NCBI RefSeq assembly: GCF_018100795.1
Contig: NZ_JAGJDY010000003.1
Span: 310,001 to 374,000, forward strand
Direction of reading: 5' to 3'
Source of the DNA: Alteromonas sp. MMG017
GTDB lineage: Bacteria; Pseudomonadota; Gammaproteobacteria; Enterobacterales; Alteromonadaceae
DNA length: 64,000 bases
Position 1 is the first letter of the stretch. Each line of letters starts with the position of its first letter. The position numbers and the translations under genes were made by a program. Under the pieces are notes generated by a model. It saw only the letters and a program-made list of their open reading frames with translations, had not been told where the DNA came from and did not search any database. Below, piece by piece: positions 1 through 64,000 of the stretch.

Positions 1-27
1 TATTGCCTATTTTTTGGCAATTCAGTC

Positions 28-56
28 TTTACTTTCTGTTCGGAAATGATTAGAAT
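28..56 (+). promoter_or_regulatory. putative sigma-70 promoter of rpsU
   Basis: A TTTACT hexamer at 28-33 lies 17 bases before TAGAAT at 51-56. The spacing is ideal for sigma-70; two bases of the -35 and one of the -10 depart from consensus. It would start transcription near 63 and give a leader of about 78 bases before rpsU. Read by eye only. Confidence 0.4.
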
Positions 57-140
57 TTCGCACCATTTTTAACCCGGGTGGCCTTTTTAGCGCTCAATTT
101 CCCGGAATTATACAGCAAAAGTTTTGAGGTGAGTGTTTAA

Positions 141-356
141 ATGCCTATCGTTAAAGTTAGAGAAAACGAGCCGTTTGATGTAGCGCTGCGTCGTTTTAAG
201 CGTTCTTGTGAAAAAGCAGGCGTATTGTCTGAAGTTCGTCGTCGTGAGTTCTTCGAAAAGCCTACTTGGGAACGCAAGCGTAAGAAAGCCGCTGCGAAAA
301 AGCGTCATCTAAAGAAATTAGCTCGTGAAAACGCACGTCGCGTAAAACTCTACTAA
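141..356 (+). CDS. rpsU: 30S ribosomal protein bS21
   Basis: Small-subunit ribosomal protein S21, which sits near the anti-Shine-Dalgarno end of 16S rRNA and helps translation initiation. The 71-residue product begins [20 protein letters not shown] and ends in a very basic, Arg/Lys-rich tail; this is the standard length and sequence for gammaproteobacteria. A purine-rich stretch (gaggtgag) lies upstream of the ATG. It is the first gene of the classic rpsU-dnaG-rpoD block, here with yqeY inserted between rpsU and dnaG. A stable hairpin follows the gene. Confidence 0.98.
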
Positions 357-378
357 TACAGGGTTAACTTACGAGTCT

Positions 379-406
379 GAAAGGTGTTGCATTTGCAGCA
401 CCTTTC
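379..406 (+). terminator. hairpin downstream of rpsU
   Basis: Inverted repeat GAAAGGTG (379-386) / CACCTTTC (399-406), with extra inner pairing and a short loop. Only a weak T-rich tail (gcgttt) follows, so it may be a partial terminator or an attenuator separating the abundant rpsU message from yqeY-dnaG-rpoD. Confidence 0.5.
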
Positions 407-726
407 GCGTTTCTGGGGTACGGAAAATTCTTCATTAACGCTTGTTACCATTATTGATTATCGTCAGTCCATTATTAATGAACAGCGCATTATTTAATGT
501 ACTGCTTAATGTATAGTGAATTAAAGAACATCAAGAACGCCTGTTAGGCGCCCGATTTTAATACGCACTGACTTGCCCCTTATTTAATAGCGTGTGCCTT
601 TTCATGGATATGCTTGTATAGCGTGTTTTTTTATTTTTACTGTTTTACTTTTTTCTTTATTCCTTTTTTTATACCTTTATAGTGACAACCCTTCTTTGTT
701 GAAACTTTACTTAATTTGGGAGCATC
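407..726. other. rpsU-yqeY intergenic region
   Basis: A gap of about 320 bases after the rpsU hairpin. It becomes very T-rich from about 625 to 690. A 61-codon frame (594-779) runs into yqeY but has no ribosome-binding site or conserved look. A promoter for yqeY probably lies here, but I cannot place it with confidence. Confidence 0.4.
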
Positions 727-1173
727 ATGGCTTTAATAGACGATTTAAAATCTGCACAAAAAGATGCAATGCGCGCTAAAGCGAAATTACGTCTAGGCAC
801 CATTCGCATGGCAATAGCAGCCATTAAACAACGTGAAATTGACGAGCAAATCACCTTAGGTGATAGCGATATTCTTGCAGTATTAACCAAGATGGTTAAA
901 CAACGTCAAGATGCCGCCTCTCAGTTTGATGCCGCTGACCGTGATGATTTGGCCAGTAAAGAGCGTGAAGAGATTGTTGTGTTGGAAGGTTTTCTTCCTC
1001 AGCCTTTAACCGAAGACGAACTTGCCGCCTTAATTGATGAAGCAATGGTAAGCACCGGTGCTCAAGGTATGCAAGACATGGGTAAAGTAATGGGTAGCCT
1101 AAAACCACAAGTGCAAGGCCGTACCGATATGGGCGCACTAAGCGCTAAAATAAAAGCCCGTTTGAACGCCTAA
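727..1173 (+). CDS. yqeY: GatB/YqeY domain protein
   Basis: A 148-residue protein of the YqeY family, related to the tRNA-binding tail domain of the GatB amidotransferase subunit. It is helical and charged, starting MALIDDLKSAQKDAMRAKAK and carrying the family stretch VLEGFLPQPLTEDEL around residues 90-105. The usual family length is about 147-150. A GGGAG element precedes the ATG. It lies between rpsU and dnaG, a placement common in gammaproteobacteria outside the enterics. The precise biochemical role is unknown; binding to tRNA-like substrates is inferred from the GatB relationship. Confidence 0.92.
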   Translation: MALIDDLKSAQKDAMRAKAKLRLGTIRMAIAAIKQREIDEQITLGDSDILAVLTKMVKQRQDAASQFDAADRDDLASKEREEIVVLEGFLPQPLTEDELAALIDEAMVSTGAQGMQDMGKVMGSLKPQVQGRTDMGALSAKIKARLNA

Positions 1174-1314
1174 ATATCGTCAAAGATATAGCGGTAGAAA
1201 TAGAATTAGCCGGGTTTGTGTAATCGCAAACCTGGCGTTTTCATTATTTACCTTCCCTGTTAAAGTACTTTTTTGTGCTACTCTAATTACCGTTATAAGC
1301 ATTAGTGTCTCCCC

Positions 1315-3096
1315 ATGGCCGGAAAAATACCTCGCGATTTTATTGATGATCTTCTCTCACGCACCGATGTTGTAGACATTGTTGATAGTAGAGTGAAGTT
1401 AAAAAAAGCGGGCAAAAATTATCAAGCTTGCTGCCCTTTTCATAATGAGAAAAGCCCTTCTTTTACCGTAAGCCAAGAAAAGCAGTTCTATCATTGCTTT
1501 GGTTGTGGTGCGCACGGCAACGCTATTTCCTTTTTGATGGAATTCGACCGCCTTGAATTTGTTGAGGCCATTGAAGAACTCGCCAAACTCTATGGATTAG
1601 AAGTACCGAGAGAGAAAGGCCACTTGCCTGTTGTTAGCGAAGAGAAAAAGCAACAGCAGCAAGACGACTATTCACTAATGGAACACGTTGTTCGCTTTTT
1701 TCAACACCAACTAAAACAAAATGAAAATAGCGGAAAAGCCATAGATTATTTGAAAAGCCGAGGGCTTAGCGGCGATATCGTTAAGCAATGGGAAATTGGC
1801 TATGCGCCAGACAGTTGGGACGCCCTGCTAAAAACCTTTGGCAAAGACCAAGCCCGCGTAAAGCAGCTTATCGACTTAAAACTGGTTAATCAAAACGACC
1901 AAGGCAGACGTTACGACTTCTTCCGCGACCGAATCATGTTCCCTATCAGGGACAAGCGAGGCCGCGTAGTCGGTTTCGGTGGCCGTGTATTAGAAGACGG
2001 CGGCCCAAAATACTTAAACTCCCCTGAAACCCGTATTTTCCATAAAGGCAGTGAGCTATTTGGTTTTTACCAAGCTCGTCAACAAAACCGTCAACTCGAT
2101 GCAGTACTCATTGTTGAAGGTTATATGGATGTAGTGGCATTAAGTCAGTTTGGTATTAACCAAGCAACGGCTGCACTTGGAACCGCTACCACGGCTGAAC
2201 ATATGCAAATGTTAGTGCGAGCAACGCCGCATATTGTTTGCTGTTACGATGGCGACCGTGCAGGTCGAGAAGCAGCATGGCGCGCGTTGGAAAATGCCCT
2301 GCCCGCGTTAAAAGACGGCGTCAGACTGTCTTTCTTATTCTTACCTGACGGCGAAGACCCAGATACTATGGTAAGAAAAATTGGCAAAGATGCCTTTATG
2401 GAAATGCTTGATAATGCCATGCCATTGTCACGCTTCTTTTTCGAAAACCAATTGAAAACTCATAAAGTGGGTACACCGGAAGGCAAGATAGCGCTTCGCA
2501 AAGCCGCCATGCCATTAATTGAAAGTGTACAGGGTGACGACCAAAAGCAGATGTTATTAGAAGAGCTTGCTAAACATACCGGTGAATACGATAGATTTAA
2601 GTTACAGCAAGATATATCCAAAGCGAATCACGCCAGTAGCAAGCCCGCTTATTCAGCGAATAGAAACCAGGTAGGAAAAGCCCGCTTGTCACCGCTACGC
2701 ATGCTGATTCGATTACTGCTAGATTCCCCTTCGCTAGCCACACGCTGTGATGACGTGCAACCTTCTGTATTTGAAGGGAGTGATGCCACCGGAATGGACC
2801 TTTTATTGGATATTCATCGTTATTGTGCACAAAATCCTCAAGCAACCACTGCGCAGCTAGTTGAAAACTTCCGCAATCATCCCCATTCTTCTACTATCGC
2901 GAAATTATTGTTACAAGAACATCTTGTTAAAGACGAGGAAGCTGAACGTGTTTATAGCGACAGTTTTGCTCGATTACTCGATTGGCATTTCGATAGCCGC
3001 ATTGAAACTTTAATTTCCCGCTCTCGGGTTCAGCCACTAACTCAAGTGGAAAAAGAGGAACTGAACTTGTTAATGAAGGAACGCCAGAAAAGCTGA
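1315..3096 (+). CDS. dnaG: DNA primase
   Basis: Makes RNA primers at the replication fork in partnership with DnaB helicase. The N-terminal CHC2 zinc finger has ligands C40, H43, C61 and C64, at the same positions as the E. coli enzyme. The TOPRIM catalytic core follows, with EGYMD and the acidic DGDRAG motif (about residues 267-320). A C-terminal helicase-interaction region closes the 593-residue protein (E. coli 581). The MAGKIPRDFIDDLL start matches the family N-terminus, so the ATG at 1315 is right although its ribosome-binding site is poor. Confidence 0.98.
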   Translation: MAGKIPRDFIDDLLSRTDVVDIVDSRVKLKKAGKNYQACCPFHNEKSPSFTVSQEKQFYHCFGCGAHGNAISFLMEFDRLEFVEAIEELAKLYGLEVPREKGHLPVVSEEKKQQQQDDYSLMEHVVRFFQHQLKQNENSGKAIDYLKSRGLSGDIVKQWEIGYAPDSWDALLKTFGKDQARVKQLIDLKLVNQNDQGRRYDFFRDRIMFPIRDKRGRVVGFGGRVLEDGGPKYLNSPETRIFHKGSELFGFYQARQQNRQLDAVLIVEGYMDVVALSQFGINQATAALGTATTAEHMQMLVRATPHIVCCYDGDRAGREAAWRALENALPALKDGVRLSFLFLPDGEDPDTMVRKIGKDAFMEMLDNAMPLSRFFFENQLKTHKVGTPEGKIALRKAAMPLIESVQGDDQKQMLLEELAKHTGEYDRFKLQQDISKANHASSKPAYSANRNQVGKARLSPLRMLIRLLLDSPSLATRCDDVQPSVFEGSDATGMDLLLDIHRYCAQNPQATTAQLVENFRNHPHSSTIAKLLLQEHLVKDEEAERVYSDSFARLLDWHFDSRIETLISRSRVQPLTQVEKEELNLLMKERQKS

Positions 3097-3420
3097 CCAC
3101 AAGGTCTAGGCTAATAACTGGCTAAAAAAACAGCCGTCAATCTGGTAAAACCATTAATAATTCTGCTATACTGGCTAATTCGCTGCACGCAAGCTTATAA
3201 GCATAAATGTGAACAAATTTGCAGCAATGTCAGTAGCAATTATAAAGCCGAACAAAACGGGCAGAACCAAACCCGGGCAGGTGTGCACCGTTTAATATGA
3301 CGTGACACCGAGCGGAAGCGGCATTGATACAACAGTAGTACTACAGAGAAATAATGTACATACCTCTTTGGTATGGGTATTTCTATTGCAAACTAATTGA
3401 ATGTGAGAAGTGTAGGTTAT
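3097..3420. other. dnaG-rpoD intergenic region with possible rpoD promoter
   Basis: The 324-base gap contains TGcTATACT near 3163-3172, which looks like an extended -10 element without an obvious -35, and a small CATACC/GGTATG inverted repeat near 3359-3376 just before rpoD. Either could belong to an rpoD-specific promoter and leader. No further gene is apparent. Confidence 0.35.
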
Positions 3421-5247
3421 ATGGCGCAAAGCAAGCAGTCTCAGATTAAACTCCTGATTGCAAAAGGTAAAGAGCAAGGTTACTTAACCTTTGCAGAAGT
3501 TAACGACCACCTGCCGCAAGATATTGTCGATTCTGATCAAATTGAAGATATTATCCGCATGATCAACGACATGGGAATTCAAGTTTCTGAATCTGCTCCA
3601 GATTCAGATGAACTTCTCATGCAAGAAGCAACCGCCGATGAAGACGCAGCTGAAGCTGCCGCTCAAGCGCTTGCTACAGTAGAAAGCGAAATTGGGCGTA
3701 CCACCGACCCTGTGCGTATGTATATGCGTGAAATGGGTACGGTTGAGCTTCTTACTCGTGAAGGCGAAATTGAAATTGCCAAGCGTATAGAAGATGGAAT
3801 CAATCAGGTTCAGTGCTCTGTTGCTGAATATCCTGAAGCCATCACTTATTTGCTCGATCAGTGGGACTTATACGAAGCAGAAGAAATTCGCATCAGCGAC
3901 ATTATTTCTGGTTTTGTTGACCCGAATGATGATCAAGATCTTGCTCCTACGGCCACGCATATCGGCTCTGAACTTTCAGAAGAAGAACTGGAAGATGAAG
4001 ACGACGATGATGATGAAGAAGACGAAGATGAAGGCGGTGTAGATCCTGAACTAGCACGCGCTAAGTTTGGTGCCCTTCGTGATCAGTACATCAAAGCACG
4101 TGACGTCATCGAGAAGAAAGGTCGCTCTCATGCTGCCGCTCGTGAGCAAATCAATGCATTGAGTGAAGTCTTCAAAGAATTCCGTCTAGTGCCTAAGCAA
4201 TTTGATCGTATGGTTAAAAACATGCGTTCGATGATGGACAAAGTGCGTATCCAAGAACGTCTTGTTATGAAGTTCTGTGTTGTTAACGCCAAAATGCCTA
4301 AGAAAGATTTCATCAAGGCATTTGCAGGAAACGAAACGTCTTCTGCTTGGTTAACAAAAGCGATTAAAGCTAACGCTGCGTACTCTGATGCATTAGCCGT
4401 AAATAAAGAAGAAATTGAACGCTGTATTAGCAAAATGAACCAGGTTGAACAAGAAACTGGTTTGGTTATTGCTGATATCAAAGATATTAACCGTCGTATG
4501 TCAATTGGTGAAGCAAAAGCTCGCCGTGCGAAGAAAGAGATGGTTGAAGCTAACTTACGTTTGGTTATTTCAATTGCTAAGAAATACACTAACCGTGGTT
4601 TGCAGTTCCTTGACCTTATTCAGGAAGGTAACATCGGCCTGATGAAGGCGGTAGATAAGTTTGAATATCGCCGTGGTTATAAGTTCTCAACTTATGCTAC
4701 TTGGTGGATTCGTCAGGCAATTACTCGTTCTATTGCCGACCAAGCGCGTACTATCCGTATTCCTGTACACATGATAGAAACGATTAACAAACTTAATCGT
4801 ATTTCTCGTCAAATGTTGCAAGAAATGGGTCGCGAGCCAACACCTGAAGAATTGTCTGAACGCATGCTTATGCCAGAAGACAAAATTCGTAAAGTGTTGA
4901 AAATTGCTAAAGAGCCAATCTCAATGGAAACGCCAATTGGCGATGATGAAGATTCGCACCTAGGCGATTTTATCGAGGACAGCACCATTATTCAGCCCCT
5001 CGATTCTGCGACCGGCGGTAGCCTTAAAGACGCAACACAAGAAGTGTTGGCAGGGCTTACAGCACGTGAAGCGAAAGTACTTCGTATGCGTTTCGGTATC
5101 GACATGAATACTGACCACACACTTGAAGAAGTGGGTAAGCAGTTTGACGTTACCCGTGAGCGTATTCGTCAGATTGAAGCGAAGGCATTGCGTAAGCTAC
5201 GTCATCCTAGCCGCTCTGAGCAGCTACGAAGCTTCTTAGACGAGTAG
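3421..5247 (+). CDS. rpoD: RNA polymerase sigma factor RpoD (sigma-70)
   Basis: Primary housekeeping sigma factor. I place the start at the ATG at 3421 ([12 protein letters not shown]), because this lines up with the E. coli start; an in-frame TTG at 3397 only adds eight unrelated residues. The 608-residue protein has region 1.1, the [11 protein letters not shown] motif of region 1.2, and a non-conserved region with a very acidic stretch around residues 185-205. Region 2 follows with [11 protein letters not shown] and [10 protein letters not shown], then region 4.2 with [19 protein letters not shown]. It closes the macromolecular synthesis block and is followed by a strong terminator. Confidence 0.98.
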
Positions 5248-5275
5248 AATACTCGCAAAAAAGTAATAAAAAATT

Positions 5276-5308
5276 AAAAATCCCCTGCTTCGTCAGGGGA
5301 TTTTTTTA
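5276..5308 (+). terminator. rho-independent terminator of rpoD
   Basis: A perfect 7-bp stem TCCCCTG (5281-5287) / CAGGGGA (5294-5300) with a 6-base loop, preceded by A residues and followed by seven T residues. Confidence 0.95.
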
Positions 5309-5437
5309 TATTGAGTTAGCGCTAAAGCTATAGCAAAAAAGTGGTCACTTGCCACGATGAGTAAGTTCCATTTTCAACATTGATTGATCAGTAACTTCGC
5401 AATTTGCACTGCGGGCTAATTGATTAATGCCAGATAC

Positions 5438-5467
5438 AAAAACGCCCTCAATGGTGAGGGCGTTTTT
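5438..5467. terminator. bidirectional terminator between rpoD and the chemoreceptor
   Basis: A 10-bp perfect inverted repeat AACGCCCTCA (5441-5450) / TGAGGGCGTT (5455-5464) with the tetraloop ATGG, flanked by A and T runs on both sides. It most likely ends the leftward chemoreceptor gene and also insulates rpoD. Confidence 0.92.
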
Positions 5468-5483
5468 AATATTGGGTTAGCGA

Positions 5484-7103
5484 TTATACTCGGAACTGTT
5501 TCGCTATCAATTCTAGATGCTGTGCTAAATCCGCAAGTTCATTACACATAACACCTAATTCGCCTGAGCGAGTAGAGGTTTGCTCTGTACGTTGATGAAT
5601 TTCTTCAACGTGCTTCACAATGTCTACCGCCACTGAACGTTGATCTTCAGTGTTGTGTGCAATCTGTTCGTTCATTTGGTTAATGCGACCAATGGTGCTG
5701 GTGATCGTTTCTAAACTAACACCCGCTTTATTAGCCGTTTCAACACTATTCGTCGCTTGCTCGGTACCTCGAGACATCACTTCTACCGCTGAATGCGCTG
5801 CACTTTGTAGTTGTTCAATAGTGCTTTGAATTTCCTCAGTCGATTGTTGAGTACGTGATGCTAGTGTACGTACTTCATCAGCAACAACGGCGAAACCACG
5901 CCCTTGTTCGCCGGCTCTAGCAGCTTCAATAGCGGCATTAAGCGCAAGTAAGTTGGTTTGCTCAGCGATACCTTTAATAACGTCGAGTACCGAGCCAACT
6001 TTGTTCGAATCTGATTCCAAACGACCAATCACATCAGCGGTTTCACGCACGTTTTCGGCTAACTGCTGAATACTAGAAACAGTTTGTTGTACGATTTGAC
6101 GACCTTCACCCGCAGCGCTAGTGGCTTCATTGGCATCACCAGCCGCTTGCGCGGCACTGTGTGCTACACCATCTACCGAACCACTCATAGTATCAACCGC
6201 GAGTTTAGCGTTTTGTGCTGACTGCTGTTGAATGTCGATGGTACGTTGCGTTTCTTCCGTTAGGCCGCGAAGGTTTTGCGCTAAATTTGATAACGGTAAA
6301 CTTGCCTCTACCACGTCTTTCACAACGCCTTGCAGTTTATCCATAAATTGGTTAAACCAATAAACCAGCTCGCCAATTTCATCTTCACTTTTCGTTGCGA
6401 TTCGAACAGTCAGGTCACCATTTTCTTGGGCAATATCTTTAAGCGAGCGTACCACATCATCAATACTCTGCTTAATGCCACGAACAATAGGCACAGCAGT
6501 AGCGAATAATAATAACGTAACGACAATAGTCATTACCACACCAGTGCTAATTAACGAAGTATTCGCCGCATCGGTTTTGGCGAATGAAGCATCAAATGCG
6601 GACTGTTGCTCATCTCTAAAATTCGTCATTGAGGCGATCACCGCATCGTATGAACCATTCATTTGGGCAGATAGTTGACCTAAGCGGCTAAAGTCAGCAG
6701 TGCCATCAACCATTGACTGGGAAACACCGAAAGCTACTTCAAAATAGTTATCGAACCCGTCAGAAATTTTCGATATCGCGGAACGAAATTCTGGACTTAT
6801 CGCACTTATCTCGTCTAGCCCAGCTTTCGCTTCTTTAGCTATCTCACTCGCAGCGCTTAATGTATCTTGATCGCCAGTGGTCACAGCACTACTTAGCGTG
6901 TCTCTCACTTTTTGCATATCAACTAATGTAGAGGCAGACAATTGAAGTGCGGGAAACTGGACCTTTTCAACTTTCTCAAGGGTGTCGCCGTTGTTTAGAG
7001 CAACGAAAACAGTAATTAAGAGGTAAATAATAAAGCTTAGTGCAGCAATTCCCGGTATAAGAAAAATCTTTGTTGCGATGGGCATTTTTTTTAGAAAATT
7101 CAT
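5484..7103 (-). CDS. methyl-accepting chemotaxis protein
   Basis: A transmembrane chemoreceptor of 539 residues. It has an N-terminal membrane helix at about residues 12-35 and a periplasmic helical-bundle-type sensor at about 36-185 with no recognised ligand motif. A second membrane helix lies at about 186-210, followed by a HAMP linker. The cytoplasmic signalling domain contains the hairpin tip [19 protein letters not shown] and the flanking [10 protein letters not shown]. It signals to CheA/CheW. There is no C-terminal CheR-binding pentapeptide. No che genes lie in the window, so the ligand cannot be guessed from context. It stands alone between two terminators. Confidence 0.95.
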
Positions 7104-7253
7104 TTTTATCTCACCAATTACGTCACGTTACTTTAGGCACGGCCACTAATCATGGCTTTATAATTCTATATCTTCACATTCTTAAAAAACTTTAGAAATA
7201 TCTTAGCCCCACTCATTGCTGAGCGGGGCCAAAACGACAGTAATAAATGAATA

Positions 7254-8411
7254 CTAGAAAGTATAGTTAACACCAACTCTTAAGAGAGTCGCATCATTAG
7301 CGTCGTTTGCATCGTCTTCAAACCAAGTCACTTCACCCTTAACCGCGAAACCAGGCTCAACATCGTAACGTAAACCTGCCGTTAACGCAGATGTATCCTC
7401 TAATGTTGATGCGGCTACAGCTGCAAAACCTTGATACAACGCTGACCATGTTCCATCAGTAACGGCATCGCCAGTAGCAATAGTAGAAGGAACATCGTTT
7501 AAGTAAGTTGCAACATCATCAGGATCTGACTCTTTGTGTTCATAGGTAATGTGCGGCGTGAACTTACCGAAACGCATTCCCGCAGTAACATACCAAGCAT
7601 CATCATTTGCGATAGGAGCATCATCAAATGAAATGTGGGTATATTCTGCACCTACAAACCAATCGTACTTATCTATATTGACAGCAAGTTCGAAGAAACC
7701 AACCGAATCGTCATCAATTAAGAAGTTGTTTGAAAAATTAGTGACAGTAGGAACAACTGCAGAAAATTGATTAATGCTATCAGTTAAAAAATCAAGATCT
7801 TCATTTGGACTAGTAAATTTAGCTTGCGCATAAATAGTACGAATATTAAACCAATCACGAGTGGCTTCAAACGAAATACCAGTAAGGTTATCCGCCTCTA
7901 CTGTGTCAGCCTCCGAGCGTCCTGCAAAAGCCTGAACACCGTATTCCCAATCACCCGCATAGTTACTGTAGTCGTAACGAACACCGTCCATATTGTTAAT
8001 AAGTACGCCGTAAACTGAATCAGGTGGTGTTAACCAGTGATATGAATAACCCACATCTAAAGAAGCAGAATATTTGAAAAATGGCAAGCGAACTCGACCA
8101 GCACTAATACTCGAGTTATTTGAAAGTGCATAAGTCATGTATGCCCATTCAAAACTTGCATCGTAATCGTCACTTCCACGGCCAACTAGCTGCGCTGTTG
8201 CAGAAAGCTTCTCACTAACATCGCCACGAACTTGAAGTCCGAAAACACTTGCAGGTTCGAAATTGAAATCGCTATCGTAACCGTAGACTGCTTCGTCATC
8301 ATCTAGTGTCATACCACCGATAAGATTAGCAAATCCGTTGATTTTAATGTCTGCCACTGCGGGCATGGCTAGTAGGCTGGCTACTGATAAAATGGCAAGT
8401 TTGGTTTTCAT
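7254..8411 (-). CDS. outer-membrane porin-like protein
   Basis: A 385-residue protein with a signal peptide (MKTKLAILSVASLLAMPAVA, then D) and a body of alternating, aromatic-rich strands typical of a beta barrel. It ends in the outer-membrane insertion signature VGVNYTF (C-terminal Phe). It lies 32 bases downstream of a PstS-like periplasmic protein and is probably cotranscribed with it, which points to uptake of phosphate or a similar anion. That substrate is inferred from context only. No hit to a specific porin subclass can be claimed from the sequence alone. Confidence 0.85.
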   Translation of the reverse strand: MKTKLAILSVASLLAMPAVADIKINGFANLIGGMTLDDDEAVYGYDSDFNFEPASVFGLQVRGDVSEKLSATAQLVGRGSDDYDASFEWAYMTYALSNNSSISAGRVRLPFFKYSASLDVGYSYHWLTPPDSVYGVLINNMDGVRYDYSNYAGDWEYGVQAFAGRSEADTVEADNLTGISFEATRDWFNIRTIYAQAKFTSPNEDLDFLTDSINQFSAVVPTVTNFSNNFLIDDDSVGFFELAVNIDKYDWFVGAEYTHISFDDAPIANDDAWYVTAGMRFGKFTPHITYEHKESDPDDVATYLNDVPSTIATGDAVTDGTWSALYQGFAAVAASTLEDTSALTAGLRYDVEPGFAVKGEVTWFEDDANDANDATLLRVGVNYTF

Positions 8412-8443
8412 GGTAAATCCTTAAATATTCTTAAACTGTGTAA

Positions 8444-8848
8444 TCAAAAAGTGGCAACTACGCGAACGCTTCCGTCGACGGAGCCAGCATCTACATAGCC
8501 AATTGCACCCGGGTCTGCAGCAACAGCTGAAACCACCTCGGCGTCACTACCTAATGCTTTAGGAGGCTGACCTTTCCCAGTAAAAACTAATTTAGACCAA
8601 AAAGCGGTAAGCTGTGACGCAGACTTATTTAAAACTTTGCCATTGAATTCATCTGTAGCGGCTTGCCCTTCAGCAAGTGCTAAAGGTACTGCCTTTGTGC
8701 CGTTTGGAAATGCTTTCATTTTGTTAAGGAAGAGACGGCTAATAGAATCTTTATCTAACGCATCACCATTGGATGGGTGAACTATTACTGCTACATCTGC
8801 AAAAGCCATGCTGCTGCATAAACTTGCTGCTAGTATCCACTGTTTCAT
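8444..8848 (-). CDS. short PstS-like periplasmic phosphate-binding protein
   Basis: A 134-residue exported protein starting MKQWILAASLCSSMAFA; the upstream in-frame start adds 13 unlikely residues, whereas the ATG at 8848 has a clear AGAGGA site. The mature part resembles the PBP-like domain of phosphate ABC transporters: VIVHPSNGDALDKDSISRLF near the start and a DPGAIGYVDAGSV segment near the end. It is less than half the length of a full PstS (about 320 residues) and has no permease or ATPase genes beside it. The partner is a porin 32 bases downstream. It may bind phosphate as a scavenger or sensor; this is inference. Confidence 0.8.
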   Translation of the reverse strand: MKQWILAASLCSSMAFADVAVIVHPSNGDALDKDSISRLFLNKMKAFPNGTKAVPLALAEGQAATDEFNGKVLNKSASQLTAFWSKLVFTGKGQPPKALGSDAEVVSAVAADPGAIGYVDAGSVDGSVRVVATF

Positions 8849-9377
8849 TACATGTCCTCTAATGTTGTGTTTGTTTCGGTAGCGCAATCTAAGAACGTTA
8901 TTCTTTAATTTACAAATACCGATGTGCCTATTTTTTATTCTTACTCATACAGATATCTTCCTGCTTCAAGATTAAGATAAGTATTAGCAAGGATTAGAAA
9001 AACTGCCAACTGAGATACGAAAAATTTTTGTATTAAATTTCGTTACGTTCAATCTGGCTTTAAAAAGTAAGCGCAGTTTAGGGAAGAGAGGCGTAGAAGC
9101 AACTATACAAAAGGATAAGCGCACTGGAAGGGCTTAAAAAGTCATACGTAAATATAACTAAGGCGCAGCGAGAAAACCAACTTACCCATTTAAAATCAAT
9201 TGGATAATAAAAAACAACAAATTAACTTAGGAGTGCCGAACGATATTAGTGTATAAAAATATATACCTTAATACCGCACGACTTTTTGAACTTTTTAGTG
9301 CTTATTGGTCAAGCACTGAGCATAACCGTATGGAATAAGCGTTTAAAAAACACGCTCTTGCCCTTACTAATAGGGGC
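8849..9377. other. intergenic region upstream of the PstS-like gene
   Basis: About 530 bases without a supported gene. It should hold the promoter of the leftward PstS-like/porin pair. I looked for a Pho box (CTGTCAT-type direct repeats) on both strands and did not see one. A weak 4-bp GCCC/GGGC hairpin near 9360-9377 may help end the RND operon. Confidence 0.4.
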
Positions 9378-12300
9378 TCAATTTTCCTCACCCTTACGGT
9401 AGGGAATGTCAACTTCTAGGCGTTCTATTTCAGTACTTCTTTGCTGTGGCGATCCGGTATTTCGGGCTAGCCAACTGTAAGCGGTAGGCACTACGTATAA
9501 AGTCATGAAAGCTGAAACCAGCACGCCTGCCGCGATAACCATACCAATTACCATGCGACTTTCCGCACCAGGCCCAGAGGCAAACACTAAGGGCAAAGAA
9601 CTAAATACCGTCGTAAAACCAGTCATAACGATTGGGCGAAGACGCTGAGCAGCGGCACGTCGTAAGGCATCTTCAAAGTTCATACCGGCATCTCGTAGCT
9701 GATTAGCAAACTCCACAATCAAAATACCGTTCTTCGCCGCAAGGCCAATCAACATAACCAGGCCTATTTGGCTATAAATATTAAGTGTCATCCCGGCAAA
9801 GAATAAGCCGATAAAAGCACCTACCAGCGCGAGCGGTACGGTTAGCATTATGACTAACGGATGCACCCAACTTTCAAATTGGGCAGCAAGAATGAGGTAT
9901 GTAACAGCTAACGCCAGCATAAACACATAGACAAAGGAATTCCCTTGTTCTTGATAAAGTTGTGACTCGCCTTTGTAGTCGATAGACACATTGTCAGGCA
10001 GCTCTGTGCGTACGATATTTTCAAGGTAAGCCAAGCCTTCTCCTAATGTATAATCGCCGGCAAGGTTTGCTGAAATAGTGACAGCTCGCATGCGGTTATA
10101 GCGATTTAAGCGAGACGACGTCGCCTGCTCTTCGAAAGTAAGCAAGTTGTCCATGGGAATAAGCTCGCCGCTTCTTGAAGAGCGAACATAAAGATTATCG
10201 ATACTATTTGGGCTTCTGAAATCAGCCTCTATCCCCTCGATAATCACATCATACTCTTCGCCTCTATCTAAGAATGTAGATACCGTACGTTGCCCTAACA
10301 TCACTTCTAAGGTACGGCCAATATCACTAATAGACACACCCAAATCAGCGGCTCTGTCTCTGTCGATATTGACCAGAAGCTGAGGTGATGTTTCTTTATA
10401 GTCAGAATCGATACGAACTAAGTTTCTATTTTCTGATGCCTTTTCAATGAGGATGTCACGCCACTCAACTAAGTTCTCGTAGGTGTCACCTTGCAATACG
10501 AATTGCACAGGTCGGCCGAAGCCTGCGCCTGAAATCCCACTTCGCATGATGGCAAATGCTCTTACATCAGGTACGGCATCAAGCTTCGCACTTATTTCAT
10601 CCATCAATGTGAAGGTGCTAAAATCACGCTCATCCCAATCAGCAGAGCCAATAATAGCCATACCAGCATTGTTACCAAATCCAGGTGTACGTACCAGTAA
10701 CCTGCCTATTTTACCGCTTTCACGGTAGGGCATTAGGATGTCTTCGATAAGTTTTAGATTAGCAGCATTACTTTCGAAACTAGCCCCTTCTTGCGAATTC
10801 ATTAGAATATAAAAGTTACCGCGATCTTCTTTTGGTACGAATTCGCTGGGTAACTTCTCTGAAATCTGCACTAGCGCAACCACTGAAACAATCAGTAGTA
10901 GCACCATGATAAACGGCTGGTGAATAGTGCTTCCCAAGCTTTTGAAATAGCGATTTTCGAGTGCATGAAAACGCTTATCCATCCAAGCGCCAAACCCTGC
11001 TGAACGGGTACGTTTCTTTAGAATTTTCGACGCCATCATGGGCGATAATGTTAATGCGGTAAAACTAGAAAACGCCACAGCAGCAGCAATGGCCAGGGCA
11101 AACTCAGTAAACAAACGCCCAACATTCCCTTCAAGAAACACCAAGGGTACAAACACAGAAATCAGTACCAAGGTAGTTGCAATAACTGCAAAGCCAACCT
11201 CTCTCGCACCTCGATAAGCGGCTAATATGGGCGGCTCCCCCATTTCTATACGCCGGGAAATGTTCTCAAGTACCACGATGGCATCATCTACCACCAGCCC
11301 AATTGCCAGCACCATGGCAAGTAAGGTAAGTAGGTTGATAGAGAAGCCTAACGCGTACATCACAATAAATGCAGCGACCAACGACACGGGTACGGTGACC
11401 GCAGGAATCAGTGTGGCGCGTACATTGCCCAAGAAAAGGTAAATAACAATCACCACCATAAGCATGGCTATGGCAAGGGTTTCGTAAACTTCGTTAATCG
11501 ATGCTTCAATAAACACTGAGGAGTCATAGCTAGGCACAATGAAAATATTGTCCGGCAATGTTTCTTCAATCTTTCTAATTTGCGCTTTTGCTGAGCGAGC
11601 AACATCTAAGGTATTGGCTTTTGACTGCTTTATAATGCCCAATCCAATCATGTTAACGCCGTCACCTCTGAACTCGGTTTCGTCGTCTTCAGCCGCCAAT
11701 TCCACATTCGCAATTTCACCTAAGCGAACCAGGTATCCATCGTCTCCTACCGCAACCGTTAGGGCCGCAAAGTCTTCTGGCGATAAGAAAGTACGGGCTA
11801 CACGCACTTCAAAGTTTCTATCTAGCGACTCAACTTCACCGGCAGGAAGTTCAACGTTTTCAGAACTGATAATACTTTCAACATCAGTTACGGTAATGCC
11901 TCGCGCAGCCATCGCATTTCTATCAAGAAATACTTTCATGGCATAGCGACGACCACCACCAATTTGGACCCGCGCGACCCCATCGGCTACCGATAAGCGG
12001 TCTACCAAGAAGCGTTCTGCGTAGTCGGTAAGCTCCATGGTATTAAGATTCGTACTGCGTAAGTTGTACCAAACAATCGCGCTTTGATCGGAATCGGCCT
12101 TTGAAACTTCTGGGGGATCGGCCTGATCAGGTAGGTTATTTAACGCCCTACTCACTCGCTCTCGCACATCGTTGGCGGCAGCGTCGATATCTCGAGATAA
12201 TTTAAATTCTATGGTGATATCAGAACGCCCATTGGTGGACGTTGAGGTAATATTTTTAATCCCCTCAATACCCGAAATTCGGTCTTCGAGTAATTGAGTT

Positions 12301-12488
12301 ATGCGAGTTTCAACAATATTGGCCGATGCGCCCGTGTATTTGGTTGAAACCGATACAATAGGCGGGTCAATATCTGGGTATTCACGAAGGGCCAGCATAG
12401 AAATGGCGACCACGCCAAATATAATCAGCAGCAGGTTGATAACCGTTGCAAATACCGGTCTTTTTACTGAAATGTCAGATAACAACAT
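9378..12488 (-). CDS. RND multidrug efflux transporter (HAE1 family)
   Basis: Inner-membrane proton-driven pump of the AcrB/MexB type, 1036 residues. It starts with the canonical MLLSDISVKRPVFATVINLL. Two RND repeats each carry a large periplasmic loop. The proton-relay helix contains GLVVDDAIVVLENI (paired Asp residues, about position 405), and the second half has the matching GLAAKNGILIVEFANQLRD. It lies 3 bases downstream of its membrane fusion protein gene, so the two form an operon. There is no outer-membrane factor here; it presumably uses a TolC encoded elsewhere. Substrates are unknown. Confidence 0.96.
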   Translation of the reverse strand: MLLSDISVKRPVFATVINLLLIIFGVVAISMLALREYPDIDPPIVSVSTKYTGASANIVETRITQLLEDRISGIEGIKNITSTSTNGRSDITIEFKLSRDIDAAANDVRERVSRALNNLPDQADPPEVSKADSDQSAIVWYNLRSTNLNTMELTDYAERFLVDRLSVADGVARVQIGGGRRYAMKVFLDRNAMAARGITVTDVESIISSENVELPAGEVESLDRNFEVRVARTFLSPEDFAALTVAVGDDGYLVRLGEIANVELAAEDDETEFRGDGVNMIGLGIIKQSKANTLDVARSAKAQIRKIEETLPDNIFIVPSYDSSVFIEASINEVYETLAIAMLMVVIVIYLFLGNVRATLIPAVTVPVSLVAAFIVMYALGFSINLLTLLAMVLAIGLVVDDAIVVLENISRRIEMGEPPILAAYRGAREVGFAVIATTLVLISVFVPLVFLEGNVGRLFTEFALAIAAAVAFSSFTALTLSPMMASKILKKRTRSAGFGAWMDKRFHALENRYFKSLGSTIHQPFIMVLLLIVSVVALVQISEKLPSEFVPKEDRGNFYILMNSQEGASFESNAANLKLIEDILMPYRESGKIGRLLVRTPGFGNNAGMAIIGSADWDERDFSTFTLMDEISAKLDAVPDVRAFAIMRSGISGAGFGRPVQFVLQGDTYENLVEWRDILIEKASENRNLVRIDSDYKETSPQLLVNIDRDRAADLGVSISDIGRTLEVMLGQRTVSTFLDRGEEYDVIIEGIEADFRSPNSIDNLYVRSSRSGELIPMDNLLTFEEQATSSRLNRYNRMRAVTISANLAGDYTLGEGLAYLENIVRTELPDNVSIDYKGESQLYQEQGNSFVYVFMLALAVTYLILAAQFESWVHPLVIMLTVPLALVGAFIGLFFAGMTLNIYSQIGLVMLIGLAAKNGILIVEFANQLRDAGMNFEDALRRAAAQRLRPIVMTGFTTVFSSLPLVFASGPGAESRMVIGMVIAAGVLVSAFMTLYVVPTAYSWLARNTGSPQQRSTEIERLEVDIPYRKGEEN

Positions 12489-12491
12489 GGC

Positions 12492-13553
12492 TTAACCCTC
12501 GTTGTTACGGTTAAGAACGTTAACAGCAGACTGGTCGCGTACTCTAAGCGTGCCTTCTGTTATCACTTCGTCACCAGCTTTAAGGCCTGACACAATTTGA
12601 ACAATACCAGGGCGGCGTTCACCAATCAACACTTCACGCTGATGGGCAACGTCGTCTTCTACCACATACACATATTGAATATCTTGCACTGGCACTAAGG
12701 CTTTCTCAGGAAGAATAAGCGTATCAAGCACACGTTTTTCAACCACGATAGTAAGTAACATGCCTGGTCTTAATCGCTGGTCTTTGTTATCGATAATGGC
12801 GCGTACGCTAATTGCGCGGCTGATGGGATCTAATCGGGTATCAATATGCGTAATTTCGCCGCTAAATCTTTCACCAGGATAGGCCACCGATGTAGCAGAA
12901 ACCTTCTGACCTTTCGCTACACTCGCCAATTGATTTTCGGCAATACTGAAATCAACTTTTACTACGCTAATATCATCAAGGGTAGTTATAACGCCAGCGG
13001 GCTGAACCAATGAGCCAATACTGACTTGTCGTGCGCCCAGCACACCTGAAAATGGCGCGCGAATTTGTAAATCATCAACCTGTGCTTCAGCGATGTCTAA
13101 TTGCGCTTCTAATCCTTTTACCCGTGCTTGTTGTTCATCAAGCAGCTGCTCAGATGCGGCGCTAGATTCACGTAAATTAAAAATACGGGTGTATTGACGC
13201 TTTGCTTCATCAATATTGGCGCGCAATTCAGCAACCCGAGCCAACTCTTCATTGTTGTTTAGCTGAATAAGCACTTGGCCAGCTTTCACACTATCGCCAT
13301 CTTCGAAGTTAACTGAGCGTACGGTTTCGGTAACTTGTGCAGTGACCGCTATCGATTCATTCGCTCTGGCAGTGCCAAGGGCTTCAATAGTAATCGCCAT
13401 TGCGCCTTGCTCTACCAATATGGTTTTCACTGTTGTGGCTAAAGGACCGCCTTTTTTCACCTCTTCTTCTGCAGGCAAGTTTACATAGACAACCACAGCC
13501 GCTAACAATAAAGCCCCTATTAGTAATGGAGATAGTAATTTGCGTGAAGACAT
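12492..13553 (-). CDS. RND efflux periplasmic adaptor (membrane fusion protein)
   Basis: Links the RND pump to an outer-membrane channel. I choose the ATG at 13553 (MSSRKLLSPLL) because a strong AGGAAAGG lies just upstream; the longer frame adds 15 poor residues. The 353-residue product has one N-terminal membrane anchor, a first lipoyl half around VNFEDGDSVKAGQVLIQLNN, a short coiled coil, then RAPFSGVLGARQVSIGSLV and the beta-barrel and membrane-proximal domains. It is cotranscribed with the pump gene. No local regulator gene is visible. Confidence 0.94.
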   Translation of the reverse strand: MSSRKLLSPLLIGALLLAAVVVYVNLPAEEEVKKGGPLATTVKTILVEQGAMAITIEALGTARANESIAVTAQVTETVRSVNFEDGDSVKAGQVLIQLNNNEELARVAELRANIDEAKRQYTRIFNLRESSAASEQLLDEQQARVKGLEAQLDIAEAQVDDLQIRAPFSGVLGARQVSIGSLVQPAGVITTLDDISVVKVDFSIAENQLASVAKGQKVSATSVAYPGERFSGEITHIDTRLDPISRAISVRAIIDNKDQRLRPGMLLTIVVEKRVLDTLILPEKALVPVQDIQYVYVVEDDVAHQREVLIGERRPGIVQIVSGLKAGDEVITEGTLRVRDQSAVNVLNRNNEG

Positions 13554-13698
13554 AACCTTTCCTATTGGTAAATATGCACCACGTGATAAAGTAACCAAGT
13601 TGGTGCATTAACGAGATTCAGGGGCGCGTTCAAACCAAAACCTTTATCTACGTTTTTATTATTATTAATTTTTTCTGAATAGTATTTTACCCAAACTA

Positions 13699-14220
13699 AT
13701 GAGTATCAATTTTCGCTTATCATCCATTTTGGTAGTTTTAACGCTTTTTGGATGTACAAAGACGGTGCCTGAAGCGCCTTTTTGCCGAAGCACGAATAAC
13801 GATGAGCATACTCAAAGTGCCGCAGCATGCATCATTAAGGTGCAAAGCAAAGCGCTTTTGATTAAACATCGCCTTTCAAATCGTTTAGATTTTCCCGGTG
13901 GTGGAAAAAAAGATGGCGAATCATTAGTTTGCGCAGCCCACCGAGAAACATGGGAAGAAACAGGTTTCAATGTCGAGGTCGGTGAAAAACTGGCCGTTAC
14001 ACAAAACGGTCTTGCGCTATTTGAGTGTACATTAAACGCTGGGGTAGAACACTTGCCAGATGTGTTTGATGCGCCGCCATGGGCAAAACTAGAAGTGATT
14101 GAATTAGTACAAGCCGATCCCTTTTTACTCACTCATATCGAACTTCGCTTTCCTGATGACCTTATTGCGTTTCGCGATAGCTTTAATAAAATTGAAGTGA
14201 GCCAGTCCCAGCAAGAATAA
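13699..14220 (+). CDS. exported Nudix hydrolase, probable lipoprotein
   Basis: A 173-residue protein with a hydrophobic N-terminus ending in LTLFGC, a plausible lipobox with Cys at residue 19. It has a complete Nudix box: in GGKKDGESLVCAAH followed by RETWEETGF, the G-x5-E-x7-RE-x2-EE-x-G spacing is exact. Nudix enzymes hydrolyse nucleoside diphosphates linked to another group, normally in the cytoplasm. This one appears anchored outside the inner membrane, where the substrate cannot be a typical nucleotide pool. It stands alone, divergent from the RND operon. The Nudix call is firm; the location is a prediction. Confidence 0.88.
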   Translation: MSINFRLSSILVVLTLFGCTKTVPEAPFCRSTNNDEHTQSAAACIIKVQSKALLIKHRLSNRLDFPGGGKKDGESLVCAAHRETWEETGFNVEVGEKLAVTQNGLALFECTLNAGVEHLPDVFDAPPWAKLEVIELVQADPFLLTHIELRFPDDLIAFRDSFNKIEVSQSQQE

Positions 14221-14336
14221 TGTGTGAGTAGTTGTGCCAATGCCCTTGCTTTGGTAATTTGACTACCCGCTGATATCAGAAGGCATTAAGCCATCATTAT
14301 CTTCATGTTTAGCCTACGATATTTAGGAGACAGGCC

Positions 14337-15104
14337 GTGTATTCATTAGCTCCTCTTAGCCTTAAAGGCAAAGTGTCTGAAATAGAATGGCAAACCCGCG
14401 TCGATTTAGCTGCATGCTATCGACTGGTTGCTGATATGCGTTGGGGTGACCTTATCTATACGCATATTTCGGCGAAAGTCCCCGGTACCGACCATTACTT
14501 AGTTAACGCCTTTGGTTTAGGGTTTGACGAAGTGACAGCGTCTAACCTTGTCAAAGTAGACCTTGAAGGTAACATTCTTGATGACTCACCTTATCAAATA
14601 AACCCAGCTGGATTTACTATCCATAGTGCCATTCACGAAGTTCGTCACGATGCACTCTGTGTTATTCATTTGCACACACTCGCCACCATTTCGGTGGCAT
14701 CGGTAAAAGGCGGTTTAAAGCCTTGGAGCCAGTATTCTTTATTTTCACTTCCCTCGCTGTCTTACCATAGTTACGAAGGCTTAGCAGTGAACGATAGTGA
14801 AAAGAAAAGCCTACAAGATGATTTGGGCGATACCAATCATATGCTATTGCCTAATCATGGAGGGCTAACAGTAGGCCCCACCGTAGGCGATGCGTTCATG
14901 CGCTTTTATGATTTACAAAGGGCTTGTGAAATTCAGCTGGCACTCATGCAGTCGAATGAAGAGGTTATTGATATACCACAGCCTATTATCGACGGTATTT
15001 ATCAGCAAGCCAGCGTAGTTCACAGTGGTGAAACCGGCGGCCAGAAAGCCTGGCCCGCCATGTTAAGAAAAGCCTATAAGCTTGACCCTGGCTTTTGTGA
15101 ATAA
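14337..15104 (+). CDS. class II aldolase/adducin family protein
   Basis: A 255-residue member of the zinc-dependent class II aldolase/adducin family. Zinc ligands are visible as CVIHLHT and the later LPNHGGLTVG. The glutamate used by fuculose-phosphate aldolase appears replaced (NPAGFTIHSAIH), as in many sugar-acid or adducin-like members, so retro-aldol cleavage is likely but not certain. The start is a GTG at 14337 with TTAGGAGA upstream. An enolase-superfamily dehydratase follows 66 bases later, and a dehydrogenase/lactonase pair lies 3 kb away on the other strand. Together they suggest breakdown of a sugar or sugar acid. Confidence 0.88.
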   Translation: MYSLAPLSLKGKVSEIEWQTRVDLAACYRLVADMRWGDLIYTHISAKVPGTDHYLVNAFGLGFDEVTASNLVKVDLEGNILDDSPYQINPAGFTIHSAIHEVRHDALCVIHLHTLATISVASVKGGLKPWSQYSLFSLPSLSYHSYEGLAVNDSEKKSLQDDLGDTNHMLLPNHGGLTVGPTVGDAFMRFYDLQRACEIQLALMQSNEEVIDIPQPIIDGIYQQASVVHSGETGGQKAWPAMLRKAYKLDPGFCE

Positions 15105-15170
15105 TCCCTTTTAAGCGTCGTTGGCAGTGCCGCTAGCAGCGACTACAAATAGACAATAGAGAAACAATAA

Positions 15171-16355
15171 ATGAAAGTAACCAAAGTAGAAATATTCGAT
15201 ATTGAGTGCCCCAAACGCCCAGCATGGAACCCTGTTTTTGTGCGAGTGTATACGGATGAAGGCATTGTCGGTGTGGGTGAAGCGGGCTTAGCTTATGATT
15301 GGGGTCATAGTGCTGCAGCGCACATGATCAAAGAAATTGCCGAAGCCATGTTAATTGGCTTCAACCCATTTCACACAGAGCTATTGTGGTCGCGTATGCT
15401 ACGTGAAGGTTTTTGGGGCTTAGGTGGCGGACCTGTTATTTATGCAGCAATGAGTGCCATTGATACTGCACTTTGGGACATTAAAGGCAGAGCCCTAAGC
15501 TTACCTGTGTACGAATTATTGGGCGGAAAAACCAATGGCAAACTACGCAGCTATGCTAGCCAGTTGCAGTTCGATTGGGATAAAGAAGTCACCAAGCTTA
15601 ACGACCCTGCAGATTATGCTCGTGCTACCGAAAAAGCATTAAAAGACGGCTACGATGCGGTAAAAGTAGACCCTATTGTTTACGATAAAGATGGCGTGAC
15701 GCATTTCGATCGCACTAAACTTTTCTCTAAGCCAGAATTAAAGTTATTTAAAGCTCGCTTACAAGCTATACGCGACACCATGGGTGAAGACGGTGATATT
15801 ATTTTTGAGTGCCACAGCTTGTTAGGGGCATCTACCGCCATACAGCTTGGCGACATTGTTGAAGAAATTGGCTGCTTGTATTACGAAGAGCCTGTGAATT
15901 ACCTAAATTCAAAACTACACGATAAAGTGGCTAAAAATGTAAACGTACCGATTGCTGGTGGTGAACGCTTATATCATCGCTGGGACGTGCGCCCATATTT
16001 AGAAGACCAATCTATTGATGTACTGCAGCCTGACGTAGGCCTGTGTGGCGGGTTTACTGAAGCGAAAAAAGTATGTGATTACGCCGACATCTATGACGTG
16101 CGCATTCAAGCACATGTCTGTGGCGGACCTGTGGCGACAGCAGCCAGTTTGCACTTGGAAACCGCAATACCTAACTTCTTAATTCACGAACATCACACTT
16201 ATGCCATTAAAGACTGGAACCGTGAGCTTTGTTTACAAGACCCACAACCTGTAAATGGCTTTATTGAAGCGCCAGACACGCCTGGATTAGGTATCGATTT
16301 AAATGACGAGATTGTTTACCGCTCGCCTCATATGACAGTAACAGAACTTAAATAA
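15171..16355 (+). CDS. enolase-superfamily sugar-acid dehydratase (mandelate racemase/MLE type)
   Basis: A 394-residue TIM-barrel enzyme with the N-terminal capping domain of the mandelate racemase/muconate lactonizing family. Magnesium ligands are E213 (FECHS), E239 (YEEP) and E265 (GGER), spaced exactly 26 residues apart. H215, two residues after the first ligand, and the later AHVCGGP histidine are the acid/base groups seen in galactonate and mannonate dehydratase-type members. The usual reaction is dehydration of a sugar acid to a 2-keto-3-deoxy acid, which a downstream aldolase can split; the preceding gene is such an aldolase. The exact substrate cannot be read from the sequence. Confidence 0.88.
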   Translation: MKVTKVEIFDIECPKRPAWNPVFVRVYTDEGIVGVGEAGLAYDWGHSAAAHMIKEIAEAMLIGFNPFHTELLWSRMLREGFWGLGGGPVIYAAMSAIDTALWDIKGRALSLPVYELLGGKTNGKLRSYASQLQFDWDKEVTKLNDPADYARATEKALKDGYDAVKVDPIVYDKDGVTHFDRTKLFSKPELKLFKARLQAIRDTMGEDGDIIFECHSLLGASTAIQLGDIVEEIGCLYYEEPVNYLNSKLHDKVAKNVNVPIAGGERLYHRWDVRPYLEDQSIDVLQPDVGLCGGFTEAKKVCDYADIYDVRIQAHVCGGPVATAASLHLETAIPNFLIHEHHTYAIKDWNRELCLQDPQPVNGFIEAPDTPGLGIDLNDEIVYRSPHMTVTELK

Positions 16356-16416
16356 CGAAACGCTTAGATTGGGGCAATGATTTTTGCCCCGCCTGTTTTC
16401 AAGGATAAGAAGAAGT

Positions 16417-17703
16417 ATGTCAGCCTCGGCTTCCTCATCGGCTTTATTGTACTCACCGCCCGTCTCTATTGTTACGTATACGCCTATCGCGTTAACCCGT
16501 AAATTCAGTGCGCTTACGCCGTCTTTAACCAGCAAAGTTGAAGAAGTCATGCACAGCCAAGATTGGGTACTTAATCAAGAAAGTAAACTGGACATGGGCT
16601 ATGTATCTACCGATTCTGACTTATTAAGCCCCATGTTTACCCCATTAGCAAAACTTGAAGTCGATCATGAAAGTCCAGCTTTTCAACATGCATTTTCAAC
16701 CCTAGAAGAAATAGGCCTTAAGCTTCAAGGTTTAAATTTACGCTTATATCAAACAGGCATTGCTACCTTACAAGCGACATTGGCACCCGCATCTCAGGAA
16801 CAACTCACTCTATGTTGGCAAAAGATTGAAAACAGAGATATTGAACAAAGCCTGTCTTTAATTTTACAAGCGGCAGGAGGTGTAATGATTAACTTGCTAA
16901 ACACCACCTTTGATACACTAAGTAAACGCTGTAAATTATTGACCTCTGAACTCACCGACAGTGACGCGGTATTGTGGACCGGCCGTTGTTATATTACTCG
17001 CGTTCCAGAATCTGCCGTAGAAGCCAAACAGGCGTTCTCAATTATTCATGAATGTCCGCCTAGCAACTACGAGAACGATGAGGCTTTCTTTCGTTCGGGA
17101 AATTGCCTATTTTTAAACAATGATATTTCACTGTCGTTGGATAACCGGCGGGTTCTGTTTTTGCTTCAGCATTTCAATGCGATGTTGTATGCCTATCAAC
17201 AATCGATGAGCAACGCGTACCATCAGCTGCAATCGCTTAAAGTTCTGTCGACGGGGCGGCGCAGAAAAGCCCTTGAAAAGTTGATCCAGCGCATGGTTTC
17301 AATTAGAACCCTAGAGTATATTCGATTGGAGTTTTGTGATTCGCTTCGAGGACTGCAAGGAAGTCGAAAGCCACTCGCGAACGCACTCATAGATGCATGG
17401 GAAATTAATGCCGTAGAAGAGAGTTTGCTTGATAGGGCAGCCTATATTAACAACGCCATATCAAGTTACGAGAACCAACTTAATCGTGCTATAAATAAAT
17501 CGATTGAAGTAATACTCATGCTAATTGGGGGTATTTCTTTGGTGGATATTACCAACAACTTTGTCGCCGCATCACAATCTGTGAAGCATGATTCAACGTG
17601 GGGTATCTACGATATATTCTCGCTAATGTCATCTGAAAATACGGTTAACCTAGCCTTAATAGCGGTGCTGTTAATGGCCTTACTATTTGCGAAGAACAAA
17701 TGA
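16417..17703 (+). CDS. unknown protein with C-terminal membrane segments
   Basis: I do not recognise this 428-residue protein. The start is the ATG at 16417 after AAGGATAAGAAG; an upstream TTG adds 11 unlikely residues. The N-terminal third looks mixed and soluble, the middle (about 230-360) is helical and probably coiled-coil with a basic stretch TGRRRKALEKLIQRM, and the C-terminus has two hydrophobic segments (ILMLIGGISLVDI and VNLALIAVLLMALLFAKNK). The soluble-helical-two-TM order recalls CorA/RMD1-type proteins only in outline; I see no GMN motif. Its stop overlaps the next gene as ATGA, so the two are translationally coupled. Confidence 0.8.
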   Translation: MSASASSSALLYSPPVSIVTYTPIALTRKFSALTPSLTSKVEEVMHSQDWVLNQESKLDMGYVSTDSDLLSPMFTPLAKLEVDHESPAFQHAFSTLEEIGLKLQGLNLRLYQTGIATLQATLAPASQEQLTLCWQKIENRDIEQSLSLILQAAGGVMINLLNTTFDTLSKRCKLLTSELTDSDAVLWTGRCYITRVPESAVEAKQAFSIIHECPPSNYENDEAFFRSGNCLFLNNDISLSLDNRRVLFLLQHFNAMLYAYQQSMSNAYHQLQSLKVLSTGRRRKALEKLIQRMVSIRTLEYIRLEFCDSLRGLQGSRKPLANALIDAWEINAVEESLLDRAAYINNAISSYENQLNRAINKSIEVILMLIGGISLVDITNNFVAASQSVKHDSTWGIYDIFSLMSSENTVNLALIAVLLMALLFAKNK

Positions 17704-18053
17704 ATAAGCGCACAAAATTTACCATTATATTGACACCAGGCACACACGCATACGAACCAGTAAAAGAAGCGTTAAACGAATATTTATCCACCTATTATGG
17801 TGGATGCACGCACTTTGATTGTGAAGGGTCTTGGCGCGAAGATGCGTGCGAATTCAAACCTCGTTACGACGCCAATTTAATTACCGAGAAGTCACTGTGT
17901 GTGTGGTGCGCGGTAATGCCAGATAAAGCAGAGCGCTTTGTGGATGAGCTTCGTGCATTCCTCACTATATTGAAAAAACAGCAAAGCGCAGAGTTTAGCT
18001 TTATTCATATTGAAAGCCAGACAGTGGCCGCCCACCATCAACTTATAGACTAA
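17700..18053 (+). CDS. unknown small protein coupled to the membrane protein
   Basis: A 117-residue protein of unknown function starting MNKRTKFTIILTPG. Its ATG overlaps the stop codon of the upstream membrane protein (ATGA), indicating translational coupling and probably a physical or functional partnership. It has four cysteines in the middle (one each in GGCTH, DCEG, DACEF and VWCAV, plus SLCVW), no signal peptide and no membrane helix, so it should be cytosolic. A degenerate tandem repeat follows. The pair lies between two halves of a sugar-catabolism region but shows no sign of being enzymes of that pathway. Confidence 0.75.
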   Translation: MNKRTKFTIILTPGTHAYEPVKEALNEYLSTYYGGCTHFDCEGSWREDACEFKPRYDANLITEKSLCVWCAVMPDKAERFVDELRAFLTILKKQQSAEFSFIHIESQTVAAHHQLID

Positions 18054-18069
18054 AAAGCGATATATAGGC

Positions 18070-18118
18070 GCAAGCCCTTGGGTGCCCGCTCTTGGGTGTA
18101 AGCTCTTAGCTGCAAGCT
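18070..18118. repeat. degenerate 15-base tandem repeat
   Basis: Three imperfect units of about 15 bases sharing the core GCYCTTGGGTG (CAAGCCCTTGGGTGC, CCGCTCTTGGGTGTA, AGCTCTTAGCTGCA) in the short gap after the unknown 117-residue gene. Probably slipped-strand expansion; no function is evident. Confidence 0.45.
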
Positions 18119-18163
18119 AGCGACGTAGCACTATCGCTTAAAATCGTGGCTGACATTAGTCGT

Positions 18164-19033
18164 TTAGATATCTAGGCCATACCAACGAGCGGTATTGTTT
18201 GCCAACAAGCTGCATTTCTCGTCAAAGGTAAACTGCGCCAGCATTTTTTCATATTGCAGCCAAAGCGCTTGATAACTGTGGCGCCAGTTAGAAAGTGGAA
18301 AATTGCTTGCTAACATTACTCGCGACACGCCAAATATAGCTATCGTTTCCACGACAATATTTTGCGCACTGAGCCAATGCCAATCTCTGCACTGCATTTC
18401 CCACCCTGAGAGTTTTACTGCCACCCGAGAACACTGAGCGAGTGCGTTCATATTAATTCGCCACTGCTTAATGTAGGTAGCGGTAACAGCAGAACCTAAC
18501 AGCGCTGAACCTGCGTGATTAATAATGACTGAAAGTGCGGGCAATGCCTCTAATAACTTTAATAACGCTCTTACCGCCTCGCCGTCACCCAAATCCAGTT
18601 GGGCATCGAAAGACAATCCATATTCGCTACTACGCTTAAGCGCATGTTTTGTTTTAGGGTGGGTTAATATAAAGTCGGCTTGTTCATCTAAAATATGGCG
18701 AAGCCCCGCGACTGAAGAAAACCCTGCCAATGTTTGAATATCAGACAAGGTCCGTTCACTACATAAATCGATACTGGCAACGCTTTTAAACGGCAGTTGG
18801 GCTCGTTGTTCTAAATACCGGATCTCACGCCAAGGACGTTCATTGTCGAACCCTGCTTCAACATGCACGTAGCCTGCAAGAGTGTGACCACTAGAAAGTG
18901 TTAAGCTTCTTTCATCACATGATGATGCAATGGCTTGCTTGTCGTGCCAATACGGCGGATTTTGCGGCTTAAGCCAGTGGTAATCACCCGCCTCAAGGGC
19001 AAAAAAATGTAGATGACCATCGACGATATTCAC
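18164..19033 (-). CDS. amidohydrolase-family lactonase-like hydrolase (COG3618 type)
   Basis: A 289-residue metal-dependent TIM-barrel hydrolase of the amidohydrolase 2 family, the family that includes L-rhamnono- and L-fucono-lactonases. The N-terminal DGHLHF metal motif, the VEAGF segment, the INHAG histidine and the ASNFP acid near the C-terminus follow the family order. The start is a GTG that overlaps the stop of the upstream SDR gene, so the dehydrogenase and hydrolase are translationally coupled. Oxidation of a sugar to a lactone followed by ring opening fits this pairing; the sugar is unknown. Confidence 0.86.
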   Translation of the reverse strand: MNIVDGHLHFFALEAGDYHWLKPQNPPYWHDKQAIASSCDERSLTLSSGHTLAGYVHVEAGFDNERPWREIRYLEQRAQLPFKSVASIDLCSERTLSDIQTLAGFSSVAGLRHILDEQADFILTHPKTKHALKRSSEYGLSFDAQLDLGDGEAVRALLKLLEALPALSVIINHAGSALLGSAVTATYIKQWRINMNALAQCSRVAVKLSGWEMQCRDWHWLSAQNIVVETIAIFGVSRVMLASNFPLSNWRHSYQALWLQYEKMLAQFTFDEKCSLLANNTARWYGLDI

Positions 19034-19779
19034 TTGGCGGTATAACCGCCGTCGACAGCGTGTAAACTTCCGGTAATAAAGGTCGCTTTATCACTGCAAA
19101 GAAAATACACCAGTTCAGACACATCTTCGGGCTGGCCAATACGACCAATAGGTTGCTCAGCGGCCTCTTGGGCTACAACTGCGGTTTTATCGGCCCCTGA
19201 TGCTGCTACATATTTATCGATAGCGTGGTGAAACAAGGGCGTTTCAATCGTACCCGGGCATACCGCATTAGCTCTAATATTAAAGGGGGCATAATCCAGT
19301 GCCGTGGTTTTAGCTATAGACGCTAAGGCAGACTTAGTTAAACCATAGGCAAAAGAGTTCTGCTTACCGACAAAACACTGATCGGATCCCATCACCACAA
19401 TAGCCCCACTTTTTTGAACTTTCATAGTAGGTAGTGACGCTTTAATTGCCCCATACGCGCCTTTAATGTTTAGGCTCATTATCTTATCGAGTAGTGCTTC
19501 ATCGGTGTCTTCAATGGTTGCCGACACGTGCATACCTGCGTTACACACCAATGCATCTATACGACCATATTTTACGGCAATATTATCGATAGCATGTCGC
19601 ACTTGTTCCACGTTACTGACATCACAAGCCACCCATTCAGCGTTAGTTGGTGTGTCGTCAAAATCTCTTACATCCAGGTTTATCACTCGGTAGTCATTTT
19701 CACTAAAGGTATTACAAACCGCTAAACCTATTCCTAAACTTCCGCCGGTAACGACACAAACTGATTGCCCGTGGTTCAT
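19030..19779 (-). CDS. short-chain dehydrogenase/reductase (sugar dehydrogenase-like)
   Basis: A 249-residue classical SDR. Rossmann motif TGGSLGIG at residues 11-18, NAG at about 85, catalytic Ser in VMGSDQ and YGLTK for Tyr and Lys, and the PGTIETP substrate-loop segment. An acidic residue after the second strand (NLDVRD) favours NAD over NADP. The C-terminal AVDGGYT is typical. It is first in a two-gene leftward operon with the lactonase-like hydrolase. Context suggests oxidation of an aldose to a lactone; other alcohol substrates remain possible. Confidence 0.9.
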   Translation of the reverse strand: MNHGQSVCVVTGGSLGIGLAVCNTFSENDYRVINLDVRDFDDTPTNAEWVACDVSNVEQVRHAIDNIAVKYGRIDALVCNAGMHVSATIEDTDEALLDKIMSLNIKGAYGAIKASLPTMKVQKSGAIVVMGSDQCFVGKQNSFAYGLTKSALASIAKTTALDYAPFNIRANAVCPGTIETPLFHHAIDKYVAASGADKTAVVAQEAAEQPIGRIGQPEDVSELVYFLCSDKATFITGSLHAVDGGYTAK

Positions 19780-20024
19780 AAGTTCTCTACTTCTTAATAC
19801 ATGGAATTAACTATAGTTATAGGATGCCAGCGAGCTATTGAAAAGCAAGCTTTGCCACAGATTATGATGCCCCTGTGGTTTAAATTTAAAGGGATTGAAC
19901 AGTTGTTGTGCAAATACAGCCATATTATTTTTCATTAACTTTCCCTTAACGGGCTACTCTGTCTATGCTTTTTGTGTCTATAATGTGGCAAAATTAAAAC
20001 ACTTGTTTGAAAAGGGAGTCTTCT

Positions 20025-21785
20025 ATGCCTCTGTACCACGCCCCTACTACCGATTTTCAGTTCTTACTTAAGGACTGGTTAGGCCTAGATGCCCACTATG
20101 AAAAATTGGGTATCAGCGATTTTGATAGCGAACTGGCCAACGAAATTATTTCGCAAGGCGCTAAATTCGCCATTGACGTTGTAGCACCATTAAACCGTGA
20201 AGGTGATGAAGAAGGCTGTAAGCTGGAAGACGGAAAAATCACCACACCGAAAGGCTTTGCTGATGCCTATCAAGAGTATGTAGCAAATGGCTGGAACGCC
20301 ATGTTAGGTACGGCAGAATATGATGGACAGGAACTTCCCTACACCATGGCGGTACCTGTACATGAAATGCTAAATGCCGCAAACCTAAGCTGGCGTTTAA
20401 CAACGATGCTGACAGAAAGTGCCACTTTGGCGGTCACTAAACATGCTAGCAAGGAATTGAAAGATAAGTATCTCGCTAAACTCATCAGCGGTGAGTGGAC
20501 AGGTACAATGAACTTAACAGAACCTCATGCGGGTACCGACCTTAGCTTACTGAGTACTAAGGCTGAACCGCAAGGTGACGGAAGCTACAAAGTAACAGGT
20601 AATAAAATCTTTATTACTGCGGGCGATCAAGATTGGAGCAGCAATGTTATTCACTTGGTACTCGCTCGCTTACCCGATGCGCCTAAGGGCGTAAAAGGCA
20701 TTAGCTTGTTTCTAGTGCCTAAACTAATGCTTGATGAAAATAACGAACCAAGCACTGCAAACTCTTTATCTGTGGGCAGTATTGAACACAAGATGGGTAT
20801 CAAGGCGAGCCCAACCTGTGTGATGAACTTTGACGACGCGACAGGCTGGTTAGTGGGTGAAGAAAACCAAGGCTTAGCCTGCATGTTCACTATGATGAAC
20901 GACGCTCGTTTCCAAGTGGGTTTACAAGGCCTAGGAGCTGCAGAAGCTTCTTACCAAGGTGCGTTAACGTATGCCCGTGAGCGCGTTCAATCTCGTGCGC
21001 CGCAAGGTATTCAAAACCCTGATGGCAAAGCCGATCCTATTGTATTTCAGCCTGATGTAGCCCGAATGCTACTGACGCAAAAATCACAAATTGAAGGTAG
21101 CCGCGCACTGTCTTTGCTATACGCAAAGTACATGGATATCGAAAAATTAGGCACTGACGAAGAAAAAGAAAATGCAGATAAAGTGCTGCAGTTTCTTACG
21201 CCAATCTGCAAAGCCTACATGACAGATATGGGCCTTGAAACTACCAGTATCGGGGTGCAAGTTTTTGGTGGTCATGGATTTATCCGTGAGTGGGGCATGG
21301 AGCAATTGATGCGTGATGTTCGTATCGCCATGTTGTATGAAGGCACCAACGGTATTCAGGCATTAGACTTAATTGGCCGTAAATTAACCCGCGATGGCGG
21401 GCAAATGATGGAAGCTACTTATCAGGCGTTTGCTGAGCTAGTTGCTGATATTAGCGATGCTGAAAGTAAAGGACTGGCGCAAGGCTTACTTGACGATTGG
21501 CGCGCATCATCGGCTGACTGCCTAGGTATGGATGGCACTACAGCAGCGGCGGCAGCAGCAGATTACTTAGCCTATTCTGCCTACTCGCTAATTGGTGTGC
21601 TGTGGTACAGCATGGCAGATAAAGCGGCGAGTACAGATAATGCTGTGCTAGCTTCTTCTAAGCAGAAAACCCGTGATTTCTACATGCAGCGTATATTGCC
21701 TCGTCGCAATGCGCATAAACAAGCGTATTCAGCAGGCTATGAAAGCACGTTGGCCGTATCCGGCAGTGAGTTTGATTACATTTAA
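20025..21785 (+). CDS. acyl-CoA dehydrogenase with extended C-terminal domain
   Basis: FAD-dependent beta-oxidation enzyme of 586 residues, the long form with an extra C-terminal helical domain, common in Pseudomonas and Alteromonas. The ATG at 20025 (MPLYHAPTTDF) follows AAAAGGGAG and is preferred to the upstream TTG. Visible motifs are MNLTEPHAGTDLS (FAD contact), KIFITAGDQDW, and QVFGGHGFIREWGMEQLMRD followed by the catalytic Glu region YEGTNGIQALDLIGRK. It oxidises acyl-CoA to enoyl-CoA. It is a single-gene unit ending in a strong terminator. Confidence 0.96.
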   Translation: MPLYHAPTTDFQFLLKDWLGLDAHYEKLGISDFDSELANEIISQGAKFAIDVVAPLNREGDEEGCKLEDGKITTPKGFADAYQEYVANGWNAMLGTAEYDGQELPYTMAVPVHEMLNAANLSWRLTTMLTESATLAVTKHASKELKDKYLAKLISGEWTGTMNLTEPHAGTDLSLLSTKAEPQGDGSYKVTGNKIFITAGDQDWSSNVIHLVLARLPDAPKGVKGISLFLVPKLMLDENNEPSTANSLSVGSIEHKMGIKASPTCVMNFDDATGWLVGEENQGLACMFTMMNDARFQVGLQGLGAAEASYQGALTYARERVQSRAPQGIQNPDGKADPIVFQPDVARMLLTQKSQIEGSRALSLLYAKYMDIEKLGTDEEKENADKVLQFLTPICKAYMTDMGLETTSIGVQVFGGHGFIREWGMEQLMRDVRIAMLYEGTNGIQALDLIGRKLTRDGGQMMEATYQAFAELVADISDAESKGLAQGLLDDWRASSADCLGMDGTTAAAAAADYLAYSAYSLIGVLWYSMADKAASTDNAVLASSKQKTRDFYMQRILPRRNAHKQAYSAGYESTLAVSGSEFDYI

Positions 21786-21801
21786 TCAAGCAGATAAAAC
21801 T

Positions 21802-21831
21802 AAAAAACCGCCTGTATAGGCGGTTTTTTAT
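21802..21831. terminator. terminator of the acyl-CoA dehydrogenase gene
   Basis: Inverted repeat ACCGCCT / AGGCGGT with the tetraloop GTAT, A residues before and T residues after (tail near 21824-21829). It is symmetric enough to also act on the convergent DUF3016 gene. Confidence 0.92.
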
Positions 21832-21872
21832 TCATATTGATATAGCAAATAACAGCTGGTCGCTAAACGTAA

Positions 21873-22406
21873 CTACTTATTAGCAACAAGGCTTTCTGCA
21901 AACGTATCGTTAAACCAATCTTCAATCATGTTCTTTTCGTAAACCAGATTATCGCTGGGTAACCTACGATTAACGGTATTCATGAACATCATATCTTTAA
22001 TCTTAACCTCTTCGCTCTTAAGCACTGTGCTGTCACCGCCTGTAAGTACATATGAGAATGACATTCTAGGAATGTCTATTTCTTTAATGATCCTGACATC
22101 CGTAGCAGACTGCCCCATACCAACAAAAGATGCAGGCCACACCTGACCGGCTAAATCCAAATCAGTGACGGTAATTGACAGTTTTTGATCGTCAGGAAGC
22201 TTTTCTGCCAGTTCAGTAAAAAACTCATCGAGCTCTTTAAAAGTGCGTTCTCTAAAGCGAGTTAGAGATTCATTCGATGGCTTAACATCTCGGTAAGACT
22301 TTGGTTCTTCCCAGGTTACTTCAACCTGTGCCGCTTGCAGTACACCAGACATACCCACGCTGGCGAGCAAGAGCGCAGATACACTCGTTAACTTAGCTAT
22401 TTTCAT
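21873..22406 (-). CDS. DUF3016 domain exported protein
   Basis: A 177-residue protein with a clear signal peptide cleaved after GVLQA. The mature protein begins AQVEVTWEEPKSYRDVKPSN, the typical opening of DUF3016 proteins (a beta strand with V-x-W then a proline/aspartate turn). It is predicted periplasmic. The family is found in gammaproteobacteria and has no known function. It is convergent with the acyl-CoA dehydrogenase gene and has no operon partner. Confidence 0.85.
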   Translation of the reverse strand: MKIAKLTSVSALLLASVGMSGVLQAAQVEVTWEEPKSYRDVKPSNESLTRFRERTFKELDEFFTELAEKLPDDQKLSITVTDLDLAGQVWPASFVGMGQSATDVRIIKEIDIPRMSFSYVLTGGDSTVLKSEEVKIKDMMFMNTVNRRLPSDNLVYEKNMIEDWFNDTFAESLVANK

Positions 22407-22674
22407 GTAACCCCCTACCTCGTTTCTAAAAACCCGGTATTAGTCAGCGACAAAAAACTGAGTAAGCGGGTAACGGCGCTTAGTGAAGCATGGCTTCAAC
22501 TTATAGCAATGTTACTACTTTTATCACAACTATATGCTCAATAATAGCACAGGTAGCTGAACGTAGAATGAATGGCTTTATCTATATACAGGGTAATAGT
22601 GGGAAAGGATTGGAAGGTACGACGACAGAAACAAAGAAGAGACTAATACAAGAAACAACACCTTTAGCGCCAAT
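22407..22674. other. intergenic region upstream of the DUF3016 gene
   Basis: It holds the promoter side of the DUF3016 gene and the downstream side of the small membrane protein. A rightward 83-codon frame (22490-22741) crosses the 21-base repeat, has no convincing ribosome-binding site and looks non-coding. Nothing else is recognised. Confidence 0.4.
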
Positions 22675-22737
22675 TATTTATCAGGCTCCAGTAACTATTT
22701 ATCGGGCTGCAGTAGCTATTTATCGGGCTGCAGTAGT
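22675..22737. repeat. 21-base tandem repeat, three copies, spanning a stop codon
   Basis: Three head-to-tail 21-base units at 22675-22695, 22696-22716 and 22717-22737. The last two agree in the first 20 of 21 bases; the first differs at three positions from the second. On the minus strand the unit equals six codons plus a stop, LLQPDK-stop, in the same frame as the gene ending at 22716. The region therefore reads LLQPDK-stop, LLQPDK-stop, LLEPDK-stop. Confidence 0.93.
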
Positions 22738-23081
22738 TTAGATTGCTCTATCATTACGCACAACTGCTGGCGCTTGCCGCGGCTAAAATTTGGGTTTATA
22801 TCGGTGGTTTCGCAATATGCGATATGAAAGCGCATGACCGTTGAACGACTTGCCAGAATTCTTCGAAGGTAGTTTGCTTCGAATTCTTTTAAAGGCGCAA
22901 GCTGCGCCGCCGCTTGATCTCTTAACGCATCTAGCTCTCTTTGTTCAGGTAACTCAGAAATAGAAACAAACCAACCTGAGACGGTACTTTGTATATCTGA
23001 AAAAAAGTATTGAACAAAAGGCGATCGAAGCACAATCACCAATAATACAATTTCGGCACAGATTACAAAGAAACGAAGCAT
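22716..23081 (-). CDS. unknown small membrane-anchored protein
   Basis: A 121-residue protein starting MLRFFVICAEIVLLVIVLRS, with one N-terminal membrane helix (about residues 4-20) and a soluble C-terminal part containing ELDALRDQAAAQL (likely helical) and two cysteines. Not recognised; it looks like a lineage-restricted conserved protein. Its last six codons and stop are tandemly repeated twice more downstream in the same frame. No operon partner: the next upstream gene, ccoG, is divergent. Confidence 0.7.
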   Translation of the reverse strand: MLRFFVICAEIVLLVIVLRSPFVQYFFSDIQSTVSGWFVSISELPEQRELDALRDQAAAQLAPLKEFEANYLRRILASRSTVMRFHIAYCETTDINPNFSRGKRQQLCVMIEQSKLLQPDK

Positions 23082-23321
23082 TTAAAATTATTCCACTACT
23101 ATACTTAATTCAAACAACGCAGCTATCGTTAGTTATTTTCAACAAACATTTTCGTCAAAAAAATCAAAAGGATAATTACTTGTATAATTTTCATTCGGTA
23201 TTAAAAACTATTATCGCCATAGTAGTCAACTAGCATTAAGTAAAGATAGATTGATAAAATCTAATTTCTGAACTTTCAGTATTGACTGAAAGATAAATAA
23301 AGCTGATCATTAGCCCTATCA

Positions 23322-23335
23322 TTGATCTATGTTAA
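23322..23335 (+). promoter_or_regulatory. Fnr-like site upstream of ccoG
   Basis: TTGATctatGTTAA matches the Fnr/Anr palindrome TTGAT-N4-ATCAA at 8 of 10 positions. Its centre, about 23328.5, lies about 41 bases before the start expected from the TATAAT box at 23357-23362, which is the position of a class II Fnr-activated promoter. This agrees with ccoG being linked to microaerobic cbb3 oxidase assembly. Confidence 0.6.
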
Positions 23336-23356
23336 ACACGCTGAATTTTCAGCTGT

Positions 23357-23362
23357 TATAAT
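23357..23362 (+). promoter_or_regulatory. -10 box of the ccoG promoter
   Basis: A perfect TATAAT about 40 bases before the ccoG start, with no good -35 hexamer at the right distance; the Fnr-like site takes that place. Transcription would begin near 23369. Confidence 0.6.
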
Positions 23363-23402
23363 GCGCCGCGCAATACAAGAAGTTGGCTAAGGTTTTGAAA
23401 AA

Positions 23403-24836
23403 ATGAACGAACAAATTCCGGTTAAAAACGTTACTCCAGTTAAGGTGCACAAACCCGCATCAACCACTGAAGGGAAGCGATACGACTCACGTAGTCGTAT
23501 TTATGTTCGTGCGGTTAAAGGCCCTCTTGAAACATTCAGACGTTTTTTCGGTTTGTTTTTTCTCGCCATCTTCGCCGCTATTCCTTGGATAAGATTTAAT
23601 GGCCAGCAGGCAGTGCTACTTGATATTGTCGAGCAGCGCTTCTCTATCTTTGGGTTAACCTTATGGCCGCAAGATTTAACCTTGCTTGCCTATATCTTCA
23701 TCGTGGGCGCATTCGCGCTGTTTTTCGTGACGACCTTTGCAGGTAGGGTGTGGTGCGGCTTCATGTGCCCTCAAACTACCTGGGTGTATATCTACACTTG
23801 GTTTGAAGAGAAGATAGAAGGCCCTAGAAATAAACGTATTAAACTAGACGCACGAAACATGGATGCGGATAAGTTTATTCGCAAAACCCTCAAACATACG
23901 GCTTGGGTGGCGGTTGCCCTACTTACCGCACTCACCTTTGTGGGGTATTTCACCCCAATCGGCGCACTCTTTGTTGATTTTTTCACCTTTAACACAGGCT
24001 TCTGGGCCGGGTTTTCAGTGGTCTTTTTTGCAGTGTGCACATATGCCAATGCGGGTTACATGCGAGAAATCATGTGTACCCATATTTGCCCTTATGCCCG
24101 TTTTCAATCGGCCATGTTCGACAAAGACACCTTTACCGTCTCTTACGATGCCAAACGAGGCGAACAGCGAGGCCCTCGCCCTCGTAAACTTAGCCATGAA
24201 CAGGTACACGAAAAAGGCTTGGGTGACTGTATTGACTGTAACCTCTGTGTGCAGGTTTGCCCCACCGGCATCGATATTCGAAACGGTTTGCAATATGAAT
24301 GCATTAACTGCGGTGCGTGCGTAGATGCCTGTAACGGCGTAATGGATAAAATGGGTTACCCCAAAGGGCTTATAAGCTTTACGTCGGAAGAAGAGCTAGC
24401 GGGGGGTAAAACACACATCGTGCGGCCTAAGCTGATTGGCTACCTTATCGTGCTTATTGTCATGACAGGATTATTGGTTGCTGACATTGTGACCCGCGTG
24501 CCCTTAGAAATTGATATTATTCGCGACCGTAACTCGTTATACCGTGAAACGAATGAAGGGTTAATTGAGAACGTTTATACCGTTAAAGTATTGAACAAAT
24601 CTCAGCAAACTCATACCTATACCATTTCGGTACAAGGGCTGCCTGAATACACCTTTATTGGCAATAAAGAAGTGACTGTGCAAGGTGGTGAGGTTTATAG
24701 CACACCGATTTCGGTTGCAACCGACCCGTATAATCTGGAAGATGTGGTAACAGACATTCAATTCACCGTTACCACTACCACCGATTCAGGTGAAAGCGTT
24801 ACGGTTAATGAGCCAACCAAATTCCTTTATCGATGA
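23403..24836 (+). CDS. ccoG: cytochrome c oxidase accessory protein CcoG (FixG/RdxA)
   Basis: A membrane-bound iron-sulfur protein needed for cbb3 oxidase maturation, proposed to reduce copper. The 477-residue protein has about five membrane helices, a first CGFMCPQTTW motif (NapH-like), and a double ferredoxin-type cluster region: CIDCNLCVQVCP and CINCGACVDACNG (about residues 278-312). A C-terminal periplasmic Ig-like FixG domain follows. The ccoNOPQ and ccoIS genes are not in the window. Its stop overlaps the start of srkA (ATGA), so the two are coupled. An Fnr-like promoter precedes it. Confidence 0.96.
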   Translation: MNEQIPVKNVTPVKVHKPASTTEGKRYDSRSRIYVRAVKGPLETFRRFFGLFFLAIFAAIPWIRFNGQQAVLLDIVEQRFSIFGLTLWPQDLTLLAYIFIVGAFALFFVTTFAGRVWCGFMCPQTTWVYIYTWFEEKIEGPRNKRIKLDARNMDADKFIRKTLKHTAWVAVALLTALTFVGYFTPIGALFVDFFTFNTGFWAGFSVVFFAVCTYANAGYMREIMCTHICPYARFQSAMFDKDTFTVSYDAKRGEQRGPRPRKLSHEQVHEKGLGDCIDCNLCVQVCPTGIDIRNGLQYECINCGACVDACNGVMDKMGYPKGLISFTSEEELAGGKTHIVRPKLIGYLIVLIVMTGLLVADIVTRVPLEIDIIRDRNSLYRETNEGLIENVYTVKVLNKSQQTHTYTISVQGLPEYTFIGNKEVTVQGGEVYSTPISVATDPYNLEDVVTDIQFTVTTTTDSGESVTVNEPTKFLYR

Positions 24837-25804
24837 AAGACTTTTCGTTTTCTGGATTAGATCCAGACACTATATTAGATGCCCTGGAAACTCAGGGCAT
24901 TTTTCTTCAAAGCGGCTTACTTGCTCTCAATAGTTATGAGAACCGGGTTTACCAATTTCAAGCCGATGATAATAAACGTTACGTGGTTAAGTTTTATCGC
25001 CCTGCCCGTTGGACAGACGCGCAAATTTTGGAAGAACACAGCTTCGCCCAAGAACTTGCTGATAACGAAATTCCGATTGTTACGCCCTTAGCGCTAAACG
25101 GAAAAACCCTTCACCACCATGGCGATTATCGCTTTACGGTTTTTCCTTCTGTGGGTGGGCGCCAGTTTGAGAACGATAACTTAGATCAACTGGAATGGAT
25201 GGGCCGCTTTATTGGCCGTATTCACCGCGTATCTCAATCGAAAACCTTTAAACAGCGCCCAGATATCGATACCCAAAGCTATTTAGATGAACCTCGTCAG
25301 GTTCTTGAGAACAGCACCTTGCTTCCAGATCATCTCAAAACAGCCTTCTTTGCTATTTTGAACCCTGTTATCAGTGCCGCTTCCTCTGCTTATAAAGCCA
25401 CCGACATTATTCGATTGCACGGCGATTGCCATCCTGGAAATATTCTATGGCGAGATGGTCCTACCTTTGTTGATTTAGATGATTGCCGGATGGGCCCTGC
25501 TATCCAAGATTTATGGATGATGTTAAGTGGCGACAGACAGCAACAACTATTGCAACTTGATACGTTGATTGAAGCCTATGAAGAATTTCAGCCATTTAAT
25601 ACTAATCAACTTGCGTTAATAGAACCCCTTCGCGCCATGCGAATGGTGCACTATATGGCATGGCTGTCTCGCCGCTGGGAAGATCCAGCCTTCCCTCGTG
25701 CCTTTCCATGGTTTGCCGACGATAAATACTGGGAAGGTCAAATTCTTGCGCTAAAAGAGCAACTCTCTGCCATGCAGGAAGCGCCCTTGAAGCTTGGATA
25801 TTAG
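24833..25804 (+). CDS. srkA: stress response kinase A (YihE/RdoA)
   Basis: A 323-residue eukaryotic-like Ser/Thr kinase of the SrkA/YihE family with an aminoglycoside-phosphotransferase-like fold. Visible motifs: ENRVYQF and YVVKFYRP (nucleotide-binding Lys), RLHGDCHPGNILW (catalytic loop, the Asp acting as base) and FVDLDDCRMGPAIQDLW (metal-binding Asp). In E. coli it limits stress-induced cell death and is cotranscribed with dsbA. Here it instead overlaps ccoG by four bases, and a dsbA-like gene lies 2.4 kb downstream beyond btuB. Confidence 0.95.
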   Translation: MKDFSFSGLDPDTILDALETQGIFLQSGLLALNSYENRVYQFQADDNKRYVVKFYRPARWTDAQILEEHSFAQELADNEIPIVTPLALNGKTLHHHGDYRFTVFPSVGGRQFENDNLDQLEWMGRFIGRIHRVSQSKTFKQRPDIDTQSYLDEPRQVLENSTLLPDHLKTAFFAILNPVISAASSAYKATDIIRLHGDCHPGNILWRDGPTFVDLDDCRMGPAIQDLWMMLSGDRQQQLLQLDTLIEAYEEFQPFNTNQLALIEPLRAMRMVHYMAWLSRRWEDPAFPRAFPWFADDKYWEGQILALKEQLSAMQEAPLKLGY

Positions 25805-25856
25805 CTCGCTAAACCTGAACACACTCGCTATTTATTAGGCACTTAAGCTATACTCC

Positions 25857-26060
25857 TTCGCGCTTAGGTGCCCATCTATGGGTTAAACGGGAAATCAGTG
25901 AAATCTGATGCTGCCCCCGCAACGGTAAACTCAGTGTGAACACACACATTCTCCTTAACACGCCACTGTGTCATCGGTATTAATGTCGCGACATGGGAAG
26001 GCAGAGAAACCATACACAGTATTGGTGAGTGAGCCCGGATACCGGCCTAACTTCACGGCA
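25857..26060 (+). ncRNA. cobalamin (AdoCbl) riboswitch
   Basis: The leader of btuB contains the conserved core GGGAAATCAGTGAAATC, then GATGCTGCCCCCGCAACGGT, and further on the B12-box-like GCCCGGATACCGGCC near 26033-26047. These elements occur in the order and spacing of cobalamin riboswitches. It should repress btuB when cobalamin is plentiful, probably by sequestering the ribosome-binding site, since no terminator U-tract is seen before the start codon. Boundaries are approximate. Confidence 0.95.
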
Positions 26061-26116
26061 GTTATTCTGCTTACATTCACCCTTGTACTCGGGCGGAGTA
26101 CATAGCGAGAAATACA

Positions 26117-28042
26117 ATGAAATTTCAAACACACTTTACCTGCACTGCAGTTTACGCTGCCGTGGCAACACTGCTGTCTGCACCTGTTTTAGCGCAAACT
26201 CCTGACACCATAGAAACACTTACCGTTACTGGCACCCGTTTACCTGTACAAATAGCTAAGCTGCCTGCATCGGTAAGCGTATTAACCGAGCAAGATATTC
26301 AAGCCTCAGGCGCTGTACAACTTACCGATTTAATTCGTGGCCTACCTGGCGTAAGCCTTTCCCAATCTGGTAGCCCAGGCGGCCTTACCGAAGTTCGTGT
26401 TCGAGGCAGCGAAAGTAACCACTTACTCGTGCTTATTGATGGCGTGGTGTCTAACGATATTGGCCAAGGAAGCTTGATAGACTTGGCCCACTTAACCTCG
26501 GCTAACGTGGTACGTATAGAGCTACTACGTGGCCCGCAAAGTGCCTTATGGGGCAGTGGTGCAATTGGTGGTGTATTGAGTATCACCACCAAAGCAGGTG
26601 AAGGAGCCAGTGCAAAACCTAGCATTAATTTAAGTGCGGGAATAGGCACACAAGGTACTTACCAAGGCAGCATTAATGCCGCCACGCAAAATGGCGATGT
26701 GGCTGTACGCACCTATGCCAATTACCTAAAAACAGATGGCGATAACATTTCCCGCGTGGGTAATGAAGATGACGGTTATGACAACATGACCGCAGGCATC
26801 AACGTTGATTACGCATTGGCTGATGCTCACACGTTAAGTGCGAAATTTCGCAGCACCCAATACGAAAATGATTACGATGGTACTGACTATGCCATCACTG
26901 GGTTACCTGCTGATGCCGACAATGTGACTGATGGTAGCCAGCTTAGTACTAAACTAGCTTGGCGCTACGCGCCAGATGCATCGGCCTATGCGTCTACCAT
27001 GTCTTTCGATTACCGAAAAGACGACAATGACAATACCACATCAGGTGCCGATGCTGGTGGTACCACGGGTGAGCGCTTAGCCCTAAATTGGACAAGTTTT
27101 TACAACTTTGATAACTGGCAAGTAGCGGGTGGTGCTGAATACTTACAACGTTTGTTTGAACAACGTGGCCCTGTTGTATTTGGCGATCCGAATCAAAAAC
27201 AGCACGACAATACGACCAGCTTATTTGGTGAAGCCACTGGTGACCTCGTTGATAATGTTTTTGCGACTTTAAGCGCACGGTTCGACAACAACAGTGAATT
27301 TGATGACGCCGTTAGTTATCGCGCAGGCCTAACGTGGCAAGTATCAAAAACCTATGCGCTATTTTCAAGCTACGGTAAGGCGATTAAAACCCCAACCTTT
27401 ACTGAGCGATTTGGCTATTTCCCAGATAGCTTTATTGGTAACCCAGACTTAACGCCCGAAGAGAGTGAAGAGTGGGAAGTTGGCGTAAAAGCAAATTGGG
27501 ATTCGGTTACCGCACAAATGAGTGCTTATAGCGCCCAACTTGAAGACGAAATTAATGGCTTCGTTTATGACGCCACCCAAGGCGTGTACACCGCTGCCAA
27601 TGTAGATGGTGAAAGTAGTCGTGATGGCGTAGACGTTGAAGTAACTTGGCTTAGCGATTTAGCGAAGGTGTCGGCGTCTTATAGCTATTTAGACGCTGAC
27701 CAAACCAGTTTTGGCATTGCCAGCACAGAGCTTCGCCGTGCACGTCATCAAGGCGCATTGTCGGTATTGTCTGATTTAGGTACCGAGAAATTTAGCCTTT
27801 ATGCAAAATTGGCCTATACCGGCACCCATTACGATACTTACTTCCCTCCCTACCCTGCTAATGCAGAAACCTTAGGACTGTCAGCTTATACCCTAGCGTC
27901 AGTTAACCTTGGCTATCAAGTTTCTGAAAAGTGGGCATTATCATTAAAAGTGAATAACCTTTTTGATACTGACTACGAGGATATCGTGGGCTATGCAGGA
28001 CAAGAACGACGTGCATTGCTATCGGTGAGCTACAGCTACTAG
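26117..28042 (+). CDS. btuB: TonB-dependent vitamin B12 receptor
   Basis: Outer-membrane cobalamin transporter of 641 residues. It has a signal peptide cleaved after APVLA, a TonB-box-like segment DTIETLTVTGTR, and a plug domain with LTDLIRGLPGV, VRVRGSESNHLLVLIDG and RIELLRGPQSALWGSGAIGG. A 22-strand-type barrel ends in VSYSY, acceptable for outer-membrane insertion. The cobalamin riboswitch directly upstream secures the BtuB assignment. The BtuCDF inner-membrane system is not nearby. Confidence 0.96.
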   Translation: MKFQTHFTCTAVYAAVATLLSAPVLAQTPDTIETLTVTGTRLPVQIAKLPASVSVLTEQDIQASGAVQLTDLIRGLPGVSLSQSGSPGGLTEVRVRGSESNHLLVLIDGVVSNDIGQGSLIDLAHLTSANVVRIELLRGPQSALWGSGAIGGVLSITTKAGEGASAKPSINLSAGIGTQGTYQGSINAATQNGDVAVRTYANYLKTDGDNISRVGNEDDGYDNMTAGINVDYALADAHTLSAKFRSTQYENDYDGTDYAITGLPADADNVTDGSQLSTKLAWRYAPDASAYASTMSFDYRKDDNDNTTSGADAGGTTGERLALNWTSFYNFDNWQVAGGAEYLQRLFEQRGPVVFGDPNQKQHDNTTSLFGEATGDLVDNVFATLSARFDNNSEFDDAVSYRAGLTWQVSKTYALFSSYGKAIKTPTFTERFGYFPDSFIGNPDLTPEESEEWEVGVKANWDSVTAQMSAYSAQLEDEINGFVYDATQGVYTAANVDGESSRDGVDVEVTWLSDLAKVSASYSYLDADQTSFGIASTELRRARHQGALSVLSDLGTEKFSLYAKLAYTGTHYDTYFPPYPANAETLGLSAYTLASVNLGYQVSEKWALSLKVNNLFDTDYEDIVGYAGQERRALLSVSYSY

Positions 28043-28242
28043 TAATACCTATTCCGTCACTTTTTAAACTCAAATAGTGACACTTTATTCGCTTCTTCTT
28101 TACGAAGAAGCGAAACTTTCCTCTCAGATATCATCCATTCGTTGCATTTTTCCGCTCGCTTGTCGCGTAAACTAGTGCCCAATAAAAGCCTGTGGTAACC
28201 TCAGCATTGATAGATAGATTTGAAATCAAAGGATTCAATTAC

Positions 28243-28875
28243 ATGAAGAAGTTTGCAGTATTGTTTGTAATGGCAATGCTTTTGCCATTAACCGCATGTG
28301 CCCAAGAGGGTACAGCTAAATGGAAAGAAGGTACCCATTACACGGTATTAGATGAAGAAGCGACTAAAAAGCCAGTTATCACAGAATACTTCTCTTTCTG
28401 GTGCCCACATTGCTTCCAATTTGAGCCAATCGTAAAACAAATTAAAGAGAAGAAAGGCGAGAACACTAAGTTTGAAAAAGTGCATGTTAACTTTATGCGC
28501 TTTACCGGCCCTGACGTTCAAGATGCCGCGACGCATGCCATGTTAATTGCCCGTGCAATGAAACAAGAAGATGCAATGAACACAGCTATCTTCAACTACA
28601 TTCATAAGCAACGCGCAACCATTACCAACCTTAAAGATTTGCGTAACATCTTTGTGGTAAACGGTGTTGATGGCGCTGAGTTTGATAAGTTAGCCACCAG
28701 CTTTGGTGTCAACAACATGATTCGTAAGAACCAGCAGCTTATCGATAAGAACCGAGACTACCTTTCAGGCGTACCAAGCTTTGTTATTAATGGTAAATAT
28801 CAGCCTAAGTTTACTGCTGAAATGACCTTTGATGATATTGCTGATTTGATTGTTTGGTTATCTGAGCAAAAGTAA
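28243..28875 (+). CDS. dsbA: thiol:disulfide interchange protein DsbA, possible lipoprotein
   Basis: Periplasmic disulfide-forming oxidoreductase. The ATG at 28243 follows AAAGGATT and is preferred over the upstream GTG. The 210-residue protein has a thioredoxin fold with the redox motif FWCPHCFQFEP and the cis-proline loop SGVPSFVINGKY. The signal peptide ends LLPLTAC-AQEG: this fits a lipobox (LTAC), but also signal peptidase I cleavage after ACA. E. coli DsbA is soluble, so membrane anchoring would be unusual. DsbB is not nearby. Confidence 0.92.
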   Translation: MKKFAVLFVMAMLLPLTACAQEGTAKWKEGTHYTVLDEEATKKPVITEYFSFWCPHCFQFEPIVKQIKEKKGENTKFEKVHVNFMRFTGPDVQDAATHAMLIARAMKQEDAMNTAIFNYIHKQRATITNLKDLRNIFVVNGVDGAEFDKLATSFGVNNMIRKNQQLIDKNRDYLSGVPSFVINGKYQPKFTAEMTFDDIADLIVWLSEQK

Positions 28876-28927
28876 TTTCCATAGATGACTGAAGTAGGCT
28901 GCAACATGCCTATTTCAGTGCAAAATT

Positions 28928-28964
28928 AAATGGGCCGTAGCGGTTATCGCTAAGGCCCATTTTC
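28928..28964 (+). terminator. terminator after dsbA
   Basis: A long inverted repeat TGGGCC-g-TAGCG (from 28931) / CGCTA-a-GGCCCA with a short loop, followed by TTTTCATTTTT. Confidence 0.88.
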
Positions 28965-28996
28965 ATTTTTAATATGTAAAAAAGCAGGAGCGATTC

Positions 28997-29599
28997 ATGT
29001 CGTTTTTACCGGAAGATTTCAGTGCCTTTATTTGCGAATTAGACAAACTAAAAAGTGTTAAACGCCAAATAACATTGCCATGTGATGGCGAACGTCAGGA
29101 AAACTCTGCCGAGCACAGTTGGCATGTTGCGCTTATGGCCAGTACATTGGCACATTATTCCGAGAAACCTATTGATGTCGCTCGGGTGATTCGTATGATT
29201 TTGATTCATGATGTAGTGGAAATTGATGCAGGTGATTTGTTTGCCTTCAACGACGCCGCAGAACACGACGCGCAAGCAGAAAAAGAGCTTGATGCGGCAA
29301 AGCGTATTTTTGGCTTACTGCCCAGTTCCTATGCCGAAGAATTATTATCACTATGGGTAGAGTTTGAAGAAGCAAAGACCCCTGATGCCGAGTTTGCCAA
29401 GGCAATGGACCGAGTGCTTCCTGTGTTTCAAAACATGCAAAATCAAGGTGGTAGTTGGAATAAACATGCTGTTACCAGAGATAAGATAGAAAAGCGTAAC
29501 TTACACTTGAAGCATTGTGCACCTAAATTATGGGATTATGTGACGCGTCAATTAGATACCGCGGTACAGAACAAGTGGCTGCTTCCAGCAAAAAGCTAA
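28997..29599 (+). CDS. HD-domain 5'-deoxynucleotidase-like hydrolase
   Basis: A 200-residue metal-dependent phosphohydrolase of the YfbR/HDDC2 type. The HD motifs appear in order: ENSAEHSW (first His), MILIHDVVEIDAGD (HD pair) and a later MDRVLPVF aspartate. Such enzymes dephosphorylate deoxynucleoside 5'-monophosphates. Family length is about 190-200. A ribosome-binding site (GCAGGAG) precedes the ATG. It is a single gene bounded by terminators on both sides. Confidence 0.88.
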   Translation: MSFLPEDFSAFICELDKLKSVKRQITLPCDGERQENSAEHSWHVALMASTLAHYSEKPIDVARVIRMILIHDVVEIDAGDLFAFNDAAEHDAQAEKELDAAKRIFGLLPSSYAEELLSLWVEFEEAKTPDAEFAKAMDRVLPVFQNMQNQGGSWNKHAVTRDKIEKRNLHLKHCAPKLWDYVTRQLDTAVQNKWLLPAKS

Positions 29600-29645
29600 A
29601 GCGGTTAAACCTCTTAAACGCTTCGACCTTCGCGTTCATAAGCGA

Positions 29646-29688
29646 CAAAAAAAGTGCTAGAGAGTCTATTCTCCAGCACCTTTTTTAT
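29646..29688 (+). terminator. terminator after the HD hydrolase gene
   Basis: Stem GTGCT-a-GAGAG / CTC-c-AGCAC around 29654-29679, with seven A residues before and six T residues after. Confidence 0.9.
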
Positions 29689-29808
29689 AAGTCTTTTGTA
29701 TGGGCCCGTTGGTGTGTCTGTTGGTAAATTTGTTTTGTCGGCCCTGCTGGTGGCGCTTAGTTGATGTCGCTTTTTAAAAAAACGTCATCAAACGCCCTTC
29801 AAGCATGA

Positions 29809-31089
29809 TTAAAAACGCGTACTTGCCCACACCCATAACTTATTGGCGTCTACTTTGATATCACCAGCTGAGTAGCTACCATACTTCACCGCAAGAGTGA
29901 CCTTATCCACCACTTTAGTCACGTACTGTACGTTAATTTCGCTACCTAAATCATCTACCTCCGCTGTGGCTTCATCGGCACTAAAATCATGATAGGCCAG
30001 CAACCATTTACCTCCAGCTAATTTTCCGGATAAAGAGAAAGTAACATCTTGAAGACCTTGTGCAGGTGTACCTAAGAATTGATCTGTCCACCCGTTAAAT
30101 TTATGCAGGGTGGCCAGTGGCGTGGCAAAACCATATGCACCATCGTCAGAGCCTAACAACTCATAATCAATCTTTGCGGTAATACCTGAAAAGGTAGCTG
30201 CAAGGTTTGCATTAATGTAGCTAGCATCATAGTCGGTAGCGGTTTCACCAGAGCCTGACTCACTGCTTTGCGTAGCAAATTCAGCGCCGTATGCCCAATT
30301 CACTGTCTCACCTTTCATGCTTCCGTTGTAGCGAATACCGTAGGTATCAAGCGCATTGTCGGTGTCATTATCAATTTCTAATAAATAACCATAAGCGGTA
30401 AATTTTCCTACCGCGGTTTTGAAGCTCGCGTTGAATAAATGATCTTTTGAATCAAAATCAGCGGCTTGTGCAAAAATTCGATTTCGCTGGGTAAGGTATC
30501 CATAAAAGAAATTCACTTTCTCGTTAAGCGCATAGGTAGCAGTTACACCATCGAAGGTCTGCCTATCTTGACGCCACCCCACATGTCCAACAAACCTGTG
30601 ATTATCGAGGGCAATTACTTGTCTGCCCCCTTTGAGTGTTAGCTTTTCATTTTTGTACTGAATAAAAGCTTGATCCACTTCGGTGGTTTCAGGGTCTGCA
30701 ATCACTGAATACTCACCTACGTTATAACCTGTAGGGCCTACTGTATAATCGCCTTGCCCCATAACAATGCGGCTATCTTCCACTTCTGCGGTAAAAGAAA
30801 ATCCATTTAACGTACCCGATTTAAAACCTAAGCGAGTACGAAGCGTTAATGCACTGGCGTCATCAAGCGCATTATCTTGGTCGACTGATTCATAACGTAA
30901 GTTCAAGTCTGCCCATGCAGAGGCTTCGCTTAATACATCGTGCCAACTTTGGGCAAACGATGGCGCACTGAAACATGCCAACATAGCGCTTGTCAGTGCT
31001 GCTTTTGCAAAGCGCTTCTGTACCGGTTTACATCTATTTGTTGGTGCTTCTGTTAGCTGGGCTGATGGTTTTATATCTTGCGTATTCAT
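29809..31089 (-). CDS. porin (alginate-export-type barrel) at the nitrate transport locus
   Basis: A 426-residue outer-membrane beta-barrel protein. A long, basic N-terminal extension precedes the signal core AALTSAMLACFSAPSFA; MNTQDIKPSAQ may be added in front of the true start, but no clear internal ATG is present. Strand-rich repeats and the C-terminal WVWASTRF (final Phe) support a barrel. It resembles porins of the alginate export superfamily. It lies 170 bases downstream of nrtC on the same strand and is the likely outer-membrane entry for nitrate in this operon, which is inference from position. Confidence 0.82.
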   Translation of the reverse strand: MNTQDIKPSAQLTEAPTNRCKPVQKRFAKAALTSAMLACFSAPSFAQSWHDVLSEASAWADLNLRYESVDQDNALDDASALTLRTRLGFKSGTLNGFSFTAEVEDSRIVMGQGDYTVGPTGYNVGEYSVIADPETTEVDQAFIQYKNEKLTLKGGRQVIALDNHRFVGHVGWRQDRQTFDGVTATYALNEKVNFFYGYLTQRNRIFAQAADFDSKDHLFNASFKTAVGKFTAYGYLLEIDNDTDNALDTYGIRYNGSMKGETVNWAYGAEFATQSSESGSGETATDYDASYINANLAATFSGITAKIDYELLGSDDGAYGFATPLATLHKFNGWTDQFLGTPAQGLQDVTFSLSGKLAGGKWLLAYHDFSADEATAEVDDLGSEINVQYVTKVVDKVTLAVKYGSYSAGDIKVDANKLWVWASTRF

Positions 31090-31258
31090 GTGCGTTCCCT
31101 TGTTATTAACGATATTAACGTTTATTGGTTAGCGTTCTTATTGACGATTTTTAGTTAAGGGGCTCCCTCCCAGTTAAAAATGGGATGAGCACCTAAGGGT
31201 TTAAATAAGTTTTAGCGACTTATGCTGTAGCGCTTTGAATTAGCGTTAAACGCCTAAC

Positions 31259-32125
31259 TCAAGCTGCGTCGGATTTGCTGTTCGCTTTCTTTGCAGAACC
31301 ACCTCCAGCTTGAGTAGATTTGATATGGGAAGACACCGGCTCAATTTTTTTTTGCTTATCATACAAAAAGGTCAGTACTTCATGTCGGTAGTGGTTGTAC
31401 TGGGGGTTGTCAGCAAGTTTAAGTCTGTCTCGGGGTCTAGGCAGCTCGATATCAAGGACTTCGCCTATCGTCGCTGCAGGGCCGTTATTCATCATCACGA
31501 TTCTATCGGAAAGCAACACGGCTTCGTCGACATCATGGGTGATCATAATCACTGTATTCCCTAAATCAGCATGAATTTCCATTAAAGAGTCTTGCAGGTG
31601 CGCGCGCGTTAACGCATCTAACGCTCCAAAGGGCTCATCCATGAGTAATACTTTTGGTTCCATCGCTAAGGCCCGAGCGATACCAACACGTTGCTTCATA
31701 CCCCCAGATATTTCACTGGGTAATTTATCAAGGGCGTGGGTCATATGCACAAGCTCTAAATTGTGCATTATCCAATCTCGCATTTCTTTTTTAGGCTTGC
31801 CACGCATAGTGTGCTTTACCGCCAATTCCACGTTTTTATAAACGCTTAACCAAGGCAATAAGGAGTGGTTCTGGAAAACAACTGCACGTTCTGGCCCAGG
31901 TGTTTTTACTTCAGCACCATCGAGTATAACTCCGCCTGTGGTAGCTTGGTGTAAACCCGCCACAATATTAAGAACAGTTGATTTACCACAGCCCGAGTGA
32001 CCGATTAATGAAACAAACTCACCTTTCGCAATTTTAAGGTTTACATCAGTCAGTGCCGTAAACGGGCCTTTCGGTGTAGGGAAATCGATGCCTACTTGTT
32101 CTAATTCCAAGTGTTTAGCTTGCAT
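31259..32125 (-). CDS. nrtC: nitrate ABC transporter ATP-binding protein
   Basis: A 288-residue ATPase of the NrtD/SsuB/TauB class. Walker A GHSGCGKST, Q-loop VFQNHSLLPW, signature EISGGMKQRVGIARAL, Walker B VLLMDEPFGALD and H-loop MITHDVDEA are all intact. The C-terminal tail is Ser/Lys-rich and lacks the extra NrtA-like sensor domain of cyanobacterial NrtC, so by domain content it is closer to NrtD; I keep the operon-order name. It starts 15 bases after nrtB. It energises nitrate/nitrite import. Confidence 0.92.
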   Translation of the reverse strand: MQAKHLELEQVGIDFPTPKGPFTALTDVNLKIAKGEFVSLIGHSGCGKSTVLNIVAGLHQATTGGVILDGAEVKTPGPERAVVFQNHSLLPWLSVYKNVELAVKHTMRGKPKKEMRDWIMHNLELVHMTHALDKLPSEISGGMKQRVGIARALAMEPKVLLMDEPFGALDALTRAHLQDSLMEIHADLGNTVIMITHDVDEAVLLSDRIVMMNNGPAATIGEVLDIELPRPRDRLKLADNPQYNHYRHEVLTFLYDKQKKIEPVSSHIKSTQAGGGSAKKANSKSDAA

Positions 32126-32140
32126 GTTCTTTCTCCTTAA

Positions 32141-33136
32141 TTACCGTAATACGCTGGTTTTGTCCCAGCTCACTGCACGTTGAACCGACAGCATTATTCT
32201 ATCTAGTATGAAACCGATAGCGCCTATAGTAAGCACCGCTACCATGATGCGAGCCAGAGATTCTGAGCTACCATTTTGAAACTCATCCCAGACGAACTTA
32301 CCAAGGCCCGGGTTTTGCGCCAGCATTTCTGCTGCAATCAATACCATCCAGCCGATGCCAAGTGACAATCTCAACCCTGTGAAAATCATAGGAATAGAAG
32401 AAGGCAGAATGATTTTTGTTAAATGAGACATGGGCGTTAAACGCAGTACTTTACTCACGTTAATCAAGTCTTTATCAATAGCAGACACACCCACCGCAGT
32501 GTTAATTAGCGTGGGCCAAAGGCAGCATAAAGATACCGTGAGTGCCGATGTTACAAATGACTTTGAAAACATAGGGTCGTCGCTAACATACAGCGCGCTC
32601 ACGACCATAGTGACCAATGGTAGCCATGCTAAAGGTGACACGGGTTTAAACAGCTGAATGAGCGGATTAATGGCCGTATAGGCTGACTTACTCAGTCCAC
32701 ATAAAATTCCCACGGGTACAGCAATCACTGAGGCAATAAGAAACCCCACCATGACGGTGTAAAGACTTGTCCATATTTGATCAAAGAAGGTGGGTGAACC
32801 GGTAAACTCACGAGTTTTTGGTTCGTAAGTTGGGTCTTGTGCAACTCGCGCGGCATTGCGCTCTTCTTGTCTTGTGTAAAACGCATCAGCTTTTTCTCGC
32901 TGTGCACTGTGCTCAGTAATAAGTGATCCTGCCTGCTCCCATACTTGAGCAGGACCAGGAAATTGCCCGAGCGAGGTATCAATACTTTTTGCCACACCAT
33001 TCCAAATAGCGAGGAACATCAAAAGGCCAATAAGAGGCAATAATAAAGCGGGCGCTCGACTATAGACTGCCCCCATGGTACCGCTCATCGGTGACTTGGC
33101 TGGCGAAAAGCTTAATATATTTGCCATCTTACTCAT
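32141..33136 (-). CDS. nrtB: nitrate ABC transporter permease
   Basis: A 331-residue inner-membrane permease with about six membrane helices and the ABC permease EAA-type loop (HLTKIILPSSIPMIFTGLRLSLGIGW region, about residues 230-255). The insert between the first helix and the core, rich in charged residues (REKADAFYTRQEERN), is typical of NrtB proteins in proteobacteria. It lies 36 bases downstream of nrtA and 15 bases upstream of the ATPase gene. Confidence 0.93.
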   Translation of the reverse strand: MSKMANILSFSPAKSPMSGTMGAVYSRAPALLLPLIGLLMFLAIWNGVAKSIDTSLGQFPGPAQVWEQAGSLITEHSAQREKADAFYTRQEERNAARVAQDPTYEPKTREFTGSPTFFDQIWTSLYTVMVGFLIASVIAVPVGILCGLSKSAYTAINPLIQLFKPVSPLAWLPLVTMVVSALYVSDDPMFSKSFVTSALTVSLCCLWPTLINTAVGVSAIDKDLINVSKVLRLTPMSHLTKIILPSSIPMIFTGLRLSLGIGWMVLIAAEMLAQNPGLGKFVWDEFQNGSSESLARIMVAVLTIGAIGFILDRIMLSVQRAVSWDKTSVLR

Positions 33137-33172
33137 GTTGTTCTCCGCTATGTGTGTATGACTGTGAAACTG

Positions 33173-34588
33173 TTAAAGAACAGTTTCACCCTTTAGCCCA
33201 ATACCAAACTGCTCGAGATAAGCATTTGGCTTGCTACCGTCGTAGGTAACGCCGTCGATAAATTCAGATTGAGGTGGTTTAAAGCCAGTTTCAGTGGCAA
33301 ACGCTGGGAAGTCCGTCGCTTTTGCTTTTCCTTCAGCAATGAGTGCTTTTGCAGCCATGGCGTAAACCTCAGGCTTATACACTTTACGTGCAGTCTCTTT
33401 ATACCAATCGTCTGATTTAGGCTCTGAAATCTGTCCCCAGCGGCGCATTTGCGTTAAATACCAAATCGCATCACTGTAAAATGGGTAAGTGGCGTTGTAA
33501 CGGAAGAATACGTTGAAGTCTGGTACTTCACGCTTATCGCCTTTTTCGTATTCGAAAGTGCCTGTCATGCTGTTAGCCAACACATCTTCATCGGCGCCAA
33601 CATAGTTGCTTTTGGCTAAGATTTTTACTGCTTCTGGGCGATTAGCATTGTCATTTTCATCTAACCACATGGCAGCTCGAATTAACGCTTTAACCACACG
33701 AATGTGAGTATTCGGGTACTTCTCTGCCCATGCTTGGCTCACACCAAACACTTTCTCTGGGTTGTTTTTCCAAATTTCGTAATCGGTAATAACCGGAACA
33801 CCAATGCCTTTAAATACCGCCTGCTGGTTCCAAGGTTCGCCTACGCAATACCCATAGATAGTGCCGGCTTCCATGGTGGCGGGCATTTGAGGAGGAGGGG
33901 TAACTGATAGCAAAGCTTCGGCATCTATCTGCCCAGCATTATCACCTTTGTGCGGTGCATAGTAGCCTGGATGAATACCACCAGCAGCAAGCCAGTATCT
34001 AAGCTCGTAGTTGTGTGTAGATACAGGAAAAACCATACCCATGTTAAACGGCTTACCCGCATCACGGTATTCTTCAACTACAGGCTTTAAATAGTCAGCT
34101 TTAATAGGGTGCACCGGTTTGCCATCTTCTACCGGAATATGGGCCTTCATTTTTTCCCATATTTCGTTTGAAACCGTGATGCCATTACCATTTAAATCCA
34201 TACTGAACGCAGTCACAACGTGTGCTTCAGTACCAAAACCAATGGTTGCGCCAAGAGGTTGCCCTGCCAGCATGTGAGCGCCATCAAGTTGACCGTCGAT
34301 GGTTCTATCTAGTAATACTTTCCAGTTTGCTTGGGCTTCTAAGGTTACATACAAGCCTTCATCTTCAAAAAAGCCTTTTTCGTAAGCGATGGCCAACGGC
34401 GCCATATCGGTCAGCTTAATAAAACCAAATTTTAATTCTTCTTTTTCTGGCCAACCCACTTTTACATCGCTTTGTGCGCTAGCAAGTGGTGCGCCTAAGG
34501 TGAAGGAAAGCGCTATCGCCGCGGTTATTCCAGCTGTCATTTTTTTCTTTATTTGTTTGAGCATTGAAACGTTTTTAAACTTGGTCAT
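33173..34588 (-). CDS. nrtA: nitrate ABC transporter substrate-binding protein
   Basis: A 471-residue periplasmic protein of the NrtA/CmpA class. A basic N-terminus and hydrophobic core end in APLASA before the mature part. [21 protein letters not shown] is the typical opening, and [13 protein letters not shown] is the family ligand-pocket segment. It binds nitrate and delivers it to NrtB. The ATG has AAAGGA upstream. The start codon comes only 17 bases after the U-tract of a terminator-like hairpin, so read-through of the leader must be regulated. It is first gene of nrtA-nrtB-nrtC-porin. Confidence 0.94.
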
Positions 34589-34605
34589 TTATGTTTCCTT
34601 TAGCC

Positions 34606-34653
34606 AAAAAAAAACCCACCAGCGTAGACGAATAAACGTCGCGCTTGGTGGGC
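34606..34653 (-). terminator. leader terminator (attenuator) of the nrtA operon
   Basis: On the minus strand, GGTGGG/CCCACC pairing (34647-34652 with 34615-34620) continues as CGCT/AGCG with one bulge and GACG/CGTC, closing a 6-base loop (UUUAUU). Nine U residues follow (34606-34614), then nrtA begins. A full intrinsic terminator inside a 5' leader implies conditional antitermination. The NasR-like ANTAR protein at 47.1-48.4 kb is the obvious candidate. Confidence 0.85.
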
Positions 34654-34664
34654 TTCGATGCCGA

Positions 34665-34695
34665 GCCTGTAATCATTAGTTAATGAAATACAGGC
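34665..34695 (-). ncRNA. upstream hairpin of the nrtA leader
   Basis: GCCTGTA/TACAGGC (7 bp) closes a second stem formed by UCAUU/AAUGA, just upstream of the leader terminator. Two successive hairpins are the arrangement recognised by ANTAR antiterminators. The loop I read (UAACUA, or a smaller AACU) does not match the A1/G4 hexaloop rule, so its recognition by NasR is not assured. Confidence 0.55.
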
Positions 34696-34786
34696 GAACT
34701 TATTGTTTGGGTGTTAATTGTAGCTACCAGTACTTAATGTACTTTTTTATTTTAGTATCGCTTAACAGTGTAACTGCCATTGATAA

Positions 34787-34803
34787 AGCAGAGTTCGTGC
34801 CAA
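34787..34803 (-). promoter_or_regulatory. sigma-54 promoter of the nrtA operon
   Basis: The minus strand reads TTGGCACGAACTCTGCT. This has the -24 TGGCACG block, the invariant GG and GC dinucleotides separated by exactly 10 bases, and one substitution in the -12 block (CTGC for TTGC). Transcription would start near 34776, giving a leader of about 190 bases that contains both hairpins. Confidence 0.8.
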
Positions 34804-34887
34804 AACCCTAACCTACTGAAATTATAGGATTTAGAAAAAATAGAAATGGTAATCATTCTTTTACCTGAACAATAACAGTGCGTTTAT

Positions 34888-34912
34888 TGCACTAGAAGTG
34901 TTCGATGCACAG
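34888..34912. promoter_or_regulatory. possible NtrC half-sites upstream of nrtA
   Basis: TGCACTA at 34888-34894 and TGCACAG at 34906-34912 match the NtrC half-site TGCACYA fully or largely, about 85-125 bases upstream of the sigma-54 element, a normal enhancer distance. Their partner half-sites are poor, so these are weaker than those at nirB. Confidence 0.4.
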
Positions 34913-34920
34913 CACTGGAA

Positions 34921-34954
34921 TGTTTGTAGCTCTGGGTTGTTTGTAGCTCAGGGA
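34921..34954. repeat. 17-base direct repeat upstream of nrtA
   Basis: Two adjacent copies, TGTTTGTAGCTCTGGGT and TGTTTGTAGCTCAGGGA, 15 of 17 bases identical, between the nrtA enhancer region and the chemoreceptor terminator. It could be a regulator site or a chance duplication. Confidence 0.6.
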
Positions 34955-34983
34955 TGTGTGTCGCATAGTGGCGACGAAGAATA

Positions 34984-35030
34984 AAAACACGAGGGAGACA
35001 CTACGTTCTCCCTCAGTGCTTTTTTAGTTT
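34984..35030. terminator. bidirectional terminator after the PAS chemoreceptor
   Basis: CAC-g-AGGGAGA / TCTCCCT-c-AGTG stem around 34988-35018, with A-rich sequence on the left and TTTTTT on the right. On the minus strand it follows the chemoreceptor stop codon and ends in GTGTTTTTA. Confidence 0.85.
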
Positions 35031-35035
35031 CTGGC

Positions 35036-36352
35036 TTACAGCCGTTGGGTGAATTGACCAATGGCGTTCACTACTTCTGAAGATCCATTTTGAATTTCGT
35101 TCATGACTTTGCCCGACTCGGTCGAGTATTCAAGCGCTTCTCTCGCTTTTTCCTGACCAGCCTCAATGAGTTGCACCGCATTTTCTGTGAGCTTTCTGTT
35201 TTCATTTACCACACTGACAATTTCTTCAGTGGCTGTACTGGTTCTGGATGCAAGTTGGCGCACTTCATCAGCAACAACGGCAAAACCTCTTCCTTGATCC
35301 CCCGCTCTGGCGGCTTCAATTGCCGCATTCAGCGCCAATAAGTTAGTTTGGTCGGCAATACCACTGATGCTTTTAACTAAGTCGGCCACTTTTTGCGACT
35401 GTTCGTCAAGCTCTCGAATACCCTCGCTCGCCGTTCCCATCTGCGAAGTAAGCTCACCCATAATTCGCACCATGCTACCCACAACCTCTTTACCTTTCTG
35501 GGCTTGCTCTCCCGTACCTTGTGAAATATTAAAAGCAACATTAGCGGCCTCAGAAATAGCAAACTCTCTCTGCATTTGTTCGGTTATGACGGTGGCAAAC
35601 TTAACGACTTTGTACAGTATGCCCTTGTCGTTTCGTATTGGGTTGTAAGATGCCTCTAGCCACACTTCATTACCGCGACTATCTACTCGCTTAAAGCGGT
35701 CTGAAAACATTTTGCCTTGCGAAAGATCGCTCCAAAATTGTCGGTATTCTGGCGTGTCGACTTCATCTGCGGAGCAAAATATCTTGTGGTGCTTACCCAC
35801 TATTTGCTCTGATGAATAGCCCATAGAAGATAAGAAGTTATCGTTGGCTTTAAGAATAATACCTGTGAGGTCAAACTCAATTACCGCAGTGGAGCGATGC
35901 AAAGCCTCAAGCATGTCTTTCATCTCACGGCTTCGATTAATATTTCTCGTTTGTTCAGCCATATACAAGGCGAGTCGGTCGACCACACCGCTGTCATTAA
36001 GGATGGGTTGCAATATTCCTCTAAACCAACGGTCTTCGCCATTCGCATTAGCAAGATTAATCGCACCATGCCAATGCTGCGCTTGCTTAATAGCAGAAAG
36101 AAACTCCTTCGTGGCGGCTTGGCTCATGACTCCCTGAGGAATGAGACTATCCATGGTTTTTCCATCAAGTTCATTGGATGAAAAACTTATAGCATCTGCA
36201 AAGCCGTCGTTAATTCTATTGATTCTGCCGTTTCTGTCTAATTCAACATAAAGCATTTCTGCCCTGAGTTCGCTTTCTACCGTGTGAAATGATTCAACAT
36301 CTTTGCGTAAACGTTCTACTTCTTCTAACAATTGCTTATTCTTAAAAAACAT
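35036..36352 (-). CDS. soluble PAS-PAS methyl-accepting chemoreceptor (BdlA-like)
   Basis: A 438-residue chemoreceptor without membrane helices. The ATG at 36352 ([15 protein letters not shown]) has GAGGAG upstream and is preferred over one 13 codons earlier with a weak site. A short coiled coil leads into PAS 1 (about 30-140) and PAS 2 (about 150-255). PAS 2 contains [16 protein letters not shown] and [11 protein letters not shown], features of the Aer/BdlA heme- or redox-sensing group. A compact signalling domain follows with [20 protein letters not shown]. It lies between the two nitrate operons, so a role in redox or nitrate-linked taxis is possible but unproven. Confidence 0.9.
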
Positions 36353-36551
36353 CCCGTGCTCCTCGACATTCGGGTATAGCATCTCGCTCACACAAACTTC
36401 TCATATCGTTTATGAGAGCGAGCGAGGATACAAAGTCGTTATTGCTTTAGTTGGCTGATCTAAAGATAGCAGATGATTTACAAGTTACTTAATTATTGGA
36501 GAAATTTGAAAATGAATTGATTAATAGGCAACAGCATTAGACACAAATGGC

Positions 36552-37547
36552 CTAATGCTGGGCAAATGGAAGTGTAGTTTTATCTCGTTTTGCCCACATT
36601 TGTGTGGCAAGCGTATTCGCTTTTTCTACGTCACACCCTTCAAGTAAAATAAGGTAGCTCACCAGCGTAGCGTGAATAGCTTGTTCACCGTAAAGATGCG
36701 AAGCCTCGCCTCGCCAAACCGCCAGCATATCGTTTACGTTCATTTGGGTATCTTTAAGAGCCATTTTTTCTGTTAACTCAGGAAGAATGATTTCTTCTGT
36801 ACTTCCATTGCGCGTGACATAGAGCTCGGTTTTTCGCTCACTGTTTACTTCGGGGTCTCCCCCATCACCACGAAAACAAAGCGCTTCAAACGCGGGAAAA
36901 CTTTCATTCACGCGGCAATGCTTATGGTCAAGGTGCATGTGATAAACACCCTGTACACAAAAAGGAGCCGACGTTGGGTTTAGTAAGCGCGCCAAGGTGT
37001 TTGCGCATGAGCGCAGCCCAAACACTTCACGTAATTTAATGATGGTATTAAGCGCTGGTAATAAATGCGATAAGTCGAGATAGGTAGCACCAAATTCACA
37101 CATTTGGCGAGATGCATCGGAAATACTATTTACTTCTACAAGCCCCAAAGCCGGTAACGCTTTACTAGCATATAACCGACCAGAGCCTGGCTCATGAGCG
37201 CCATGTAGCATAACGGTATAGTTGTTTTTAGCCAGCACCGCGCACGATAGCAGATACCAAGGTAACTGGCGGCGCTTACCGGCATAGCAGCCCACGTCTA
37301 ACGTAGGTGTTAATTCAGCAAGTTCAGGCTCTAGTAATTCACGGCATGCATCAATAAACCCAATAACTTCTTCTGGGGTTTCTTCTCTCGTGCGTAAGAG
37401 CATTAAAAAAGCGCCGCGTTGATCGCCGGTAACCTGATTAGACAATACCATTTTCATAGACTCGTAAGCTTCTTGACGGGTAAGACTGCGCCCACCTTTT
37501 TGGCCCTTGCCTATGATTTTTATATAGTTGCTAAATTGCTGAGACAT
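36552..37547 (-). CDS. ybiB: TrpD2/YbiB-type glycosyltransferase-like protein
   Basis: A 331-residue homologue of anthranilate phosphoribosyltransferase of the TrpD2 (YbiB) branch, which binds nucleic acid rather than making tryptophan precursors in E. coli. The fold begins with a helical domain (TRQEAYESMKMVLSNQVTGDQRGAFLM) and then DVGCYAGKRRQLPWYL, where the catalytic glycine-rich loop of true TrpD is altered. It overlaps the end of cobA by 17 bases and is the last gene of the nitrate/nitrite reductase operon. Its role there is unknown. Confidence 0.85.
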   Translation of the reverse strand: MSQQFSNYIKIIGKGQKGGRSLTRQEAYESMKMVLSNQVTGDQRGAFLMLLRTREETPEEVIGFIDACRELLEPELAELTPTLDVGCYAGKRRQLPWYLLSCAVLAKNNYTVMLHGAHEPGSGRLYASKALPALGLVEVNSISDASRQMCEFGATYLDLSHLLPALNTIIKLREVFGLRSCANTLARLLNPTSAPFCVQGVYHMHLDHKHCRVNESFPAFEALCFRGDGGDPEVNSERKTELYVTRNGSTEEIILPELTEKMALKDTQMNVNDMLAVWRGEASHLYGEQAIHATLVSYLILLEGCDVEKANTLATQMWAKRDKTTLPFAQH

Positions 37548-38430
37548 GCTGTTTATTATGTAAAAGTGATGTATTGACGAGTTGTCGTGACTCTATCACC
37601 TTTCCAAAAATAAGTAACGTAGGACCACTCACATTCGCTTCAGATACCAAACTACCAATGGTACTCAAGGTGCCCTCTATGACTCGCTGTTGTGGACTTG
37701 TTGCATTTTCTACTGCGGCTACAGGCCAATCATGGGCTATACCCTGATTTCCTAACGCCTCACACAGCAAAGACAAACGACTTAGCCCCATATAAACCAC
37801 TACCGTTTGAGAGGCTACGTTTTTTGCCAATTGTGTCATCTCTGGCCATGTTTCAGGGTTTTGAAAATGTGCAGTAATAAAGCTTACCGCCTGTGCACAA
37901 CGTCTATCAGTCAGGGGGATACCTGTGTAGGCAGACATACCAGAAGCCGCCGTAATACCAGGTACAATAGCAAAAGGAATATTCGCTTCTGTTAGCGCCA
38001 TAGTTTCTTCGCACGTTCTGGCAAACAACGCAGGGTCGCCACCTTTAAGTCGAACTACGCAATGACCTGCCTTGGCCAGCTCAACCACCTTCGCACTAAT
38101 ATCTTGCTGTTTCATACTGTGTTGCCCACAGCGTTTACCCACATATTCACGTTTCACATGACGGGGAATTTCTGCAATGACATCTTTGCCCACTAACGCA
38201 TCAAACAACACAATATCGGCTTGCTTGATTAACCTAAGCGCTTTAAGGGTGAGTAATTCTACATCACCAGGACCCGCCCCAACAATGTACACTTTTCCTT
38301 CTTTCTTACTGCGTGGCGCGTTTTTCCCGTTGCCCAACCATCCACTTAAAAAATTGGATGTCGAGTGACGAACAGGTAACGATAATGCTTCGCGAAACAA
38401 CAGCCCAAATGTGTTAACTAAAGTGTTCAT
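37531..38430 (-). CDS. cobA: uroporphyrinogen-III C-methyltransferase
   Basis: SAM-dependent enzyme that methylates uroporphyrinogen III to precorrin-2, the first step to the siroheme needed by NirB. The catalytic domain starts at about residue 45 with KVYIVGAGPGDVELLTLKAL. YVGKRCGQHSMKQQDI, VVRLKGGDPALFARTCEE and PGITAASGMSAYTGIPLTDR follow as expected. The 40-residue N-terminal extension is not part of the family; a later start is possible but I see no better one. No CysG-type dehydrogenase/ferrochelatase domain is fused. It is cotranscribed with nasA and ybiB. Confidence 0.93.
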   Translation of the reverse strand: MNTLVNTFGLLFREALSLPVRHSTSNFLSGWLGNGKNAPRSKKEGKVYIVGAGPGDVELLTLKALRLIKQADIVLFDALVGKDVIAEIPRHVKREYVGKRCGQHSMKQQDISAKVVELAKAGHCVVRLKGGDPALFARTCEETMALTEANIPFAIVPGITAASGMSAYTGIPLTDRRCAQAVSFITAHFQNPETWPEMTQLAKNVASQTVVVYMGLSRLSLLCEALGNQGIAHDWPVAAVENATSPQQRVIEGTLSTIGSLVSEANVSGPTLLIFGKVIESRQLVNTSLLHNKQHVSAI

Positions 38431-38547
38431 GATAATGTCTCCAGAGCAAGGCTCGTGGCTGTAGCTTTTGTGTTAATCGCTCTTGTATTAGTTACATTTA
38501 TACAAGGATGCACTCTGTATAGCTTTTTGGCAGACACGCTCTTAGTG

Positions 38548-41337
38548 TTAACTCTCACGCGCGACGTCTCCTACCGGGGTAACATGTTCGTTAATTAATG
38601 TTGCTAAAGCAGGTTTGCACGAACCGCAATTTGTTCCGCACTTTAGCGTATCGCCCAATTCAGACACTGATGAGCACCCTGCTGCAATCGCTTTGTTAAT
38701 GGTTTTTTCCCTTACAGAAAAGCAGCTGCAAACCACAGGGCCATTTAAAAACGCTTCATCCACTTCGCAGCGTAAAAAATTAGCCAGTTTGTCAGGGCTG
38801 AAACTTTGCGTTAATGCACTGTCTATCCAAGAATTTGGCACATCATACTTTGGCTTGGTACTCGGGCTTTGCGCACCGAAAAATGCCATAAAACAAAACG
38901 AATCTTCATAAGTACAAATCAGCACTTGGCTATCGGTGGTTTTGTGTTGATAGCACACCCACGTTTTAGGTAATTTTTCTAGCAAACCCGTCATTAACGC
39001 GTGCGATGTAAGTTGGCTGGCAATAGATACTCCCAGCCCATTTTCGATTAATTGTTTAGCCCAGTAGCCGCCATTACTTTCCACTACCTCGCTGAGCACA
39101 TTGACGATATCCAATTTGCTATTTGCCGATTGTACGTCGTCACTAATATAAAGCTTTCCGTAGCTTAAAAAGCTGTGGGGGGCAATGGATACCGCACCAT
39201 GTTTTAATTCTGGCTGTCCTGAAATAGGATCGGTTGCCGGCGCAAAAAGCTTTGCCAATTTACTGTGCGAACCCCACTCTCCAGACCAATGAATAGGAAC
39301 GAATACATCGCCTCGACGCTGACGTTTATCGATTTGCACAGGGAAGATACAGGGTGTTTCGCCGCTCACTTCACTGCTAAGAGCAACATAGTCGTTTTGT
39401 GCTACAAGCAATGTTTTTGCATCTTCGGGATGAATATAAAGATTAGCGTGGGCAGTATGGGCATGAAGTACCGGCGCCTTACCTGTTCGAGTCATGGTGT
39501 GCCATTGGTCACGCATTCGCCCGCTATTGAGCACAAATGGAAATTCATTCGAGGTCACTTGAACAGGTGCTGTAAATGTCACAGCAACAAAGTTTGCTTT
39601 GCCCGTCGGGGTAGAAAACACTTTGTTATAAAAGGGGCGAACAGGTAAAAGAGTTTTATCGCTGTTGGTCATTAATGGCCATTGCACTGGCGCCATTGCA
39701 TCATACTGAGCCTGCGACTTCCCCACTAAGGGAGCAAGATTGAGTAGTCGTGCTCCGTCATTTTTATATGATGTTAAGCGGGCATGTTCATCAAATATTT
39801 CACTGGGATGTGAATAAGAAAATGCGTCATTAAATCCCATTTTCCGTGCGACATCACACATAATTTGCCAATCGTGTTTGGCTTCACCTGCAGGTGGCAT
39901 AATCCCTCGCTGACGTGAAATTCTTCGCTCTGAATTCGTCACGGTTCCGTCTTTTTCAGACCACCCCGTTGCCGGTAGTGCAATATCGGCAAAGGCAAGG
40001 GTATCGTTACTCTGTACAATGTCAGATACCACTACCATGTCGCACTTTTTGAGCGCCGATTCAACTTGCTCACGATAAGGCATACTGACTACGGGGTTTG
40101 TACCCATTATCCATACAAACTTTATTTGCCCCGCATCCATAGCAGAGAACAGGTCTACCGCTTTTAAGCCGCCTTGCTCTGGCATAGCAGGAGACTGCCA
40201 AAACACTTTTACATTTTCACGGTGTTCAGGGTTTTCAATATCACAATGCGCCGCCAACATGTTGGCTAACCCCCCCACTTCTCTGCCACCCATGGCATTG
40301 GGCTGGCCTGTTATTGAAAAGGGTCCACAACCTGGCTTGCTAATGAAATCTAGCGCCAAGTGGCAATTAATAATGGCGTTGGCCTTGTCTACTCCAGCAG
40401 AGGATTGGTTAACCCCCATGGAATAGAAGGTAATTGCACTGTCTGCGCTAATAAACCATTGATAGAAAGTGGCCAAATCTGCTTCATTCAAACCACACAC
40501 ACTCGCCACGTCTTTTGCATCAAGCGTGTTAGCACTTGTAATGGCGTCACTTAATCCTTGGGTGAACTCGCTAATAGCAGGTTCATTGATTGCCCCATTG
40601 TTGTGAGCAAATTGAAGTAACCCATTAAAAAGTGCAACGTCGCTGCCCCCTGTAAGAGGCAAGTGTAAATCGGCGATGGTACATGTTTCGGTTTCCCGAG
40701 GGTCTATCACCACCACTTTCATAGCTGGATTGCGCAGCTTCGCCCGTTGAATACGCTGGAATAGCACAGGGTGTGCCCACGCGGTGTTACTGCCTGTCAG
40801 CACCAACAGCGAAGTACACTCTAAATCGGTGTAATCACAAGGCACCACGTCTTCGCCAAACGCACGTTTGTAACCTGCAACAGCAGATGACATGCAAAGC
40901 CGTGAGTTTGTGTCTATATTTGCGCTGCCAATAAACCCTTTCATGAGCTTATTCGCAACATAATAATCTTCAGTAAGTAATTGCCCTGATACATAAAACG
41001 CAACGGCATCCGGCCCATGTTCAGCAATAGTCTGGGTGATTTTATCAGCCACCGCGCGGGTAGCCGTGTCCCAATCTACCTTTGCACCTGCCATGGTTGG
41101 GTGAAGCAAACGGCCGCTAAGATCATTTGTTTCAAGCAGGTTTGTGCCTTTTACACACAGACGACCATAATTGGCCGGATGCTCGGGCGTACCAGTAACC
41201 TTGTCCAGGGAGGTAGTGCGCCCGCTAACGTTGCAACTGATATCTACACCACAACCCACACCACAATAAGGGCAGGTGGTTTGCTTTTGCCGTAGTAGTG
41301 GTTCCAGCATAGTGGTTTTTGGTGTAGCCATATTCAT
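38548..41337 (-). CDS. nasA: assimilatory nitrate reductase catalytic subunit
   Basis: Molybdopterin (bis-MGD) enzyme that reduces nitrate to nitrite in the cytoplasm, 929 residues. The N-terminal [4Fe-4S] motif is CPYCGVGCGV followed by CVKG. The molybdenum ligand region is NSRLCMSSAVAGYKRAFG. The C-terminal molybdopterin-binding domain contains NSGRMRDQWHTMTRTGKAP. A BFD-like [2Fe-2S] domain is fused at the end (CSCFSVREKTI and CGTNCGSC), as in Klebsiella NasA. The ATG at 41337 has AGAGAG upstream. It lies 43 bases after nirD. A separate NasC/NasB electron-transfer subunit is not seen. Confidence 0.96.
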   Translation of the reverse strand: MNMATPKTTMLEPLLRQKQTTCPYCGVGCGVDISCNVSGRTTSLDKVTGTPEHPANYGRLCVKGTNLLETNDLSGRLLHPTMAGAKVDWDTATRAVADKITQTIAEHGPDAVAFYVSGQLLTEDYYVANKLMKGFIGSANIDTNSRLCMSSAVAGYKRAFGEDVVPCDYTDLECTSLLVLTGSNTAWAHPVLFQRIQRAKLRNPAMKVVVIDPRETETCTIADLHLPLTGGSDVALFNGLLQFAHNNGAINEPAISEFTQGLSDAITSANTLDAKDVASVCGLNEADLATFYQWFISADSAITFYSMGVNQSSAGVDKANAIINCHLALDFISKPGCGPFSITGQPNAMGGREVGGLANMLAAHCDIENPEHRENVKVFWQSPAMPEQGGLKAVDLFSAMDAGQIKFVWIMGTNPVVSMPYREQVESALKKCDMVVVSDIVQSNDTLAFADIALPATGWSEKDGTVTNSERRISRQRGIMPPAGEAKHDWQIMCDVARKMGFNDAFSYSHPSEIFDEHARLTSYKNDGARLLNLAPLVGKSQAQYDAMAPVQWPLMTNSDKTLLPVRPFYNKVFSTPTGKANFVAVTFTAPVQVTSNEFPFVLNSGRMRDQWHTMTRTGKAPVLHAHTAHANLYIHPEDAKTLLVAQNDYVALSSEVSGETPCIFPVQIDKRQRRGDVFVPIHWSGEWGSHSKLAKLFAPATDPISGQPELKHGAVSIAPHSFLSYGKLYISDDVQSANSKLDIVNVLSEVVESNGGYWAKQLIENGLGVSIASQLTSHALMTGLLEKLPKTWVCYQHKTTDSQVLICTYEDSFCFMAFFGAQSPSTKPKYDVPNSWIDSALTQSFSPDKLANFLRCEVDEAFLNGPVVCSCFSVREKTINKAIAAGCSSVSELGDTLKCGTNCGSCKPALATLINEHVTPVGDVARES

Positions 41338-41380
41338 GGAAAAACTCTCTTAGTAAACAAAGACAACGGATAAAAATGGG

Positions 41381-41734
41381 TTAAACAGCAACGAGTATTC
41401 GCTCACCTTCCACTTTCACGTCGTACGCCATTACGCTTACGTCATCACGTTCAATACACTTACCTGTGGCCAACACGTAATGCTCTTTATAAAGAGGCGA
41501 TGCCACCACAATATCATCCGCTATAGAGCCTATAAGGCCACGATATAGCACGTTTGCTTTGCCGATGGGATCCCAGTTGCTAATGGCGTAAAGAAACTGC
41601 TCGCCACCTTTTATTACACTAAACAACGCCACCTGCTGACCTTCGATAAGTGCACAAACACCGCTATTTGTTACCACGTCGTCAATGCCACACACGTCAT
41701 GCCAAAGGGGCGCCACATCTGTATTTGCTGTCAT
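41381..41734 (-). CDS. nirD: nitrite reductase [NAD(P)H] small subunit
   Basis: A 117-residue Rieske-like fold partner of NirB. Typical segments are VCALIEGQQVALFSV and IGSIADDIVVASPLYKEHYVLATGKC. As in most NirD proteins the Rieske iron-sulfur ligands are missing (no CxH pair), so it is structural rather than redox-active. It sits between nirB (14 bases upstream) and nasA (43 bases downstream). Confidence 0.95.
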   Translation of the reverse strand: MTANTDVAPLWHDVCGIDDVVTNSGVCALIEGQQVALFSVIKGGEQFLYAISNWDPIGKANVLYRGLIGSIADDIVVASPLYKEHYVLATGKCIERDDVSVMAYDVKVEGERILVAV

Positions 41735-41748
41735 CAGTTTGTTCCTTT

Positions 41749-44298
41749 TTAAATTACGTCAACCGCAATGAGATTGTCGGCACCTTTAGACTTTTCCATT
41801 TCAGTGGCAGGTCTAACTTGGCCTCGTTCAGATACAAATTGTATGTTTGTATCTGTGCCATCTGTGTTAACGAATTGACGGAAACGTTTGCGGGATGCTT
41901 CGCTTTCAAGGGTAGTTTTCCACTCACATTGATAAGCACCAACCACGGTTTCCATTTGGGCTTCTAAGTCTGCGTTTATGTTGAGCGAGTCATTCATAAC
42001 AACATCCTGAAGGTAAGCTAACCCCCCTTCTAAGTTGTCCATCCACACCGATGTACGTTGAAGCCTATCGGCAGTGCGTACATAGAACATCAATACACGG
42101 TCGATGTATTTAACCAGCGTTTCTGTATCTAAATCGGTAGCGAATAAATCGGCATGACGAGGTTTCATACCGCCGTTTCCGCACACGTATAAGTTCCAGC
42201 CATTTTCGGTAGCAATAACACCAATATCTTTACTTTGTGCTTCTGCACATTCTCGGGTACAGCCGGAAACGCCGAATTTAATTTTGTGCGGTGCCCGTAG
42301 GCCTTTGTAACGGTTCTCTAAATCGATTGCGGTTTTTACCGAATCTTGCACCCCGTAACGACACCACGTGCTACCTACACAAGATTTCACCGTACGAAGG
42401 GCTTTAGCGTATGCATGGCCGGTTTCAAAGCCGCCTTTAACGAGAGCCTCCCAAATATCAGGCAGTTGATCGACCCGCGCGCCAAATAAATCAATACGCT
42501 GACCGCCGGTTATTTTGGTATACAAGCTATATTTCTTGGCAACTTCGCCTAACAAAATAAGCTTCTCTGGGGTAATTTCTCCCCCCGCCACACGAGGAAC
42601 TACAGAATAAGTGCCGTCTTTTTGCATGTTACCAAGGTAAATATCGTTGGTATCTTGCAGAGGTAAATGCTCTTGTTTAAGTACGTAATCGTTGTACACA
42701 GAGGCTAAAATAGAGCCTGCTGCTGGCTTACATATTTCACAGCCAAGACCCGTACCATGCTTTTCGAGCAACTCGTCAAAAGAGGTAATGCCGTTCACTT
42801 TTACAATGTGAAATAGTTCTTGGCGGGTATGATTGAAATGCTCACAAATGGCTTTCGAGACTTCAACACCCCGTTTTTCAAGCTCGCTATCAACCACGTT
42901 TTTCAACAATGCGGTACACCCGCCACAGCCGGTACTGGCTTTCGTGCAACTTTTAACATCACCAAGGCTGCAACAGCCTTCGTCGATAGCCGAGACAATG
43001 TCGCTTTTGGCCACGTTATGACATGAACATATTGTTGCGGTATCTGGCAGTGCATCTGCACCTAACGCTGGCGCAGCACCAGCACTAGGCAAAATAAGCG
43101 TTTCAGGATTTTCCGGTAAATCAATGCCGTTTAAGGCATATTGCAACAAGGTATCGTAATCGCTGGTATCACCCACTAACACGGCACCTAACACTTTTTG
43201 TTGGCTTTCATCTACTACCAACTTTTTGTACACGCCTTCAGGCTGATTAAAGTAGGTGTAGCTTTGTGCGCCAGTGGTACGCTCGTGCGCATCGCCTATA
43301 GAGCCCACTTCCACGCCCATCAACTTGAGTTTAGTACTCATGTCGGCGCCGGTGAATACAGTATCACCACCTGTTAGCGAGCTTACTGCTGCGCGAGCCA
43401 TCGTGTAGCCAGGCGCAACCAAACCAAATATGCGGTTTTGCCACAGCGCACATTCGCCCACGGCGAAAATGTCAGGATCTGAGGTTAAGCAGTTGTCATC
43501 AACGACAATACCGCCACGCTCCCCTAGGGCTAGCATGGATTTTCTGGCGAGTTGATCTGATGGGCGAATACCTGCTGAAAACAGCACCATATCCGTTTCA
43601 AGAAAAGTACCGTCGGCAAATACCATGCGATAACGTGATTGCTCACCGGCTTCAATAACCTGTGTCGCTTTCTGGGTATGTACGGTTACCCCTAAGGATT
43701 CAATTTTACTGCGAAGTACGTCACCGCCGGTTTCGTCTAACTGCACTGCCATAAGCTGTGGCGCAAATTCCACCACATGGGTTTCAAGGCCGGCTTCTTT
43801 TAATGCGTTTGCCGCTTCAAGCCCCAATAATCCGCCACCCACTACCACACCCACTTTGCTTTCGCGGGCAGAGTTTTCAATCGCAATCAGGTCATCAATA
43901 GTGCGATACACTAAGCAGTGTTCTTGATCGTTTCCTGGAATAGGCGGAACAAACGGGTAAGACCCCGTGGCAAGAACCAACTTATCATAGGGAAACACCT
44001 GGCCATCTTCTGTTAACGCCTTTTTTTCGTCGCGCAGCAAGTCAGTCACTATGGCGTTGGTTACCACATTAACGCCCCACTCACGATATACATCAGCGGT
44101 TGTCAGCGCTAAATCATCTGCGCTAGCACCACTAAAGTAAGAGGACAAATGTACTCTATCGTAGGCCAGTCTCGACTCACCACACAGTACGGTGATATCA
44201 ACGTTATCGCTGCTTTGATGAAGCTGTTCAACAAAATGGTGCCCTACCATTCCGTTACCAACGACGAGAATTCGCGTTTTAGATGCCAAAGATGTCAT
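41749..44298 (-). CDS. nirB: nitrite reductase [NAD(P)H] large subunit
   Basis: Reduces nitrite to ammonium in the cytoplasm; 849 residues. An N-terminal FAD/NAD(P)H oxidoreductase (VVGNGMVGHHFVEQL; VVVGGGLLGLEAANAL) is followed by a BFD-type [2Fe-2S] domain (CSCHNVAKSDI, CTKASTGCGGC). The sulfite/nitrite reductase half binds siroheme and [4Fe-4S] through CVGSTWCRYG and SGCTRECAEAQSKD. It is first gene of nirB-nirD-nasA-cobA-ybiB, which supplies nitrate reduction, nitrite reduction and the siroheme precursor together. A terminator-like hairpin stands directly before the start codon. Confidence 0.97.
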   Translation of the reverse strand: MTSLASKTRILVVGNGMVGHHFVEQLHQSSDNVDITVLCGESRLAYDRVHLSSYFSGASADDLALTTADVYREWGVNVVTNAIVTDLLRDEKKALTEDGQVFPYDKLVLATGSYPFVPPIPGNDQEHCLVYRTIDDLIAIENSARESKVGVVVGGGLLGLEAANALKEAGLETHVVEFAPQLMAVQLDETGGDVLRSKIESLGVTVHTQKATQVIEAGEQSRYRMVFADGTFLETDMVLFSAGIRPSDQLARKSMLALGERGGIVVDDNCLTSDPDIFAVGECALWQNRIFGLVAPGYTMARAAVSSLTGGDTVFTGADMSTKLKLMGVEVGSIGDAHERTTGAQSYTYFNQPEGVYKKLVVDESQQKVLGAVLVGDTSDYDTLLQYALNGIDLPENPETLILPSAGAAPALGADALPDTATICSCHNVAKSDIVSAIDEGCCSLGDVKSCTKASTGCGGCTALLKNVVDSELEKRGVEVSKAICEHFNHTRQELFHIVKVNGITSFDELLEKHGTGLGCEICKPAAGSILASVYNDYVLKQEHLPLQDTNDIYLGNMQKDGTYSVVPRVAGGEITPEKLILLGEVAKKYSLYTKITGGQRIDLFGARVDQLPDIWEALVKGGFETGHAYAKALRTVKSCVGSTWCRYGVQDSVKTAIDLENRYKGLRAPHKIKFGVSGCTRECAEAQSKDIGVIATENGWNLYVCGNGGMKPRHADLFATDLDTETLVKYIDRVLMFYVRTADRLQRTSVWMDNLEGGLAYLQDVVMNDSLNINADLEAQMETVVGAYQCEWKTTLESEASRKRFRQFVNTDGTDTNIQFVSERGQVRPATEMEKSKGADNLIAVDVI

Positions 44299-44321
44299 GG
44301 TCTCTCCCCTTTATTCGGGAC

Positions 44322-44359
44322 AAAAAAAAGCCCGCATCAACTTTCGTTGTTGCGGGCTT
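44322..44359 (-). terminator. leader terminator (attenuator) of the nirB operon
   Basis: On the minus strand AGCCCGCA/TGCGGGCT (8 bp) plus CAAC/GTTG closes a GAAA tetraloop, followed by eight U residues and, about 23 bases later, the nirB start. It begins with the same CGAAGCCC sequence as the nrtA leader terminator. A complete intrinsic terminator in the leader implies regulated antitermination. Confidence 0.88.
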
Positions 44360-44374
44360 CGTTGCCTATCAAGC

Positions 44375-44392
44375 GCTACGAGTGATCGTAGC
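44375..44392 (-). ncRNA. upstream hairpin of the nirB leader
   Basis: GCTACG/CGTAGC (6 bp) with a hexanucleotide loop AUCACU on the transcript, 16 bases before the terminator stem. ANTAR target hairpins carry a hexaloop with A at position 1 and G at 4; here position 1 fits and position 4 is A. It is a candidate NasR recognition element. Confidence 0.6.
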
Positions 44393-44458
44393 TATCAAAT
44401 TTTTATGAGCTAGGTTGCTCTAAACATACACACACAGTATTTCACACAATTAAGTATA

Positions 44459-44475
44459 TCCAATATTAGTGCCAT
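44459..44475 (-). promoter_or_regulatory. probable sigma-54 promoter of the nirB operon
   Basis: The minus strand reads TGGCACTAATATTGGA: a perfect TGGCAC -24 block and TTG in the -12 block at the right distance, but GG where the normally invariant GC should be. Two NtrC-like sites about 65-115 bases upstream strengthen the call. Transcription would start near 44448. Confidence 0.6.
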
Positions 44476-44538
44476 GTCATTACAAGCCTGTTTTATATAG
44501 ATTTATTCAAAAACTAGGCTTTTCGAACCACCCTAATT

Positions 44539-44576
44539 TGCACCAAACAAAAGCATTTGCGATTTCATTTGGTGCA
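44539..44576. promoter_or_regulatory. two abutting NtrC-type sites upstream of nirB
   Basis: TGCACCA (44539-44545) and TGGTGCA (44570-44576) are perfect NtrC half-sites. They are the outer arms of two adjacent 19-base units, each made of 7 bases, 5 spacer bases and 7 bases: TGCACCA-N5-AAGCATT and TGCGATT-N5-TGGTGCA. Paired sites upstream of a sigma-54 element are the normal NtrC enhancer layout. Confidence 0.65.
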
Positions 44577-44651
44577 CTTAAGTGGTCTATTTTACTTTCT
44601 AGTATTAGTAATTCGCCTTAGTAGTAACACCAAGGCGATAACCAACAGCGG

Positions 44652-46217
44652 TTAAGCAAGTTTATCGGTAGCAACGCGATAACGTGGATCTTCATTCACG
44701 TTAATTTCTACAAACTTGTCTGCTTTACGCAGTAAGTTGCGACACTCATCACTGATATGGCGAATATGCAGCTTCTTACCTTGCTGTTCATATTTGTCAG
44801 CTAACGTGTCTAAGGCATCAATACCTGAAGAATCCCAAATTCTCGATTCTTTAAAGTCGATAACCACATGCTCAGGGTCATTGGCAATATCAAACAAGTC
44901 TTTGAAGTGACTAACTGAACCGAAGAACAAAGGCCCTTCTAAGTCATACACTTTCCAATCGTCGCTATCGATATGACTCTTAACTTCAATATGGCGAGCG
45001 TGCTTCCACGCAAATACCAAGGCAGAAACGATAACACCCACCACAACCGCAATCGCAAGGTCGGCAATGACCGTAACCGCGGTAACTAAGAATAGGACAA
45101 AAGCATCTTCTTTATTTACACCACGGATAATGCGGAACGATGCCCATTCAAAGGTAGCAATAACCACAACAAACATTACGCCAACCAATGCCGCTAGCGG
45201 AATCATTTCAATTAATGGTGCTGCAAAAAGGATAAAGGCAAGCAATACCAATGCCGCTGTAATACCAGATAAACGTCCACGACCACCAGAGTTAATGTTA
45301 ATCATACTCTGACCAATCATGGCACAACCGCCCATACCGCCAAAGAAGCCATTCACTGTATTCGCAACGCCCTGACCAACACATTCTTTGTTGCCACGGC
45401 CGCGGGTGTCTGTCATTTCATCAATAAGCGATAATGTAAGGAGTGACTCAATCAAGCCAACCAAACATAAAATGATTGAAGTAGGCAGAACAATCATCAC
45501 CGTTTCCCAAGTAAACGGTACCATCGGGATAGCAAAAGTGGGTAGTTCACCCGCTAGGGTAGCGCTCGCTTTTTGTGCTTCAGGCAGTAAATCACGCACG
45601 AAATCGATAACGGTACGCGCTTCTAAATCAAGCCCATGTACCATGGCAGTTACCGTAACAATAGCCACTAACGAGGCGGGCACTGCGGTAGTAAGCTTAG
45701 GCAGTAAGTAAATAATCGCCATGGTAAGCGCGACGAGCCCAAGCATCCAATACAACATAGACCCTTGCATCCACTCCAACTGACCTAGGGCATTCACTAC
45801 TTTGAATTGACCTAATTGGGCAAGGAAAATAACAATGGCTAAACCATTCACAAACCCTAGCATTACTGGGTATGGCACCAATCGTATGAACTTACCAAGC
45901 TTAAATACCCCACAGAGTATTTGCAGTAAGCCGGCTAATATAACGGCGGCAAACAGATATTGAACGCCATGCTGTGCCACTAGTGCCACCATGACCACGG
46001 CCATAGCACCTGTCGCACCAGAAATCATTCCTGGACGCCCGCCAATGGCTGACGTGATAAGTCCCATCATAAATGCGGCATACAACCCAATCATGGGCTC
46101 AACACCAGCAACAAATGCAAAAGCAACCGCTTCTGGTACCAGTGCTAGTGCAACGGTAATACCAGAAAGCACGTCATTTTTTACATTACTATCTCGATTA
46201 GTAATTAAATCAAACAT
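44652..46217 (-). CDS. SulP family inorganic anion transporter with STAS domain
   Basis: A 521-residue SLC26/SulP transporter. About 11-14 membrane helices begin with [18 protein letters not shown], the family opening. [21 protein letters not shown] segment lies near the substrate site, and a C-terminal STAS domain (about residues 410-510) contains [20 protein letters not shown]. SulP proteins carry sulfate, bicarbonate or other anions. The gene stands alone upstream of the nirB promoter region on the same strand and next to nasR, so nitrate or nitrite is possible; the sequence does not decide. Confidence 0.93.
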
Positions 46218-46542
46218 GTTTTCTCAGGAGTTTAGAGGTTTTAGGATCGTGCGTTGTCAGTATAGCTGTGGATGCTATAAATCACTGTCTTGCACAAATT
46301 TTGGTGCGATTCTACCACCATTAATGCTTAAAATCTTTTAATAGAATGTTAATCGTACAGAGGATTTTAAGCTGACAAGACTGGCTTTCCATGGCATCGT
46401 AGCAAGCTTAGTTTTTATCTAGCAATTGATGCGTCGTTTATTGTCATTGACGCTCTCAATTGTATTCTCACTGATTTTTTAAACTACGTCGCTGACACTT
46501 TTTGCGGCGAGGTGTATTTTGACCAACCGATAAGGAGTGGAA
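46218..46542. other. divergent intergenic region, SulP and small membrane protein
   Basis: About 325 bases containing the promoter of the leftward SulP gene and of the rightward small membrane protein. I see no clear -35/-10 pair, palindrome or terminator. AAGGAG at 46532-46537 is the ribosome-binding site of the rightward gene. Confidence 0.4.
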
Positions 46543-46827
46543 GTGGTCCCTTATTTACTCACTATTTTATGCGTGCTGGTGGCTGGCGCTATTCATTGGG
46601 CATTTCCAAAAACCTTTTGGAAATCTACGTTAATGTCCACCGCTGTCATTTTGCTATTTTCTATTGCCGCTTTATTTATCTTCAAAGCATCCGGCATGCT
46701 AATGACTGAGACGGGTGAAGATCCTGACTTTTCCGGTAAATTACTGATGATTACTGCGTTGATGTCTTTCTTCGGGCTGCTTATTTCTATTTTTGTCGGC
46801 TGGTTTCTGCGCGTAGTAAGAGCCTAG
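46543..46827 (+). CDS. unknown small integral membrane protein
   Basis: A 94-residue protein with three predicted membrane helices (about residues 3-18, 29-48 and 67-89). The GTG at 46543 lies 5 bases after AAGGAG and is favoured over the GTG at 46537, which overlaps that site. The short loop TETGEDPDFSGK links helices 2 and 3. No family recognised. It lies between the SulP gene and nasR; the 257-base gap to nasR suggests separate transcription. Confidence 0.7.
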   Translation: MVPYLLTILCVLVAGAIHWAFPKTFWKSTLMSTAVILLFSIAALFIFKASGMLMTETGEDPDFSGKLLMITALMSFFGLLISIFVGWFLRVVRA

Positions 46828-47084
46828 TAAGCGCGTAATAACAAATATTAAGCGAGGTGCAAGGCTAAGATTATCTTAACTTGCACCGTTATCGAGCATA
46901 AAACGTATCACACGTAGTACTGGTTACAGGTGTTGGCTCAAAAACCCATCTCCCTTAAATTCCACTTCAACAAATATCTCATTAAAAACAGACACTTAAG
47001 CAAACCCATTCAAGAAAGGTACGTTAAGGCATAGGCATTGCTTTTATAAACTATTCAATTAGTCCGCTAAATCCATAACGTATC

Positions 47085-48449
47085 ATGCAAACAGACCATG
47101 AAATAACGTCCCCTACGCATTATAGCGATGCCACTAAGCGCTTCTTGCTCGCCGCCAAACGCGCCGAGATTACGGTGCTTGAGCAGCTATCCAGCAACTG
47201 CCGTATTGTTATTTCGGTTCGTAATATGGTGCATGCTCTGCAGCGCGAACGTGGTGCCACCAACATTTATTTAGCGTCTAAAGGTGATAGGTTTGCAGGG
47301 CAGCGCGCCACTCATATTGAAGCAAGCTGTGAAGCAGAATCGATGTTACGCAGTCAACTCAAGTCACTGTATTTAACCGATAGCCATGACACCGCTAACC
47401 CTCGTTTGTTAAGCAGCATTACCTTAGCGCTGCAAGGCATTGATTACCTGCCAGTACTTCGTGAACAAGCGAAAAATTTAACCCTGTCCCCGCTAGATTC
47501 CACTCGCGCCTATTGCCGCTTAGTCGCTGGGCTACTGACTGTTATTTTTGAAGCCGCTGACATTGCGAGCGACCCAGTGATAACCCGCCTTTTAGTTGCA
47601 CTTTTCAACTTTATGCAGGGTAAAGAATATGCGGGGCAAGAACGCGCATGGGGCGCTATTGGCTTTGCAGAAACGCACTTTGATAAGCGATTATGCGATA
47701 AACTCAGCGCCCTTCAACACGCCCAGCAGCATCACTTTACCGTGTTTAATGAATTCGCCCGTTCTTGTCATAAAGACGCTTACGAGCTTTTAGATGGCAG
47801 CCCTGCTGCACACGATATTAATCAATTGCGCAAAATGATTGCACAACTTGCTGATGGCAGCCCGATTGCGGCTGAAATTAGTGAAGTGTGGTTCGATGTG
47901 GCCACGCGGCGTATTGATGCCATGCAAGAAATTGAAAATAAACTGACCGACAGCTTAACTAAAGAAGCGCAAACTAAAGTCAGTAACGCGCATCATGAAA
48001 TGAAAAACCATCAACGGTTGATTGAAAGCTTTACCGATGAACATGCGCAAGATGGTTCACCCCTTACTATGCTGTTTGACCCTAGCATGCCTGGTTTGGT
48101 GGAAGACAGTGATCTTGGGCTGCTACAGCCTGATATAACTGGCTCGGGTAACAACGCAGATATTAGTGAGCAGACACAAACCCTGTCTGCGCATCGCTCA
48201 TTTTACGATTTGTTGCGAGGGCAAGCCCAGTATATTGAAGACATGAGTCGTGAGTTAGAAGAAGCGAAACGCGCTATTACCGAACACAAGTTAGTAGATA
48301 GAGCTAAACTCATTCTTATGCAGCAATTTCAATTAAATGAAAATGATGCATATCGAAAGCTACAAAAGCAGGCCATGAATGAGCATAAAAAACTTACCGA
48401 CATAGCCGCTACCGTTGTTGAAATATCAAATAGAGCGAACCAACGCTGA
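47085..48449 (+). CDS. nasR: NasR-type nitrate-responsive antiterminator (NIT-ANTAR)
   Basis: A soluble 454-residue regulator. The N-terminal nitrate- and nitrite-sensing (NIT) domain, about residues 40-300, is all-helical with VHALQRERGATNIYLAS, the family's first-helix signature, and the later FNFMQGKEYAGQERAWGA. A linker leads to a C-terminal ANTAR RNA-binding domain (about 385-450) with ITEHKLVDRAKLILMQQF and ENDAYRKLQKQAM. NasR of Klebsiella binds nitrate and suppresses a terminator in the nas operon leader. Here two nitrate operons, nrtABC and nirBD-nasA, have such leader terminators and are its likely targets. Confidence 0.92.
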   Translation: MQTDHEITSPTHYSDATKRFLLAAKRAEITVLEQLSSNCRIVISVRNMVHALQRERGATNIYLASKGDRFAGQRATHIEASCEAESMLRSQLKSLYLTDSHDTANPRLLSSITLALQGIDYLPVLREQAKNLTLSPLDSTRAYCRLVAGLLTVIFEAADIASDPVITRLLVALFNFMQGKEYAGQERAWGAIGFAETHFDKRLCDKLSALQHAQQHHFTVFNEFARSCHKDAYELLDGSPAAHDINQLRKMIAQLADGSPIAAEISEVWFDVATRRIDAMQEIENKLTDSLTKEAQTKVSNAHHEMKNHQRLIESFTDEHAQDGSPLTMLFDPSMPGLVEDSDLGLLQPDITGSGNNADISEQTQTLSAHRSFYDLLRGQAQYIEDMSRELEEAKRAITEHKLVDRAKLILMQQFQLNENDAYRKLQKQAMNEHKKLTDIAATVVEISNRANQR

Positions 48450-49073
48450 ACCTAAAGTAAGTTGCGGCCACGTTACCAGCCAATTTTTCGTTTTCACTCG
48501 TTGGGTAAACACGTCATCTCTAGGGTGGCGAGGGTTTATTGAAATCCTACCGGCAAAATTACTTGAAAGCCCATAGGGCGCAAGCATATCAAACTTATCA
48601 CTCCCCTCTTTTGGGCAAAGCCTGATGGCGACACAGGTTTCTTTTTCCACCCAATAACTAATGGCCTCTTCGCAATCTCTATAAGCGTTATGACCATGGT
48701 TCAGATGCATACGCGCCTGATTCTTCACTTGCCAGTGGGCTGATGGCACTTGCGAAGTTAACGCTTTTTCTATATTGAGCTCGGTGTCTTTTGAGGTATC
48801 TGATGGGTTGAAGTAAATAACATCGATATCGTTTAACGCCGTAGCTTTCTTATAGCCATGGAGCTCATCCCATATGGCATTACGTAGAAATCCCGCCGCT
48901 AAATACCCTTGGGGCAGGTTTAGCGCTTTGAGCGCAGTCAAACACTGCATGCGGTAGAGATCAGCGGTTAGCACACGGCTAACCGCTGATCGGGCTTCGC
49001 TTTCTATACTGGCTGTGTTGGCTGTGCTAGCTGCGCTTTCGTTACTGCCTGTACTTTTGAGGTTCGTCATCAT
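48426..49073 (-). CDS. nucleotidyltransferase family protein (DUF925/COG3575 type)
   Basis: A 215-residue protein of the DUF925 nucleotidyltransferase family. Core motifs: GYLAAGFLRNAIWDELHG, then NDIDVIYF with the two-Asp signature of nucleotidyltransferases. The C-terminal RISINPRHPRDDVFTQRVKTKNWL is typical of the family. The first 25 residues are a Ser/Ala/Thr-rich extension of low complexity. Substrate unknown. Its 3' end overlaps nasR by 24 bases, tail to tail. Confidence 0.85.
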   Translation of the reverse strand: MMTNLKSTGSNESAASTANTASIESEARSAVSRVLTADLYRMQCLTALKALNLPQGYLAAGFLRNAIWDELHGYKKATALNDIDVIYFNPSDTSKDTELNIEKALTSQVPSAHWQVKNQARMHLNHGHNAYRDCEEAISYWVEKETCVAIRLCPKEGSDKFDMLAPYGLSSNFAGRISINPRHPRDDVFTQRVKTKNWLVTWPQLTLGSALVRSI

Positions 49074-49170
49074 TGAAGCCGTTTACTTGAGCAGACTAAT
49101 TTCATAAGGCTAATTTCATAAGATTAATGAAAAGGCCAACATTGAAAAGCTAGCAAGAGAAAGCTAGGCG

Positions 49171-49851
49171 TTATTTCGAATGCTCAGAACGAATGCGCAG
49201 ATTCCTTTGCCATTTGATCACATAGAAACTAAATGCGGCTATCGCCCCCCCTCCTAACCATCCTGCTATTACGTCGGTCGGCCAATGCACGCCTAATTGC
49301 ACTCGACTCAGGCCAATCATAAATACCAATAGTGTAGTCAGAGAATATACCCAAACTTTTAATTTAACTTTTGTGATAGAAAAGCAAAACAGCCTAGCAA
49401 TACAGAAGTAAACAAGGGTAGACATCATGGCATGTGCAGAGGGAAAGCTTTGTGTTAATACGGTAACTTGATGGCCAGACAGCGGCGGTCTAGGGCGGTC
49501 TATACCGGCTTTAAGGACAAAGGTAATGACCAAACCTGCTGCTACCGCTATTAGTAGCGTAAATGCTTTTTTAGGATGCCCGGTCAATTTCAACCAACCG
49601 GCAACGGCAAGTGAAAAAAAGATAAGTACTTCATTACTGCCAAGTGCGGTGAAATTTTCAAAGAAGCGTTGAACCACTCCCGGCATATCGTCCCACACCA
49701 ACATTTCAATGACGGCTTGGTCGAAAGGCGCTAAGACTTCCATGGTGGCAAATAGCATTAGCAGCAAAAAGCCACCACCTAATAACACCACCTGCACCGT
49801 GGGTGTTTTTACTATTTGCAAATACGCGTTGACCGAACTTCTTACTTCCAT
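49171..49851 (-). CDS. PAP2-family membrane phosphatase
   Basis: A 226-residue membrane phosphatase with about six helices. The acid phosphatase signature is complete: KAGIDRPRPP, then SFPSAHAM, then SRVQLGVHWPTDVIAGW carrying the catalytic His. Such enzymes dephosphorylate undecaprenyl diphosphate, phosphatidylglycerophosphate or related lipids; the exact lipid is not evident. A single gene on the minus strand. Confidence 0.9.
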   Translation of the reverse strand: MEVRSSVNAYLQIVKTPTVQVVLLGGGFLLLMLFATMEVLAPFDQAVIEMLVWDDMPGVVQRFFENFTALGSNEVLIFFSLAVAGWLKLTGHPKKAFTLLIAVAAGLVITFVLKAGIDRPRPPLSGHQVTVLTQSFPSAHAMMSTLVYFCIARLFCFSITKVKLKVWVYSLTTLLVFMIGLSRVQLGVHWPTDVIAGWLGGGAIAAFSFYVIKWQRNLRIRSEHSK

Positions 49852-49928
49852 GTTACGTAGCGCTCCTATTGGGGCTATAGAAAATTAAAATGAATACTTA
49901 ATTAAGGAATGAAACGAATAAATACGCG

Positions 49929-50243
49929 TTAAGACTTGCTGCCACCTAAACACGCTGGAGATGTTAGTGCTTCGCCACCTCGTGCTACCCACTCTGTTGG
50001 GGTATAAGTGTGTAATGCTAGCGCATGTACAGGCCCTTTCAAGGCTTCATCGACCAACGTATTAATTTCACGATGACGAGCAATTAAACGTTTGCCTTCA
50101 AAGGCCTCAGTCACCACGGTTACTTTGAAATGACTTTGTGCACCGTCAGGTACATTGTGCATGAAGCTCTCGTCTTCTACCTTTAATAAAACAGGTGAAA
50201 GTGCGCTGGTAATGGTCGATTCAATAAATTCTTTAACATTCAT
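49929..50243 (-). CDS. bolA: BolA family protein
   Basis: A 104-residue BolA-type protein with the KH-like fold. It has ESFMHNVPDGAQSHFKVTVVTEAFEGKRLIARHREI, where the His and the helix-turn-helix region match the family, and the conserved VHALALHTYTPTEW. BolA proteins bind monothiol glutaredoxins through shared [2Fe-2S] clusters and affect stress morphology. A short C-terminal tail (ACLGGSKS) adds a cysteine. It starts 7 bases after the upstream alkB stop, so the two are cotranscribed. Confidence 0.9.
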   Translation of the reverse strand: MNVKEFIESTITSALSPVLLKVEDESFMHNVPDGAQSHFKVTVVTEAFEGKRLIARHREINTLVDEALKGPVHALALHTYTPTEWVARGGEALTSPACLGGSKS

Positions 50244-50250
50244 ATGAAAA

Positions 50251-50880
50251 CTACTTGGTTGAAATTAAATGCCGGAAAGTAAGGTTAATTCTACCACCGA
50301 TATGTTTAGTCGTCTTAGCAATACCGTGTAGATAATGCGATTGAGTGGTTTCACCCATAACCAACAGACTACCGTGCTCTAATATTTGGGTATAACGCGC
50401 GCCGGTTTCTTTGTGTTTGAACACAAAAGGCCGAGATTCGCCAAAAGTTACCGACGCCACCACCGGGTTTGGCCCAAGTTCTGGCTCATCATCAGCATGC
50501 ATACTCATGCTGTCTTGACCATGTCGATACCAGTTTGCCAGCACACTGTTAAAAGGAATATGACAAACCTCGATACATTTATCCCGAATAGCTGCCAGCT
50601 CTTGAGTCCAAGGTTGTGGTGCAAGCTTAATACCCGAATATTTATAAAAGCACTCTGGATCACCATGCCAAGCCTGTAATCTAGGCACGTCTAGGCGCTT
50701 TCCATACATGCGGATAGTGTCTTGTCGCCATGGCAATGTGCTTTCAAACACACCTTGATAGTCATTCGCTTGCTCTGAGCTAAGCCATTGCGGATAATAG
50801 CGCACCTCAGCTTCTGGCAACGGTAGCGTAATGGGTGAGTTTTTCGCTGCTTTTGCGTCAGTAAAAAGTGGTAATTGCAT
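50251..50880 (-). CDS. alkB: AlkB-type alpha-ketoglutarate-dependent DNA repair dioxygenase
   Basis: A 209-residue Fe(II)/2-oxoglutarate dioxygenase resembling the ALKBH2/3 branch. Iron ligands are H and D in SMHADDEPELG and the later HYLHGI histidine. RINLTFR holds the 2-oxoglutarate arginine. LPWRQDTIRMYGKRLDVPRL is the nucleotide-recognition lid typical of that branch. It reverses alkylation of bases such as 1-methyladenine. It is divergent from rlmG with a gap of 30 bases, and bolA follows in the same operon. Confidence 0.92.
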   Translation of the reverse strand: MQLPLFTDAKAAKNSPITLPLPEAEVRYYPQWLSSEQANDYQGVFESTLPWRQDTIRMYGKRLDVPRLQAWHGDPECFYKYSGIKLAPQPWTQELAAIRDKCIEVCHIPFNSVLANWYRHGQDSMSMHADDEPELGPNPVVASVTFGESRPFVFKHKETGARYTQILEHGSLLVMGETTQSHYLHGIAKTTKHIGGRINLTFRHLISTK

Positions 50881-50910
50881 AACCCCCCGATAACTTTAGA
50901 CAAGAAAATA

Positions 50911-52113
50911 ATGAATACAGAATTTTCAATGGCAGAGCGCCAGTTTACCTTAATACGCTACCCTGAAAAACATCAGCACAAAAGCCTACAAGCGTGGGAC
51001 AGTGCCGATGAATTGCTTATTGAGCATGTTGAAGCACACCTCGATGCGTCATCTACCTTGGGTCCCATCCTCATTTTTAATGACGACTTTGGTACCCTTG
51101 GCTGTTGGTTTACGCAGTATAATCCTATTTGGATTTCAGATTCGTATATTAGCGTGCGATCATTACAAGAAAACCTAAGGCGTAACCATTTAAAACCGGT
51201 TATGAATGAGGAAGGCGCGCTAACGTCACCCGTGACAAGTTTAACCAGTGTTAAAAGCCTTACTTTCACGCCTGAGCGTGCCCCAAGCGTAATTATGCTG
51301 AAAGTGCCGCGCACGCTGGCTTTACTTGAACAACAGCTTATCGATATTAAGCGATATGCAGCGCCTGGTACGCATATTGTGGCGGCGGGTAAAATAAAAG
51401 CTGTGACCAAGTCGGTATCTGCCTTATTCGAGAAAATCATTGGCCCAGCTAAAACCTCCTTGGCAAAGAAGAAGTCGCGATTGGTTTTTAGTACTCTTGA
51501 TGAAAGTATTGCTCCTATCCCCTCGCCTTACCCTGAAACATGGGAATGCAAGGGCGCCACAGGCCAAACCTTCGTACTAAAAAACCACGCAAATGTATTT
51601 TCTCGCCAGTCGTTAGATATTGGTGCCCGTCTTATGCTTGAGCACATGACGGTAAGCGCTAATGAAACCGTGGTCGATTTAGGCTGCGGCAATGGCGTGT
51701 TAGGCGTAAACGCCTTAGCCTTGGCCGGCGACTGCAAGGTAATATTCATTGATGAGTCTTTTATGGCTGTGGAAAGTGCACGATTAAATGTACTTGAGAA
51801 TTTCCCAGACAAAATTGATCAATGTGAGTTTATTGCCAGTAACTGCCTTGAAAGCTTGCTAGAAAAGCAACAATCACCTTGGGTAACCAAGATATTGTGT
51901 AACCCGCCTTTCCATCAACAAAATGCCATTACCGACCATATTGCCTGGCAAATGTTTAACGACTCAAAACACGCCTTGGTAAAAGGTGGGCAGTTGGTGG
52001 TGGTTGGAAACAGACACCTTGAACATCACGTTAAACTTAAACGCATGTTTGGTGGTTCAGACGTGCTGGCAAGCGACAAAAAATTTGTTATTTTGGGTAC
52101 CGCTAAACGATAA
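50911..52113 (+). CDS. rlmG: 23S rRNA (guanine-N2)-methyltransferase RlmG
   Basis: Methylates G1835 of 23S rRNA. The protein is about 400 residues with an inactive N-terminal Rossmann domain (LQAWDSADELL is the family opening) and a catalytic C-terminal one. SAM motif VVDLGCGNGVLGV at about residue 255 and the exocyclic-amine motif NPPFHQ at about 335 are present. I take the ATG at 50911; the longer frame from 50875 would overlap alkB, and another ATG at 50929 is possible. No strong ribosome-binding site is seen at any of them. Confidence 0.93.
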   Translation: MNTEFSMAERQFTLIRYPEKHQHKSLQAWDSADELLIEHVEAHLDASSTLGPILIFNDDFGTLGCWFTQYNPIWISDSYISVRSLQENLRRNHLKPVMNEEGALTSPVTSLTSVKSLTFTPERAPSVIMLKVPRTLALLEQQLIDIKRYAAPGTHIVAAGKIKAVTKSVSALFEKIIGPAKTSLAKKKSRLVFSTLDESIAPIPSPYPETWECKGATGQTFVLKNHANVFSRQSLDIGARLMLEHMTVSANETVVDLGCGNGVLGVNALALAGDCKVIFIDESFMAVESARLNVLENFPDKIDQCEFIASNCLESLLEKQQSPWVTKILCNPPFHQQNAITDHIAWQMFNDSKHALVKGGQLVVVGNRHLEHHVKLKRMFGGSDVLASDKKFVILGTAKR

Positions 52114-52122
52114 GGAATGCAC

Positions 52123-52746
52123 ATGTTAAAACCGCTTATAACGGCCTTACTTTTCTCAGCTCTCGTTTTTACGTCTGCAGCAATTAGCCCTAATGCATTG
52201 GCGGCTAAAAAAGACGATGGCTCACAAATTCAGCCTGATAACTATTACCCTAGAGTAAAAATTGAAACCTCTATGGGCGATATTGTGGTTGAATTAGACC
52301 GCCGACGTGCGCCGATTACTGTGAATAACTTTTTGCGTTATGTAGACAAGCGCAGTTATGAAAACACTATTTTCCATCGCATTGTGCCAGGGTTTGTGGT
52401 GCAAGGCGGAGGCTATACCACCGATTTTGAGGGTAAGTCTAATTATCCAGAAATATTTAACGAGTCGGGCAATGGGCTTACCAACGATTTGCACACCATC
52501 GCTATGGCTCGGCAAGATGATCCACATACCGCAAATCGTCAGTTTTTCTTCAACGTGAATGACAACGAAACATTAAACCCCGGTCGAGACTGGGGCTATG
52601 CGGTTTTTGGCATGATTGTAGAAGGTGAAGATATTGTCGATGCGATGTCTGAAGTAGAGACCGAATACTCTTTAGTGCTTAACACCAACAATGTCCCCAT
52701 TGAGCCTATTATCATTAAAAAGGTTACCGTACTTCCGCCGTTCTAA
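52123..52746 (+). CDS. periplasmic cyclophilin-type peptidyl-prolyl isomerase
   Basis: A 207-residue cyclophilin with a signal peptide cleaved after NALAA. The start is the ATG at 52123, six bases after AAGGA; the ATG at 52117 touches that site. Core motifs: VKIETSMGDIVVELDRRRAP, NTIFHRIVPGFVVQGGG and ANRQFFFNV, with the catalytic Arg and Gln positions intact. It catalyses proline isomerisation during folding outside the cytoplasm. It begins 9 bases after rlmG and is probably cotranscribed. Confidence 0.93.
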   Translation: MLKPLITALLFSALVFTSAAISPNALAAKKDDGSQIQPDNYYPRVKIETSMGDIVVELDRRRAPITVNNFLRYVDKRSYENTIFHRIVPGFVVQGGGYTTDFEGKSNYPEIFNESGNGLTNDLHTIAMARQDDPHTANRQFFFNVNDNETLNPGRDWGYAVFGMIVEGEDIVDAMSEVETEYSLVLNTNNVPIEPIIIKKVTVLPPF

Positions 52747-53261
52747 CGGCTAGCGTAATCACTGTTTCGCCAGAACAGGGTTTGAACCGGTGTGGACTTA
52801 TCAATAAAGTAAGGGCCACGTTTTTCAAACCCTAGCTGGTGTAACAGATGTTGAGAGCGCGTGTTATTGGGGTGGGTAGAAGCGGTAATGAAATGTATAT
52901 CTTCTTCCATCTCTACCCAATCAATAACCGCTTTAGCGGCTTCTAACGCTATCCCCTGTCTACGGGCATTCGGTAGCAGCGCAAAACCTAAATCAGGGCA
53001 CTTGAAAACATAGCGATTAATCAGCCCACACACACCATAAGGCGCGTTGGTTTTCTTATTTCTTATTGCCAGTAAGCCGTATCCCCACTCGTTAATTTGC
53101 GCATTAACCCGGTCAATATAATCAGCAGCATCTTCAACACTTGCCACACCACGATTACCAATGAACTGCTTCCATAGCGGGTCTTGGTGCATTTCCACAA
53201 TCCACAGTTTATCGGCTTGTGTTAGCGGGCTTAATGCCAACCTTTCAGTTAGTAACAACAT
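52743..53261 (-). CDS. GNAT family acetyltransferase (RimJ/RimL-like)
   Basis: A 172-residue N-acetyltransferase of the RimJ-like GNAT group: LLLTERLALSPLTQAD opening, GYGLLAIRNKKTNAPYGVCGL strands, and the acetyl-CoA site LLPNARRQGIALEAAKAVIDW with ASTHPNNTRSQHLLHQLGFEKRG. Target unknown. It overlaps the start of the upstream ChaC-like gene's 3' end by 13 bases, so it is translated from the same message, last in the TonB receptor operon. Its stop overlaps the cyclophilin stop tail to tail. Confidence 0.9.
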   Translation of the reverse strand: MLLLTERLALSPLTQADKLWIVEMHQDPLWKQFIGNRGVASVEDAADYIDRVNAQINEWGYGLLAIRNKKTNAPYGVCGLINRYVFKCPDLGFALLPNARRQGIALEAAKAVIDWVEMEEDIHFITASTHPNNTRSQHLLHQLGFEKRGPYFIDKSTPVQTLFWRNSDYASR

Positions 53262-54022
53262 GAATGAGTATGCCTTTGAGTGGATTGCTTTGCCTTATTT
53301 AACAGCGTATCTATCTGCGCTAAATGTTGCTTTGAAATAGCGGCAGCTCTTGGGTAAATCGGGTTTGCTCTGTCGTTAATTCTAGGGTGTTCCCAGCCAT
53401 GAGTATGCTCAATAAAAGCGTTAGCTTCACTTACCCCACCATGCTCTAAACAGCCCACAAGACAGGTGTCGATATAAGATTGTGAAACTGGGAAGTCGGT
53501 ACTGGCATGATGACAAAGTAAGGTTTCGCACAACCAAAGCTGGTGTTGGCTTAACGCCTCGCGAAGCGCAGGGGTGAAAGAGGATTGATTACACAAGGAG
53601 GAGCTTACATGTTCAATTGCACTAACTGGCACTTCCACAAATCGATAATTCTTTTCTCGCGCACGCAATGAAGGGTTTACCTCAGCGGGAATAAGCTGTG
53701 CATTTAATTGAGATGTTTTGTCGGCAACGGCGCCTACATAGGTTTGTTTTTCTTGCAGACTACGAGTAACCCATGCGCGTTTAAAACCTGAAACACGCAC
53801 GGGTAAACCTTGAGTATAAATACCGGAGTGACGCTCCCTGGAATCTCGACTTAGTAAACTGCCGTAACCTAGCACAATATGCTTACTTTGTTGGTTAGCT
53901 AAGGTAGCTAACCAACTGTCTTTTACTGTGCTTTTTACTGAGCTTTTTGCCGTATTTTTTACCGAGCTTTTTGCCGTATTTTCTAATAAGCAATTTGCTG
54001 CTTTTACGTCTACCAAGCGCAC
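53249..54022 (-). CDS. gamma-glutamylcyclotransferase-like (ChaC type) protein
   Basis: A 257-residue protein with the gamma-glutamylcyclotransferase fold: HIVLGYGSLLSRDSR carries the substrate-binding GYGSL loop and LRAREKNYRFVEV the catalytic acid region. Such enzymes release 5-oxoproline from gamma-glutamyl peptides such as glutathione. The first 40 residues are unusual: a tandem octapeptide NTAKSSVK, NTAKSSVK, then STVK. The start is a GTG at 54022, uncertain because the repeat may sit before the real start. It lies 18 bases after the zinc-type TonB receptor and 5' to the GNAT gene. Confidence 0.82.
   Translation of the reverse strand: MRLVDVKAANCLLENTAKSSVKNTAKSSVKSTVKDSWLATLANQQSKHIVLGYGSLLSRDSRERHSGIYTQGLPVRVSGFKRAWVTRSLQEKQTYVGAVADKTSQLNAQLIPAEVNPSLRAREKNYRFVEVPVSAIEHVSSSLCNQSSFTPALREALSQHQLWLCETLLCHHASTDFPVSQSYIDTCLVGCLEHGGVSEANAFIEHTHGWEHPRINDRANPIYPRAAAISKQHLAQIDTLLNKAKQSTQRHTHSCCY
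53930..53990. repeat. 24-base tandem repeat at the start of the ChaC-like gene
   Basis: Two near-identical 24-base copies, encoding NTAKSSVK twice on the minus strand, followed by a degenerate third partial unit (STVK). It is in frame with the ChaC-like gene and forms its N-terminal extension. Confidence 0.8.
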
Positions 54023-54040
54023 CCCGTTTTCGCTGCGATA

Positions 54041-56470
54041 TTAGAACAGCGCACGTACTCCTAGCGTAAGGTTACGGCCAGGTAGTGGCGCTTGATCTTT
54101 CAAAAATGATGTATGAACGCGAGCTTCTTCATCTGTTAGATTGTTTCCTTTTGCATAAACAATCCACTCAACGCCTTGGCCGCCAAATTCGTACTGAACA
54201 CTGGCATCTAACAAGGTGTAACCATCGGTTTGTGTTTCGTAAGACGCAACGTCGTCTTGGTCATCATACCAAGTTACGCCTACATCAGCACTTACACCGT
54301 TATTGACGTAACTAATGTTACCACCAAATCGCATAGGTGGAGTACGAGGCAAGTTGTCGTCTTCTATTTCTGCGTTAATATAATCACTAAACACAGTAAC
54401 ACGTACTTGCGCATTTACATCGTAGTAGGCTTCGGCTTCTAAGCCCCAAATATCCGCATCGGCTTGTTGGAAGTAATAGATAGGTGTGCCTTCTTCTTCA
54501 TGGCCTTCCTCTTCTTCTTCCTCATGATCTTCGTGCTCTTCGGTTATTGCCAATAACCCAGTATTTGTTTGATAAATATAATCATCCGCTTGGTTATAGA
54601 ACAATGAAACTGTATAGCCCCAATCGCCAGTGAATTTACGGAAAGTAACATCGATATTGGTGCTAACTTCTTTTTCTACGTCTTTTAAGTCTTCTTCAAT
54701 ATGACCGTCTTCATCTAAATCGAAAACCAAACCTAGCTCGTAGCTTTGTGTGGCTAAATGCTGGCCTGCAGAGAACAACTCTTGTTGGCTAGGCGCACGC
54801 TCACTACGTGAAAGTGTAGTGGCGATTGAGCGCCCTTCTGCATATTCCCAGTTCAAACCAGCTGATAAAGACGTACTGGTGAAGTCATACTTGTTGAAGC
54901 TATATGAAGTGACTTGTTCTTCATGCTCTTCATGATCCTCTTCTTCTTCGTGCTCATCTTCATCAGCATGCGTCACCTCAAGAGATAACTCACTGTCGTC
55001 GGCATCGTACTCAGTGTATTCAACACGACCACCTAGTTCGAAGGTCACGTCTCCCACTACTTTTTGTTCTACAAGGTAGACCGCATAGTTTGAAGAGGTA
55101 TTTGCAGGGGTAAAGGCTTCTTCCCCTTCAGCTTCATAGTCGCTATGTTGGAACTGGACACCTAGCACACCATGCCAGCCATCCACTTCTTCATGTGAAA
55201 TTGAAGCGCGAATATCACTAGATTTATTAGTGAAAATAGTGCCTTGCTCGCCATCTTCAATTTCAACGTGTTCGTAATCGGTATAAGCCGCTGCAAACTT
55301 CGCATTGGTTAACCCTCTGATAGGTGAATGCCATTCGCCTGCCGCTTGATAACGAGTCATGTCTACGTCAATCAATACGCCTTCTTCTTCGTGCAGCTCT
55401 TCATCATGATCTTCGTCGTCATGATCTTCATCATCGTGGTCTTCTTCATGCTCATGACTGTGACCAGGCACGCCATAACGGTTATCAAGTTGCTCTACCG
55501 CAAAGCCAAAGTAACCTTCTTCACCAATGTAAGACAAGCCAGCCGTAATATCGCTGGTTTCCATCGCGGTGCTTTCTAATACGCCGTATGCTTCATCTTC
55601 ATCAGGTTCTACTGAAGCATAACCAGGAATATCCGTGTCATCTGTGTTACGAGAATAGCCATCGATATGCCATGCAAAGTTACCGCTGCCACCAGTTACA
55701 TCGCCGCGAGCAAATTTACCGTTATCTACTGTGCTGTAGCTTACTTCGGCTTCACCTTCAACGCCGTCCATTTGGTGTTGCACAATACGCTTATCAACGA
55801 TGTTAACCACACCGCCAATGGCACCGCTACCATATTGCAAAGTGGCAGGGCCGCGAAGGACTTCTACTTGTGTGGCACTTGCCAAGTTACTGGTTACATT
55901 GTGGTCAGGACCAACACGAGATACATCAGAAACATCTAATCCATTTTGAACAATTTTAACCCGTGGGCCATCGTTACCACGAATAATTGGGCTACTTGAG
56001 ACTGGACCAAAATACGTGCTTTGTACCCCAGGAGTATTCTTTAACGTTTCACCTAATGTCGGCGCTTCAATACGTCTAAGGCGCTCTGCGCCAATAACAG
56101 TAACGGGCGTAACAGACTCAAGTACTGAAGATTGTAATGCGGTAGCCGTAACAACAATATTTTCAACAGACGAAGGGGTAAGTGAAAAATCAACGGTTTT
56201 ATCACCGACGATTTCACCAAGGTCATTGTCACCATGAATATATTGGCTTGAAAATACGTGAAGATGCACATGAGTTTGCTTAACATCGCTAAAACGGTAC
56301 ACACCGTTTTCATCGGTGGTAACGACTCGGCGAGTACCTTCAATGCTAACCTCGGCACCTTCAACGGGTTGACCTGACACATCGGTAACTTTACCGCTGA
56401 TAACAGTCGCAAAGGATGGAGACGAGAGTAGACCTGCTATCGTAAGACTTAGCAGTGAACGCATTTTCAT
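54041..56470 (-). CDS. zinc-type TonB-dependent receptor (ZnuD-like)
   Basis: An 809-residue outer-membrane receptor. Signal peptide cleaved after SPSFA, then a carboxypeptidase-regulatory-like beta domain (VISGKVTDVSGQPVEGAEVS, about 22-100), a plug domain (SVENIVVTATAL, TLGETLKNTPGVQSTYFGP, VEVLRGPATLQYGSGAIGG) and a barrel ending VRALF. Three extracellular-type loops are packed with His, Glu and Asp (about residues 340-365, 500-520 and 640-660, for example HSHEHEEDHDDEDHDDEDHD). Such loops occur in ZnuD zinc receptors. A Zur-like palindrome lies upstream, so zinc is the probable substrate. Confidence 0.92.
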   Translation of the reverse strand: MKMRSLLSLTIAGLLSSPSFATVISGKVTDVSGQPVEGAEVSIEGTRRVVTTDENGVYRFSDVKQTHVHLHVFSSQYIHGDNDLGEIVGDKTVDFSLTPSSVENIVVTATALQSSVLESVTPVTVIGAERLRRIEAPTLGETLKNTPGVQSTYFGPVSSSPIIRGNDGPRVKIVQNGLDVSDVSRVGPDHNVTSNLASATQVEVLRGPATLQYGSGAIGGVVNIVDKRIVQHQMDGVEGEAEVSYSTVDNGKFARGDVTGGSGNFAWHIDGYSRNTDDTDIPGYASVEPDEDEAYGVLESTAMETSDITAGLSYIGEEGYFGFAVEQLDNRYGVPGHSHEHEEDHDDEDHDDEDHDEELHEEEGVLIDVDMTRYQAAGEWHSPIRGLTNAKFAAAYTDYEHVEIEDGEQGTIFTNKSSDIRASISHEEVDGWHGVLGVQFQHSDYEAEGEEAFTPANTSSNYAVYLVEQKVVGDVTFELGGRVEYTEYDADDSELSLEVTHADEDEHEEEEDHEEHEEQVTSYSFNKYDFTSTSLSAGLNWEYAEGRSIATTLSRSERAPSQQELFSAGQHLATQSYELGLVFDLDEDGHIEEDLKDVEKEVSTNIDVTFRKFTGDWGYTVSLFYNQADDYIYQTNTGLLAITEEHEDHEEEEEEGHEEEGTPIYYFQQADADIWGLEAEAYYDVNAQVRVTVFSDYINAEIEDDNLPRTPPMRFGGNISYVNNGVSADVGVTWYDDQDDVASYETQTDGYTLLDASVQYEFGGQGVEWIVYAKGNNLTDEEARVHTSFLKDQAPLPGRNLTLGVRALF

Positions 56471-56524
56471 AACGGTTTCCCTAACAATTTCTTTATTTGT
56501 TTAACCATTTACATGGCTATTCTT

Positions 56525-56543
56525 GTGATGTTATAACATTTTG
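56525..56543 (-). promoter_or_regulatory. Zur-like operator upstream of the TonB receptor
   Basis: GTGATGTTATAACATTTTG contains the perfect 12-base palindrome ATGTTATAACAT (56528-56539), the core of the gammaproteobacterial Zur box. It lies 55-75 bases before the receptor start codon, a usual operator position. Zinc-replete Zur should repress the receptor, ChaC-like and GNAT genes. Confidence 0.8.
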
Positions 56544-56716
56544 TGGGTTGAGCCGTTTATTGTCAATGGCAACTTGTCTACGATTTAACTTCATTCACCG
56601 AGGACACTGGTTAAAGTAGTACTTTGATTAGAGACAGTCGCCGTCATGCTTAACGCTGAGAATAGACTGAAGTGTGGGGCAAGGCACTGGGTAGAAAATA
56701 GCATAAAGAGTGAAAC

Positions 56717-57685
56717 TTACGCCCTACTCACTGGAAAGTTGAGCACCTCTTGAATATGCGACGCCCCTATTTTAAGCATTAACAACCGATCTATACCTAG
56801 CGCTACACCTGCGCACTGTGGCAAGCCGCTTTTCAGTGCTGACAGAAATCGTGTATCTATAGGCTTTACAGATTGGCCATTATTGCGACGCTTCTCATTG
56901 TCTTGCTCGAAACGTTGCTCTTGTTCTGAAGCATCGCTGAGTTCATGAAATCCGTTCGCCAATTCAGCCCCTTTAAAATACACTTCAAATCTGTCGGCAG
57001 TGCGTGAGTCTTCTGTATTGATACGGGCAAGCGATGCTTGTGAAGCAGGAAACCCAAATACAAAACACGGGCGTTCTTGGCCTATAACGGGCTCAATCGC
57101 CATTGCAAAAAGCAGTTGTAGCTTACTGTCTTTATTAAGTTGTTCCGGGCTTGAAATATTTATATTGCAGTCAGCCATTTTAGCCAAAAGCATTTCATCC
57201 GTAGCGGTTAGTGGGTCAATCTCTAAACGAGATTTAAACACATTTTGATAACTAACCAACTCTCCAGAATCCGTCCCTAAAGTTTCCATTAACAATGCAT
57301 CAACCTCTTGCATTAAGGCGTGATGGTCGAATCCAGGACGATACCATTCAAGCATAGTGAACTCAGGGTTATGCCAGCGCCCTTCCCCTTCATGCCTAAA
57401 TGCTTTGCAGACTTGATAAATAGCACCACTTTGGTCGCACAAAAGGCGTTTCATAGCGAACTCAGGGGACGTCTGCAGGTATAAGTCTACGGGCTTACCA
57501 TCATGTGAATGATTGAACCTAGTATAAAATGCATCAAGATGTTCATCGGTTACCGTACCGGTGGACAACAAAGGGGTTTCTACTTCTAGCACATCACGTG
57601 TATAGAAAAAATGTCTTATGCTGCGAAGTAAGTGGGCTCGCGCAAGTCGAGAATCATGTGATGAGGTAGGTTGCCAGTCGTTCAT
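56717..57685 (-). CDS. epmA: elongation factor P--(R)-beta-lysine ligase
   Basis: A class II lysyl-tRNA-synthetase paralogue (PoxA/GenX/YjeA) that attaches (R)-beta-lysine to EF-P. It is 322 residues, lacking the anticodon-binding domain of true LysRS. Motif 2 is CKAFRHEGEGRWHNPEFTMLEWYRP and motif 3 GVALGIDRLLMLKIGA. FHELSDASEQEQRFEQDNEKR is the family's insertion region. It lies 250 bases downstream of efp on the same strand, with a hairpin between. Confidence 0.96.
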   Translation of the reverse strand: MNDWQPTSSHDSRLARAHLLRSIRHFFYTRDVLEVETPLLSTGTVTDEHLDAFYTRFNHSHDGKPVDLYLQTSPEFAMKRLLCDQSGAIYQVCKAFRHEGEGRWHNPEFTMLEWYRPGFDHHALMQEVDALLMETLGTDSGELVSYQNVFKSRLEIDPLTATDEMLLAKMADCNINISSPEQLNKDSKLQLLFAMAIEPVIGQERPCFVFGFPASQASLARINTEDSRTADRFEVYFKGAELANGFHELSDASEQEQRFEQDNEKRRNNGQSVKPIDTRFLSALKSGLPQCAGVALGIDRLLMLKIGASHIQEVLNFPVSRA

Positions 57686-57868
57686 GAAAAGGTGTGTGTT
57701 TACTTATTGAAAAGGGTGGTGATAAATACGATAAAAAGCGTTGGGATTATCAACTCTTAACCTTACGAGATTCGAGCTTGCGATGCTTATGCTTACAAAG
57801 CCTAAGCTCAAGATTCTTGGGCTTAATCTGGCAAATAACGCTTGAAAAAATGCGTAACGATAAGCGAG

Positions 57869-57897
57869 TTACCGATGCCAAATACAGCATCGGCTAA
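57869..57897 (-). terminator. hairpin downstream of efp
   Basis: CCGATGC (57872-57878) / GCATCGG (57887-57893), extended by GTTA/TAAC outside a one-base bulge, with an 8-base loop. No U-tract follows on the minus strand, so it may be a processing or 3'-stabilising hairpin rather than a terminator. Confidence 0.45.
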
Positions 57898-57939
57898 CTT
57901 CAGCTTTTCTACCTACTTTTTACTTACTTTTACCTATTT

Positions 57940-58509
57940 TTACTTCTGCGCACGAGACGCATACTCACCAGAGCGAGTATCTACTTTAATCACTTCGCCT
58001 GTTTGCACAAACAAAGGAACACGTACTACTGCGCCCGTTGTTAGCGTAGCTGGCTTACCACCTGTACCCGCAGTATCGCCTTTAAGGCCTGGGTCAGTTT
58101 CAGTAATTTCAAGTTCAACGAAGTTTGGTGGCGTTACTGTAATTGGCGTACCGTTCCACAAGGTAATAACGCATACATCGTTTTCGACTAACCACTTAAC
58201 GCTATCACCCACCGCTTTTTCGTCGGCAGCGATTTGTTCGAATGTTTCGTTGTTCATAAAGTGGTAGAATTCGCCATCGGTGTACAAGTATGCAAGCTCA
58301 GTGTCCAAAACATCTGCGCCTTCTACTGACTCACCAGAGCGGAAAGTTTTTTCTAAAACTTTGCCTGAAATAAGTTTACGAATTTTAACGCGGTTGAATG
58401 CCTGACCCTTGCCCGGCTTCACGTATTCGTTTTCTAAAATGTTACAAGGTTCACCGTCCAGCATGATTTTCAGGCCGGCTTTGAACTCGTTAGTGCTGTA
58501 ATTAGCCAT
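57940..58509 (-). CDS. efp: translation elongation factor P
   Basis: Relieves ribosome stalling at proline stretches. The start is the ATG at 58509 ([17 protein letters not shown]) with AGAGGAATT upstream; a longer frame adds 29 residues that do not belong to the family. The 189-residue protein has the KOW-like N-domain with the modified lysine K34 in VKPGKGQAF, and two OB domains ending in [14 protein letters not shown]34 and its neighbours fit beta-lysylation by EpmA/EpmB, both encoded beside it. It is divergent from epmB, as in E. coli. Confidence 0.97.
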
Positions 58510-58545
58510 AATTCCTCTGTCTAAACATAAGGTACAAAAAATTTC

Positions 58546-59571
58546 GTGGAACAAATAATACCTAAAAAAGCGATTTCTGTAGAGCATAACTGGCAAAAAG
58601 AATTAGCTAATAGCTTTACCAGCCCTGAAAAGCTGTTGTCTTTTTTAGATTTACCTACCAAAGACTACGAACAAGACAGTAAAGCACGACGCCTTTTTCC
58701 TATGCGTGTTCCACGACACTTTGCTTCGCTAATGGAAAAAGGAAACCCAATGGATCCACTTTTTCTGCAAGTGATGCCCCTTAAAGAAGAGTTTAGTATT
58801 GAACCGGGTTACACGAAAGACCCATTAGATGAACACGATACTGCGAGCAAAGGCTTGTTACACAAGTACGACTCACGAGTGTTACTCATGGTTCGCACTG
58901 GGTGCGCCGTTAACTGCCGCTATTGTTTTCGCAGGCACTTCCCTTATGCCGATAACGCAGTGAATAAAGCCCAGTGGCAAGAGGCAATAGATTACATTAC
59001 TGGCAACCCTGCCATTAACGAAGTGATTTTTTCAGGCGGCGACCCGCTAATGGCAAAAGATGATCACCTAGCCGCATTGGCAAAAGAAATCGCCGCAATC
59101 CCTCATATTAAAAGACTTCGCATACACACCCGTTTACCGGTTGTATTGCCCGAGCGCCTCGATAACGCTTTTTTTGACTGGTTTACTCAGCTGTCTATTC
59201 AAAAAATACTCGTGTTACACGTCAATCATGCTAATGAAGTATCAACAGCGTTGAAAACTAGGCTGGAGAAATTGCGTAGTCAGGGCGTTACCCTGTTAAA
59301 CCAATCGGTGTTGCTAAAAGATGTGAATGACTCGGCCGATGCATTGTGTGAATTAAGTGAGCGGTTATTTGATGCGGGGGTTCTGCCGTACTATTTACAT
59401 GTACTCGATAAAGTACAAGGGGCAAGTCACTTCTATGTAAGCGATGATAAGGCAAGACAGATTATGCAAGAAGCGATAAAGCGCCTACCAGGTTTCCTTG
59501 TGCCTAAACTCGTTAGAGAGATAGGCGCTCAGCCTGGCAAAACGCCTATCGACTTACATTTACATCCCTAA
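58546..59571 (+). CDS. epmB: EF-P beta-lysylation protein (lysine 2,3-aminomutase)
   Basis: Radical-SAM, PLP-dependent enzyme converting lysine to (R)-beta-lysine for EF-P. The 341-residue protein has the cluster motif [18 protein letters not shown] (CxxxCxxC, about residue 123), then [11 protein letters not shown], and PLP-region segments [17 protein letters not shown]. The start is a GTG at 58546, matching the family N-terminus (MEQIIPKK). It is divergent from efp with a 36-base gap, so the two probably share a promoter region. Confidence 0.96.
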
Positions 59572-59574
59572 ACC

Positions 59575-59766
59575 TTAAGCGAAAGTGTTTATATTTCCGC
59601 CTACAGCAGGATTAGAAGATGTTGATTTTGGTACGTCAGCTGAATTTTCTAAAAGCTGAAGCGCCGCTTTTCCTTCTTGCTCTTGTTGACCCTTGGCCAA
59701 CTTAAGCGAAGCGAGTTCAAGTGACGCACCGGACGTTCCAGAGGCACTAGCACCTTGTAGATCCAT
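59575..59766 (-). CDS. putative motility protein (YjfB family)
   Basis: A small protein of 63 residues. The ATG at 59766 (MDLQGASASGTSG) has AAAGGAAA upstream, unlike the earlier in-frame start. SLELASLKLAKGQQEQEGKAALQLLEN and the C-terminal VGGNINTFA fit the YjfB-type putative motility family (helix then G-x-N-I-x-x-x-A end). Function unproven. It is convergent with epmB, with stop codons three bases apart. Confidence 0.7.
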   Translation of the reverse strand: MDLQGASASGTSGASLELASLKLAKGQQEQEGKAALQLLENSADVPKSTSSNPAVGGNINTFA

Positions 59767-59930
59767 ACCGTTTTCCTTTGTTGCTTGAAGCAAAGTAAAA
59801 AAATAGGCAAAATTGCCCACCTTCGAAGTTATCGGCTAAAGATGCTGAAACTTTAATCTAATTTTACACTGCTTTTTTCAGGCGCTTTTTATGAGACGTC
59901 TTTTATAGGCTTCTTTGTATAGGAAAAGAT

Positions 59931-60245
59931 ATGCAAGCTATTCACCAACAACTTCAAGATACTATCCAGACCCTTTATCGTAAGGCGGTGGATGCAGATC
60001 AAGCATTGGATCGTTTGCAAAAAGACAGTCAAGGCAAGTTCGCCGCCATATTTGCTGAAGATAGCCCGTTCACCACACAAGCAAAACGCTTCGGCCCTTA
60101 TGTGGAAGAGATTGCAGTAGATTGGCAAGCATTGAAAGACATGACAGAAGAAGAAGCGAAGGCAGCTTTGCCGTCTTTGATTAAAAAGATTGAATTGGCA
60201 CTTACCACGGTGTCTCAATTTCAGCAGTCTTTGGCAAGTAAATAG
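59931..60245 (+). CDS. unknown small helical protein
   Basis: A 104-residue, charged, all-helical protein starting MQAIHQQLQDTIQTLYRKAV, with AGGAAAAGAT upstream of the ATG. It has no membrane segment, signal peptide or cysteine. The layout slightly recalls the N-terminal half of primosomal protein PriC (a helical bundle), but I cannot support that. It is followed by a 10-bp stem hairpin. Confidence 0.65.
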   Translation: MQAIHQQLQDTIQTLYRKAVDADQALDRLQKDSQGKFAAIFAEDSPFTTQAKRFGPYVEEIAVDWQALKDMTEEEAKAALPSLIKKIELALTTVSQFQQSLASK

Positions 60246-60286
60246 ACGCGCTTTTTAACCTACAAATACCATTAACCTATAAAAAT

Positions 60287-60321
60287 CCATGCTACCTTTA
60301 TTCGCAATTTAGGTAGCATGG
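60287..60321. terminator. hairpin between convergent genes
   Basis: Perfect 10-bp inverted repeat CCATGCTACC (60287-60296) / GGTAGCATGG (60312-60321) with a 15-base AT-rich loop. There is no strong U-tract on either side. It may act as a transcript end or boundary element between the convergent genes. Confidence 0.5.
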
Positions 60322-60361
60322 CCACGTTTAGATTTTGGCTCAGGGAGCTAGCGCAAGCTAT

Positions 60362-60401
60362 TAGTGTTCCCCTACCTCGCCTAGTGTTCCACTACCTCGC
60401 C
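60362..60401. repeat. 20-base tandem duplication across a stop codon
   Basis: Two adjacent copies of TAGTGTTCC(C/A)CTACCTCGCC, 60362-60381 and 60382-60401, differing at one base. On the minus strand the second copy encodes the last residues (GEVVEH, stop) of the gene ending at 60381, and the first is the same stretch repeated after the stop. The period of 20 is not a multiple of three. Confidence 0.88.
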
Positions 60402-61730
60402 CGCTTCAATTTGATTGATTAAGTTCCCTTCAGCATGGGCCTTTTGATACATAGGCACTTGTTTGATTAGTCGCTTAATCTCAGCCACTTCGTTTAAATA
60501 GGCGTCGCTGTCTACTTGCCCATACTTTTCCGTAAATGCTTGCTTACTCAACCCTTCAGGGAAGGTTTTTATCGCAGGGACAATGTCGTTATCAGATTGA
60601 ATTCGTGCCACCGCGTTTTGCGTACTTTCGGCATGCTCAGGCATGGTCGCCACTCGGGCAAATTGTGAGCCCGACATATCGGCACCTAAATCAACAAAAC
60701 TGTAGCCTGAACCACCTGCACCTCTGTCCATTAACTCTTTGAACTCACCAATCGCCCAGGACATATCTTGCTCGGCAAGTAATTCAAGGGCAGCGGAAAT
60801 AATGAAATGCCGGGCCAAATCGTTACGCTCCAATAAAATAGCGGGGGCGCGAGGCTTCAGTGCTTTTGTTGGGTTGGGCTGTAAGTCACCCACTAAGCTA
60901 CCAATACGATAGTGCCCCACATACGCTGCAAGCGCCAAAATAACCGCTTTATTATGTAGTGCTGCCTCTTGTGGAGAATTGCTTTGCTCTCTTGCGCGAG
61001 CCATGCCTTCCCGTAAATACTCAATAAGAGGCACTGGCTGCTTTGATAAGGCTAAATCTCGCCCTGAAATATAACGCAAGTAATAAGCGGCAAGGGTTTG
61101 AAGCTCGGTTTCTTCTTCAACGCCCATATTATTAGACACAACGGTAAGCTCTTCTAATAACGAGGCCAGTGGGGCAGTATGTAAAGACACCTCACCACGG
61201 CGCATGGTCACTTTTTCAACTCGGGTCAGGGCAATAGTGGCAATTTCAGACTTAGTCCAATAATTTATACCCTTTTCAGCAAACGAGAGCATGAGAGGCC
61301 CAGACAACGACAAATCCCCCACACTAATATAATCAATTTGCAGGCTATCGCCGGGTAAAATCAGTGCTGATACATTGAAATATAAATCAACGCTACTGGG
61401 TGAAAAGGTAAAGGTAATTGTACTGCCTACTTCGGTTACGTTGACTACGCCACTAAAATTAGGCACGGCCCGCTGCAACACCCCGACTAAGCTTTCAATC
61501 TGGGTTTCGGTTAGATGAATAACATGATTAGCACTACGCTCGGTGAACGCATTTTGTAACTGAGACAATAAGTCGTTAACGCTATCTGCGCCATCCAATT
61601 GGTTTGGTGCACTGGCTACCACTAACGGCGAGCGCTGAACTACAGCTACGCTTACCCCTATCAATACGACAAAGGTAACCACGAATAAAGTCACCACGAC
61701 ACCAAGAATCCAACGACCCACACTTCTCAT
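60381..61730 (-). CDS. unknown membrane-anchored exported protein
   Basis: A 449-residue protein with one N-terminal membrane helix (about residues 8-30) and a large extracytoplasmic part. The first half (about 60-190) is strand-rich with HLTETQIESLVGVLQRAVPN and LILPGDSLQIDYISVGDLSL, like lipid- or polymer-binding domains that extend from the inner membrane. The second half (about 210-450) is helical. I do not recognise the family. It is a single leftward gene, 100 bases downstream of the HAD hydrolase gene and possibly cotranscribed. Its 3' end is duplicated across the stop codon. Confidence 0.75.
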   Translation of the reverse strand: MRSVGRWILGVVVTLFVVTFVVLIGVSVAVVQRSPLVVASAPNQLDGADSVNDLLSQLQNAFTERSANHVIHLTETQIESLVGVLQRAVPNFSGVVNVTEVGSTITFTFSPSSVDLYFNVSALILPGDSLQIDYISVGDLSLSGPLMLSFAEKGINYWTKSEIATIALTRVEKVTMRRGEVSLHTAPLASLLEELTVVSNNMGVEEETELQTLAAYYLRYISGRDLALSKQPVPLIEYLREGMARAREQSNSPQEAALHNKAVILALAAYVGHYRIGSLVGDLQPNPTKALKPRAPAILLERNDLARHFIISAALELLAEQDMSWAIGEFKELMDRGAGGSGYSFVDLGADMSGSQFARVATMPEHAESTQNAVARIQSDNDIVPAIKTFPEGLSKQAFTEKYGQVDSDAYLNEVAEIKRLIKQVPMYQKAHAEGNLINQIEAGEVVEH

Positions 61731-61832
61731 GATTTAATCACTTCCCAAACACCATGAATACATACCACCACGACCTTACCTAAACGCTACGTTGTGAAGA
61801 ATAGAAATAGTAGCTAAATCTAGTGTTTATGA

Positions 61833-62510
61833 CTAGCGACCTGTGATCTCTTGTTCCACCCATAATTGTAAGCTTTCGTAACGAGAGGTGGCCTCGGTGA
61901 AATCATGGGTAGCTGATTGAGTAGTAGGAACAACCACACACGCTAATTCAGCAGACAACGCTGACTGCATGCCAGTATACGTATCTTCAATGGCAATACA
62001 TTCAGCAGGCGATACACCCAACGTCTTCATTGCCAGTTGGTAACAATCGGGGGCAGGTTTGCTATTAGCAACATCTTCTACCGCCACCACACAGGAAATG
62101 TATTGCGCTAGGCCATAACTAGTCAGAGTTTTTTCAACTGATAATGTACTTCCCCCGGTCACTATCCCTAGGGTGTACCCTGCTTCTGCACACGCTTTGA
62201 TAGTTTCAGCAGCATAGGGCATAAGGGGGAAAGCTTGCTGTAAGAGATATTCTTCAATTTTGTCGTGTTTCTTTTTGGCCAGCAATTCGGGCTTTGCATC
62301 TAAAGAAAAATGCTTAACTACATCTTCGGCATTTTGTTTAACGGGTATGCCCGCCATTACCTTGCAGTAAAACTCGTCGGTTAATTCAGCCCCGTAGCTG
62401 GCGACTATTTCTTGCCAAAGAGTGAAGTGGACGTGCTCTGAATTAATCAAGGTACCATCGTGATCAAACAATAGCGTGGTAGTGTTTTTGGAAACGGAAG
62501 AATTTGCCAT
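61833..62510 (-). CDS. HAD-superfamily hydrolase (beta-phosphoglucomutase-like)
   Basis: A 225-residue HAD phosphatase with a helical cap. Motif 1 is LLFDHDGTLINSE (catalytic DxD), motif 2 is IVTGGST, and the Lys and acidic motifs are NSKPAPDCYQLA and CIAIEDTYTGMQSA. It resembles the YniC/GPH/beta-phosphoglucomutase group, which acts on sugar phosphates or phosphoglycolate; the substrate is not determined. It starts at 62510; the unknown exported protein lies downstream. Confidence 0.9.
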   Translation of the reverse strand: MANSSVSKNTTTLLFDHDGTLINSEHVHFTLWQEIVASYGAELTDEFYCKVMAGIPVKQNAEDVVKHFSLDAKPELLAKKKHDKIEEYLLQQAFPLMPYAAETIKACAEAGYTLGIVTGGSTLSVEKTLTSYGLAQYISCVVAVEDVANSKPAPDCYQLAMKTLGVSPAECIAIEDTYTGMQSALSAELACVVVPTTQSATHDFTEATSRYESLQLWVEQEITGR

Positions 62511-62607
62511 CGGTTCACCTCGAATATGAGCAAGTATTAAAACGAATTTTTTATTACTCGCATGATTACTTGCATGAATGCTTGTTAGAAAATGTACAGA
62601 TTATTGT

Positions 62608-62645
62608 ACTGAAAAAAAAGAACCTCCAATCAGGAGGCCCTAGAT
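62608..62645 (-). terminator. terminator of the phytochrome-like gene
   Basis: On the minus strand GGGCCTCC-TGATT-GGAGGTTC is followed by eight T residues (A-run at 62613-62620 on the plus strand). The 5-bp core stem CCTCC/GGAGG has flanking pairing. It lies just after the phytochrome stop codon. Confidence 0.8.
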
Positions 62646-62664
62646 AGATGGTCGGGCACAATGC

Positions 62665-64000
62665 CTAACGTGTTAGCGTTCGAATTAACGATGCACGCAG
62701 CTTTTTGGAAAACAAAATATCTCGTTTAGTCCACGGTAAGCTTTGCTCACCATCAACCTCGCTCCACCGCTCAAATGACGCACGTGGTGATAGCATGCCT
62801 TGTTCGTTAATGTCTTTTTCCGGTTTGCCAGCCCAGTGCGTTATTTGCGCTTCCGGTTGTCTGAAAATATATAATCGCGCTTTGGCCAATTCATAGTTCA
62901 TACGAATTAGCATCACGCCTCTCACATTTTCTGAGCCTAATGCCTCTAACCCTGAGTACTGGCGAATATCTTGGGTGTGCAGAATGACATCAGAAGTGTC
63001 TGACTGAAAGGCTTTATCGATACGTTTTAGTAGGCTAATGTCGTAGCCATTGTCATTACTAATAAACCATTTTCCATTAATGAAAATGGCAGACCCACAT
63101 GCGGTAAAATCTCGCTTTACGTCTTCTAGAAAATCTTGCGTTGCTTCAGCATCTTTCAGGCGAAGCTTATGCGTAATAGCCCCAACCTTCTCATCCAATG
63201 AGGTGAGTAATTGCAGGCGCTTTTTCGATTTGTGCGTGGAATACACCATAGAGAAATACTTCACCAGCATTTCCGCTTGATGGCGCAACTGCGCATCAAT
63301 GTGCGATTCAGTGCTGTTGTGACAGGACACTATGCCCCACAACTTACCAGTTTGAATGATAGGAATAGAAAACGATGTAGCCACGCCCATGTTTTGCATA
63401 TATTCGCCATGAATAGGCGACACACTGCGTAAATCCGAATACGTTAAGTTTAGCGGTTGTTCTGCTTGATTCAAAAAGTCAGCGGGCGGTGTAGCACTGC
63501 TAGCAATATATCGCGACGGATTTTCATAATACATCTGGCGGGCAATAGCTGGTATGTCCGATGCAGGAAATTTTAACCCAATATACTTTGGCGCCCCTTC
63601 AATGACTTTTTCTGCTACCACTTCACCGCTCCAAAGTTCATTAAAGCGATAAAGCAATATACGTTCACAGGGCAAAAACTCATCAAGGGTTGAGATAAGC
63701 TGATCCCAAAAATCCTCATCTTCCCAATGCTGTTCGATGGTAGGAAGAATGGCCGATCTTAATTGCAAATACTGACGCTGGGAGACATTAGCAATGCTTG
63801 ATTCTATCTCAATTAAAATCCCTTCTTCACTACGATGGCTTCTGAAGTTCAGTACATCATCATTGAAGGGTTCGTTAAAGGCATAAGCTCTGTCGCCAGC
63901 CTTTGAACCTAAGTTATAAAGTATACTTAACGGTAGCCAGTCGAGTGATTTTACCGGCCTGCCCACCAGCTCAGAGGGCGAGAGGTGAATAAGACTGGCC
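62665..64000 (-). CDS. bacteriophytochrome photosensory module without kinase (partial)
   Basis: The gene continues past the right edge: in-frame sequence upstream of the GTG at 63966 still reads like the end of a PAS domain (LIHLSPSELVGRPVKSL). A GAF domain follows with the phytochrome signatures FPASDIPAIARQMYYENPSRY and SPIHGEYMQNMGVATSFSIPI; the His of SPIH contacts the bilin. A PHY domain ends with PWTKRDILFSKKLRASLIRT. The reading frame then stops where a histidine kinase normally begins. The N-terminal biliverdin-binding cysteine would lie outside the window. Output must come through another protein or dimerisation. Confidence 0.9.
   Translation of the reverse strand, partial: ASLIHLSPSELVGRPVKSLDWLPLSILYNLGSKAGDRAYAFNEPFNDDVLNFRSHRSEEGILIEIESSIANVSQRQYLQLRSAILPTIEQHWEDEDFWDQLISTLDEFLPCERILLYRFNELWSGEVVAEKVIEGAPKYIGLKFPASDIPAIARQMYYENPSRYIASSATPPADFLNQAEQPLNLTYSDLRSVSPIHGEYMQNMGVATSFSIPIIQTGKLWGIVSCHNSTESHIDAQLRHQAEMLVKYFSMVYSTHKSKKRLQLLTSLDEKVGAITHKLRLKDAEATQDFLEDVKRDFTACGSAIFINGKWFISNDNGYDISLLKRIDKAFQSDTSDVILHTQDIRQYSGLEALGSENVRGVMLIRMNYELAKARLYIFRQPEAQITHWAGKPEKDINEQGMLSPRASFERWSEVDGEQSLPWTKRDILFSKKLRASLIRTLTR

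Follow-up and report, generated by a model that had tools for sequence, protein, structure and literature searches.

We analyzed a stretch of 64,000 nucleotides from Alteromonas sp. MMG017, hereafter the window, with a focus on the leader (44322-44576, minus strand) that precedes nirB, the gene for the large subunit of nitrite reductase. All elements of this leader that a preliminary description had read from the letters are present, at or near the places where it had put them. The gene directly upstream of nirB, on the same strand, encodes a SulP-family transporter with a STAS domain (44652-46217). The features of the nirB leader, of the nrtA leader to which it is compared, and of the associated genes are the following.

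41749-44298, minus strand: nirB, nitrite reductase large subunit
44322-44357, minus strand: nirB intrinsic terminator (stem 44357-44330, T8 44329-44322), with a GCC in common with P2
44355-44366, minus strand: P2, ANTAR hexaloop GGC[AACGAA]GCC (A1, G4, C:G closing pair) on a 3-bp stem
44375-44392, minus strand: hairpin at the P1 position, GCTACG[ATCACT]CGTAGC, with A1 and no G4 in the loop
44407-44420, minus strand: extra small hairpin GAGC[AACCTA]GCTC, upstream of P1
44458-44474, minus strand: predicted sigma-54-type promoter of nirB, TGGCAC-TAATA-TTGGAT, with G at -12
44539-44555, minus strand: NtrC-like site 2, TGCTTTTGTTTGGTGCA, with a perfect outer half and a retained inner TGC
44560-44576, minus strand: NtrC-like site 1, TGCACCAAATGAAATCG, with a perfect outer half and a degenerate inner one (GCA to TCG)
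47085-48449, plus strand: NIT-ANTAR protein, NasR homologue, the proposed antiterminator, 2.8 kb from nirB
34606-34653, minus strand: terminator of the nrtA leader, with a GCC in common with the nrtA P2
34651-34662, minus strand: P2 of the nrtA leader, GGC[ATCGAA]GCC
34665-34695, minus strand: P1-position hairpin of the nrtA leader, lacking an ANNGNN hexaloop
34786-34802, minus strand: predicted sigma-54-type promoter of nrtA, TGGCAC-GAACT-CTGCTT, with C at -12

The RNA of region 44310-44460 folds with a z-score of -4.92, and 0/200 shuffles fold as well. Across the whole 4.7-Mb genome, the pattern of hexaloop plus terminator gives 3 rows at two places, nrtA and nirB, and none elsewhere, with 0 matches to the reversed pattern that served as control; the strict P2-plus-terminator pattern is found in 12/295 sampled genomes of the order, and its reversed control in none. 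The suggestion that nirB and nrtA have one leader design in common is borne out, in that both carry a P2 hexaloop overlapping a terminator and a predicted sigma-54-type promoter. None of the 4227 Rfam covariance models matches the leader at the gathering score or at E up to 10. In a search for further targets in the genome, GGCANNGAAGCCC gave 7 matches, of which only those at nirB and nrtA lead into a terminator. What is established here is the sequence, its conservation, the covariation of the terminator, and the gene content.

The P2 hexaloop and the terminator

A terminator was described as following the hairpin, with eight U residues before nirB, and the corresponding T8 indeed occupies 44329-44322. 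A relation between the nirB and nrtA terminator stems had been proposed from the occurrence of CGAAGCCC in both. This sequence is the 3' half of the ANTAR hexaloop, and it is common to the two leaders because in each of them P2 overlaps the 5' arm of the terminator. Within the genus, GGCANNGNNGCC with a T-run is present in 92/92 leaders (47 nirB and 45 nrtA), including 18 without a BLAST-placed gene start, in which the motif came from a scan of the sequence and was thereby selected for; in each of these 18, an ATG lies 68-82 nt downstream, and P2 is present in 74/74 leaders with a BLAST-located gene start. The form found in 75/92 of the genus leaders is GGCAACGAAGCC.

The P2 stem sequence is invariant in 28/28 distinct nirB cores and therefore provides no covariation evidence either way; this constancy is equally expected if selection acts only on the DNA or on the terminator. 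Outside the genus, nrtA P2 stems with both sides changed are found, namely, AGC/GCT in L028 and GAC/GTC in L046. For the terminator, the proposed covariation check gave a clear result: in the 28 distinct nirB rows, 94.5% of the cells are paired and 7/11 pairs are changed on both sides, and the covariation score of 0.434 is reached by 0/500 shuffles, with slid controls at 0.02-0.07. In the folding model, P2 and the terminator are mutually exclusive, and forcing P2 costs 8.9 kcal/mol in nirB and 3.2 in nrtA, a cost that fits the need for a bound protein.

The hairpin at the P1 position

The "hexaloop hairpin" that had been noted upstream of the terminator exists as a hairpin but not as a canonical ANTAR loop, G4 being absent; moreover, the folding program joins the first A and the last U of the ATCACT loop into a further pair, which yields 7 bp and a 4-nt loop. 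In the close relative L002, the loop of this hairpin is AAAACT. No ANNGNN hairpin is present in the 70 nt before P2 in either the nirB or the nrtA leader of the window, even with stems down to 2 bp.

For counts across the relatives, P1 was defined by a stem of at least 4 that ends within 16 nt of P2, and a canonical loop by ANNGNN. The canonical loop is found in 3/37 distinct nirB leaders of the genus (0.7 expected from shuffles) and in 2/39 distinct nrtA leaders (0.6 expected), for a genus total of 5/76, and in 0/4 NasR-type leaders of other genera. The NasT-type rows, defined by an ANTAR match without a long NasR match within the locus sequence, have it in 11/20 cases (0.5 expected); because the nirB leader of L019 is matched twice, the extra row lying 146 nt from the gene, 11/19 is the fairer figure. 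In rows without ANTAR in the locus, the count is 2/12 (0.3 expected). Twenty-one NasR rows stand outside this count: the window's two (which are in the genus set), thirteen from L002-L009, L044, L059, L060 (two), L071, L072 and L079; when such rows were retested, with the window excluded, the canonical loop appeared in 1/20 (L005). With a C:G closing pair and stems of at least 3, a canonical P1 is found in 1/37 nirB, 1/39 nrtA and 10/20 NasT-type rows. The two canonical P1 loops among the nrtA leaders of the genus are AACGTA in L151, the clearest, and AGTGAT in L155.

A hairpin of some kind (stem of at least 5) lies near P2 in 30/37 distinct nirB leaders (17.9 expected) and in 37/39 distinct nrtA leaders (19.3 expected). 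Given that hairpin counts exceed chance and the canonical loop is rare, the hairpin tends to persist and the ANTAR loop does not. These observations bear on the possibility that P1 still functions as a genuine ANTAR hairpin, the Alteromonas NasR having relaxed its demands on the loop; the leader would then be an ordinary dual-hairpin one. This explanation draws support from the excess of hairpins near P2 over shuffles, from the 5/76 leaders that do have an ANNGNN P1, and from the loosest rule for the P1 loop, under which 10/37 nirB leaders qualify vs 4.9 expected; however, the loops of the best hairpins at this position range from 3 to 12 nt and have no base in common, the same loosest rule gives 2/39 vs 4.5 expected in nrtA, and counts with C:G closing are near chance in both sets. 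We consider relaxed recognition quite possible, although we lean against it. By the reading in which P2 is the hexaloop that matters, the P1-position hairpin without an A1/G4 loop is probably a partner with a structural role, or one that is recognised weakly.

The covariation check that had been proposed for this hairpin, in addition to the terminator, yields a thin signal: 2/9 pairs in 6 distinct rows of an nrtA subgroup, a pair count that is reached by 124/500 shuffles and a covariation score reached by 11/500; the nirB P1 hairpins are too gappy in the alignment for pair counts across subgroups. A canonical P1 elsewhere in the leader was also sought: the window has none, and the relatives are near chance under C:G closing, with the loosest-rule excess in nirB keeping some room for it.

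The leaders of relatives contain another block, ACAATTT, single-stranded in appearance, just upstream of the P1 hairpin, some 25-45 nt before P2. It is found in 9/48 representative leaders, where the best 7-mer in 100 shuffles reaches a mean of 4.4 and a maximum of 7; at this position, the nirB leader of the window has AAAAATTTG. The stem of the GAGC hairpin upstream of P1 recurs in L084-L088 and L100, with other loops in L087, L088 and L100.

The NtrC-like sites and the predicted promoter

In the upstream part of the leader, TGCACCA (44576-44570) and TGGTGCA (44545-44539) bound a 38-bp stretch that had been divided into two adjacent 19-base units. The half-sites and the arithmetic of that division are right, but the relatives favour 17-mers of the form TGC-N11-GCA. 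The centres of the window's 17-mers are 21 bp apart, in a register read by eye; since the inner TGC appears, also by eye, to be kept, the sites are best described as two TGC-N11-GCA-like 17-mers, 19-21 bp apart in the genus. Allowing up to 2 mismatches in all, TGCACCA/TGGTGCA halves 29-31 bp apart and 99-102 bp from the -24 box are present in 39/47 nirB leaders of the genus; six leaders (L108, L123, L124, L126-L128) have one short dyad instead, and two (L121, L125) have neither the pair nor the short dyad.

Full dyads of the same half-site precede glnA and glnK in the same genome, the one at glnA being some 3.5 kb away from ntrC; only these two places were used from the genome-wide dyad scan, which is unspecific (83 matches per strand, 47 in the control). 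Binding of some regulator other than NtrC to the inverted half-sites seems unlikely. Such a regulator would be in keeping with the fact that neither nirB unit is a full NtrC dyad and with the distance of 31 bp between the halves, start to start, yet the full dyads at glnA and glnK and the single short dyad in the same region of six other nirB leaders of the genus speak against it. That NtrC binds the half-sites is what we infer.

Downstream of the half-sites, the TGGCAC-N5-TTGGA element is found as described, at 44474-44459. It has the TGGCAC and the spacing of the sigma-54 consensus, with the C at -12 replaced by G. A match to TGGCAY-N5-NTGN lies 78-175 nt before P2 in 47/47 nirB leaders of the genus, with varied spacers; in three of these (L114, L116, L122), a higher-scoring -24/-12-like match exists elsewhere, and the one counted is that 78-175 nt before P2. 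The -12 base in the 47 leaders is G in 22, T in 16, A in 7 and C in 2. The glnK promoter of the same genome reads TGGCAC-ATCTC-TTGG, and among 30 glnK loci of the genus (glnK is present in 59/59 genomes) the -12 base is G in 23, T in 6, A in 1 and C in 0. By comparison, glnA (TCGCTT) and nrtA (CTGCTT) of this genome have C at -12; the best-scoring nrtA match has C in 30/45 leaders of the genus and, because the match score favours C, this count indicates that C is usual in nrtA, not universal. In E. coli, as tabulated in the available part of PMC4591121, the -12 base of 50 intergenic sigma-54 sites is C in 43, T in 4, A in 3 and G in 0. The replacement of GC by GG that had been flagged as unusual for sigma-54 is real, and the doubt it raised about sigma-54 is eased by conservation (22/47 nirB, 23/30 glnK). 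Both rpoN and ntrC are present in the genome.

A sigma-70 start in the leader, the competing case raised in the preliminary description, has a lone match, ATGACA-16-TATACT, at chance level (1 found, 1.1 expected). That transcription starts there and the -24/-12-like element is unused is very unlikely: the match overlaps that element, whose -12 base is off consensus, yet TGGCAY and TTG are constant while the 5-bp spacer and TATACT vary, and the sigma-70-like -10 differs in L087, L088 and L100, where TTGGAT stays.

The NasR homologue and a proposed two-input gate

The open reading frame at 47085-48449 (plus strand) contains NIT (1.7e-50) and ANTAR (6.1e-17) domains and matches the solved NasR of K. 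oxytoca (4AKK) at 8.8e-36. The search of the genome found no other ANTAR gene; no NCBIfam model matches the protein. Among the 59 genomes of the genus, 47 have nirB and 46 have ANTAR, which is present in 46/47 genomes with nirB and in 0/12 without it; the exception, G053, is a 590-contig draft with nirB and no ANTAR match. In Marinobacter, the leaders L060, L071 and L079 (nirB) and L059, L060 and L072 (nrtA) have GGCANNGGCGCC hexaloops, and these lie beside a weakly matching NasR-like protein (about 29-33% identity) with no separate ANTAR match. It is highly improbable that the leader is a plain terminator that insulates nirB, with CGAAGCCC in nrtA a coincidence or a copied piece: the strong terminator and the same-strand SulP-family gene upstream fit insulation, yet GGCANNGNNGCC is constant in 92/92 leaders where the terminator stem varies freely, and ANTAR presence tracks nirB.

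The nirB leader is very probably an attenuator that works by NasR-type antitermination and follows an NtrC/sigma-54 promoter, an arrangement of the kind known from Klebsiella nasF. Like that system, in the available text of PMC7496416 and PMC3369931, it combines a NIT-ANTAR protein with nitrate or nitrite assimilation genes and a C:G-closed A1/G4 hexaloop that overlaps the terminator. Unlike nasF, which in the same excerpts has two canonical hexaloops, P2 alone is canonical here, the gate would also act at nrtA, and nasR is a neighbour of nirB on the opposite strand. As read from sequence, the departures from the known kind are the non-canonical P1 and the conserved non-consensus -12 base.

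The EutV-dependent eut leaders also have two hexaloops with A1/G4 loops and P2 within the terminator; the two-component phosphorylation input, the ethanolamine genes and the canonical state of both hexaloops, as given in the accessible parts of PMC3369931 and PMC8934654, set them apart. The predicted promoter resembles NtrC/sigma-54 promoters such as that of E. coli glnA in the TGGCAC box and in NtrC-like half-sites about 110 bp upstream; unlike these, as covered in the excerpt of PMC4591121, nirB has two half-degenerate NtrC-like sites where they have full ones, and G at -12. Our searches of open-licence literature brought up no paper about this leader in Alteromonas, and NasR is not mentioned in the portions available of PMC12388587 and PMC8749424.

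NasS-NasT nitrate leaders reportedly have an ANTAR hexaloop overlapping the terminator before nitrate genes, an overlap that recurs here, and NasT-type relatives in our set often have both hexaloops. Unlike in those systems, the sole ANTAR protein of this genome is of the NIT-ANTAR type, and NasS-NasT as the regulator is rejected on this ground.

We propose, with considerable confidence, that nitrite reduction is under a two-input gate at nirB (NtrC/sigma-54 promoter plus NasR antitermination), in which the promoter would respond to nitrogen status and the RNA to nitrate. When nitrogen is limiting, NtrC would bind some 110 bp before the start and activate sigma-54 polymerase at TGGCAC-N5-TTGGAT, a step suggested by the conservation of the NtrC-like and promoter sites. 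When nitrate and nitrite are absent, the RNA would fold the terminator and transcription would end before nirB; when either is present, the NasR homologue would bind the P2 hexaloop GGC[AACGAA]GCC and, P2 and the terminator sharing the GCC, NasR-bound P2 would prevent the terminator, so that nirB is transcribed. This second step is drawn from the anatomy, the conservation and the known NasR system, and nrtA would be under the same gate. Activation by NtrC, binding of NasR and nitrate-dependent read-through at nirB are thus what we infer. Against the gate stand the missing canonical P1 loop, together with the weaker binding of P2 alone by the K. oxytoca NasR, the off-consensus -12 base, the G053 genome, with nirB and without ANTAR, the other possible causes of the constant P2 stem, and the lack of an NCBIfam match for the NasR homologue.

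A more specific reading, close to an even call and offered tentatively, is that the NasR of Alteromonas, and perhaps of other NasR-bearing relatives, has come to need P2 only, P1 being reduced to a structural hairpin, and that nirB and glnK have a class of sigma-54 promoters with a conserved -12 G. The RNA element of ANTAR proteins is described as a hexaloop with A1 and G4 in the excerpted text of Ramesh et al. 2012 (PMC3369931), and selection with K. oxytoca NasR returned the same element (part of PMC7496416); according to the latter, the affinity of K. oxytoca NasR for P2 alone is about 12-fold below that for P1P2, and a single hexaloop is argued to be the minimal binding motif in the available section of the EutV-RNA structure paper (PMC8934654). 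The single-hexaloop and the relaxed-loop readings may both be compatible with the P1 data. The dozens of leaders in which P2 is constant and P1 drifts form a natural test of the number of hexaloops, one or two, that an ANTAR protein requires, and the conserved -12 G promoters a natural series for the reading of the -12 element by sigma-54. According to the portion of PMC8749424 consulted, mutation of nirB deprives Alteromonas macleodii EZ55 of the use of both nitrate and nitrite, and in three-member cultures the mutant has ceased to restrain Synechococcus; a gate on nirB and nrtA, if true, would tell when such bacteria compete for nitrate.

The nitrate gene cluster of the window also includes, on the minus strand, a chemoreceptor-like protein with PAS and MCP-signal domains (35036-36391), a glycosyltransferase-family-3-like gene (36552-37547) and an Alginate_exp porin-like gene (29809-31089). 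On the plus strand, a Cobalamin riboswitch (Rfam RF00174, 88.3 bits) at 25849-26064 precedes a 641-aa open reading frame at 26117-28042.
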